Shown: positions 1-40,800 of the stretch, piece after piece | Numbering within the stretch: position 1 is the stretch's first letter | Layout: every line of letters starts with the position of its first letter | DNA from: Acidimicrobiales bacterium | GTDB lineage: Bacteria > Actinomycetota > Acidimicrobiia > Acidimicrobiales > MedAcidi-G1 | Assembly (NCBI GenBank): GCA_016845305.1 | Contig: JAERSW010000007.1 | Span: 1 to 40,800 of the forward strand | DNA: 40,800 bases | Direction of reading: 5' to 3' | Translations under genes and position numbers: made by a program | The notes under the pieces: model-generated | Databases searched by the model: none | What the model was told of the DNA's origin: nothing | The model's input: only the letters and a program-made list of their open reading frames with translations

Positions 1-980
1 GCGGCCTTGCAGAACTGCAGGAACCCGCCGTAGCCGAGCGCCCGCTCGTTGAAGCCGGCGTCACGGCGCACCATCTCGGTCTTCAGCGACGACAGCGCCG
101 CCCCGCCCTTCTTCCCCTTGGCCGCCACCACCGTGGCCAGCAGGTCGAACGCCGCCTGGGCCGGGCCGTCGCCGGTCACCAGGTCGACCTCGGGGTCGCG
201 CTTGGCGCCCGACAGCTCGACCACCTTGCGGTCGGCCAGGTGGCGCAGCAGCTCGCCGAACCCCCGGAAGCCGTGGTCGGCCTCGGAGAACGTCGGGTCG
301 ATGCGGGTGATGGCCCGCTTCAGCGTCGACGCCCGCACGTCCTCGCCGGAACCCTGCATGCCGGCCAGCGTCGAGATGACCAGCTCTTCGAGCGGCGGCG
401 ACTCCTCCGGTGCCTCGTCGTCGACCTCGACGGCCTTCGCCTTCCCGGCTCCGCCCTTCCCCTTCTTCGGCGCCCGGCTGGCGGCCACCACGTCCTCGAT
501 GCCCTCGAGGCGGTCGTAGTAGAGGAACTCGTCGCACGCCGGCGGCAGCAGCTTCGACGTCGAATCGCGCACGCCGATCCCGATCACCCGCCGGTCCAGC
601 TCCCGGAGCTTCTGCACCAAGGGCGTGAAGTCGCTGTCGCCGGTGCAGATCACGATGGTCGTCACGTAGTCGCGTTCGAAGGCCAGCTCCAGGGCGTCGA
701 CGACCATCTTGATGTCGGCCGAGTTCTTGCGGCTGGCCCCCATCCGCTGCGGGATCTCCACCAGCTCGACCTGGTGGCGGGCCAGGTGGCGACGGTCGTC
801 GTCAAAGCCGGACCAGTCGGCGTAGGCCCGCCGGTACACGACCCGCCCCCGCTCGGCCATGGCCCGGGCGATCGGCCCGAAGTCGAAGCGGTCGATGCCC
901 AGGTGCTGGCGGGCGCCGATGGCCAGGTTCTCGTAGTCGAGGAAGACGCCGATGCGTTCCTCGTCGTGGTGGGTTCCCAT
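1..980 (-). CDS. NYN-domain RNase-like protein with OST-HTH/LOTUS domains (3' end cut off)
   Basis: Partial: reading from ATG at 980 leftwards, 326 codons remain open to the window edge. Residues about 8-160 form a NYN (PIN-like, LabA/DUF88) domain with acidic residues expected for metal-dependent RNA cleavage: D15 in FLDYEN, D89 in NSADIK, and D115/D117 in TGDSDF. A Lys/Gly/Ala-rich linker (about 170-190) leads to an OST-HTH (LOTUS) domain at about 195-258 and a second one starting near 272, with matching GFRGFGELL and GYGGFLQF motifs. NYN plus OST-HTH is a known architecture thought to act on RNA. The target here is unknown. There is no Shine-Dalgarno sequence, but a GATGCT hexamer lies 6 nt before the ATG, so the mRNA may be leaderless. 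Confidence 0.85.
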   Translation of the reverse strand, partial: MGTHHDEERIGVFLDYENLAIGARQHLGIDRFDFGPIARAMAERGRVVYRRAYADWSGFDDDRRHLARHQVELVEIPQRMGASRKNSADIKMVVDALELAFERDYVTTIVICTGDSDFTPLVQKLRELDRRVIGIGVRDSTSKLLPPACDEFLYYDRLEGIEDVVAASRAPKKGKGGAGKAKAVEVDDEAPEESPPLEELVISTLAGMQGSGEDVRASTLKRAITRIDPTFSEADHGFRGFGELLRHLADRKVVELSGAKRDPEVDLVTGDGPAQAAFDLLATVVAAKGKKGGAALSSLKTEMVRRDAGFNERALGYGGFLQFCKA

Positions 981-986
981 GACCCC

Positions 987-992
987 AGCATC
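987..992 (-). promoter_or_regulatory. Candidate leaderless -10 box for the NYN gene
   Basis: GATGCT on the minus strand, six bases before the ATG at 980. It matches the A at position 2 and T at position 6 of TANNNT and has the same spacing as the other leaderless starts in the window. Confidence 0.4.
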
Positions 993-1038
993 ACACGCTG
1001 GGCCGCGGGATCCTCCCCCGGTCGGGTCCCTCCGCCCC

Positions 1039-1956
1039 TCAGGCGGCCGCGGCCTCGGCGATGGCCGCGTCCAGGGCGTTGACCACCGCCTCGTCGGCGG
1101 GCAGGAACGGCGGCCGCACGGTGGCCCACGTGGGATCGCCGAGGCGGCGTGCCACCAGGCCCTTCATGGTCGGGATCGGTGGATGGCCCTGCAGGACCAG
1201 GCGGATGGCCCGGGCCGCTTCCATGGACGGACCGGCCGCCTCCCGACCGCCCTCGCCGTAGCGGCGGATGACCTCGGCCACCGGACCGGCACTCACGTTG
1301 GCCGTCGCCGTGATGCACCCCGGACCGCCCAGGTCCAGGGCGTCGAGCAGGGGCAGCTCGGCCCCCGGGTAGACGGTCAGGCCGTCGACGGCGAACAGGG
1401 CCTCGGTGTTGGCCCAGTCGCCCGACGAGTCCTTGACGGCCACCACCGTGTCGGGGAACTCGACCCGGAGGCGGGCGGCCAGCGACACCGGGATGCCCAC
1501 GCCCGCCACCTGGGGGATGTGGTACAGCATGATCCGCAGCCGGTCGTCGTCCACGGCGTCGATGAGCCCCGCGTAGTGGCGCAGCAGTCCCTCCTCGGCC
1601 GGATCCTTGAAGTAGAACGGCGGCAGCACCATGCATGCCCGACAGCCGAGGTCGACGGCGTGGCGGGTCAGGTGCACCGTGCCCGGCAGGTTCGGCAGGC
1701 CGGTCCCGACCACCAGTAGGCCCGGGTCGATCCCGGCGTCGACGAGGGCCTCGAGCGCCGCGGTGCGCTCCCGGGTGGCCACCGACAGTGCCTCGCCGGT
1801 GGTGCCGAACACGGCCAGGCCGACGCAGCCCGCGTCGAGCATGCGCCGGGCGTGGTCGACCATGCGGCCGTGCGAGACCGACCCGTCGGCCTCGAACGGC
1901 GTCAGGATCGGCGCCACCACCCCGTTCGGCAGCAGCGGTCCGCTTCCCTCTCCCAT
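1039..1956 (-). CDS. Dihydrodipicolinate synthase/N-acetylneuraminate lyase family aldolase
   Basis: A 305-residue TIM-barrel class I aldolase. The GTTGE motif (about 51-55) binds the pyruvate carboxylate. Y145 in LYHIP and K175 in VAVKDSSGD are the catalytic tyrosine and Schiff-base lysine of the DapA/NanA family. The substrate cannot be told: the KDSSGD type of lysine motif occurs in many non-DapA members (sugar-acid and hydroxy-keto-acid aldolases or dehydratases), and no lysine-pathway gene is adjacent. The start is ATG 1956, chosen because AGGGGAGG lies six bases upstream (1963-1970). A longer frame upstream lacks such a site. The gene is divergent from the threonine aldolase. Confidence 0.85.
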   Translation of the reverse strand: MGEGSGPLLPNGVVAPILTPFEADGSVSHGRMVDHARRMLDAGCVGLAVFGTTGEALSVATRERTAALEALVDAGIDPGLLVVGTGLPNLPGTVHLTRHAVDLGCRACMVLPPFYFKDPAEEGLLRHYAGLIDAVDDDRLRIMLYHIPQVAGVGIPVSLAARLRVEFPDTVVAVKDSSGDWANTEALFAVDGLTVYPGAELPLLDALDLGGPGCITATANVSAGPVAEVIRRYGEGGREAAGPSMEAARAIRLVLQGHPPIPTMKGLVARRLGDPTWATVRPPFLPADEAVVNALDAAIAEAAAA

Positions 1957-2021
1957 CGACAACCTCCCCTTCACTCCGTCACGGCCGTCCGGCGGACGCA
2001 GATCGTCGCACACCCGACCCG

Positions 2022-2027
2022 TATCCT
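2022..2027 (+). promoter_or_regulatory. Leaderless -10 box of threonine aldolase gene
   Basis: TATCCT followed by six bases and then GTG at 2034. This is a good TANNNT match at leaderless spacing and supports GTG 2034 over the ATG at 2067. Confidence 0.6.
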
Positions 2028-2033
2028 GCGGCC

Positions 2034-3098
<1,065 letters not shown>

Positions 3099-3123
3099 AT
3101 CGGCCCACCACCGGGCCCACCAG

Positions 3124-3129
3124 TAGCCT
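3124..3129 (+). promoter_or_regulatory. Candidate -10 box for the SDR-hyuAB operon
   Basis: TAGCCT lies 41 bases before the ATG at 3171, implying a short leader of roughly 35 nt. The leader has a GGCGG/CCGCC hairpin (3139-3153) and a GGAGGG ribosome site before the start. Confidence 0.45.
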
Positions 3130-3170
3130 GCCGCGCACGGCGGAGGCACCGCCCCGGAGGGTCGTCTGGC

Positions 3171-3992
3171 ATGGCTGGTTCGCACGAGGGACAGGTGGTG
3201 GTCGTCACCGGCGCCGGCAAGGGCATCGGACGGGCCATCGCAGAACGGTTCGCCGGAGCGGGTGCCCACGTGGTCGTCAACGACGTCGACGCCCAACGGG
3301 TCGACGAGGTGGTGGCCGCCATCGCCGCCGCGGGCGGCTCGGCCATCGGCACGCCGGCCGACGTGTCCGACTCCGCCCAGGTGGGCGCCATGTTCGACGC
3401 CGCCGTCGACGCCTGGGGCACCGTCGACGTGCTGGTCAACAACGCCGGCATGGTCAGCCCGATGCTCCACTTCTTCGACGCCGACGAGGCCTGGTGGCGT
3501 CGCATCATCGACGTCAACCTGACCGGGCACTTCCTCTGCTCGCACCGGGCGGCCCGCATCATGGCCGCCGCCGGCCACGGCGTGATCATCAACATGTCGT
3601 CGGGTGGGGCGACCCGTGCCCACCGCTCGTTCACCGCCTACGACGCCTCCAAGGGCGGCATCGAGGCCCTGACGCGGGCCATGGCCCTCGACCTCGGCCC
3701 CTACGGCATCCGGGTGTGCGCCCTGATGCCCGGATCGATCGACACCGAGGGCATGGACGCCGACGCCCGACGCCTCCGCGGCGAGAACATCCCGCTGGGC
3801 CGCCCCGGCGACCCGGACGACATGGCCGGTCCGGCGCTGTTCCTGGCCTCGGACGACGCCCGCTACATCAGCGGCGACGTGATCAAGGTCGACGGCGGAA
3901 TGCTGTCCCAGCAGCGGTCGGCCACCGTCGACATCGTGCCCCCGTCCACCTTCCCCAGCCTCGAGCAGGTGCTGGGGACCGACGCCGACTGA
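3171..3992 (+). CDS. Short-chain dehydrogenase/reductase (SDR)
   Basis: A 273-residue classical SDR. The cofactor loop is TGAGKGIG (about 13-20), followed by NNAG, the catalytic serine in NMSSGG, and YDASK with the catalytic Tyr and Lys. PGSIDT and the C-terminal DGG region complete a full Rossmann domain of normal length plus about 20 extra residues. VVNDVD after beta-2 has an acidic residue where NAD(H)-preferring SDRs have Asp, so NAD is more likely than NADP. A GGAGGG ribosome site supports ATG 3171. It is first in a likely operon, with hyuA starting 14 bases after its stop. It probably oxidises or reduces an intermediate of that pathway, but the substrate is unknown. Confidence 0.9.
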   Translation: MAGSHEGQVVVVTGAGKGIGRAIAERFAGAGAHVVVNDVDAQRVDEVVAAIAAAGGSAIGTPADVSDSAQVGAMFDAAVDAWGTVDVLVNNAGMVSPMLHFFDADEAWWRRIIDVNLTGHFLCSHRAARIMAAAGHGVIINMSSGGATRAHRSFTAYDASKGGIEALTRAMALDLGPYGIRVCALMPGSIDTEGMDADARRLRGENIPLGRPGDPDDMAGPALFLASDDARYISGDVIKVDGGMLSQQRSATVDIVPPSTFPSLEQVLGTDAD

Positions 3993-4006
3993 CCGGTAGG
4001 CCGTCC

Positions 4007-6145
4007 GTGTCCCTGCGCATTGGAGCCGACGTCGGCGGGACCTTCACCGACGTCGTCCTCGAAGCCGACGGCGAGCTGTTCTCCACCAAGGTCCTCACCA
4101 CCTACGACGCCCCCGAACGGGGCATCCTCGACGGCGTCGCCACCGTGGCCGCCGAGGCCGGCGCCGACCTCGCCGACCTCGACACGTTCATCCACGGCAC
4201 CACGCTGGCCACCAACGCCCTGATCGGCCGGACCGGTGCCCGCACCGCGCTCGTCACCACCGAGGGCTTCCGGGACACCATCGAGATGCGGACCGAGAGC
4301 CGGTTCGAGCAGTACGACCTGAACCTGGTGCTGCCCACGCCGCTCATCGAGCGGAAGGACCGGCACGTCCTGCGGGAGCGCATCGGCGCCGACGGCACGG
4401 TGCTGCGGACCTTCGACGAGGGCGAGGCACGGGCGCTCGTCGACGTGCTGGCCGACCGGCCCGCCGAGGACGCCTACGAGTCGATCGCCGTCGGCTTCCT
4501 CCACGCCTACGTGGACGGCTCGCACGAACGGCGGTTCCGCGACCTGCTGCTGGAACGCATGCCGGACGTGGCGGTGTCGATCTCGTCCGAGGTCTCGCCG
4601 CAGATGCGCGAGTTCGAGCGGTTCAACACGGTGTGCGCCAACGCCTACGTGCAGCCCCTCATGGCCACCTACCTGCGGCGCCTCGCCGACGAGCTGCAGG
4701 CCTCCGGAGCGCGGTGCCCGGTGTACCTGATCCATTCGGGCGGCGGCCTCATGGGCGTCGACGCCGCGGCCCGCTTTCCGGTCCGCCTGGTCGAGTCGGG
4801 CCCGGCCGGTGGCGCCATCTTCGCCGCCGACATCGCCGCCCGCCACGGCCTGGACAGGGTCGTCTCGTACGACATGGGCGGCACCACGGCCAAGGTCTGC
4901 CTGATCGAGGACCAGACGCCGCGGACCGCCAAGACGTTCGAGGTGGCCCGCACCCACCGGTTCACCAGGGGATCGGGCATGCCCATCTCCATCCCGGTCA
5001 TCGAGATGATCGAGATCGGTGCCGGCGGCGGGTCGATCGCGACGGTCGACGGGCTCGGCCAGATCCGCGTCGGACCGCTGAGCGCCGGCTCCGAACCCGG
5101 CCCCGCCTCATACGGCCTGGGCGGCACCGAGCCGACGGTCACCGACGCCAACCTGGTGCTGGGCCGGCTGTCGGCCGACACGTTCGGCGCCCCCGGCATC
5201 GACCTCGACGACGCCGCCGCCCGCACGGCGCTGACCGACTCGGTCGGTTCCCCCCTCGGCCTGGACGCCGAGACGGCGGCGGCCGGCGTGGCCGAGGTCG
5301 TCGACGAGAACATGGCCAACGCGGCCCGCGTCCACGCCGTGGAGAACGGCAAGGACGTCGCCGCCTTCACCATGATCGCCTTCGGGGGCGGCGCCCCGAT
5401 CCACGCCGGGCGGCTCTGCGAGAAGCTCGACGTGGACGAGCTGCTGGTCCCACCCGGTGCCGGCGTCGGCTCCGCAATCGGCTTCCTCCGGGCCCCGTTC
5501 GCCTACGAGGCGCTGCGCAGCCATCACGCCACCGTCGACCATTTCGACCACGACGCCGTGAACCGGATGCTCGGCGAGCTCGCCGACGAGGCCCGCACGT
5601 TCGTCACCGAGGCCGTCGCCTCCACCGGCGCCGATCCCTCCGACGTGCCCCTCGAGGTCGAGCGGTGGGCCTACATGCGCTACGCCGGGCAGGGCTGGGA
5701 GATCCCGGTCCCGGTCGACGACTCCCCGTTCGACCTGATGGGCGGCGAGCTGCTGGCCAACCGCTTCGAGAAGGCCTACGAGGAGTTCTTCGGACGGGCC
5801 ATCTCCGGCCTGGCCGTCGAGGCCATCGGCTGGTCGGTCCGGGTCGCCACCCCCCGTCCCGCCGTCGAGCGGGTGGAGCGGGTCGACGCCGTCCGGGACG
5901 TCGTCGGCGACCGTCGACGGGCGGTGCACGACCCGTCGACCGGCGACACGGTCGAGGCGACGGTCGTCGAACGCGACGACCTGTCGGTCGGCGATCGACT
6001 GGTGGGGCCGGCCGTCGTCGTCGAGACCCAGACCACGACGATCCTCACGGCCCGCCAGCAGGCCGTGATGCAGGCCGACGGCTGCCTGCTCGTGACCCGG
6101 TCCGAATCCGACGAGGCCGCCACCGGCGGAGAGGTGGCGTCGTGA
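4007..6145 (+). CDS. hyuA: Hydantoinase/oxoprolinase family, HyuA-type ATPase subunit
   Basis: 712 residues from GTG 4007. The start gives the family's conserved N-terminus, IGADVGGTFTDVV, an ASKHA-type phosphate-binding loop. It is followed by HGTTLATNAL and SYDMGGTTAKVCL in the second ATPase half. The family (N-methylhydantoinase A, 5-oxoprolinase, acetophenone/acetone carboxylase ATPase subunits) couples ATP hydrolysis to opening or carboxylation of a carbonyl substrate, together with a HyuB partner. Its stop overlaps the hyuB start by 4 nt (GTGA), so translational coupling is likely. The substrate could be N-methylhydantoin, another cyclic amide or a ketone; sequence alone does not decide. 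Confidence 0.9.
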   Translation: MSLRIGADVGGTFTDVVLEADGELFSTKVLTTYDAPERGILDGVATVAAEAGADLADLDTFIHGTTLATNALIGRTGARTALVTTEGFRDTIEMRTESRFEQYDLNLVLPTPLIERKDRHVLRERIGADGTVLRTFDEGEARALVDVLADRPAEDAYESIAVGFLHAYVDGSHERRFRDLLLERMPDVAVSISSEVSPQMREFERFNTVCANAYVQPLMATYLRRLADELQASGARCPVYLIHSGGGLMGVDAAARFPVRLVESGPAGGAIFAADIAARHGLDRVVSYDMGGTTAKVCLIEDQTPRTAKTFEVARTHRFTRGSGMPISIPVIEMIEIGAGGGSIATVDGLGQIRVGPLSAGSEPGPASYGLGGTEPTVTDANLVLGRLSADTFGAPGIDLDDAAARTALTDSVGSPLGLDAETAAAGVAEVVDENMANAARVHAVENGKDVAAFTMIAFGGGAPIHAGRLCEKLDVDELLVPPGAGVGSAIGFLRAPFAYEALRSHHATVDHFDHDAVNRMLGELADEARTFVTEAVASTGADPSDVPLEVERWAYMRYAGQGWEIPVPVDDSPFDLMGGELLANRFEKAYEEFFGRAISGLAVEAIGWSVRVATPRPAVERVERVDAVRDVVGDRRRAVHDPSTGDTVEATVVERDDLSVGDRLVGPAVVVETQTTTILTARQQAVMQADGCLLVTRSESDEAATGGEVAS

Positions 6146-7758
6146 GCGAGCTGCGAAACCAGGTGATGTGGAACCGCCTCATCTCGATCGTCGAGGAACA
6201 GGCGCTGGCGCTGGTGCGAACCGCGTTCTCGACCAGCGTGCGCGAAGCCGGCGACCTGTCGGCCGGCGTGTACGACACCCGGGGACGCATGATCGCCCAG
6301 GCCGTGACCGGCACCCCCGGCCACGTCAACACCATGGCCGCGGCCGTCGTCAACTTCATCGAGGACATCGGCCCGCACCGCATCCACGAGGGCGACTCGT
6401 ACATCACCAACGACCCGTGGAAGGGCACCGGCCACCTCCACGACTTCACCCTCGTCAATCCGGTGTTCCGCAACGGGACGCTGATCGGGTTCTTCGCCTG
6501 CACCGCCCACGTGGTCGACGTCGGCGGACGGGGCTTCGGCCCCGACGCCAACGAGGTGTACGAGGAGGGCCTGTACGTCCCCATCATGAAGTTCGCCGAT
6601 CGGGGAGTCGTCAACGAGGACCTGCTGAACATCGTGCGCCACAACGTGCGGGAGGCCGGCCAGGTGGTCGGGGACCTGTACTCGCTGTCCGGGTGCAACG
6701 ACACCGGCGCCCGACGGCTGCACGCCATGCTCGACGAGTTCGACCTCGACGACCTCGAGGACCTGGCCGAGTTCGTGTTCGACCGCACGGCGGCCGCCAC
6801 CCGGGAACGCATCCGGGCGCTCCCGCCGGGGACGTACGCCAACGAGATGCGGGTCGACGGCTACAACGAGACCATCGACCTGGTCGTCACCCTGACGGTC
6901 ACCCACGACGACGGCCACGCCGACGTCCACGCCGACTTCACCGGCACGTCGCCCACGTGCGCCAACGGCGTCAACGTGCCCCTCACCTACGCCCACGCCT
7001 ACTTCTCGTACGCCATGCTCGTGGCCCTCGCCCCGGAGATGCCGTCCAACTGGGCGTCGCTGGCCGCCTTCACCGTCAGCGCCCCCGAGGGCTGCATCCT
7101 CAACGCCAAGCACCCGCAGCCGGTGGCCGTCCGCCACGTCACCGGGCACTTCGTCACCGACCTGTGCCTGGGCGCCATCGCCGGGGCGCTCCCGGACGTG
7201 GTCCCCGCCGAGGGATCCGGCGCCCTGTGGAACTTCCAGGTCAGCGCCCGGGCCGCCGATCCGGCCACCGGACTGCCGCCCCGCGAGGTGCTGATGTTCA
7301 ACAGCGGCGGCACCGGAGCCCGGCCGGGACTCGACGGCATCAACTCGACGGCGTTCCCGAGCGGCGTGCGCACCATGCCCGCCGAGGCCACCGAGCAGGC
7401 CGGACCGGTCATCGTGTGGCGCAAGGAACTCCGGCCCGGATCGGGTGGCGACGGCCGCCAGCGCGGCGGGCTCGGCCAGGTCATCGAGATCGGTCCCGCC
7501 GGCGGCTACCGGATCACCGTGTCGTGCATGTTCGACCGGGTGGCCAACCCGGCCCGTGGGCGCCACGGCGGCGCCGACGGCGCACCGGGTGCGGTCCACC
7601 TCGACGACGGCACCGAGTTCGACGCCAAGGGCAAGCAGGCCGTGCCCCTCGGCCACACCCTGGTCCTGGAGCTGCCGGGTGGCGGCGGCCTCGGCGACCC
7701 GGCCGACCGCGATCCGGACGCCGCTGCCGACGACGTCGCCCAGGGCTACGTGACGTGA
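6142..7758 (+). CDS. hyuB: Hydantoinase/oxoprolinase family, HyuB-type subunit
   Basis: 538 residues from GTG 6142, overlapping hyuA by 4 nt. It has the standard HyuB landmarks: an N-terminal segment ending in FSTSVREAGDLS, GHVNTM, DSYITNDPWKGTGHLHD (metal/substrate site with conserved Asp and His residues), a FTGTSP strand, and a glycine-rich C-terminus with ELPGGGGLGDP. The length is usual for the family (about 520-590). It forms the catalytic partner of the HyuA ATPase. The stop overlaps the next gene by 4 nt, extending the operon into a flavin amine oxidase. Confidence 0.9.
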   Translation: MSELRNQVMWNRLISIVEEQALALVRTAFSTSVREAGDLSAGVYDTRGRMIAQAVTGTPGHVNTMAAAVVNFIEDIGPHRIHEGDSYITNDPWKGTGHLHDFTLVNPVFRNGTLIGFFACTAHVVDVGGRGFGPDANEVYEEGLYVPIMKFADRGVVNEDLLNIVRHNVREAGQVVGDLYSLSGCNDTGARRLHAMLDEFDLDDLEDLAEFVFDRTAAATRERIRALPPGTYANEMRVDGYNETIDLVVTLTVTHDDGHADVHADFTGTSPTCANGVNVPLTYAHAYFSYAMLVALAPEMPSNWASLAAFTVSAPEGCILNAKHPQPVAVRHVTGHFVTDLCLGAIAGALPDVVPAEGSGALWNFQVSARAADPATGLPPREVLMFNSGGTGARPGLDGINSTAFPSGVRTMPAEATEQAGPVIVWRKELRPGSGGDGRQRGGLGQVIEIGPAGGYRITVSCMFDRVANPARGRHGGADGAPGAVHLDDGTEFDAKGKQAVPLGHTLVLELPGGGGLGDPADRDPDAAADDVAQGYVT

Positions 7759-8987
7759 CCCCGGCCGGCGCCGGCGGCACGACCGGTACCGGGCCGAGCC
7801 GGTCCGGCTACGGCACCGTCATCGTCGGCGGGGCCGTCATGGGCAGTTCGCTCGCCTACTGGCTGTCCGAGGACCCGGACCACGACGAGCCGGTCCTGGT
7901 CGTCGAGATGGACCCCACCTACCAGCGGGCCTCGACCACGCTGTCCGAGGCCAGCGTCCGCCACCAGTTCTCCCAGCCGGTCAACATCCGCCTGTCGATG
8001 TTCGCCACCGAGTTCATCTCGGCGTTCCACGAAAACGTCCAGGTGGACGGCGAGTCGCCCGAGCTGGGGTTCCGCGACACCGGCTACCTGTTCCTGGCCA
8101 CCGATGACGGCATGGACGTGCTGCGCGCCAACCACGAGGTCCAGCAGGCGTGTGGCGCCGAAGTGGCGCTGCTGACCCCCACCGAGTTGGCGGACCGGTT
8201 CGGCTACCTGAACGTCGACGACCTGGCCGGTGCCAGCCTCGGGCTCCGGCACGAGGGCACGCTCGACGCCTACTCGCTGATGCGCGGCTTCCAGCAGCGT
8301 GCCCGCCACAACGGCGTCGAGTACGTCACCGACCGGGTGGTCGGGCTGCGCACCGACGACGCCGGCGACCGGGTGACACACGTCGAGCTGGCATCGGGCG
8401 CCACGGTGGCCTGCGACCGGGTGGTGAACTGCGCCGGCCCGCGGGCCCGATGGGTGTCAGACCTCGTCGACCTGCCGCTGCCCGTCGAACCGCGCATCCG
8501 GGGAGCATGGGTGTTCGACTGCCGGGAGCCGCTGGACGGCCCCACCCTGCCGCTGACCATCGACACCACCGGCATGCACGTCCGCACCGAGCCGCCCCAC
8601 TACCTGGCCGGGGCGCCACCGGTCGACGACTCGGCCGTGGACCCCGACGACTTCGCCGTGCGCGACGCCGAGTGGGAGGAGGTGCTCTGGCCGGCGCTCG
8701 TCCACCGCATCCCCGCCTTCGAACGGATCGGCGTCACCCACCGTTGGGTCGGCCACTACGCCTACAACACGCTGGACCAGAACGCCGTGGTCGGACCGGC
8801 GACCGCCGTGCCCAACTTCTACTTCTGCAACGGCTTCAGCGGCCACGGGCTGCAGCAGAGTGCCGGCGTGGGCCGGGCGCTGGCCGAGCTCATCACCCAC
8901 GGTGCCTACCGCACCATCGACCTGTCCGAGATGGGCCACGACCGCATCGTGCGCGGCGAACCCTTCCTCGAGAAGGCGATCATCTGA
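7755..8987 (+). CDS. FAD-dependent amine/amino-acid oxidoreductase (DAO family, FOXRED1-like)
   Basis: 410 residues from GTG 7755, overlapping hyuB by 4 nt. After a Gly/Thr-rich leader, the FAD-binding dinucleotide fold begins at TVIVGGAVMGSSLAYWL and ends with the C-terminal FCNGFSGHGLQQS motif of DAO/sarcosine-oxidase-like enzymes. The segment STTLSEASVRHQFSQPVNI resembles what I recall of the FOXRED1/dimethylglycine-oxidase subgroup. The likely reaction is oxidative deamination or N-demethylation of a secondary or tertiary amine with O2 or a quinone. Being cotranscribed with hyuAB, it may oxidise the amino acid released by ring opening, for example a sarcosine-like product. That link is inference. 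Confidence 0.85.
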   Translation: MTPAGAGGTTGTGPSRSGYGTVIVGGAVMGSSLAYWLSEDPDHDEPVLVVEMDPTYQRASTTLSEASVRHQFSQPVNIRLSMFATEFISAFHENVQVDGESPELGFRDTGYLFLATDDGMDVLRANHEVQQACGAEVALLTPTELADRFGYLNVDDLAGASLGLRHEGTLDAYSLMRGFQQRARHNGVEYVTDRVVGLRTDDAGDRVTHVELASGATVACDRVVNCAGPRARWVSDLVDLPLPVEPRIRGAWVFDCREPLDGPTLPLTIDTTGMHVRTEPPHYLAGAPPVDDSAVDPDDFAVRDAEWEEVLWPALVHRIPAFERIGVTHRWVGHYAYNTLDQNAVVGPATAVPNFYFCNGFSGHGLQQSAGVGRALAELITHGAYRTIDLSEMGHDRIVRGEPFLEKAII

Positions 8988-9039
8988 CGCTCCGCTCCCC
9001 GGGCGATCCGCTCGGGGTGGACGGCGGGACCCGCCCGGG

Positions 9040-9783
9040 TCAGCCCTCGCCGAGGTAGGAGGCGCGCAGCTCCGGGTTGGCCAGCAGCTTCTCGGCGCTG
9101 TCGTCGAGCACGACGCGACCGGTCTGGAGCACCCAGCCCCGATCGGCGATCGACAGGGCCATGTTGGCGTTCTGCTCCACCATGAAGATGGCCATGCCCT
9201 CGGCGTGGATCTGCTGGATCAGCTCGAAGTTCTGCTGCACCAGCGCCGGAGCGAGGCCCATCGACGGCTCGTCCATCAGCAGGACCCGCGGCCGCGACAT
9301 GAGCGCACGGCCGATGGCCACCATCTGCTGCTCGCCGCCCGAGAGCGTCCCCGACTTCTGGGCCAGACGTTCCTTCACCCGGGGGAACAGCTCGTAGATC
9401 CGCTCCAGGTCCTCGGCGATGCCGTCCCGGTCGTTGCGGAGGTACGCCCCCAGCTGGAGGTTCTCCTTCACGGTGAGGCGCTTGAAGAGCCGACGGTTCT
9501 CCGGGACCATCGTGACGCCGTTGACGACCCGGTAGCTGGTCGGCTTGTCGTTGACGACCTCGCCGTCGAGCACCACCTCGCCGGACGTCGGCGTGACCAT
9601 GCCCAGCAGGGTCTTCAGCGTCGTCGACTTGCCCGAGGCGTTTCCGCCCAGCAGGCACACCAGCTCGCCCGGGTAGATGGCCAGGTCCACGTCCTTGAGG
9701 ATGTGCACCGCTCCGTAGTGGGTGTTGACCTGCCGGAACTCCAGCAGCGGGGTAGCGCCGTTCGTCGGCGTGGCGTCGCTCAC
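9040..9783 (-). CDS. livF: Branched-chain amino acid ABC transporter ATPase LivF
   Basis: 247 residues from GTG 9783, which overlaps the livG stop by 4 nt. Walker A is GGNASGKS (46-53), a variant of GANGAGKS. The signature is LSGGEQQ (147-153) and Walker B is VLLMDEP (about 167-173), followed by the LivF-typical SMGLAP. It energises uptake of hydrophobic amino acids or related amides/ureas together with LivG, LivH and LivM. Last gene of the operon. The next gene (FAD oxidase) ends convergently 52 bases away, across a region with weak GC-rich hairpins but no T-tract. Confidence 0.93.
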   Translation of the reverse strand: MSDATPTNGATPLLEFRQVNTHYGAVHILKDVDLAIYPGELVCLLGGNASGKSTTLKTLLGMVTPTSGEVVLDGEVVNDKPTSYRVVNGVTMVPENRRLFKRLTVKENLQLGAYLRNDRDGIAEDLERIYELFPRVKERLAQKSGTLSGGEQQMVAIGRALMSRPRVLLMDEPSMGLAPALVQQNFELIQQIHAEGMAIFMVEQNANMALSIADRGWVLQTGRVVLDDSAEKLLANPELRASYLGEG

Positions 9784-10571
9784 TTGTTGGCCTCCACGGG
9801 ACGGCCCAGGTAGGCCTCGACGACGTCGGGGTTGGTCGACACCTCTTCGTACGAACCCTGGGCGATGGGCACGCCGTGGTCGAGGACCACGACCCGGTCC
9901 GAGACCTTGCCCACCACCTTCATGTCGTGCTCGATCATGACGATGGTGAAGCCCCACTCGGTGCGGAGCCGCCCGATCAACTCGGTCAGCTCCGCGGTCT
10001 CCATGGGGTTCATGCCGGCCACCGGCTCGTCGAGCAGCAGCAGGCGGGGCTGGGTGGCCATGGCCCGGGCGATCTCCAGGCGGCGCCGGTTGGCGTACGA
10101 CAGCACGAAGGCCGGCTGGTCCATCCGGTAGCCGACGAGGCGGTGGCCGAAGAAGCCGAGGACCTCCTCGGCCCGCTGGCGGATCTCCGCCTCCTCCTTC
10201 TTGAAGGCCTTGGTCTGCAACAGGGCACCGAACACCTGCTGGCTGGTCCGGCAGTGCTGGGCCACCATGACGTTCTCGAGGATCGTCATGTTGGGGAACA
10301 GGCGAACGTTCTGGAACGTCCGGGCGATGCCCAGCGAGGTCACGATGCTCGGATCGAGGCCGACGATGGAGTCACCCTCGAAGAGGATCTCGCCCTCCGT
10401 GGGGGCCACCAGGCCGGAGATGAGGTTGAAGAAGGTCGTCTTGCCGGCGCCGTTGGGGCCGATGACGCTGACGATCTCGCCCTCGTCGACGTGGAAGTTC
10501 AGGCCCGAGAGGGCGTCGAGTCCGCCGAAGGTGACCTTCAGGTCGCGGATCTCCAGGAGACGGTCGCTCAT
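9780..10571 (-). CDS. livG: Branched-chain amino acid ABC transporter ATPase LivG
   Basis: 263 residues from ATG 10571. Walker A is GPNGAGKT (38-45), with the long LivG-type insertion after ARTFQNVRLF, then Walker B LLLLDEP and AGMNP. The ABC signature reads LSYANRRR, in place of LSGGQ-like (LivG usually LxYGxQRR), so the second signature glycine is Ala and the Q is R. It may still work in a heterodimer with LivF, whose signature is canonical. Its start overlaps livM by ATGA and its stop overlaps livF by GTGA, a fully coupled operon. Confidence 0.93.
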   Translation of the reverse strand: MSDRLLEIRDLKVTFGGLDALSGLNFHVDEGEIVSVIGPNGAGKTTFFNLISGLVAPTEGEILFEGDSIVGLDPSIVTSLGIARTFQNVRLFPNMTILENVMVAQHCRTSQQVFGALLQTKAFKKEEAEIRQRAEEVLGFFGHRLVGYRMDQPAFVLSYANRRRLEIARAMATQPRLLLLDEPVAGMNPMETAELTELIGRLRTEWGFTIVMIEHDMKVVGKVSDRVVVLDHGVPIAQGSYEEVSTNPDVVEAYLGRPVEANK

Positions 10572-12409
10572 TCCTCCTCCCCTCCCTCGTCGCCCACTGG
10601 CGCCGCGGCCGGAACCACGGATGCCCCGTCGTCGGCAGCGTCCTCGTCGTCGAGCTTGTCGCCCTTGAGCCAGGCGTCCTGCAGGAACTCGTCCTGGTGG
10701 AGCTCGCGGCTACGGCGGGCGCTCGGCACCAGGCCCTCGGGCCGCTTCAGCATCATGAAGACCAGCAGCACGCCGTAGATCAGCAGCTTGTAGTTCTGGA
10801 ACTCCTGGAGCAGGCCGGGCTGCTTCGGGCCGCCCAGCACGCCGATCAGCACGAACGAGCCGACCAGCACGCCGGCGATGTTGCCCATGCCGCCGACGAT
10901 CACGACGACGAGGATGATGATCGACACCAGGATCATGAACGAGGTCGGGAAGATCGAACCGACCTTGGCGGCCAGGACGGCGCCGCTGAACGAGGCCAGG
11001 ACGGCACCCACCACGAAGGCCATCAGCTTGGCGTTCACCGTGTTGATGCCCATGGCCTCGGCCACCTGCTCGTCCTCGCGGATGGCCATCCAGGCCCGGC
11101 CGAGGCGGGACGCCTGGAGGCGCCACGAGGTGTAGATGGCGAGGGCGCAGAACACCAGCACCAGGTAGAAGACCGACCTCGGGTCGGTGCCCTTCACGGT
11201 GGCGAAGCCGAGGTCGACGCCAGGGATGTTGGTGATGCCCTGGGCTCCGCCGAAGTACGGGCCCAGCCAGTCCGACATGAACAGCAGGCGGATGATCTCA
11301 CCGAAGCCGAGCGTCACGATGGCCAGGTAGTCGCCGCGCATCCGGATGACCGGTGCGCCGATCAGCAGGCCGGTCAGGGCGGCGGCCAGCACCACGAACA
11401 CCAGGCTCACGCCGAAGTGCAACTCGGGGGCGAACCACGGGCTGTTGGGCGACGTCAGCACGGCGGTCGCGTAGCCACCGACGGCGAAGAAGGCCACGTA
11501 GCCGAGGTCGAGCAGGCCGGCCAGGCCGACCACGATGTTCAGGCCGAGGGCCAGCAGCAGGAAGATGCCGACGTTGGCCAGCAACTCGTTCATGATCTTG
11601 CCGAGGAACATCGGAAGGACCACGCACAGCACGGCGATGACCACGAACAGGATCGTCGACGCCTTCTGGCGTTCGACGCCCTCCATGTCGCGGTAGCGGT
11701 CGGTGGCCGCCTTGATCCGACCCCTGGTGGCCAGCGAGGCGGCGGCGATGACCAGGCCGAACACGATGGTCGAGGTGACGGTCAGGCCGCCCTTCTTGGC
11801 GTACAGCCAGTCGGTGAGCGACTCGAGGCCGAAGCCCTCCGACAGGTCGGAGATGGCCGCCTCGAGCACCGACAGGAAGAACAGGCCGAACACCACGAAG
11901 CCCGTCGTCCGCCGGACCACCGCAGGCACCACGTGCAGCGCGGCACCGGCCAGGCCGAGGACGGCGCCGGTGGCCAGCCACGCGGCGGCGCCGAAGCCCA
12001 TGCCGTTCTCATAGGTCAGGAAGCGGAAGAGCTGGGGGCTCCAGTTGACGAGCGGGTCCCGCAGGTTCCAGGCGTCGAGGGCCACCATCAGGAGCGACAG
12101 CACGCCACCCCCCATCAGCCCGACGAGGAAGCCGGTGACCAGGTCGTAGAGGCCCTGACGGCGGTTCTCGACGCCCTCGAGGGCTACCAGGGTGGACGAC
12201 ACCCAGCCCATGGCGACTGGCACCAGCAGGACGAACAGGTAGCCGAGGCTCAGGTGGCGCTCGATGAGGGCCCGCCTGTCGAGCTCCACGGGCATGCCGA
12301 CCAGGCACAGGCCGACGAGGGCGAGGCCACAGATGAGGCCCCAGCGCAGCACGTGGCGCCAGTCCTGGTCCACAGCGGAGCGGGGAAGGGTCATGGCTCG
12401 TGCGTTCAT
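10568..12409 (-). CDS. livM: Branched-chain amino acid ABC transporter permease LivM, with long extra N-terminal membrane region
   Basis: 613 residues from ATG 12409, where ATGA overlaps the livH stop. The canonical LivM permease core starts near residue 250 and includes LNIVVGLAGLLDLGYVAFF (LivM signature) and the cytoplasmic EAA-like loop DEQVAEAMGIN. In front are about 250 residues with five or so hydrophobic segments (about 22-41, 54-78, 87-112, 138-163 and 168-186, plus one at 210-228), not present in ordinary LivM of 300-425 residues. The tail (from about 560) is acidic and ends GGEEE. It forms the transmembrane channel with LivH. No frameshift is evident, and GC-third-position use is uniform across the join. 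Confidence 0.9.
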   Translation of the reverse strand: MNARAMTLPRSAVDQDWRHVLRWGLICGLALVGLCLVGMPVELDRRALIERHLSLGYLFVLLVPVAMGWVSSTLVALEGVENRRQGLYDLVTGFLVGLMGGGVLSLLMVALDAWNLRDPLVNWSPQLFRFLTYENGMGFGAAAWLATGAVLGLAGAALHVVPAVVRRTTGFVVFGLFFLSVLEAAISDLSEGFGLESLTDWLYAKKGGLTVTSTIVFGLVIAAASLATRGRIKAATDRYRDMEGVERQKASTILFVVIAVLCVVLPMFLGKIMNELLANVGIFLLLALGLNIVVGLAGLLDLGYVAFFAVGGYATAVLTSPNSPWFAPELHFGVSLVFVVLAAALTGLLIGAPVIRMRGDYLAIVTLGFGEIIRLLFMSDWLGPYFGGAQGITNIPGVDLGFATVKGTDPRSVFYLVLVFCALAIYTSWRLQASRLGRAWMAIREDEQVAEAMGINTVNAKLMAFVVGAVLASFSGAVLAAKVGSIFPTSFMILVSIIILVVVIVGGMGNIAGVLVGSFVLIGVLGGPKQPGLLQEFQNYKLLIYGVLLVFMMLKRPEGLVPSARRSRELHQDEFLQDAWLKGDKLDDEDAADDGASVVPAAAPVGDEGGEEE

Positions 12410-13536
12410 GCCCGGTCCTCCGCCGACAGGCGCTCTCCGAACAGGCCGGAGGGCTTGAACAGGAGCACGAGGACCAGCACGGTGAAGGCCACCGCGTCCT
12501 TGAGCTGCGAGACGCCCGGCACCCCGAGCGGCTCGAGGATGACCATCGGGGCGATCGACTCGGCCGAACCCAGCGAGATGCCGCCGGCCATCGCCCCGCC
12601 CAGGTTGCCGATGCCGCCCACCACCGCTGCGGTGAACGCCTTCACGCCGGGCAGGAAGCCGGTCATGTGGGTGACGGAGCGGAACATCAGGCCCCACAGG
12701 ATCCCGCCGATGCCGGCCATCGCGCCGCCCACGGCGAACGTGGTGACGATGGTCCGGTTGACGTCGATGCCCATCAGGGACGCGATCTCCTTGTCCTCGG
12801 CGACGGCCCGCATGGCCTTGCCGGTCTTGGTGCGCTCCACGACGTACCAGAGGCCGGCCATGGAGACGGCGGCCACGACCAGCACCAGCAGGCGCGTCCC
12901 GGCGATCTCGAAGGTCAGGATGGACCGCTGCTTGGACAGCCACTCCGGCAGCCGCGGGTAGCTCTTCGACGCCGGGCCGAACAGGCCGAGCACGAAGTTC
13001 TGGATGAAGAACGACACGCCGATCGAGGTGATCAGCGGGATGAGGCGGGGCGAGTTGCGCAGCGGCCGGTAGGCGATGCGCTCCATCAGCACGGCGGTGA
13101 ACGTCGAGAAGAACACCGCCAGGAGGACGATCAGCAGCAGGCAGAGGATGAAGTTCTGCTCCCACATGCCGTTGGCGGCGAACTTCTCCGAGGCGATGAA
13201 CCCGGTCATGGCGCCGACCATGAACACCTCGCCGTGGGCGAAGTTGATGAAGCCGAGGACGCCGTAGACCATCGAGTAGCCGAGGGCGATCAGGCCGTAC
13301 ATCGACCCCTGCGAGAGGCCCGAGATGAGAAGGCCCTTGAACTGGTCGCCCGTCAGGCCCCGGGCGTCCGGATTGCGCCAACGGGCGAAGGGGTTGTCGG
13401 CGTCGACCTGCTGCCAGATGAAGGCGAGCAGGCCGACCACGATCAACGCCACCAGGAAGACCCTGATGAAGGTGAGGAACCGGTCGACGGCCGCGAGCCT
13501 CTTCGCGGACTTCGTCGTGAGGGCGTGGGTTGACAC
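12406..13536 (-). CDS. livH: Branched-chain amino acid ABC transporter permease LivH
   Basis: 376 residues from GTG 13536, supported by GGAG five bases upstream. A TTG at 13563 would add nine residues but has no ribosome site. It begins with a transmembrane segment and a periplasmic loop, then the LivH landmarks SMYGLIALGYSMVYGVLGFINFAHGEV (split here as SMYGLIALGYSMV and FINFAHGE) and the EAA loop EDKEIASLMGID. There are about eight membrane spans. First gene of the liv operon. No LivK-type binding protein is encoded in the window, so substrate identity rests on homology only. Confidence 0.92.
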   Translation of the reverse strand: MSTHALTTKSAKRLAAVDRFLTFIRVFLVALIVVGLLAFIWQQVDADNPFARWRNPDARGLTGDQFKGLLISGLSQGSMYGLIALGYSMVYGVLGFINFAHGEVFMVGAMTGFIASEKFAANGMWEQNFILCLLLIVLLAVFFSTFTAVLMERIAYRPLRNSPRLIPLITSIGVSFFIQNFVLGLFGPASKSYPRLPEWLSKQRSILTFEIAGTRLLVLVVAAVSMAGLWYVVERTKTGKAMRAVAEDKEIASLMGIDVNRTIVTTFAVGGAMAGIGGILWGLMFRSVTHMTGFLPGVKAFTAAVVGGIGNLGGAMAGGISLGSAESIAPMVILEPLGVPGVSQLKDAVAFTVLVLVLLFKPSGLFGERLSAEDRA

Positions 13537-13629
13537 GAATGCTCCGTTTGGCGTCGTCGGCAAAGGGGCAGGACCGGGAGGCAGGGCCGAAGGGCCCGGC
13601 GCGTTGGGCTCCCGTTGGGGGCAGCAGGC

Positions 13630-13635
13630 AGGGTA
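13630..13635 (-). promoter_or_regulatory. Candidate -10 box for the liv operon
   Basis: TACCCT on the minus strand in the 146-base divergent gap, about 95 bases upstream of the livH GTG. No clear -35 was found. The implied leader contains a GGGCC/GGCCC hairpin with a four-base loop (13584-13597). Low confidence, because such hexamers are common. Confidence 0.3.
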
Positions 13636-13669
13636 GCCGACCGGCTGATCGGTACCCCACGCCTGTCGC

Positions 13670-13675
13670 TACCAT
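13670..13675 (+). promoter_or_regulatory. Leaderless -10 box of class IV aminotransferase gene
   Basis: TACCAT, seven bases, then GTG at 13683. It decides the start codon of the aminotransferase, since no Shine-Dalgarno is present. Confidence 0.55.
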
Positions 13676-13682
13676 CGCCGCC

Positions 13683-14606
13683 GTGACCCCTGAGACCCGC
13701 AGCACCCACCAGGCACTGGCCGACGAGCGAAACGAGACGGTCGAGATCTGGATCAACGGCGAGTTCTTCCCCCGCCACGAGGCGAAGGTGTCGGTGTTCG
13801 ACAGCGGCTTCCTCGTCGGCGACGGCGTCTGGGAGGGGCTGCGGCTCCACCACGGACGGTTCGCCTTCCTGGACCGGCACCTGGACCGGCTGTTCGCCGG
13901 GCTGGCGGCCACCGGCATCGACCTCGGCATGACCCGCGACGAGGTGGCCGGAGCGCTGCAGGCCACCGTGGACCACAACGACATGCACGACGACGTCCAC
14001 GTACGGCTCATGGTGACCCGCGGCGACAAGAAGACGCCGTCGCAGCACCCGTCGAACTGCGTGGGCGGGCCGAACGTGGTCATCATCGCCGAGCACAAGG
14101 CGGCCGACCCGGCGGTGCTGGACGCCGGCATCACCCTGTTCACGGCGACCGTCCGACGTCCGCCGCCCGACACGCTCGACCAGCGGCTGAACTGCCACTC
14201 CAAGCTGCACGAGGTCATCGCCCTCATCCAGGCGGTGGAGGCCGGTGCCGACGAGGCGCTGATGCTGGACCCGACCGGCGCCGTGGCCACCTGCAACGCC
14301 ACCAACTTCTTCGTGGTGCGCGACGGCGGGGTGTGGACGTCGACCGGGCACTACAACCTGAACGGCATCACCCGCCAGGTCGTCCTCGAGGTGGCACCCG
14401 ACCTGGGGCTTTCGGCCCACGAGAAGCCCTTCTCGTTGACCGACGTGTACTCGGCCGACGAGGCGTTCGTGACCGGCACGTTCGGGGGCCTGACCCCGGT
14501 GGTGTCGGTCGACGGCCGGACCATCGGCGACGGCCGGCCCGGTCGCACCACCGCCCGCCTGCGCGAGCGGTATCAGGACGCCGTCGAGGCCGACGTGGCC
14601 GGCTGA
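13683..14606 (+). CDS. Class IV (BCAT/D-amino acid transaminase fold) aminotransferase
   Basis: 307 residues from leaderless GTG 13683. Fold-type IV PLP enzyme: WINGEFF and VSVFDSGFLVGDGVWEG at the N-terminus, an active-site arginine region near RLMVTRGD, the PLP lysine K174 in NCHSKLHE, and a C-terminal TGTFGGLTPV phosphate-binding turn. The position that normally holds the glutamate contacting the PLP ring nitrogen (motif TE-x-x-x-x-N) reads ATCNATN, giving Thr203. It faces the branched-chain amino acid transporter, so a branched-chain or D-amino acid substrate is plausible. Aminodeoxychorismate lyase-like activity cannot be excluded. A sulfotransferase-like gene follows after 63 bases. Confidence 0.87.
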   Translation: MTPETRSTHQALADERNETVEIWINGEFFPRHEAKVSVFDSGFLVGDGVWEGLRLHHGRFAFLDRHLDRLFAGLAATGIDLGMTRDEVAGALQATVDHNDMHDDVHVRLMVTRGDKKTPSQHPSNCVGGPNVVIIAEHKAADPAVLDAGITLFTATVRRPPPDTLDQRLNCHSKLHEVIALIQAVEAGADEALMLDPTGAVATCNATNFFVVRDGGVWTSTGHYNLNGITRQVVLEVAPDLGLSAHEKPFSLTDVYSADEAFVTGTFGGLTPVVSVDGRTIGDGRPGRTTARLRERYQDAVEADVAG

Positions 14607-14641
14607 CCACGCCGACCCGCCTCCCCCCTGACACCGCCGCC

Positions 14642-14683
14642 ATGACCCTGTTGCCATGACCCTGTTCCCATGACGCTGCGCAT
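14642..14683 (+). repeat. 14-bp tandem repeat carrying three successive ATGs
   Basis: Units start at 14642, 14656 and 14670: ATGACCCTGTTGCC, ATGACCCTGTTCCC and a diverged third copy. The first two ATGs open five-codon frames (MTLLP, MTLFP), each closing with a TGA that overlaps the next ATG (ATGA). The third ATG is the sulfotransferase start. Confidence 0.85.
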
Positions 14684-15389
14684 CAACTGCTGGTCGGGGC
14701 CGAGGAACATCTCGACGTCGTTCATGTACGCGTTCCGGCAGCGGGCCGACACGACCGTGGTCGACGAGCCCATCTACGCCCACTACCTGCGGGTCACCGG
14801 CAGGGAGCACCCGGGTCGGGACGACGTCCTGGCCAGCCAGGACCCCGACGGCGAGGCCGTGGTGCGCGACGTGATCCTCGGCGACCACCCCACGCCGGTC
14901 GTGTTCTTCAAGCAGATGGCCCAGCACTTCGTGGACCTCGATCGGGCGTTCCTCGCCGAGTGCCGCAACCTGCTCCTCATCCGGGACCCGGAACGCGTCG
15001 TCACCTCGTTCGCCCGGAACGTGCCCGACGTGAACGTGGCCGACACCGGCCTGCCCATCCAGGTGGAGCTGCTCGACGCCAGCCTGGCCGTCGGCGACAC
15101 GCCGCTGGTGGTCGACTCCGCCGACCTGCTGGCCGCACCGGAGCGGATCCTGCGCCTGCTGTGCGACCGACTCGGGCTGGACTTCGACCCGGCCATGCTG
15201 TCGTGGCCCGCCGGCCCCAAGCCCGAGGACGGGGTGTGGGCCGAGCACTGGTACGCCAGCACGCACCGCACCACCGGCTTCGAGGCGGGCGTGCCGAGCA
15301 CCGAGCCGCCACCGGAGCACGTCCGGCCGGTGGTGGACGCGGCCCGCCCCCTCTACGGGCGCCTGCTGGAGTACGCCGTCAGGGCCTGA
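14670..15389 (+). CDS. Sulfotransferase-like P-loop protein
   Basis: 239 residues from ATG 14670, the third ATG of a 14-bp tandem repeat. The N-terminal WSGPRNISTS (8-17) matches the 5'-phosphosulfate-binding loop of PAPS-dependent sulfotransferases, though it is a diverged form. LLLIRDPERVVTS near 109-121 matches the 3'-phosphate-binding strand and helix with its conserved Arg and Ser. The predicted role is sulfonate transfer to a small molecule, but acceptor and even activity are unknown. It lies directly downstream of the class IV aminotransferase on the same strand. To my recollection plant BCAT-like proteins carry a similar sulfotransferase-like domain fused to a class IV aminotransferase, which would suggest a shared pathway. 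Confidence 0.75.
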   Translation: MTLRINCWSGPRNISTSFMYAFRQRADTTVVDEPIYAHYLRVTGREHPGRDDVLASQDPDGEAVVRDVILGDHPTPVVFFKQMAQHFVDLDRAFLAECRNLLLIRDPERVVTSFARNVPDVNVADTGLPIQVELLDASLAVGDTPLVVDSADLLAAPERILRLLCDRLGLDFDPAMLSWPAGPKPEDGVWAEHWYASTHRTTGFEAGVPSTEPPPEHVRPVVDAARPLYGRLLEYAVRA

Positions 15390-15406
15390 GCCAGGTCCCC
15401 AAGTCG

Positions 15407-15841
15407 TCAGGCCGGGGTGACGCTCCCATCGACGTCGACGCGGACCCGGGTACCGGTGACCAGCCCGTCGAAGCCATCGGCCGGGATCACGACGACGGGG
15501 AAACCGGTGCCGTAGACCTCGTCGGCCACGATGGCCCCGAGGGCGATGATCTCGTCCGGCTCGCCCATCAGGATGGCCGCCGGGCCGGTCCCGGAGCGGA
15601 CCGCCTCGCACAGGGCGCTGCTCCCCGAGCTGGACCCCCTGCCGAACGGCATGGCCAGCACCCGACCGGTGATCGATTCGCCCACCTGCGGGTGACGCCG
15701 ATCGATGATGCGGCCGGACGCCGGGTCGGTGCCGCCCCAGAAGCTGAGCGGCTCGTCGAGGCGCAGGACCTCGCCGGTCGCCTCGCCGGGCACCATCACC
15801 CGGAGAGGATCTGGCCCCTCAGGAACTGGCCCCTCAGGCAC
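15407..15841 (-). CDS. Aconitase X small (swivel, DUF126) subunit
   Basis: 144 residues from GTG 15841, overlapping the large subunit's end by 8 nt. ATG 15796 would be a shorter alternative. The swivelling-domain landmarks are FWGGTDPASGRIID (about 34-47) and the serine-rich loop GRGSSSGSS (about 67-75), followed by EIIALGAIVADE and a C-terminal beta strand. AcnX enzymes are dehydratases. Bacterial two-subunit members studied so far act on cis-3-hydroxy-L-proline, and archaeal ones on phosphomevalonate. The first residues are encoded by a 15-bp tandem duplication (PEGPV-PEGPD). Confidence 0.9.
   Translation of the reverse strand: MPEGPVPEGPDPLRVMVPGEATGEVLRLDEPLSFWGGTDPASGRIIDRRHPQVGESITGRVLAMPFGRGSSSGSSALCEAVRSGTGPAAILMGEPDEIIALGAIVADEVYGTGFPVVVIPADGFDGLVTGTRVRVDVDGSVTPA
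15811..15840. repeat. 15-bp tandem duplication at the AcnX subunit junction
   Basis: CTGGCCCCTCAGGAA (15811-15825) and CTGGCCCCTCAGGCA (15826-15840), one mismatch. The unit contains the TGA stop of the large subunit on the minus strand, and in the other frame it adds five residues to the small subunit N-terminus. Confidence 0.85.
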
Positions 15842-17102
15842 CGGACCAGATCCCCTCGTCGCGGACGACCCGGCCGGCCACCGCCGACTCGACGCAGTCC
15901 TCGGTGCTACCGAAGGCCACGTCCAGGCCGAGGTTGCCGGGGGCGTAGTAGGCCCACTTGGCCGAGTCGGTCATGGCGGTCCGGGCATCGGCGCGGATGA
16001 TCGGCGTGACGTAGGTGCAGGTGTCGACCACCGGCTGCACGCCGGCCGCCTCCAGCCGGGCGGCCCAGCCCCGCAGCTCGACCTCGTGGAGCACGTCGCG
16101 CCCCGTCGACACGTACATGGCCACGTCGTCGTGGACCCGCCTGTCGACGAGCAGGTCGACGAGCCGCCCGATCTCGTCCACCGAGTAGTGGGGCGTGCCG
16201 AGGCTGACCACGTCCAGCCGGTCCCCCACCCCGGTGGTCAGGCGGTCGCGGGCCGCCCGCAGGTCGGACGGCGTCACCTCGACCACCCGGGCCGGTTCCC
16301 GACCACCGAGTGCGGTGGCCAGGTCGGGGGCCTCCGGGGTGGAGCCGACGACGTGGAACAGGCCGACCGAGCCGGTCGCCGCAGCGGCCGCACACATGGC
16401 CTTGAGGCGGTCCTCGGAGACGCCTTCCGGGAGGCCGTCGACGACCGGCACGGCCTTGCCGACCGACCGCCCGACGAGGCCACCCAGCACCGGGTACAGC
16501 ACGTCGCGGTCCAGCAGGTCGGCCGAGATGCCGTCGAGGCGGTACACGACGGTGGCCAGCCGGTTGGCGTCCAGGTGCAGGCCGGCGGCCGGCGCCCGAC
16601 CCGTCACCGCACACGAGATGTCGACGAAGTCGCCGTAGCGGTGGGTGCGGGCGCCGAGCACCGAGTTGGCGAACGAGATGGCGTTCGACTCCGCCCACGC
16701 CACGTGCTCGCCGAAGCCGGGTCGGGCCTCGGACTGGTACGGGGCGCACGTCCACGTGGGGCGACAGCCCATCTCCTCGTAGCGCTCCATCAGCCGACGG
16801 GCCGCCCGGGCATCGTCGGGGTCGCCGCGATAGAGGTCGGGGTGGCGGAGGTCCAGCGACGACACGTTGAGCGTGGTCGGCACCGACACCGTGGCCCCCG
16901 CGTCGGCCAGCCGGTCGGCGAAGTCGAGCATGGCCGGTCCCAGGTAGAGGCAGGCGTCGACGTGGGCGCCGGTGACGTCCAGCAGGTGGTCGGCCTCCAT
17001 GGCGGCGGCGAGGCGCACCACGATGCTGGTGGCCATGCGCTGGCCCTCGCCCTCGTCGCCGGCGAGGCGGGCCTCGTCGCGGGCGTCGAGACGGAGCACC
17101 AT
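15834..17102 (-). CDS. Aconitase X large (catalytic, DUF521) subunit
   Basis: 422 residues from ATG 17102. It matches the AcnX catalytic domain: VSVPTTLNVSSLD near 91-103, a CxP-type TCAPYQ segment, WAESNAISFANSVLGARTH (conserved Asn/Ser loop near the Fe-S/substrate site), and further cysteines in the SCAV and TCTYV segments, a likely set for an Fe-S cluster. With the overlapping small subunit it makes a two-component dehydratase, for which cis-3-hydroxyproline is the best-known bacterial substrate. No proline-catabolism gene is adjacent, so that assignment is tentative. No clear ribosome site is seen. It may be cotranscribed with the LysM lipoprotein gene 24 bases upstream. Confidence 0.87.
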   Translation of the reverse strand: MVLRLDARDEARLAGDEGEGQRMATSIVVRLAAAMEADHLLDVTGAHVDACLYLGPAMLDFADRLADAGATVSVPTTLNVSSLDLRHPDLYRGDPDDARAARRLMERYEEMGCRPTWTCAPYQSEARPGFGEHVAWAESNAISFANSVLGARTHRYGDFVDISCAVTGRAPAAGLHLDANRLATVVYRLDGISADLLDRDVLYPVLGGLVGRSVGKAVPVVDGLPEGVSEDRLKAMCAAAAATGSVGLFHVVGSTPEAPDLATALGGREPARVVEVTPSDLRAARDRLTTGVGDRLDVVSLGTPHYSVDEIGRLVDLLVDRRVHDDVAMYVSTGRDVLHEVELRGWAARLEAAGVQPVVDTCTYVTPIIRADARTAMTDSAKWAYYAPGNLGLDVAFGSTEDCVESAVAGRVVRDEGIWSGA

Positions 17103-17113
17103 GTCAGGTGGTC

Positions 17114-17128
17114 GACCCGGGACGGGTC
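17114..17128 (-). terminator. Short hairpin between LysM and AcnX genes
   Basis: GACCCG (17114-17119) and CGGGTC (17123-17128) form a 6-bp stem with a 3-base loop, touching the LysM stop codon. There is no T-tract. It could attenuate read-through into the AcnX genes or protect the mRNA end. Confidence 0.25.
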
Positions 17129-17735
17129 AGCAGTACGGGTTCTCCTCGGGCGCCTCGTCCTCGGCGGGGACCTCGCCGTCGATGACGAGTTCCTGGCCGA
17201 CGAACAGCAGGTTGGCGTCCTCGATGGCGTTGCGGGCCATGATGTCCTCGACGGTGGTGTCGTGGCGCTTGGCGATCTTGGAGAGCGAGTCGCCGGCCTG
17301 GACGGTCACGATGAGGACGTCGCCCGCGGCGTCGTCCTCGTCTGCGGGCTCGGCGTCGGGGTCGGTGAGCAGGATGACCTGGCCCACGAAGATCTGGTTC
17401 GGGTCGCACATCTCGTTGAGCCGCACCAGGGCGTCGACCGTGGTGCCGTACCGCTTGGCGATCTTGGAGAGCGAGTCGCCCTCCTCGACGGTGACCGACT
17501 CGGGCACGTCCGACGGAGCCTCGGCGGGCGCCTCGGTCGTGGTCGCCGGAGCCTCGTAGGTGGCCTCGGTGGTCGTGGTGGCCGGAGTCTCGGCAGGCGC
17601 CTCGGTGGAGGTGGCGAACATCTCGGTGGTGGTGGTCTGGACGACCACCGGCTCATCCCCGGAGCTCCCGCAGGCGGCGGCCAGCAGGGACACGGCGACG
17701 ACGACGGCGATGGGTGCTGCGGGAATCCGGCGCAT
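17127..17735 (-). CDS. Lipoprotein with two LysM domains
   Basis: 202 residues from ATG 17735. The signal peptide (MRRIP, hydrophobic core) ends in the lipobox LAAAC, so the protein should be lipid-anchored on the outer face of the membrane. A Thr/Glu/Ala/Pro-rich spacer (about 33-78) precedes two LysM repeats (about 80-124 and 141-187), both containing the repeated GDSLSKIAKR. LysM modules bind N-acetylglucosamine in peptidoglycan. No catalytic domain is present, so a structural or tethering role is likely. A TATGCT box six bases before the ATG indicates a leaderless mRNA. Confidence 0.9.
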   Translation of the reverse strand: MRRIPAAPIAVVVAVSLLAAACGSSGDEPVVVQTTTTEMFATSTEAPAETPATTTTEATYEAPATTTEAPAEAPSDVPESVTVEEGDSLSKIAKRYGTTVDALVRLNEMCDPNQIFVGQVILLTDPDAEPADEDDAAGDVLIVTVQAGDSLSKIAKRHDTTVEDIMARNAIEDANLLFVGQELVIDGEVPAEDEAPEENPYC

Positions 17736-17741
17736 GGCCGG

Positions 17742-17747
17742 AGCATA
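17742..17747 (-). promoter_or_regulatory. Leaderless -10 box of the LysM lipoprotein gene
   Basis: TATGCT on the minus strand, six bases before ATG 17735. One of the best TANNNT matches in the window. Confidence 0.6.
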
Positions 17748-17788
17748 GGTCCGGCACCCTGCCCCGCCGGGTACCCCTCGGGCCGTCC

Positions 17789-18837
<1,049 letters not shown>

Positions 18838-18841
<4 letters not shown>

Positions 18842-19308
18842 GCGTCGCCCTCCGGGCCGGTCCAGATCGGATGGGTGTCGGGGCGGTCGCCGGGATGGGA
18901 CTCGATGTCGGCGTCGAGGACGTGGAAGTCCGACGCCTCGCCGGTGTAGATGGCCAGCACGGCGGTGAGGCCGGTGGGCTGGTCGATCGTGCCGGCGGCG
19001 ACCGAGATGGTCGACGGCTTGTCGGTGGCCATCCAGAACATCGTGGCGCCGCACCGGTTGCAGAAGCCGTACCGGGTCTCCTCGGTGCGGTCGTACCAGG
19101 ACAGCGTGGCGTCCGACTCGAGGTGCAGGTCGTCGCGCAGGGTGGCGGTGGCCGCCATGTGGTGGCCGGTGATCCGCCGACACGGCGTGCAGTGACAGTG
19201 CACCACCGGGCGCAGATGGCCGGACAACCGGTACCGGACGCCGCCGCACTCGCAGCGGCCGGTCGCCCGTGGCCGCTCGGCCCCTTCGTGGTTCGGATCG
19301 TCGTCCAT
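18838..19308 (-). CDS. GFA-family zinc protein (glutathione-dependent formaldehyde-activating enzyme family)
   Basis: 156 residues from ATG 19308. Three zinc-binding cysteine clusters of the GFA fold: CECGGVRY (about 19-26), CHCTPCRR (about 38-45) and FCNRCGATMF (about 82-91). Members of this family are often called S-(hydroxymethyl)glutathione synthase, but most have unknown function, and actinobacteria generally use mycothiol, so formaldehyde-glutathione chemistry should not be assumed. The stop overlaps the mtnA start. The ATG shares its CATG palindrome with a possible divergent start of the EamA gene. Confidence 0.85.
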
Positions 19309-19314
19309 GCGCGC

Positions 19315-19320
19315 ATCCTC
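19315..19320 (-). promoter_or_regulatory. Candidate leaderless -10 box for the GFA-mtnA operon
   Basis: GAGGAT on the minus strand, six bases before ATG 19308. A weak match (A2, T6), but with the standard spacing. Confidence 0.3.
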
Positions 19321-19348
19321 GCGCGCCCCCGTGCGTGGTGGTGGACGG

Positions 19349-20263
19349 ATGCGATGGTGGACTGGGCCGGTGCCGTACCAGCTCGCCGCCCTCCTGGCCG
19401 CCACGTCGTGGGCGTGCAGCAGCCTGATCGCCGCCGAGCCGGTGCGCCGACTCGGTGGGCCCCGGTTCTGCCGGCTGCGGATGCTGTACGTGAGCGGGAT
19501 GCTCCTCGTGCTGGCCACGGCGACCGGCGGCTGGTCGACGCTGGACGGAGGCGATCTGGGCCTCCTGGCCGTGTCCGGGCTGGTCGGCCTCCTGCTCGGC
19601 GACCTGGCCCTGTTCACCGCCATGGCCCGCATCGGGCCCCGACGGACCTCGGTGCTCTTCACGTCCAACGCTCCGCTGGCCGCCGTCGGCGGCGTGCTGC
19701 TGTTCGACGAGTCGTTCGCCCCGTGGGCGCTGGTGGGCGCGGTCCTAACCGTGGTCGGCATCGCCCTGGCCGTCAACTACGGGTCCCGTAGCGGCACCCA
19801 CACCGACGTCTTCGAACGGATCGAGGGGTCGTTGACGGCCGGTGCGGTGTGGGCGGGCATCGGCGCGCTGGGCCAGGCTCTGGGGGCACTGGCCGCCAAG
19901 CCCGTGCTCGACGACGGCGCCGACACGTTGGCCGTGGCCGCCACCCGCGCCGTGATCGCCACCGTGGCCCTGTGGGTCCTGGCCCGGCCCGGGGACCGCC
20001 TGGCCCGACCGGCCCGACGGGGCCCACTGCTGCCCGGCGACCACCTGCGGCTGGCGGCCAGCGCCTTCATCGCCATGGTGGTCGGCATGACCCTGCTGCT
20101 GTGGGCATTGGGGCGGGGTGACACGGGGGTGGCGACGATCCTCTCGGCCACCACGCCGGTCATCCTGCTGCCCCTGCTGTGGCTCCGCCTCCGTCAGGTT
20201 CCGGCCCCCGGCGCCTGGCTGGGCGCCATCCTCACCGTGGTCGGCACCGCGCTGCTGCTCTGA
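19349..20263 (+). CDS. EamA/DMT-family transporter
   Basis: 304 residues from ATG 19349 (318 if the ATG at 19307 is used, 297 from a GTG at 19370). About ten hydrophobic spans in two EamA repeats, with short polar loops and a longer cytoplasmic loop (around YGSRSGTHTDVFERIEG) between halves, as in drug/metabolite transporters. An SD-like GGTGG precedes 19349. The substrate is not predictable. Divergent from the GFA-mtnA pair and convergent with the flavoprotein gene. A degenerate 20-base tandem repeat copies its stop codon region. Confidence 0.87.
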   Translation: MRWWTGPVPYQLAALLAATSWACSSLIAAEPVRRLGGPRFCRLRMLYVSGMLLVLATATGGWSTLDGGDLGLLAVSGLVGLLLGDLALFTAMARIGPRRTSVLFTSNAPLAAVGGVLLFDESFAPWALVGAVLTVVGIALAVNYGSRSGTHTDVFERIEGSLTAGAVWAGIGALGQALGALAAKPVLDDGADTLAVAATRAVIATVALWVLARPGDRLARPARRGPLLPGDHLRLAASAFIAMVVGMTLLLWALGRGDTGVATILSATTPVILLPLLWLRLRQVPAPGAWLGAILTVVGTALLL

Positions 20264-20311
20264 CGGTCGCGCTCCTGCCCTGACCGGGCATGTACCTCCT
20301 CTGACCGATCA
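20251..20311. repeat. Degenerate 20-21 bp tandem repeat over the EamA stop codon
   Basis: Three units at 20251-20270, 20271-20290 and 20291-20311, each with a core like CTGCTCTGACGG, CTGCCCTGACCG or CTCCTCTGACCG, so TGA recurs at 20261, 20281 and 20302. The last unit runs into the convergent gene's stop codon. Confidence 0.55.
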
Positions 20312-21085
20312 GGCCTCTCCGTCGAGGACGACGAGGACCTCGTCGAGGGCCTTGCGAGCCAGGTCGGGGACGCGGACGCCGGGCAGCGGATGCCCGACCG
20401 GGAACATGACGAAGGGCCGTTCGTTCTCGGGACGACCGAGGATGGCCCGCAGGAAGGCCATGGGCGACGGCGTGTGGGGCAGGGTGGCCAGGCCCATGTC
20501 GTGGACGGCGGCCACGAAGAGCCCGGCGGCGATCCCCACGCTCTCCTTCACGTAGTAGTTCTTCCGCGTCGAGCCGTCGTCGCGGAGCTCGTAGCGCTGC
20601 TCGAAGAGGACGACCAGCCAGGGGGCGACGTCGAGGAACTCCTTGTGGTGGTCGGTGCCCAGCGGGGCGAGGGCCTCCTGCCACTCGGCGTTCATCCGGT
20701 TCTCGAGGTAGTTGGTGCGCTCCTCGGCCTCGGCCGCCTCGCGGATACGAGCCTTCACGTCGGGGTCGGAGACGGCCACGAAGGTCCACGGCTGCTTGTG
20801 GGCCCCCGACGGTGCCGTCGACGCCGCGGCCACCGCCGCCTCGACCAGGGCGCGGGGCACCGGATCGGGGCTGAACATGCGGACGCTGCGACGCCGCTCG
20901 GCCTGCGACCGGAAGGCCTCGGCACGGCGGCGCATCTCGCCGTCATCGACGACCTCGTGGTCGTGCTCCACGAAGGGGTGGCGGTCGGCCAACTCGGGCG
21001 ACGGGTACGGGTGCCGGTAGAGGGGCTCGCCGGGATCCCCGTCGGGGTGCTGGTCGGGCTGCTCGTCGGGGTGTTCGTCGGGCAT
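20309..21085 (-). CDS. Iodotyrosine-deiodinase-like FMN nitroreductase
   Basis: 258 residues from ATG 21085. Nitroreductase fold with FMN-phosphate arginines in RRRSVR (64-69), TAPSGAHKQPWTFV (90-103), and C-terminal GRPENERPFVMFPVGHP. The resemblance to vertebrate iodotyrosine deiodinase, as I recall that sequence, runs along the whole domain. The substrate-gripping triad Glu-Tyr-Lys (human E157, Y161, K182) is matched by E122, Y126 and K148. T205 in PHTPSP may be the residue near flavin N5. That predicts reductive dehalogenation of halotyrosine or a similar phenol rather than generic nitroreduction. The first 20 residues are a Pro/Asp/His/Gln low-complexity tail. A single-gene unit between EamA and tRNA-Leu. 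Confidence 0.85.
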   Translation of the reverse strand: MPDEHPDEQPDQHPDGDPGEPLYRHPYPSPELADRHPFVEHDHEVVDDGEMRRRAEAFRSQAERRRSVRMFSPDPVPRALVEAAVAAASTAPSGAHKQPWTFVAVSDPDVKARIREAAEAEERTNYLENRMNAEWQEALAPLGTDHHKEFLDVAPWLVVLFEQRYELRDDGSTRKNYYVKESVGIAAGLFVAAVHDMGLATLPHTPSPMAFLRAILGRPENERPFVMFPVGHPLPGVRVPDLARKALDEVLVVLDGEA

Positions 21086-21091
21086 GGCCCC

Positions 21092-21097
21092 AGTCTC
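21092..21097 (-). promoter_or_regulatory. Candidate leaderless -10 box of the deiodinase-like gene
   Basis: GAGACT on the minus strand, six bases before ATG 21085. The same hexamer occurs at the same spacing before the crotonase-like gene at 24088. It sits just downstream of the tRNA, so read-through from the tRNA promoter is an alternative. Confidence 0.35.
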
Positions 21098-21102
21098 GCC
21101 GG

Positions 21103-21186
21103 TGCCCGGGACAGGATTCGAACCTGTACGCCCCGAAGGGCCGCGGGGTTTAAGCCCGCTGCGTCTACCAGTTCCGCCACCCGGGC
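21103..21186 (-). tRNA. tRNA-Leu, anticodon UAA
   Basis: An 84-base class II tRNA. The 7-bp acceptor stem GCCCGGG/CCCGGGC closes 21186-21180 with 21110-21104. The anticodon stem GCGGG/CCCGC encloses CTTAAAC (anticodon TAA). The long variable arm folds on GCCC-TTCG-GGGC, as in leucine tRNAs, and the T-loop is GTTCGAATC. The discriminator base is A. The genome reads CCG after it, so the CCA end is not encoded. Confidence 0.95.
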
Positions 21187-21198
21187 GTGGCCCGACCC

Positions 21199-21204
21199 AC
21201 GGTA
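21199..21204 (-). promoter_or_regulatory. Candidate -10 box for tRNA-Leu
   Basis: TACCGT on the minus strand, 12 bases before the mature tRNA 5' end. No convincing -35. Confidence 0.4.
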
Positions 21205-21243
21205 GCCAGCGGCGTTCGGCCCGGCGATTCGTCCCGTGATCCG

Positions 21244-21612
21244 TCAGGCGGCGAGGGCGGGTTCGTCGACGGCCAGCCAGAGGGCGGCCCGGACGGTGTC
21301 GGCCCGGATCGACTCCAGGCGGTTGGCCACCACGATCCCCTCCACCATGTCGGCCACCACGGCCGCCCACGGTCGGTCGCGGACCACCACCGAGACCACG
21401 GCCGACCGCCCCCGACGACGGATGGTCCGCTGGACGCCGTCGAGGCCCGGTGGGCTCCGGAAGGTCGGCACCTCGAGGCCACGGAGGCGAGAGGCCTGCC
21501 CCAGGGCCCGGGCCGTCTCGGCGAACCGGATCGAGGCCGACCGGCACGGCACCGACGGCCCAGGGGTGGGCCTGACTCCCTGTCCGTTCCCCTGTCTGTT
21601 CCTCCGCTCCAT
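21244..21612 (-). CDS. Small hypothetical protein
   Basis: 122 residues from ATG 21612 (an ATG at 21621 adds three). I do not recognise the family. The first 20 residues are Asn/Gln/Arg/Pro-rich with atypical codons, so the true start may be further in, for example the GTG before PCRSASIRF. From there on, codon use is as GC-biased as the neighbours and the composition is that of a small alpha/beta domain: GLEVPTFRS, RGRSAVVSVVVRDRPWAAVVADMVEG (two strands) and a final helix. No signal peptide, membrane span or cysteine cluster. It lies upstream of tRNA-Leu on the same strand. Confidence 0.55.
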   Translation of the reverse strand: MERRNRQGNGQGVRPTPGPSVPCRSASIRFAETARALGQASRLRGLEVPTFRSPPGLDGVQRTIRRRGRSAVVSVVVRDRPWAAVVADMVEGIVVANRLESIRADTVRAALWLAVDEPALAA

Positions 21613-21668
21613 GGTGCACATCTTCGCGACCACCTGTGACAGTCGGTCCTCCCCACACACCCGACGGC

Positions 21669-21674
21669 CATACT
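21669..21674 (+). promoter_or_regulatory. Candidate leaderless -10 box of the nuclease gene
   Basis: CATACT followed by six bases and GTG 21681. It supports that GTG as start. Confidence 0.45.
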
Positions 21675-21680
21675 CGCGGG

Positions 21681-22637
21681 GTGCAGGACCCGACCGCGGC
21701 CGCCGGCCCCGAGCCGCTGAACCCCGCCCAGCAGGCCGTCCTCGACGAGTTGGGCGCCTCGGCCGAGGATCGCCCCGAGTTCCCCGACGACCTCCGCCAC
21801 CACCTCCGCGCCGCCCTGGAGACGGCGGTCGAACCCCACCTCGACGACCTGCCCGACGGGGTGGACCTCTACCTCAACAAGCACCGCCTGGCCATGGTCC
21901 ACGGCTGCGAGGCCCGGTTCCTGGCCGAGGAGGACGAGCCCTTCGAGTGGCGGGTACCCACCGCCCGCGGCTCGGTCGTCCACAAGGCGGTCGAGTTGGC
22001 CGTCAACTGGCGGGGCCCGGTCGAGCCGCCCCTCCTGGTCGACGAGGCGCTGGCCAGCCTGGAGGCCGACCAGAAGAACCTCAGCGACTGGCTCCAGGGC
22101 ATCGGCGAGGCCGAGCGGGCCGAGCTGCGCTCCCAGGCCCTCGATGCCTTCAGCAAGTACCTGGAGTGCTGGCCGCCGCTGAAGTCGGCGTGGCGACCGG
22201 TGACCGAGAGCCGGCTCCGGGCCGAGCCGTGCGGGGGGCGCCTCGTGCTGGACGGCAAGGTCGACCTGACCCTCGGCACGGCCCGCGGGCTGGTGGCCGG
22301 CAAGGTGATCGTGGACCTCAAGACCGGGGGCACCAACGCGGTCCACCGCGAGGACCTCCGCTTCTACGCGTTGGTCGAGACGCTGCGCATGGGCGTCCCA
22401 CCCCGGATGCTCGCCTCCTACTACCTGGACCAGGCCACCTTCGTGTCCGAGGTGGTCACCGAGGACACCCTGCGGGCCACCGTGCTCCGGGTGGCCGACG
22501 GGGTGGACCGCCTCGTCGGGCTCCTCCACGGCGACCGCACGCCGTCACGGGTCCCGGGCCCACCGTGCCGCTGGTGCCCCGCACGGGCCGACTGCGCCGA
22601 GGGGCAGGCCTGGCTGGAGGAACGGGACGAGGCCTGA
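21681..22637 (+). CDS. PD-(D/E)XK nuclease (RecB/Cas4-like) with probable 4Fe-4S cluster
   Basis: 318 residues from GTG 21681. The active-site set of RecB-family nucleases is present: H101 in RGSVVHKAVE, D195 in LDGKVDL, D212 and K214 in VDLKTGG, and Y229 in the following DLRFYAL helix (QxxxY position). One cysteine before the nuclease core (C76 in HGCEARF) and three at the C-terminus (C296, C299, C305 in CRWC and RADC) reproduce the C...C-x2-C-x5-C pattern of AddB, Cas4 and related enzymes, which staples the fold with 4Fe-4S. No helicase or cas gene is adjacent, so it is a stand-alone nuclease, probably in DNA repair. Confidence 0.87.
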   Translation: MQDPTAAAGPEPLNPAQQAVLDELGASAEDRPEFPDDLRHHLRAALETAVEPHLDDLPDGVDLYLNKHRLAMVHGCEARFLAEEDEPFEWRVPTARGSVVHKAVELAVNWRGPVEPPLLVDEALASLEADQKNLSDWLQGIGEAERAELRSQALDAFSKYLECWPPLKSAWRPVTESRLRAEPCGGRLVLDGKVDLTLGTARGLVAGKVIVDLKTGGTNAVHREDLRFYALVETLRMGVPPRMLASYYLDQATFVSEVVTEDTLRATVLRVADGVDRLVGLLHGDRTPSRVPGPPCRWCPARADCAEGQAWLEERDEA

Positions 22638-22665
22638 CCGCTCAGACGGTCCCGCCGCCCCACGG

Positions 22666-22685
22666 GCCCGCCACCCACCGCGGGC
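22666..22685. terminator. Bidirectional hairpin between convergent genes
   Basis: GCCCGC (22666-22671) and GCGGGC (22680-22685), a perfect 6-bp stem with an 8-base loop, in the gap between the nuclease and MFS stops. No T-tract on either side. Confidence 0.4.
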
Positions 22686-22690
22686 GCCGG

Positions 22691-24007
22691 TCAGCCGGCG
22701 TCGAGGAGGCGGAACCGGCCGGTGGCGTTCAGCCACCACCCGCCGACCAGGACGACCAGGCCGGCCACGGCCACCACCGGCCGGGGTCCGAACACTGCGA
22801 TGGCCCAGCCCATGAGCAGGTTGGCGAACGGCGACACGCCGAGCACGCCCATCAGGTAGATCGCCATGACCCGACCCCGCCGGGCATCCTCCACCTGGAG
22901 CTGCACGGTCGAGTTCAGGTTCGACGCCGACGCCAGGTGCATGGCCCCGATCAGGCCGAGGCCCACGAAGCCCATCCACAGGGTGGGCGCCAGGGCGAAC
23001 AGGGCCAGGGCCACGCCGTACCCGCAGGTGGCGAGGAACTGGATGCGGGACCGGCGTAGGCGGCTCAGCTCGCCGGCCACCACCGGTGCGGCCAGCAGCG
23101 CCCCGATCCCCTGGGCCGATCCCAGCATCCCGAACCAGAACGGCGAGACCTCGAAGACCTCCTCGGCGAAGACCACGATCTGCTGGACCACCGGTTGGCC
23201 CATGGTCGAGACCAGGGCCGTGGTGAGGATGGCCGTGCGGATGCCCGGCGAGTCCAGGACGTACCGGATCGACTCCCGGTACTGGGCCATGACCGAACCG
23301 TCGGTCGCCGCGCCGGCCGACCCGCCATCGTCGGACCCGGCGCCGGAGCCGGGACCTGTGTCGGGACCCGCGTCGGGACCAGCGCCGGGCCGGAAGAGCT
23401 CGTCGGCCCGGATCATGGCCAGGGTGGTCAGGATCGGCCCGTAGGCCATGGCGGCCACGGCGAGCGCCCAGCCGGGTCCCACCGTGCCGATCACGAACCC
23501 GCCGAGGGCCGGCCCCACCGTGCGGGCCGCGTTGAACTGGGTGGAGTTCAGGGTGATGGCGTTGCGGAGGTGCTCTCGGGGCACGCACTCGGCGACGAAC
23601 GACTGCCAGGTGGGCAGCTGGATCCCGTACACGAACCCGCCGACCAGCAGCAGGGCCATCCACGCCCACGGGCTGCGCAACCCGGCCCCCCAGGAGACGG
23701 CCATGGCGGCGGCCAGCACCGAGCACGCCGTGTTGGTGCACAACAGCACCAGGCGTCGGTCGAAGCGGTCCGACACGTGGCCGGCGATCGGGTTGGTGAG
23801 CAGCATCGGGATGAAGGTGGAGAAGGCGGCCGCCCCCACCCAGGCCGCCGACTCGGTGAGCCGGTACACCACGTAGTACGAGGCCACGTACTGGGTCCAC
23901 CGGCCGTTGTTGGTCAGCACCCCACCCAGCCAGAACAGCCGGTAGTTGCGGTATCCGAGCGCCGGGAAGCGCCGGTTCCGCCGCTGCTCCCGGGTCCCGT
24001 CCGACAC
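22691..24007 (-). CDS. MFS exporter (EntS/DUF894-like)
   Basis: 438 residues from GTG 24007. About 12 membrane spans in two halves. The N-terminal FPALGYRNYRLFWLGGVLTNNG and the GHVSDRFDRRLVL loop between spans 2 and 3 are typical of the MFS_3 exporter group that includes enterobactin exporter EntS and many macrolide or metabolite effluxers. The central cytoplasmic loop holds a Gly/Ala/Asp/Pro low-complexity stretch encoded by 12-base repeats (about 23330-23400). The substrate is unknown. The start is supported by a TAGGGT box seven bases upstream. Divergent from the crotonase-like gene over a large inverted repeat. Confidence 0.88.
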   Translation of the reverse strand: MSDGTREQRRNRRFPALGYRNYRLFWLGGVLTNNGRWTQYVASYYVVYRLTESAAWVGAAAFSTFIPMLLTNPIAGHVSDRFDRRLVLLCTNTACSVLAAAMAVSWGAGLRSPWAWMALLLVGGFVYGIQLPTWQSFVAECVPREHLRNAITLNSTQFNAARTVGPALGGFVIGTVGPGWALAVAAMAYGPILTTLAMIRADELFRPGAGPDAGPDTGPGSGAGSDDGGSAGAATDGSVMAQYRESIRYVLDSPGIRTAILTTALVSTMGQPVVQQIVVFAEEVFEVSPFWFGMLGSAQGIGALLAAPVVAGELSRLRRSRIQFLATCGYGVALALFALAPTLWMGFVGLGLIGAMHLASASNLNSTVQLQVEDARRGRVMAIYLMGVLGVSPFANLLMGWAIAVFGPRPVVAVAGLVVLVGGWWLNATGRFRLLDAG

Positions 24008-24014
24008 GCGGCCG

Positions 24015-24020
24015 ACCCTA
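24015..24020 (-). promoter_or_regulatory. Leaderless -10 box of the MFS gene
   Basis: TAGGGT on the minus strand, seven bases before GTG 24007. Confidence 0.5.
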
Positions 24021-24023
24021 GGT

Positions 24024-24060
24024 CCGACCCCTCCCCGGGCCCGCCTCCGGAGGGGGTCGG
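24024..24060. repeat. Imperfect 11-bp inverted repeat between divergent promoters
   Basis: CCGACCCCTCC (24024-24034) and GGAGGGGGTCGG (24049-24060) pair over 11 bp with one bulged G, separated by 14 bases. It lies between the -10 boxes of the MFS gene and the crotonase-like gene, where an operator for both would sit. Confidence 0.6.
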
Positions 24061-24075
24061 GGGTGGGGTCCGTGC

Positions 24076-24081
24076 GAGACT
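24076..24081 (+). promoter_or_regulatory. Candidate leaderless -10 box of the crotonase-like gene
   Basis: GAGACT followed by six bases and ATG 24088. Matches A2 and T6 of TANNNT. Confidence 0.4.
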
Positions 24082-24087
24082 CGGAAC

Positions 24088-24855
24088 ATGAGCGTCCTGC
24101 GAACCGAACGCCGCGACCGCGTGGCCATCCTGACCTTCGACGACCCCGACCGCCGCAACGTGGTCAGCGACGAGATGAACGACGAGCTCCTCGCCGCCTT
24201 CGACGAGCTGGAGGCCGACGAGGACGTCGGTGCCGTCGTCCTGACCGGGGCCGGGCGGGCGTTCTGTGCCGGCGCGGTGCTGGACGACCTGCTCGACGCC
24301 GGATCGGGCGACGCCGACGGCGCCCTGCCCGACATCTACCGGGGCTTCCTCCGGGTGGCCCACACCCCGCTGCCCACCGTGGCCGCCGTCAACGGGGCCG
24401 CGGTGGGTGCCGGCATGAACATGGTGCTGGCCTGCGACCTGGTGGTGGCCGGCCGCTCGGCGAAGTTCGACTCCCGCTTCCTGACCATCGGCATCCATCC
24501 CGGTGGCGGGCACACGTGGCGCCTCCGCAACATCACCGACCTGCAGACGGCGAAGGCCATGGTGCTCTTCGAGCAGATCCTGGACGGCGAGGCGGCGGCC
24601 CGGCACGGCGTGGCCTGGGAGTGCGTGGACGACGAGGCCCTGGTCGACCGGGCGGTGGAGTACGCGGCGAAGGCCGCCGGCCACCCCCGCGACCTGGTGG
24701 CGGTGACCAAGAAGACGTTGCACGACACGGCGGCCATCACCGAGTCGGTGCCGTCGGTGCAGTTGGAGATCGAGCCGCAGGTCTGGTCGATGCGCCAGCC
24801 GGCGTTCACCGAGATGGTGGCGAGGCTGAAGGCCCGGATGGCCGAGAAGGGCTGA
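24088..24855 (+). CDS. Enoyl-CoA hydratase/isomerase (crotonase) family protein lacking catalytic Glu pair
   Basis: 255 residues from ATG 24088, normal crotonase length. The CoA-binding and oxyanion-hole segments are there: RAFCAGAVLDDL (about 57-68) and VNGAAVGAGMNM (101-112). Aligned with mitochondrial hydratase, the two catalytic glutamates are replaced: E144 by N111 and E164 by F131 (KFDSRFLTIG). A simple water addition is therefore unlikely. Other crotonase chemistry (isomerase, thioesterase, decarboxylase) or a non-enzymatic CoA-binding role is possible. It shares a promoter region with the MFS gene and converges on the GNAT gene. No beta-oxidation partner is adjacent. Confidence 0.85.
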   Translation: MSVLRTERRDRVAILTFDDPDRRNVVSDEMNDELLAAFDELEADEDVGAVVLTGAGRAFCAGAVLDDLLDAGSGDADGALPDIYRGFLRVAHTPLPTVAAVNGAAVGAGMNMVLACDLVVAGRSAKFDSRFLTIGIHPGGGHTWRLRNITDLQTAKAMVLFEQILDGEAAARHGVAWECVDDEALVDRAVEYAAKAAGHPRDLVAVTKKTLHDTAAITESVPSVQLEIEPQVWSMRQPAFTEMVARLKARMAEKG

Positions 24856-24862
24856 CCCCCCG

Positions 24863-24883
24863 GGGTGCCCCGTTCAGGCACCC
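24863..24883. terminator. Bidirectional hairpin between crotonase-like and GNAT genes
   Basis: GGGTGCC (24863-24869) and GGCACCC (24877-24883), a perfect 7-bp stem with a 7-base loop. It overlaps the last codons of the GNAT gene. No T-tract. Confidence 0.45.
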
Positions 24884-25548
24884 AGCCAGGTGGACGACAG
24901 CGCGGTCCGCCGGAGGTCCCACTCCTCTGCGGTGATGGCGTAGCGGAGGTGGTCCTCCCAGACGCCGTCGATCTCCAGGTAGCGCTCGGCCAGGCCCTCG
25001 CAGCGCAACTCCAGCTTCTCGGCCACCCGGCGGGAGCGGACGTTACGGGGCACGATCGACACCTGGAGGCGGTGCAGGTCGACCTCCTCGAAGGCGAAGC
25101 GACATGCGGCGACCAGTGCCTCGGGGATGTAGCCGTTGCCGGCCCGGCGTTCGTCCATCCAGTAGCCGACGTGGGCGCTGCGGAACGCCCCTCGGACCAC
25201 GTTGGAGAGGTTCAGCTCGCCGGCGAACTCCGGGAGCCCCCCAGTGGGCGCGTCTTCGGGTGCGCCCTCGGCGGTCGGGCCCTCGCCGGCGTCCACGAAG
25301 ACGCCGAAGCCCCAGCCGGTCCCCAACTGCCGTTCGCGCCGTCGGCTGGCACAGCGCATGGCGTAGGCCTGCCGGTCCTCCACCGGGTCGGGCTGGCCGA
25401 AGGCCCGCCGGGGCTCCCATCGGGTCAGCCAGCCGCCGTTGTGGCGACGGACCTCGCGCCAGTCGGCGAAGTCCTCGGACTCAAGGGGCCGCAGGGTGAT
25501 CCGTCGTCCGATCAGGACCGGCGCGTCGATCCGTTCGTCGATGGCCAC
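24874..25548 (-). CDS. GNAT acetyltransferase, RimJ/RimL type
   Basis: 224 residues from GTG 25548, preferred because GGGGAGGA lies seven bases upstream. GTG 25572 would add eight residues without a site. It has the RimJ/RimL layout: RRITLRPLESEDFADW at the start, GELNLSNVVRGAFRSAHVGYWMDERRAGNGYIPEAL across the central strands and pyrophosphate loop (R/Q-x-x-G-x-G/A variant RRAGNGY), then LHRLQVSIVPRNVRSRRVAEKL and a final strand. Such enzymes acetylate N-termini of ribosomal proteins or small molecules. A Gly/Ala/Glu insertion (about 90-107) separates two strands. The target is unknown. Confidence 0.87.
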   Translation of the reverse strand: MAIDERIDAPVLIGRRITLRPLESEDFADWREVRRHNGGWLTRWEPRRAFGQPDPVEDRQAYAMRCASRRRERQLGTGWGFGVFVDAGEGPTAEGAPEDAPTGGLPEFAGELNLSNVVRGAFRSAHVGYWMDERRAGNGYIPEALVAACRFAFEEVDLHRLQVSIVPRNVRSRRVAEKLELRCEGLAERYLEIDGVWEDHLRYAITAEEWDLRRTALSSTWLGA

Positions 25549-25597
25549 GGGCCCATCCTCCCCGCGGGCCACCGCGGCGCGGCAACCCGGGCGGGGG

Positions 25598-26692
25598 TCA
25601 GCCCAGGATCTCGTCGAGGGCGCCGAGCAGCATGGTGACGTTGCGCTCGCGGGCCGTGTGGCCCATGCAGCCGATGCGCCAGACCCTGCCGGCCACCGGG
25701 CCCAGCCCGCCGCCGATCTCGATGCCGTACTCGGTGAGCAGCCGGCGCCGGACCCCGGCCTCGTCCACGCCGTCGGGCAGGCGGTCCAGCGGCACGACGA
25801 CCGACGTCAGCTCGGGGAGGCGGTTGCCCTCCTGGGCGAAGAGCTCGAAGCCCCGCTTGACCAGGCCGTCCTGGAGGCGCTCGCCGCAGGCCCGGTGCCG
25901 GGCGTGGACGTTCTCGAGGCCTTCCTCGAGGACCACGCCGAGGCCGGCGTGCAGCGCGTAGAGCATCGAGATGGGCGCCGTGTGGTGGTAGGCGCGGGCG
26001 CCACCGCCGGTCACGTAGCTGGCGATCATCGAGAAGTCGAGGTACCAGGACTGCGACTTCTCGACGAAGCCATCGATGGCCCGGTTCGACACGGTGACCG
26101 GCGACAGCCCGGGGGGCACGCCGAGGCACTTCTGGGTGCCGCTGTAGGCCAGGTCCACGCCCCACTCGTCGATCTCCAGCGGGATGCCGCCGAGGGAGGT
26201 GACACAGTCGACGAGCAGGAGGGCGTCGCCCTTGCCGGCGCCGATGGGCTGGATGTCGTTGCGGACCCCGGTGGAGGTCTCGGCGTGGACCACGGCGATG
26301 ACCTTGGGCGACGGGTGGGCGTCGAGGAGGGCCTGGGGGTCGATGGCGGTGCCCCACTCGGCCTCGACGCGGACCACCTCGGCCCCGCAGCGCGACGCCA
26401 CGTCGCACATGCGCTCGCCGAACACGCCGTTGACGCCGACCACGACGACGTCGCCGGGGCCGAGCACGTTGACGAAGGTGGCCTCCATGCCGGCCGACCC
26501 GGTGGCCGAGACCGGGAAGGTCAGCGGGTTCTCGGTGCGGAACACCTGCCGGAGGCGGTCGTTGACCTCGTCCAGGAGGGCGATGAAGTCGGGGTCGAGG
26601 TGTCCGAGCACCGGGCGTCCGAAGGCCTCGATGACCTCCGGATACGGGTTCCCCGGACCGGGACCCATGAGGATGCGATCTGCGTGCGACAT
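25598..26692 (-). CDS. Alanine/serine-glyoxylate aminotransferase (class V)
   Basis: 364 residues from leaderless ATG 26692. Fold-type I class V enzyme close to [14 protein letters not shown] (9-18), [21 protein letters not shown] near 140, [10 protein letters not shown] (160-169, Asp to the PLP ring), K188 in [12 protein letters not shown], and [18 protein letters not shown] at the C-terminus. It transfers an amino group from alanine or serine to glyoxylate, giving glycine. The donor cannot be decided by eye. Because malyl-CoA lyase, a glyoxylate producer, is encoded 6 kb away, this enzyme is the natural next step of that pathway. An inverted repeat lies immediately upstream of its promoter. 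Confidence 0.9.
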
Positions 26693-26699
26693 GCGGGGC

Positions 26700-26705
26700 A
26701 GCCTA
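26700..26705 (-). promoter_or_regulatory. Leaderless -10 box of the glyoxylate aminotransferase gene
   Basis: TAGGCT on the minus strand, seven bases before ATG 26692. Confidence 0.55.
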
Positions 26706-26707
26706 GT

Positions 26708-26739
26708 GGACGAATCACTACTGTGGGGAAAGTTCGTCC
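26708..26739. repeat. 7-bp inverted repeat upstream of the aminotransferase promoter
   Basis: GGACGAA (26708-26714) and TTCGTCC (26733-26739) with an 18-base spacer, covering about -16 to -47 relative to the presumed start of transcription. It could be an operator with half-sites on two helical turns, or the end of the ppx transcript. AT-richer than its surroundings. Confidence 0.5.
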
Positions 26740-26783
26740 CTCGGGGGGAAAACCCGGTGTCCGGCCCCCAGGGTCCCCCGCCC

Positions 26784-27707
26784 TCAGAGCTGGGACGACA
26801 CCAGCCCGTCGAGGATGTCGGATTCCGACACCAGGCACGCGTCGAACCCGAATCGACGCATCACCTTCACGAGGATGGACATCCCACCCACGATCACGTC
26901 GGCCCGGGCCTCCTCCATGCCCGGGTTGGCGAGGCGTTCGGCACGGTCCTCGGTGGCCAGGGTCCGGAAGACGTCCTCGACCGCGTCGCGGGTCAACTCG
27001 AAGTGGTGGATCCGGTCCCGGTCGTACTCGGCCAGGCCGATCTCGACGGCCGCCGCGCACGACACCGTGCCGGCCAGGCCGATCAGGGTGCGCACACCGC
27101 CCACGCCGGGCACCTCCCGCACCACGTCGTCCAGGTGGGCGTCGACCACCGACAGGCAGGCCACCAGCTCCTCGGGCAGCGCCGGGTCGTGCTCGATCCA
27201 CTGTTCGGTCAGCCGTACGCAGCCCATGTCGCACGACCACGTCCCCTCGGCCTCGGTGGTCCCGACCACGAACTCGGTGGAGCCACCACCGATGTCGACG
27301 ACCAGGAAGGGGCCGCCGGCGGGGTCCAGCTCGGCGGTGGCCCCGGCGAACGAGAGGCGGCCCTCCTCGAGGCCGGACAACAGCTCGGGCCGGACTCCGA
27401 CGACGGCCTCGGCGGCGTCGAAGAAGTCGTCCCGGTTGGCGGCGTCGCGGGCCGCCGAGGTCGCGGTGATCCGACATCCAACCACCCCGTGGTCGTCCAT
27501 CACCCCGCGGTACTCCCGGAGCACGTCCAGCACCCGGGCCACGGCCGCGTCGGCCAGGCGGCCGGTGGCGTCCACCCCCTCCCCCATCCGGGTGATGCGC
27601 ATCCGGCGGTCCAGGGTCCGGAAGGCCCCGCTTCCGCCGGTGGCCTCCCCGACCAGCAGTCGGGTGGAGTTCGTCCCGCAGTCGATGGCCGCCACCCGCT
27701 CACCCAT
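26784..27707 (-). CDS. ppx: Ppx/GppA exopolyphosphatase family phosphatase
   Basis: 307 residues from ATG 27707, overlapping the DUF501 stop by 8 nt. ASKHA fold: [16 protein letters not shown] (phosphate-1 loop), [13 protein letters not shown], and [16 protein letters not shown] (second phosphate loop), then [13 protein letters not shown]. The short 300-residue form without the C-terminal HD domain is typical of actinobacterial Ppx/GppA proteins. It hydrolyses polyphosphate and/or pppGpp; the substrate choice is not visible. The DUF501-ppx pairing is a standing actinobacterial arrangement. Confidence 0.93.
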
Positions 27708-28209
27708 CGGTCGATCCCTCAACCCCCGTGGACCCGGCCGAGGAGGCGGGCCCCTCCGCGTCGGCCAGCCGCTCGTGCACCCAGCGCCCCACCGGGTCGT
27801 CGCCGCCGGCCAGGAACCAGGCGTAGTGGGCGTGCAGGCACTTGACCCCCTGCCGGGTTCCCCCCACCCCACCGGAGGGCCGATGGCCGTCGTGGTCGGC
27901 GGGGATGGCCGCGTCCCGTTCGCGCGCGTACCGGTCGTGGGCGGCGACCAGCTCGGCCGGATCGCAGGCCGCCTCGGCGGCCCTGACCCCACCGGTCGAC
28001 TCGAGCGTGCCGACCCGGGACCGCAGGTCGTCGCCGACCAGCCAGAAGCGGGTCGGCATGGGGCGGCCGTCGTCGAGCAGCGGATGGTTGCGGATCACCA
28101 CCGGCGTGCCGTCCGGGTCATCGGCGGGATCGCGGACCACCACCTCGAAGGCACCCTCGGGGGGACGGCCCAGCAGCTCGGCCACCCGTTCGCGGTCCGC
28201 GTCGCCCAT
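27700..28209 (-). CDS. DUF501 family protein
   Basis: 169 residues from ATG 28209. Matches DUF501: an N-terminal LGRPPEGAFEVVVRD segment, RNHPLLDDGRPMPTRFWLVG in the middle, GVGGTRQGVKCLHAHYAW and GRWVHERL at the C-terminus. The conserved Cys and His residues in VKCLHAHY suggest a metal or catalytic site, but the function of the family is unknown. It almost always precedes ppx, as here. In many actinobacteria it also directly follows the FtsB/DivIC gene, which in this window is 10.7 kb away. Confidence 0.92.
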   Translation of the reverse strand: MGDADRERVAELLGRPPEGAFEVVVRDPADDPDGTPVVIRNHPLLDDGRPMPTRFWLVGDDLRSRVGTLESTGGVRAAEAACDPAELVAAHDRYARERDAAIPADHDGHRPSGGVGGTRQGVKCLHAHYAWFLAGGDDPVGRWVHERLADAEGPASSAGSTGVEGSTDG

Positions 28210-28252
28210 GGGTCGCCAGCGTCGTGTCCGGTGAGGCAGCGGGCCCGCGTGC

Positions 28253-28906
28253 TCAGAGCAGGATCAGGACGACGACGACCAGGACGGCCACCGCCACCAG
28301 CGCCGGCACCAGGCGCTTCAGGACCGGGGCGCCGGCCGCGTCCAGCAGGTCGACGGCCTCCGCCTCGGGGGCGTCGACGACCCGCACCGACGGCTCCTCC
28401 GACGGGGTCTCCTCCACCGGCGGCGAGGCCGGTTCTCCGGCAGGCTCCCCGGCGGGCGCGTCGGAGGCGGCGATCAGCTCGCTGAGGTTGTCGGCGAACT
28501 GGCCCATCAGCTTCCTGGAGACGTCGGCCATCACGCCACGGCCGAACTGGGCCACCTTGCCGGTGACGGTCAACTCGGTGGTGACGGTGACCTTCGTGCC
28601 ACCGTCGGTGGCCTCCAACGTCGCGGTGATATCGGCCGATGCGTTGCCGGCACCCCGGGTGTCGCGGCCCTCGGCCCGCAGCACGGCCCGGTAGCCGACG
28701 TCGTCGCGTTCCACGAACGAGGCCGCGCCCTTGTACTGGGCGGTGATCGGGCCCACCTTGACCTTGACCACGCCGCGGAACTCGTCGCCCTCGACCTCCT
28801 GGAGCTGGGCGCCGGGCAGGCACGGTGCGATGCGCTCCACATCGGTGAGCACGGCCCACACCTCGTCGACCGGGGCGGTCACCTCGAAGTCGTTGTTCAG
28901 CTCCAT
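28253..28906 (-). CDS. coxG: CoxG-like SRPBCC protein with C-terminal membrane anchor
   Basis: 217 residues from ATG 28906. The SRPBCC/START-like domain (about 1-148) opens with the CoxG hallmark ELNNDFEVTAPVDEVWAVL, followed by PCLPGAQL and VKVGPITAQYKG. An acidic Pro/Glu linker (about 150-190) leads to a C-terminal transmembrane helix of Val/Leu/Ala, so the domain is tethered to the inner face of the membrane. In CO-dehydrogenase bacteria CoxG helps recruit the molybdo-flavoenzyme to the membrane. Its start overlaps the MocA-like gene by 10 nt. Last gene of a four-gene maturation operon. Confidence 0.9.
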   Translation of the reverse strand: MELNNDFEVTAPVDEVWAVLTDVERIAPCLPGAQLQEVEGDEFRGVVKVKVGPITAQYKGAASFVERDDVGYRAVLRAEGRDTRGAGNASADITATLEATDGGTKVTVTTELTVTGKVAQFGRGVMADVSRKLMGQFADNLSELIAASDAPAGEPAGEPASPPVEETPSEEPSVRVVDAPEAEAVDLLDAAGAPVLKRLVPALVAVAVLVVVVLILL

Positions 28907-29472
28907 CGCCGAAGGTCCTCCAGAACGTCCACGTCAGCGGGATCTCCCGGGCAGGGTACTTCCAGCACCAGATCCGGCCTCCGTGACAGCAGGCCACGCG
29001 CCCCCTCGTCCCCCTCGGTCGGGAGGTCGTCCCAGAGCTCCCGGCCGATCCGGGTGGGTGGCCGGCGACGACCGTCGAAGGTGGCCACGGCCAGCGGCGA
29101 CGGTGCCGCAGCGACGGCCCGCCACGCCTCGAGCGGCACCCCGGGACTGTCGGCCAGGCCGACGACCACTGCGGCGTGTCCCGCCGAGCGGGCGTGGTGG
29201 ACGGCCAGGCGCAACGAACCCGCCTGGCCGTCCACCCACCGGTCGTTGGTCAGCACCGTGGCCCCGTCGGGCACGGCGCCGGCGGCCACCAGGTCGACCG
29301 CGCCGAGCACCACCACCAGCTCGTCGAGGCCGGCTTCGGCTGCCGCCTCCAGCGAGAGGGCGGCCAACGGCCGACCATCGAGCGGGGCCAGCAACTTGTG
29401 GCCGTCACCGTCCCAGCGGGTTCCCCCGCCGGCGGCCAGCACGACGGCGGCGACGGTCCCCGGGCCTCGCAT
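28897..29472 (-). CDS. MobA/MocA-like nucleotidyltransferase for molybdenum cofactor
   Basis: 191 residues from ATG 29472. NTP-transferase fold with VVLAAGGGTRW (nucleotide loop), the lysine in GHKLLAPLDGRPL, and GLADSPGVP (metal aspartate region, normally DMP/DQP). It likely adds CMP or GMP to molybdopterin to make the dinucleotide form used by xanthine oxidase-family enzymes. In the context of XdhC and CoxG genes the cytidylyl version (MocA) is more likely. ADSPGVP differs from the usual GDQP, a small caution on activity. Six bases separate it from xdhC. Confidence 0.85.
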   Translation of the reverse strand: MRGPGTVAAVVLAAGGGTRWDGDGHKLLAPLDGRPLAALSLEAAAEAGLDELVVVLGAVDLVAAGAVPDGATVLTNDRWVDGQAGSLRLAVHHARSAGHAAVVVGLADSPGVPLEAWRAVAAAPSPLAVATFDGRRRPPTRIGRELWDDLPTEGDEGARGLLSRRPDLVLEVPCPGDPADVDVLEDLRRWS

Positions 29473-29478
29473 CGGGCC

Positions 29479-30297
29479 TCAGTCGTGGATGGGGCCGTCG
29501 GTGGCCGACAGGGCCCGGGTCGACCGGCCGGTCCGCAGGGCGATGATCTCCGACACGATGGAGATGGCCGTCTCCTCCGGGGTCCGGGCCCCGATGTCGA
29601 GGCCGATGGGCGAGCGCAGCCGGGCCAGGCCCTCATCGTCCACGCCGGCCTCCCGCAGCCGGGCCAGGCGGTCGTCGTGGGTCCGCCGGGAGCCCATCAC
29701 CCCGATGTAGCCGACCGACGTGGCCAGGGCGCCGACGATGGCCGGGACGTCGAACTTCACGTCGTGGGTCAGCACGCACACCGCATCGCGGCGACGCAGC
29801 TCCGGGCCCACCTCGGCCAGGAGGCGGTCGGGCCAGTCCACGACCACCTCGTCGGCCAGCGGGAACCGCTGTCGGGTGGCGAAGACCTCGCGGGCGTCGC
29901 ACACGGTGACGTGGTAGCCCAGCACCTTGGCCACCCGGACGAGGGCCGCGGTGAAGTCCACGGCGCCGAACACCAGCATCCGGGGCGGAGCGGCAAAGGA
30001 CTCGACGAACACCGAGACGGCCTCCTCACGGGCCTCCCCGTGCTCGCCGTAGTGGCGGACCCCACTGCGACCCAGCGACAGCTCGCCGAGGGCGTCGCGG
30101 GCCACCACCCGGTCCAGGTCGGCGTCGCCCAGCGTGCCGTGGACCTCCATGTCGTCGCCCGAGGTCCGTCGGACCAGCAGCTTGGCGCCCGCTCCCCGTC
30201 CCTCGACGACCGTGGCCAGGGCGCATGGCACCTCGTCGTCGAGGAGCGAGGCCAGCCGGTCGAACAGCCCGTCGCCGGGGTCGGACACGTCAGTCAC
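29479..30297 (-). CDS. XdhC/CoxF-family molybdoenzyme maturation protein
   Basis: 272 residues from GTG 30297, whose GTGA overlaps the upstream stop. An N-terminal XdhC/CoxI-like region (about 8-100) is followed by the XdhC Rossmann domain: MLVFGAVDFTAALVRVAKVLGYHVTVCD, LTHDVKFDVPAI, YIGVMGSRRTHDDR and GLDIGARTPEETAISIVSEI. XdhC proteins bind the molybdenum cofactor, favour its sulfuration and insert it into xanthine dehydrogenase-type enzymes. It acts with the small CoxI-like protein encoded just upstream. Confidence 0.9.
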   Translation of the reverse strand: MTDVSDPGDGLFDRLASLLDDEVPCALATVVEGRGAGAKLLVRRTSGDDMEVHGTLGDADLDRVVARDALGELSLGRSGVRHYGEHGEAREEAVSVFVESFAAPPRMLVFGAVDFTAALVRVAKVLGYHVTVCDAREVFATRQRFPLADEVVVDWPDRLLAEVGPELRRRDAVCVLTHDVKFDVPAIVGALATSVGYIGVMGSRRTHDDRLARLREAGVDDEGLARLRSPIGLDIGARTPEETAISIVSEIIALRTGRSTRALSATDGPIHD

Positions 30298-30608
30298 CAG
30301 TCGAGTGGCTCGAGGAACAGGTGGATGGTGCCGCCGCAGGTCAGGCCCACGGCGAAGGCCTCGTCGTCGCTGTAGCCGAAGGTCACCATCCGGCGGTCGC
30401 CGGTGGCCAGGACGTCCAGCGCCTCGGTGACCACGGCGCCCTCGACACAACCCCCGGATACCGAGCCGGCCACCTCGCCGTCCTCGGCCACGGCCATGGC
30501 CGCGCCGGGCAGGCGTGGACCCGACCCCTCCAGGTCGACGACGCGGGCCAGGGCGACCCGACGGCCCTGGCGACGCCAGCGCTGGAGGTCTCCGAGGATC
30601 TCGCGCAC
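30294..30608 (-). CDS. XdhC/CoxI domain small protein
   Basis: 104 residues from leaderless GTG 30608. It corresponds to the stand-alone XdhC/CoxI N-terminal domain: WRRQGRRVALARVVDLEGSGPR, the conserved cysteine loop SVSGGCVEGAVV, a second cysteine in LTCGGTIHLFLEP, and the expected short length. The SGGCVE cysteine is the invariant residue of the family. First gene of the operon coxI-xdhC-mocA-coxG, which services a molybdenum hydroxylase that is not encoded in this window. Confidence 0.88.
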   Translation of the reverse strand: MREILGDLQRWRRQGRRVALARVVDLEGSGPRLPGAAMAVAEDGEVAGSVSGGCVEGAVVTEALDVLATGDRRMVTFGYSDDEAFAVGLTCGGTIHLFLEPLDW

Positions 30609-30614
30609 CTCGTC

Positions 30615-30620
30615 AGGCTA
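30615..30620 (-). promoter_or_regulatory. Leaderless -10 box of the coxI-xdhC-mocA-coxG operon
   Basis: TAGCCT on the minus strand, six bases before GTG 30608. The same hexamer precedes coxD at 38825-38830, a hint that the two maturation operons share promoter type. Confidence 0.55.
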
Positions 30621-30664
30621 GGGCCCGACGGCGCGGTGGAACGAGGCTGGCCCGTCGACGTCGG

Positions 30665-30708
30665 AAGAGCCCGCCGCCCCAGGAGCCTGTCGCTCCAGGA
30701 GCCCGTCG

Positions 30709-30719
<11 letters not shown>
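30665..30719. repeat. 16-bp degenerate tandem repeat at the 3' end of mtkB
   Basis: Units at 30665-30680, 30681-30696 (AGGAGCCTGTCGCTCC), 30697-30712 (AGGAGCCCGTCGCTAG) and a partial copy at 30713-30719. The third unit contains the mtkB stop codon. The 100-base gap between mtkB and the coxI promoter holds little else. Confidence 0.7.
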
Positions 30720-31587
<868 letters not shown>

Positions 31588-31589
31588 GA

Positions 31590-32762
31590 CTAGTTCGCCT
31601 CCCAGGACACGGCGGCCACGGACTTCTCGCCGGCCTCGGCCAGCGTCTCTGCGGTGATCAGGTCGACGTCGCTCTCGTCGAGGATGCGTCGTCCCTCCTC
31701 CACGTTGGTGCCCGACAGTCGCACGACCACCGGGACCTTCACGTCGAGTTCGGTCAGGGCCTTGACGACCCCCTCAGCCACCCAGTCACACCGGTTGATG
31801 CCGGCGAAGATGTTGACGAGGATCGCCTCGACCCGGTCGTCGGACAGGACCAGCTTGAAGGCCTTGGCCACCCGCTCGGGCGAGGCGCCGCCTCCGATGT
31901 CGAGGAAGTTGGCCGGCTCGCCACCGGAGTGCTTGATCATGTCCATGGTGGCCATGGCCAGGCCGGCGCCGTTGATGATGCAGCCGATGTTCCCGTCGAG
32001 GCCGACGTAGCTGAGGCCACGGTCGGCGGCGTTCATCTCCCGGGGGTCCTCCTGCGACTTGTCGCGGAGCTCAGAGACGTTCTGGTGCCGGAACAGTGCG
32101 TTGTCGTCGAAGCTCATCTTGGCGTCCAGCGCCAACAGGCGGCCCTCTTCGGTGACCACCAGCGGGTTGACCTCCAGCAGGGTGGCGTCGAGGTCGCGGA
32201 AGGCCCGGTAGGCGCCGAGCAGCAGGGTCTCGGCCTGGGCGATGAGGCCGGCGTCGAGGCCGCAGGCGAAGGCGGCCTCGCGGGCCTGGAAGCCCTGGAG
32301 GCCGACCGCCGGCTCGATGTGGATGCGGACGATGGCGTTGGGATCGGTCTCGGCCAGTTCCTCGATCTCCACGCCGCCCGAGCCGGACATGACGAGCACG
32401 ATGCGCTCGGTCTGGCGGTCGAGCACCATGGAGAGGTACAGCTCCCGGTCGAAGGGCACCACCGGCTCGATGTAGAGGCGGTAGACGCCCTTGCCACCCG
32501 GACCGGTCTGGTTGGTGACCAGGCGGCGGCCCAGGAGGTCGTCGGCGGCCTCCCAGACCTCGTTCTCGTCCTCGCAGACCTTGATGCCGCCGGCCTTGCC
32601 GCGGGCGCCGGAGTGGATCTGGGCCTTGACGACCCACTTGTCGCCACCGATCTCCTTGGCGCGGTAGGCGGCCTGCTCCGGGCTGTAGGCGAGCCCCCCG
32701 GTGGCGATCGGCACGCCGTACTCCGAGAGCAGGGACTTGGCCTGGTACTCGTGGATGTCCAT
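31590..32762 (-). CDS. mtkA: Malate-CoA ligase (malate thiokinase) beta-type subunit; SucC homologue
   Basis: 390 residues from ATG 32762 (GGGAG about nine bases upstream), the same length as Methylobacterium MtkA as I recall it. ATP-grasp domain (about 1-225) with [16 protein letters not shown], then the CoA-ligase domain. Diagnostic places follow MtkA instead of Suc[14 protein letters not shown] (SucC has a PLTG-type segment), [12 protein letters not shown] (SucC GKLGADGNALF), [17 protein letters not shown] (SucC FGGIVRCDLIADGI) and [10 protein letters not shown] (SucC RLEGNNAE). Two bases separate it from mtkB. Together they convert malate, CoA and ATP to malyl-CoA. Confidence 0.87.
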
Positions 32763-32793
32763 GGTCGTGGTCTCCCGTCTTCTTCCGGCTCGT

Positions 32794-33777
32794 CTACCCG
32801 TTCTCGGCGGCGGTCGCCTGGTCCTCAATGGCGGCGGACCCACCTTCGATGGCGGCGGCTTGGGCCACCACGTTCTCGGCCATCCGGGCCGACGCGGCGT
32901 CGATCATCCGTCCGTCCAACTGGGCGGCACCCCGACCCTCGGCCGCTGCCTCGTCGAGGGCGGCGAGGATGCGCCGGGCCCGGTCGACCTCGGCGGCCGG
33001 CGGCGAGAACACCTCGTTGGCCAGGCCGATCTGCGACGGGTGGATGGCCCACTTGCCCTCGTAGCCCAGGGCGGCGGCCCGGCGGGCACCGTCGAGGTAG
33101 CCGTCGGGGTCGTTGAAGTCGCCGAACGGGCCGTCGATGGGCCGCAACCCGTAGGCCCGGCAGGCCACCAGCATCCGGGACAGGGCCTCGTGCCACTGGT
33201 CGCCCGGGTAGTCGGGGTTGAGCCCGCCGATGTTGGTGGTGCGGGCCCGGCAGCTGGCCGCGTAGTCGGCGACCCCGAAGTGCATGGCCTCGAGGCGGGG
33301 GCTGGACGTGGCGATGGCCTCCACGTTGGCCATGCCCAGGGTGGTCTCGATCAGGGCCTCGATGCCGATGGACCCCGGTTCGAGGCCGGTGGCCTCCTCG
33401 ATCTGGGTGACCATGGCGTCGACCATGTACACGTCGGCCGGCACCCCGACCTTGGGGATGAGGATGGTGTCGAGGTGCGATCCGGCCTGCTCGACCACGT
33501 CGACGACGTCCCGGTACATGTAGTGGGTGTCGATGCCGTTGATCCGCACCGAGATGGTCTTGCCGGTGCCCTGCCAGTCGATGTCCCGGAGGCCCTCGAT
33601 GACGTTGCGGCGGGCCTGCTCCTTGTCGGCCGGGGCCACGGCGTCCTCCAGGTCGAGGAAGACGTAGTCGACGGCGCTGGCCGCGGCCTTCTCGAACATG
33701 GAGGGGTTCGAACCGGGGACGGCGAGCTCACTGCGCTGGAGTCGCTGCCGGGCGGGGGCGTATCGGGTGTGGCTCAT
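32794..33777 (-). CDS. mclA: L-malyl-CoA lyase (HpcH/HpaI/CitE family)
   Basis: 327 residues from ATG 33777, with GAGGG six bases upstream. TIM-barrel aldolase cleaving malyl-CoA to acetyl-CoA and glyoxylate, and usually able to act on beta-methylmalyl-CoA. Motifs: [43 protein letters not shown] (Arg79), metal ligands E144 in [16 protein letters not shown] and D171 in GVADYAAS (same 27-residue spacing as in the Rhodobacter enzyme), and [19 protein letters not shown]. The whole chain parallels Methylobacterium MclA. First gene of the operon mclA-mtkA-mtkB, 31 bases before mtkA, divergent from ppc. Confidence 0.93.
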
Positions 33778-33877
33778 GGCATCCCTCGGGAATCAGGTCC
33801 ATCGGACGGAAGGGTCGGCCGGCCACCCACCGGTCGCCGACGCGCTCCAGTGCGCACCCGGCGTCCCCCTCGGGCGC

Positions 33878-33906
33878 AGTCTGCCTGAATCTTTCCTAAG
33901 ATTCAA
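33878..33906 (-). promoter_or_regulatory. Candidate promoter of the mclA-mtkA-mtkB operon
   Basis: On the minus strand, -35 TTGAAT (33906-33901), a 17-base spacer, then -10 CAGACT (33883-33878). This leaves a leader of about 95 bases before mclA. The -35 overlaps a perfect palindrome. Confidence 0.5.
33886..33905. repeat. Perfect 8-bp palindrome between mclA and ppc (candidate operator)
   Basis: TGAATCTT (33886-33893), TCCT, AAGATTCA (33898-33905). Strikingly AT-rich in this genome. It covers the -35 and spacer of the putative mclA promoter and lies about 43-62 bases upstream of the ppc start, fitting a dimeric regulator that controls both directions. Confidence 0.65.
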
Positions 33907-33935
33907 GTAGGTGGAACCACAAGGGTGATTGCGAG

Positions 33936-33941
33936 TAGGTT
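33936..33941 (+). promoter_or_regulatory. Leaderless -10 box of ppc
   Basis: TAGGTT followed by six bases and ATG 33948. No Shine-Dalgarno precedes this ATG. Confidence 0.55.
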
Positions 33942-33947
33942 TCGACC

Positions 33948-36677
33948 ATGTCCTCGTTGACATCCGTCACACCCGAGCGCGGTCCCGAGCCGTCCGACGC
34001 CGAACTCCGCGCCGACATCCGGCGCCTCGGCACCCAGCTCGGCAACACGCTGGTCCGCCAGCACGGACCCGACCTGCTCGACGCCGTGGAACGGGTCCGC
34101 ACCCTGACCCGCCACCTCCGGGAACAGGGCACCGACGAGGCGGTCACCACCGAACTGCACGAACTGTTCGACGACACCGACGTGGCCCACGCCATCCTCC
34201 TGGTGCGGGCCTTCACCGTGTACTTCCACCTGGCCAACGTGGCCGAGCAGGTCCACCGCATCGAGGACCTCAACTCCGGCTCGCCGAACGCCGCCAACCA
34301 GTTCGACGAGACCGTCCGGTCGCTCGTCGAACGCGGCATCGAACCGTCGGAGATCGCCGAACTGGTCGGCCGGGCCGAGGTCCGCCCCGTCTTCACCGCC
34401 CACCCCACCGAGGCGTCCCGCCGGGCCATCCTCGACAAGCTGGCCACGGTCAGCCGGCTGGTCGAGCAGCGCTCCGAGCACCGGCGCACCGACGCCGACC
34501 GACGGCGCATCGACCGCCGCGTCGAGGAGGTCATCGACGCCGTCTGGCAGACCGACGAACTCCGCCACGTCCGACCCGAGCCGATGGACGAGGCCCGCTC
34601 CGTCCTCTACTACCTCGGCCTCACCGTGCGCGAGGCCATGCCGGAACTGTTCGACGAGATGCAGGCCGCGCTGGCCTCCGTGGGGGCCTCGCTCCCCCAC
34701 GACCGGGTCCCCATCCGGTTCGGCTCGTGGGTGGGCGGCGACCGGGACGGCAACCCCAACGTGCTCCCGGCCACCACCGAGCAGGTCGTCGGACTGCAGC
34801 GCCGGTACGCCCTGGAGGCCCTGGCCGACGAGGTGGCCGGCCTGGGCCACGAGCTCAGCGTCAGCACCCGGGTCCACGGGGTGTCCGACGAGCTGGCGGC
34901 AGCCGCCGAGGCCGACCGTGCCGGCCTGGCCGACCTCGGCAACCGGCTCGACGCCTCGGAGCCCTACCGGGTCCGCTGCGAGGCCATCCGACGCCGGCTC
35001 CGGCACATGATCGATGGCCGCGGCACCGGCCCGGAGTACGCCTCCCCCGACGACCTGGACGCTGACCTGGCCCTCATCGCGGCATCGCTACGGGACAACG
35101 GCGGAGCCCTCCTCGCCGACGGAGCCGTGGCCCGGGTCCGCCGCATCCTGCGGATGATCGGCTTCCACTTCGCCACCCTCGACATCCGCGAGCACTCCGA
35201 CCGCCACCACGAGGCGCTCACCACCCTGTTCGCCGCCAACGACGTCGACTACGCGACCCTGACGGCCGACGAGCGGTCCGACCTGCTGGCCGCCGAACTG
35301 GAGAGCCGCCGCCCGTTGGCCCCGCCCCGCACCGCGGACGACACCGGCGCCCTGGCCCTGTTCCGCACCCTCCGGCTCCTCATGGACCGGGAGGGCGACG
35401 AGGTCATCGAGAGCCACATCATCTCCATGACCCAGGGCGTCCAGGACGTCCTGGCCCCGGTGGTGCTGGCCCGCGAGGTGGGCCTGATCGATCCGGCCCA
35501 CGACACGGCCCGCATCGGCTTCGTCCCCCTGTTCGAGACCATCGGTGACCTTCGCTCCATCGGCCCCACGCTGCGGGCCCTCTTCGAGGTCGCCCCCTAC
35601 CGGCGCATCGTGGAGCTACGCGGCGGCACCCAGGAGGTCATGGTCGGCTACTCCGACTCCAACAAGGACGGTGGCATCACCACCTCGCAGTGGGAGATCC
35701 ACAAGGCGCTCCGGGCCATCCGCGACGCCTCGGTCGAGACCGGCATCCCCTTCCGGGTCTTCCACGGCCGGGGCGGCACCATCGGACGGGGTGGCGGACC
35801 GACCCACGCCTCCATCCTCAGCCAGCCCAACGGCGTCCTGGACGGCGAGGTCAAGTTCACCGAGCAGGGCGAGGTCATCGCCGACAAGTACGGCCACCCC
35901 GACATCGCCCGCCGGAACCTCGACCTGACCTTCACCGCGGTGCTGGAGGCCTCGTTGGCCCACCGCGACCCCCGCCACGACGAGGCCACCCTGGACCGCT
36001 GGTACTCGATCATGGACGGCATGTCCGACGACGCCTACGCCGCCTACCGGCAGTTCGTCGAGACGCCCGGCCTCGTCGAGTACTTCACCACCTCGACGCC
36101 GGTCGAGGAGCTGGGCGAGATGAACATCGGCTCGCGGCCGGCCCGACGCCGGGGCGCCACGGCCGGCATCGCCGACCTGCGGGCCATCCCCTGGGTGTTC
36201 GGCTGGACCCAGTCCCGGCAGATCATCCCCGGCTGGTACGGGGCGGGCAGCGGCCTGGCCGCGGCACGGGCCGCCGGCCACGGCGCCGAGCTGGCCCACA
36301 TGTACGACGACTGGCACTTCTTCCGCACCTTCGTCTCCAACGTGGAGATGACGCTGACCAAGACCGACCTGGCCATCGCCCGCCACTACGTGGAACGCCT
36401 CGTCGACCCCTCGCTCCACCACCTGTTCGAGGCCGTGGTCGAGGAGTACCACCGCACCGTCGACGAGGTGCGGGCCATCACCGGCACCGAGCTCCTCGCC
36501 GAGAAGCCGATGCTGCGCCGCACGCTGGCCGTGCGCGACGCCTACCTGGACCCCATCAACGTGCTCCAGGTCGAGATGCTGCACCGGTCCCGGGCCGGCG
36601 GGTCCGACGAGGACCTCCAGCGGGGGCTGCTGCTGACCATCAACGGCATCGCCGCCGGCATGCGCAACACCGGCTGA
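33948..36677 (+). CDS. ppc: Phosphoenolpyruvate carboxylase
   Basis: 909 residues from leaderless ATG 33948. It forms oxaloacetate from PEP and bicarbonate. Catalytic and binding motifs are intact: H152 in FTAHPTEASRR, the GSWVGGDRDGNPNV loop, VMVGYSDSNKDGG, the mobile FHGRGGTIGRGGGP loop, NIGSRPARR, and the C-terminal RNTG (family consensus QNTG, where the Q is thought to affect activity or allostery). The length fits bacterial-type enzymes. It stands alone on the plus strand amid minus-strand genes, facing mclA-mtkA-mtkB across a shared regulatory region, as expected if it feeds that pathway with C4 acid. It ends 18 bases from the convergent coxE stop. Confidence 0.96.
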   Translation: MSSLTSVTPERGPEPSDAELRADIRRLGTQLGNTLVRQHGPDLLDAVERVRTLTRHLREQGTDEAVTTELHELFDDTDVAHAILLVRAFTVYFHLANVAEQVHRIEDLNSGSPNAANQFDETVRSLVERGIEPSEIAELVGRAEVRPVFTAHPTEASRRAILDKLATVSRLVEQRSEHRRTDADRRRIDRRVEEVIDAVWQTDELRHVRPEPMDEARSVLYYLGLTVREAMPELFDEMQAALASVGASLPHDRVPIRFGSWVGGDRDGNPNVLPATTEQVVGLQRRYALEALADEVAGLGHELSVSTRVHGVSDELAAAAEADRAGLADLGNRLDASEPYRVRCEAIRRRLRHMIDGRGTGPEYASPDDLDADLALIAASLRDNGGALLADGAVARVRRILRMIGFHFATLDIREHSDRHHEALTTLFAANDVDYATLTADERSDLLAAELESRRPLAPPRTADDTGALALFRTLRLLMDREGDEVIESHIISMTQGVQDVLAPVVLAREVGLIDPAHDTARIGFVPLFETIGDLRSIGPTLRALFEVAPYRRIVELRGGTQEVMVGYSDSNKDGGITTSQWEIHKALRAIRDASVETGIPFRVFHGRGGTIGRGGGPTHASILSQPNGVLDGEVKFTEQGEVIADKYGHPDIARRNLDLTFTAVLEASLAHRDPRHDEATLDRWYSIMDGMSDDAYAAYRQFVETPGLVEYFTTSTPVEELGEMNIGSRPARRRGATAGIADLRAIPWVFGWTQSRQIIPGWYGAGSGLAAARAAGHGAELAHMYDDWHFFRTFVSNVEMTLTKTDLAIARHYVERLVDPSLHHLFEAVVEEYHRTVDEVRAITGTELLAEKPMLRRTLAVRDAYLDPINVLQVEMLHRSRAGGSDEDLQRGLLLTINGIAAGMRNTG

Positions 36678-36695
36678 CCGGCCGCTCCCCCGCCG

Positions 36696-37832
36696 TCACC
36701 GCCCGTCCTCCCGCAGGACCTCGACGAGGGCCCGCAGCGAGTCCAGCGAGTGGCCCTCCAGGAACCGGTCGACGTGCGGGAGTGCGGCGGCCATGCCCCG
36801 GGCCAGGGGCGCGTAGCCCGGAGCGGCCTTGAGCGGGTTCACCCACACGACCCGGTGGGCCACCCGGCCCAGGCGTTCCATCTGCTCGGCCATGACCTCG
36901 GGTTCGCCCCGGTCCCAGCCGTCGGACAGCACGACCACGGTGGCCCCCCGGGCCATGCCCCGCACCCCCCACTCGTCGTTGAAGGTCCGTAGCCCGTCGC
37001 CGAGGCGGGTGCCGCCCGACCAGTCGGCCACCTCGTCCGCGGCCCGGGCCAGCGCCACGTCGGGATCCCGGGTGGCCAACTGACGGGTGAGGCGGGTCAG
37101 GCGGGTGCCGAGGGCGAAGGCCTCCACGTCGCGACGACCCACCATCGCCGCGTGCAGGAACCGCACCAGCGCCCGGGCGTACGGCTCCATGGAGCCCGAG
37201 ACGTCGAGCAGCAGGACCAGGCGCCGGGGCCGCACCCCCGGCTCGGCGAAGGCCCGGCGGACCGGCTCGCCCCCGGTCCGCAGGGCGGAGCGCACGGTCC
37301 GGCGGAGGTCCGGTCGACCCCGACGGGCCGCGGGACGCAGCCGGCGGTGACGACGGGTGGCCCCGAAGAGGCGGAGCCGTCCCATCAGGTCGTGGAGCTC
37401 GGCCAACTCCTCGTCCGAGCACTCGGCGAAGTCCTTCGCCCCCAGGACCTCGGTCCGCGACCACCGCACGCTCAGGTGGTCGCCGTCCCGCTCGCCGTCG
37501 TCCCCGTCGTCCCCATCGGCGGGGGCGTCGTCGTCGGCCACGTCCAGCACGAGGGTGACCGGAGCCTCCCGGGTCGGCACCCACCCTCCGGTCGGTGCAC
37601 CGGTCCAGTGGTGGTCGAAGACCCGGTCGTACACGGCGACGTCCTCGGGTCGCCGGAGCAGGGTGGCCCGACCCGACCAGTAGACGCCGGACCGGGTGCC
37701 GGCCCCCACCTCGGCCACGGCCCGTCCGAAGGACAGCGTCGAGCCCGGGGGCACGTCGAGGCCGGCCAGGCGCAGCTCCTCGACGAAGCGGACCAGGTGC
37801 CGGTCGAGGGTCAGCGCGGGGGCGTCGTCCAT
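36696..37832 (-). CDS. coxE: CoxE-like von Willebrand factor A domain protein
   Basis: 378 residues from ATG 37832 (GGGGAG about five bases before; an adjacent GTG at 37835 is less well spaced). The N-terminal half is helical, with an acidic Asp/Gly insert (about 102-117). The C-terminal half is a VWA domain with an intact metal-ion-dependent adhesion site, LLLDVSGSM, then SGGTRLG and LSDGWDRGEPE. CoxE works with the AAA+ protein CoxD in building the Cu-S-Mo centre of aerobic CO dehydrogenase or related hydroxylases. Its partner gene lies 34 bases upstream. Confidence 0.88.
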   Translation of the reverse strand: MDDAPALTLDRHLVRFVEELRLAGLDVPPGSTLSFGRAVAEVGAGTRSGVYWSGRATLLRRPEDVAVYDRVFDHHWTGAPTGGWVPTREAPVTLVLDVADDDAPADGDDGDDGERDGDHLSVRWSRTEVLGAKDFAECSDEELAELHDLMGRLRLFGATRRHRRLRPAARRGRPDLRRTVRSALRTGGEPVRRAFAEPGVRPRRLVLLLDVSGSMEPYARALVRFLHAAMVGRRDVEAFALGTRLTRLTRQLATRDPDVALARAADEVADWSGGTRLGDGLRTFNDEWGVRGMARGATVVVLSDGWDRGEPEVMAEQMERLGRVAHRVVWVNPLKAAPGYAPLARGMAAALPHVDRFLEGHSLDSLRALVEVLREDGR

Positions 37833-37866
37833 CACTTCTCCCCGGGGCGGGACGGAGCCCGGCGCG

Positions 37867-38817
37867 TCAGGCCCCCCGCAGGAGGCCCACCACCTCGCCG
37901 AAGCCGCGGGCCCGCAGGCGGTCCTGGTCCTCGCGGTACTTCAGCAGGGCCCCGATGGTGACGCCCATGGCCTCGGCGTCCAGGTCGTCGACGCCGACCA
38001 GCACCAGGGCCTCGGCCCAGTCCAGGGTCTCGGCCACGCCCGGCGGCTTGTACAGGCCCATGTCGCGCAGCTCGGCGGCCACCCGGGCCACGTCGGCGGC
38101 CAGCGAGGCGGGCACGTGCGGGGCCCGGACCCGGAGGATCTCCACCTCGCGGTCCACGTCCGGGTGCTGGACCCAGTGGTACAGGCAGCGGCGCTTCAGG
38201 GCGTCGTGGACGTCACGGGTGCGGTTGGAGGTGATGACGACCACCGGTGGCACCTCGGCCCGGAAGGTCCCCAACTCGGGGACGGTGACGGCGAAGTCGG
38301 AGAGGATCTCCAGCAGGAAGGCCTCGAACTCGTCGTCGGCCCGGTCGACCTCGTCGATGAGCAGCACCGGCGGCACCCCGTCGGTGGCCGTCAGGGAGCG
38401 CAGCAGCGGTCGGCGGACCAGGAACCGTTCGTCGTAGAGCTCGTCCTCCAGGGCGGCCACGTCGCCCGTGGCCCCGCTGCCCGTGGTCCCGTCCCCGGCA
38501 GCCCCACCTCCGGCAGAGAGCGCGCCGGCGGCCTCGGCGGCCCGAAGGTGGAGGAGCTGGCGGGAGTAGTCCCACTCGTAGACGGCCTGGGAGGCGTCAA
38601 GGCCCTCGTAGCACTGCAGGCGGATGAGCTCGCCGCCGGTCCAGGCGGCCAGCGCCCGGGCCACCTCGGTCTTGCCGACCCCGGCCTCGCCCTCCAGCAG
38701 CAGCGGACGTCGGAGGCGCAGGGCCAGGAAGACGGCCGTGGCCAGGCCCTCGTCGGCCAGGTAGTCCTGCTCGGCCAGCGCGGCGACGACGTCGTCGACG
38801 GTCTGCGGGGAGGTCAC
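37867..38817 (-). CDS. coxD: CoxD-like MoxR-family AAA+ ATPase
   Basis: 316 residues from leaderless GTG 38817. Walker A GEAGVGKT (43-50), RLQCYEGLDASQAVYEWDY (CoxD-type), Walker B VLLIDEVDRAD, sensor-1 VITSNRTRDVHDALKRRC with arginine finger region. An insertion of Gly/Ala/Thr repeats (about 93-122) sits between Walker A and B. MoxR ATPases remodel or mature client enzymes with a VWA partner. CoxD is required for the bimetallic centre of CO dehydrogenase. Coupled to coxE in a two-gene operon, while the remaining maturation genes are 6-8 kb away beyond the ppc/mtk block. Confidence 0.9.
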   Translation of the reverse strand: MTSPQTVDDVVAALAEQDYLADEGLATAVFLALRLRRPLLLEGEAGVGKTEVARALAAWTGGELIRLQCYEGLDASQAVYEWDYSRQLLHLRAAEAAGALSAGGGAAGDGTTGSGATGDVAALEDELYDERFLVRRPLLRSLTATDGVPPVLLIDEVDRADDEFEAFLLEILSDFAVTVPELGTFRAEVPPVVVITSNRTRDVHDALKRRCLYHWVQHPDVDREVEILRVRAPHVPASLAADVARVAAELRDMGLYKPPGVAETLDWAEALVLVGVDDLDAEAMGVTIGALLKYREDQDRLRARGFGEVVGLLRGA

Positions 38818-38824
38818 GACCCGC

Positions 38825-38830
38825 AGGCTA
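38825..38830 (-). promoter_or_regulatory. Leaderless -10 box of coxD-coxE
   Basis: TAGCCT on the minus strand, seven bases before GTG 38817. Confidence 0.55.
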
Positions 38831-38871
38831 CGACCCCCCGGCAGTCCGGGGCGATGGCGGGCGGGCCCGGA

Positions 38872-39225
38872 TCAGTCGGCGAACGGCCAGATGCCCGGGA
38901 CCACGGCATCGGAGGCCGGAGCGGGCTGGATGGCGTAGGCCTCCTCATCGGGGCGGACCAGGCCGTACTCCTCGCGGGCCAGGCGCTCGATCTCCTCGTC
39001 GGTGTCCAGCGCGTCCATGCGGTCCTCGTAGGCCCGGTTGTCGGCCTCCACGGCCTCCACCTCGACCCGGAGCGCCGCGTTGCGGTCCCGCTGCTCGAGC
39101 CAGCCCCGGAACGGCACCACCCCGGCCATCAGCGCCACCCCGGCCGACAGCGTGGCCACGACGACGACGGCGAGGCGTCGCAGCGCCGGGCTGCTCCGGG
39201 ACGGACTCCGTGGGCCGGTGGGCAC
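38872..39225 (-). CDS. FtsB/DivIC-type septum formation initiator
   Basis: 117 residues from GTG 39225. A short Arg/Pro/Ser cytoplasmic tail, one transmembrane helix (about 17-39), then a coiled coil (about 42-75, with leucine and acidic heptads) and the conserved EIERLAREEYGLVRPDEEAY that binds the FtsL-FtsQ partners in the divisome. It follows eno by 3 bases, the normal actinobacterial order. The DUF501 and ppx genes usually found next are displaced to 26784-28209. Confidence 0.92.
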   Translation of the reverse strand: MPTGPRSPSRSSPALRRLAVVVVATLSAGVALMAGVVPFRGWLEQRDRNAALRVEVEAVEADNRAYEDRMDALDTDEEIERLAREEYGLVRPDEEAYAIQPAPASDAVVPGIWPFAD

Positions 39226-39228
39226 GGC

Positions 39229-40518
<1,290 letters not shown>

Positions 40519-40546
40519 CCCAGCCCGGTCGGGCCCCGAGGTTCGG

Positions 40547-40800
40547 TCAGGCGGGATCCCGGTCGGCGGTCCGGGCCTCGTGGACCCGCACCTCGGCCGA
40601 GTAGCGGGCCACCGCACCCCGCAGCGCGTCCTCCGCGTCGAGGCCGGCGGACCGGGCCGCGGCCGCCAGGGCGAGGAGCAGGTCGCCCAACGCCCGGTCG
40701 TCGCCCGGCACGTCGACGGCCACGGCGGGCGGCTCGGGCGCACCGTCGAGCCCGCCGGCCCGCCGCACCACCTTCTGGGCGGCGGCCAAGGCCGGGAGGG
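40547..40800 (-). CDS. mazG: MazG-type nucleoside triphosphate pyrophosphohydrolase, C-terminal part
   Basis: Only the last 84 or so residues are in the window; the gene enters from the right edge. LPALAAAQKVVRRAGGLDG resembles the start of the second MazG domain, followed by ALGDLLLALAAAARSAGLDAEDALRGAVARY, where the helix normally reads ELGDLLFA with metal-binding Glu/Asp. ALGDLL keeps the aspartate. MazG enzymes hydrolyse noncanonical or excess NTPs. Its position just before eno is the common actinobacterial order. Confidence 0.82.
   Translation of the reverse strand, partial: LPALAAAQKVVRRAGGLDGAPEPPAVAVDVPGDDRALGDLLLALAAAARSAGLDAEDALRGAVARYSAEVRVHEARTADRDPA

Follow-up and report, generated by a model that had tools for sequence, protein, structure and literature searches.

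Described deiodinases and a relative in Acidimicrobiales

Iodotyrosine deiodinase (IYD) is a flavin enzyme that removes iodine from iodotyrosine in the thyroid, and the mammalian enzyme has a membrane anchor. The closest described system is the bacterial IYD of Haliscomenobacter hydrossis (HhIYD; 5ko7, 5ko8, 5krd), which was crystallized with iodotyrosine in 5ko8. The mammalian IYD/DEHAL1 is represented by 3gfd, 3tnz and 4ttc. A further entry deposited as an IYD, 6pz0, presumably comes from Thermotoga neapolitana. An excerpt of PMC13078365, citing Phatarphekar, Buss and Rokita (2014), already describes IYD from mammals to bacteria. Among the literature matches listed, no paper title concerned bacterial IYD enzymology. 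Bacterial IYDs are known, and the gene analyzed here is a well-preserved, expected member of the family, not a new kind of system.

The window is a stretch of 40,800 nucleotides from an Acidimicrobiales bacterium. Its IYD gene encodes 258 residues on the minus strand (20309..21085), from an ATG at 21085 to a stop codon at 20309-20311. Translation of the open reading frame confirmed these coordinates, which had been given in a first-pass annotation made from the sequence. The frame is open further upstream, and a 449-residue reading frame starting at a GTG is also listed. The ATG at 21085 is a sensible start because a tRNA-Leu (TAA) gene, located with ARAGORN at 21101..21186 on the minus strand, lies 15 bases before it, and because similarity begins at residues 7-23 in the 46 best-listed loci (L006-L051). 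The protein belongs to PF00881. We assign it, with a probability of about 0.87, as a soluble FMN-dependent iodotyrosine deiodinase of the HhIYD type, for which sequence and predicted fold suggest dehalogenation of halotyrosine.

Searched against 177,635 distinct PDB sequences, the protein matched HhIYD best (5ko7; E = 1.4e-71, 244 bits). Mouse IYD (E = 7.9e-54) and human IYD (E = 3.8e-50) were also found, the mammalian enzymes scoring 172-186 bits. The 6pz0 protein followed at 72 bits, and the highest-scoring non-IYD protein reached 58.8 bits, with the other listed nitroreductase-fold proteins below 60 bits. Identity is 56% to HhIYD (115/206), 45% to mouse IYD (96/215) and 43% to human IYD (92/216). 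The alignments span the flavin domain, covering residues 39-254 of the window protein against mouse IYD and 32-254 against human IYD. The proposed likeness to the vertebrate enzyme across this domain is thus borne out, at E-values far beyond chance. There is no IYD model among the seven NCBIfam matches of the protein, so the name carries no confirmation from a curated model.

A maximum-likelihood tree of 73 rows separates 60 IYD rows from BluB and nitroreductases with support of 100/99. On the IYD side, 56 bacterial relatives join the window protein, HhIYD and two mammalian IYDs. The bacterial rows were picked for their resemblance to the window protein, the alignment (A1) holding a hand-made choice of 56 of 80 loci. 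The telling point of the tree is that HhIYD and the mammalian enzymes fall on the window protein's side. Two of the 75 aligned rows (L099 and L100), shorter than 140 residues, were dropped from the tree and retained in the residue table. The tree was built without 6pz0 and FbiB, and only the 100/99 split is relied on, the program having flagged long outgroup branches. A phylogeny against BluB and nitroreductases had been named as a check at the outset; it places the protein with the characterized IYDs. The 100/99 split argues against a position outside the deiodinase clade.

Substrate triad, FMN contacts and predicted fold

The first-pass annotation identified E122, Y126 and K148 as a substrate triad that generic nitroreductases lack; the first statement is confirmed and the second supported by the rows compared. 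E122 (codon 20720..20722), Y126 (20708..20710) and K148 (20642..20644, all on the minus strand) align with E153, Y157 and K178 of mouse IYD. The three residues are invariant in 82 of 82 rows, comprising the window protein, the window gene again (L001) and 80 loci. The peptide patterns used to fetch these loci exclude the triad residues, and loci were retained by overall similarity. The complete triad is found in 60 of 60 IYD rows and in none of 15 outgroup rows, which are six BluB proteins and nine generic nitroreductases, four of these being paralogues from the own genome. Glutamate occurs in two of the 15 outgroup rows, tyrosine in one and lysine in none; the lid alignment is loose there, with gaps in six of 15 rows at the glutamate column and nine of 15 at the lysine column.

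Mouse numbering was set from the FMN contacts R96, R97, S98, R100, P123, S124, T235 and R275 given in an excerpt of PMC3930498. The window protein retains all eight contacts in that excerpt. R65, R66, S67 and R69 lie in codons 65-69 (20879..20893) and correspond to mouse R96, R97, S98 and R100. P92 and S93 (20807..20812) match P123 and S124, T205 (20471..20473) matches T235, and R244 (20354..20356) matches R275; all of these codons are on the minus strand. T205 does not discriminate between the groups, as threonine also occupies this position in eight of the 15 outgroup rows. The FMN-binding Arg, Pro and Ser positions of the window protein are also found in the six BluB rows, none of which contains the complete triad.

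Comparison with the described enzymes revealed a small number of differences. HhIYD resembles the window protein in the triad, the FMN residues, an HTPSPM motif and the position of the lid. It differs in having threonine in place of S67, and the window protein has a longer N-terminus. The mammalian enzymes share the triad and all eight FMN contacts, whereas their wild-type chains have TTPLNC in place of HTPSPM. The N-terminus of the window protein is hydrophilic, with no visible counterpart of the mammalian membrane anchor. In the lid, the window protein has one additional residue in the segment Y126-M131 (20693..20710, minus strand) relative to HhIYD, mouse IYD and human IYD, between the triad tyrosine and a conserved Arg-Met. 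This segment contains six residues in 42 of the 60 IYD rows and five in the other 18. The longer form is confined to a clade of 44 rows from Actinomycetota, Acidobacteriota and a few other groups, within which L064 and L068 have the short form.

A template-free AlphaFold2 model of the protein has a mean pLDDT of 87.4 and a pTM of 0.84. Residues 1-16 have pLDDT below 50. Within the domain, the less certain parts are the lid blocks in residues 121-150 (pLDDT 71, 79 and 85) and the block containing T205 (residues 201-210, pLDDT 73). The model best matches iodotyrosine-bound HhIYD (5ko8), with a Z score of 28.5 and an rmsd of 1.1 Å over 218 residues. The Foldseek ranking agrees, with iodotyrosine-bound HhIYD at the top (TM score 0.97 by target length, rmsd 1.1 Å, 218 columns). 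Ligand-bound human and mouse IYD gave Z scores of 27.6-27.8, and the best non-IYD chain 18.3. The 6pz0 structure has the same fold (Z 23.5), at 29% identity and an rmsd of 2.0 Å. BluB (2isj) and the FbiB C-terminal domain (4xom) also have the nitroreductase fold, with Z scores of 17.8 and 17.6.

Halotyrosine-bound entries of HhIYD, mouse IYD and human IYD, with 218-220 residues aligned, outrank entries with FMN alone or 2-iodophenol, with 183-202 residues aligned. This difference in alignment length probably reflects the lid, which is ordered in the halotyrosine-bound entries and appears to be similarly placed in the model. A structure prediction with the lid closed over iodotyrosine had been proposed as a check. 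The predicted fold is that of a lid-ordered, substrate-bound IYD, but the model is ligand-free and closure itself is not seen in it.

Gene neighborhood and distribution

Of the 60 loci scanned, 11 have a tRNA-Leu gene upstream on the same strand, at a distance of 18 to 105 bases from the matched stretch. The tRNA transcript may be the source of the IYD message. Downstream of the IYD gene is a convergent EamA transporter gene, and further out are genes for GFA, IF-2B-like, PD-(D/E)XK, MFS, enoyl-CoA hydratase and acetyltransferase proteins. No operon is seen around the IYD gene in the window. Homologues of the eight nearest window genes tested (17127 to 24855) turn up in 2 to 11 of 80 loci, mostly those of the closest relatives; these counts exclude the window copy L001, flank lengths vary and some contigs stop short. 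In other branches, the neighbors include nucleotidyl transferase, DsbA-like, HD-domain, thymidylate kinase, short-chain dehydrogenase, TetR, DUF6027 and acyl-CoA dehydrogenase proteins. Ten neighbor proteins were annotated, one representative per cluster, from a minority of the neighbor clusters. For two of them Pfam gave no match, and these two may not be genuine reading frames. The annotated neighbors, in the window and in other branches, point to neither halogen nor tyrosine metabolism. Gene context was dropped as a clue to function, the neighbors being poorly shared and none of those annotated hinting at such chemistry.

A separate arrangement was observed in 11 loci, mostly labeled Acidobacteriota (L053, L054, L055, L056, L057, L058, L061, L062, L065, L067 and L074). 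In these, the IYD gene lies between conserved DsbA-like and nucleotidyl transferase genes on the same strand, each label coming from one annotated representative. The three genes possibly form one operon there.

Orthologues, defined by a score of 329.8 bits or more, are present in 28 of 61 genomes, the own genome included. Within the genus, 16 of 17 genomes (own included) have one, as do 10 of 20 from other genera of the family and two of 24 from other families of the order. The one genus genome with no orthologue is 66% complete. At E = 0.001 or better, 56 of the 61 genomes give a match of some kind, most of the weak matches being paralogues. Beyond the orthologues there are three partial pieces (176.6, 154.3 and 85.5 bits), and the other listed matches score 42.1 bits or less. 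The pieces represent a second copy in two parts in one genome (G022) and a single fragment in another (G026). The two parts of the G022 copy (G022:C1:7913-8610) are in different frames, and an intact copy is located elsewhere in that genome. The second copy appears to be a decaying duplicate or a sequencing error. The own genome also contains two divergent nitroreductase-fold genes close together (L002 and L005; G000:C75:43664-45366), whose scores against the BluB model fall far short of its cut-off.

In public records, the best 80 of at least 569 confirmed relatives are, by record title, chiefly from Acidimicrobiia, Acidobacteriota and Bacteroidota. The first-pass annotation had linked the predicted activity to a marine, halogen-rich habitat. 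The annotated neighbors give no hint of such a link, and relatives are also found in Pontibacter and Flavobacterium records, some of which are non-marine.

Substrate, alternative readings and cellular role

By analogy with characterized relatives, a mechanism can be proposed for the window protein. Lid closure and chemistry at the flavin N5 are features of IYDs. FMN would be reduced by a cellular reductant, and the zwitterion of a halotyrosine would be held by E122, Y126 and K148. The lid, at about residues 118-148, would then close over the substrate. T205, near the flavin N5, would favor one-electron steps, and the halogen would depart as halide, yielding tyrosine. The first-pass annotation predicted reductive dehalogenation of halotyrosines or of a related halophenol. 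For halotyrosine this prediction draws good support from the sequence, the tree and the predicted fold, but a halophenol with no amino-acid part is the less likely substrate because the triad is fully kept.

The main alternative is that the protein descends from IYD, with its triad and lid, but has as its main cellular substrate another amino-acid-like phenol, such as bromo- or chlorotyrosine from marine protein or nitro- or dihydroxy-tyrosine, so that activity on iodotyrosine would be incidental. The one-residue lid insertion typical of the branch is consistent with such a shift, as is the lack of a halogen-related gene among the annotated neighbors of relatives from Actinomycetota, Acidobacteriota and Bacteroidota. 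However, the triad and FMN residues are unchanged, and the model superposes closely on iodotyrosine-bound HhIYD. We regard this alternative as possible but distinctly less probable than a halotyrosine deiodinase.

A generic nitroreductase or NAD(P)H:flavin oxidoreductase that is IYD-like by descent only is very unlikely. Membership in PF00881 would fit such an enzyme. Mukherjee and Rokita reportedly described, in the title of a 2015 paper cited in PMC6017928, a single amino-acid switch between dehalogenase and nitroreductase, at what we take to be the threonine equivalent to T205. Threonine at this position is also common in the outgroup. Against this stand the distribution of the complete triad, present throughout the IYD rows and in no outgroup row, the tree and the structure ranking. 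The chance that the protein is a BluB-type flavin-destroying DMB synthase or an FbiB-type F420 ligase domain is close to nil. It does match the curated models for both, at 55.5 bits for BluB (TIGR02476) and 56.9 bits for the FbiB C-terminal domain (TIGR03553), but these scores are far from the cut-offs of 150 and 249.55 bits. In addition, the tree sets five BluB proteins from this order apart in a clade of their own (99/97).

Having weighed these alternatives, we return to the preferred reading of a halotyrosine deiodinase. Its most likely role in the cell would be the return of iodo-, bromo- or chlorotyrosine to the tyrosine pool, as salvage or detoxification, a matter on which gene context is silent. 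A link to tyrosine catabolism through homogentisate was considered and dropped for the genus. The homogentisate dioxygenase domain PF04209 was not found in the own genome, which is 98% complete. Among the 61 genomes of relatives, own included, PF04209 occurs only in G054, a genome with no IYD orthologue. For the HPPD model TIGR01263, the own genome gave only a partial match of 39.1 bits against a cut-off of 277. Entry of the released tyrosine into the homogentisate route is therefore unlikely here, given no PF04209 match and no above-threshold HPPD. A URO-D search of the own genome gave one match, which was uninformative on this question.

A broader view, which we offer as speculative and rather improbable, is that the natural substrate of the long-lid branch in Actinomycetota and Acidobacteriota has moved away from iodotyrosine, perhaps to bromo- or chlorotyrosine or to some other modified tyrosine. 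The gene would then belong to a salvage activity that is widespread in Acidimicrobiia and supplies nothing to the homogentisate pathway. With the gene held by 16 of 17 genus genomes and no operon seen, Acidimicrobiia are a reasonable place to test halotyrosine salvage.
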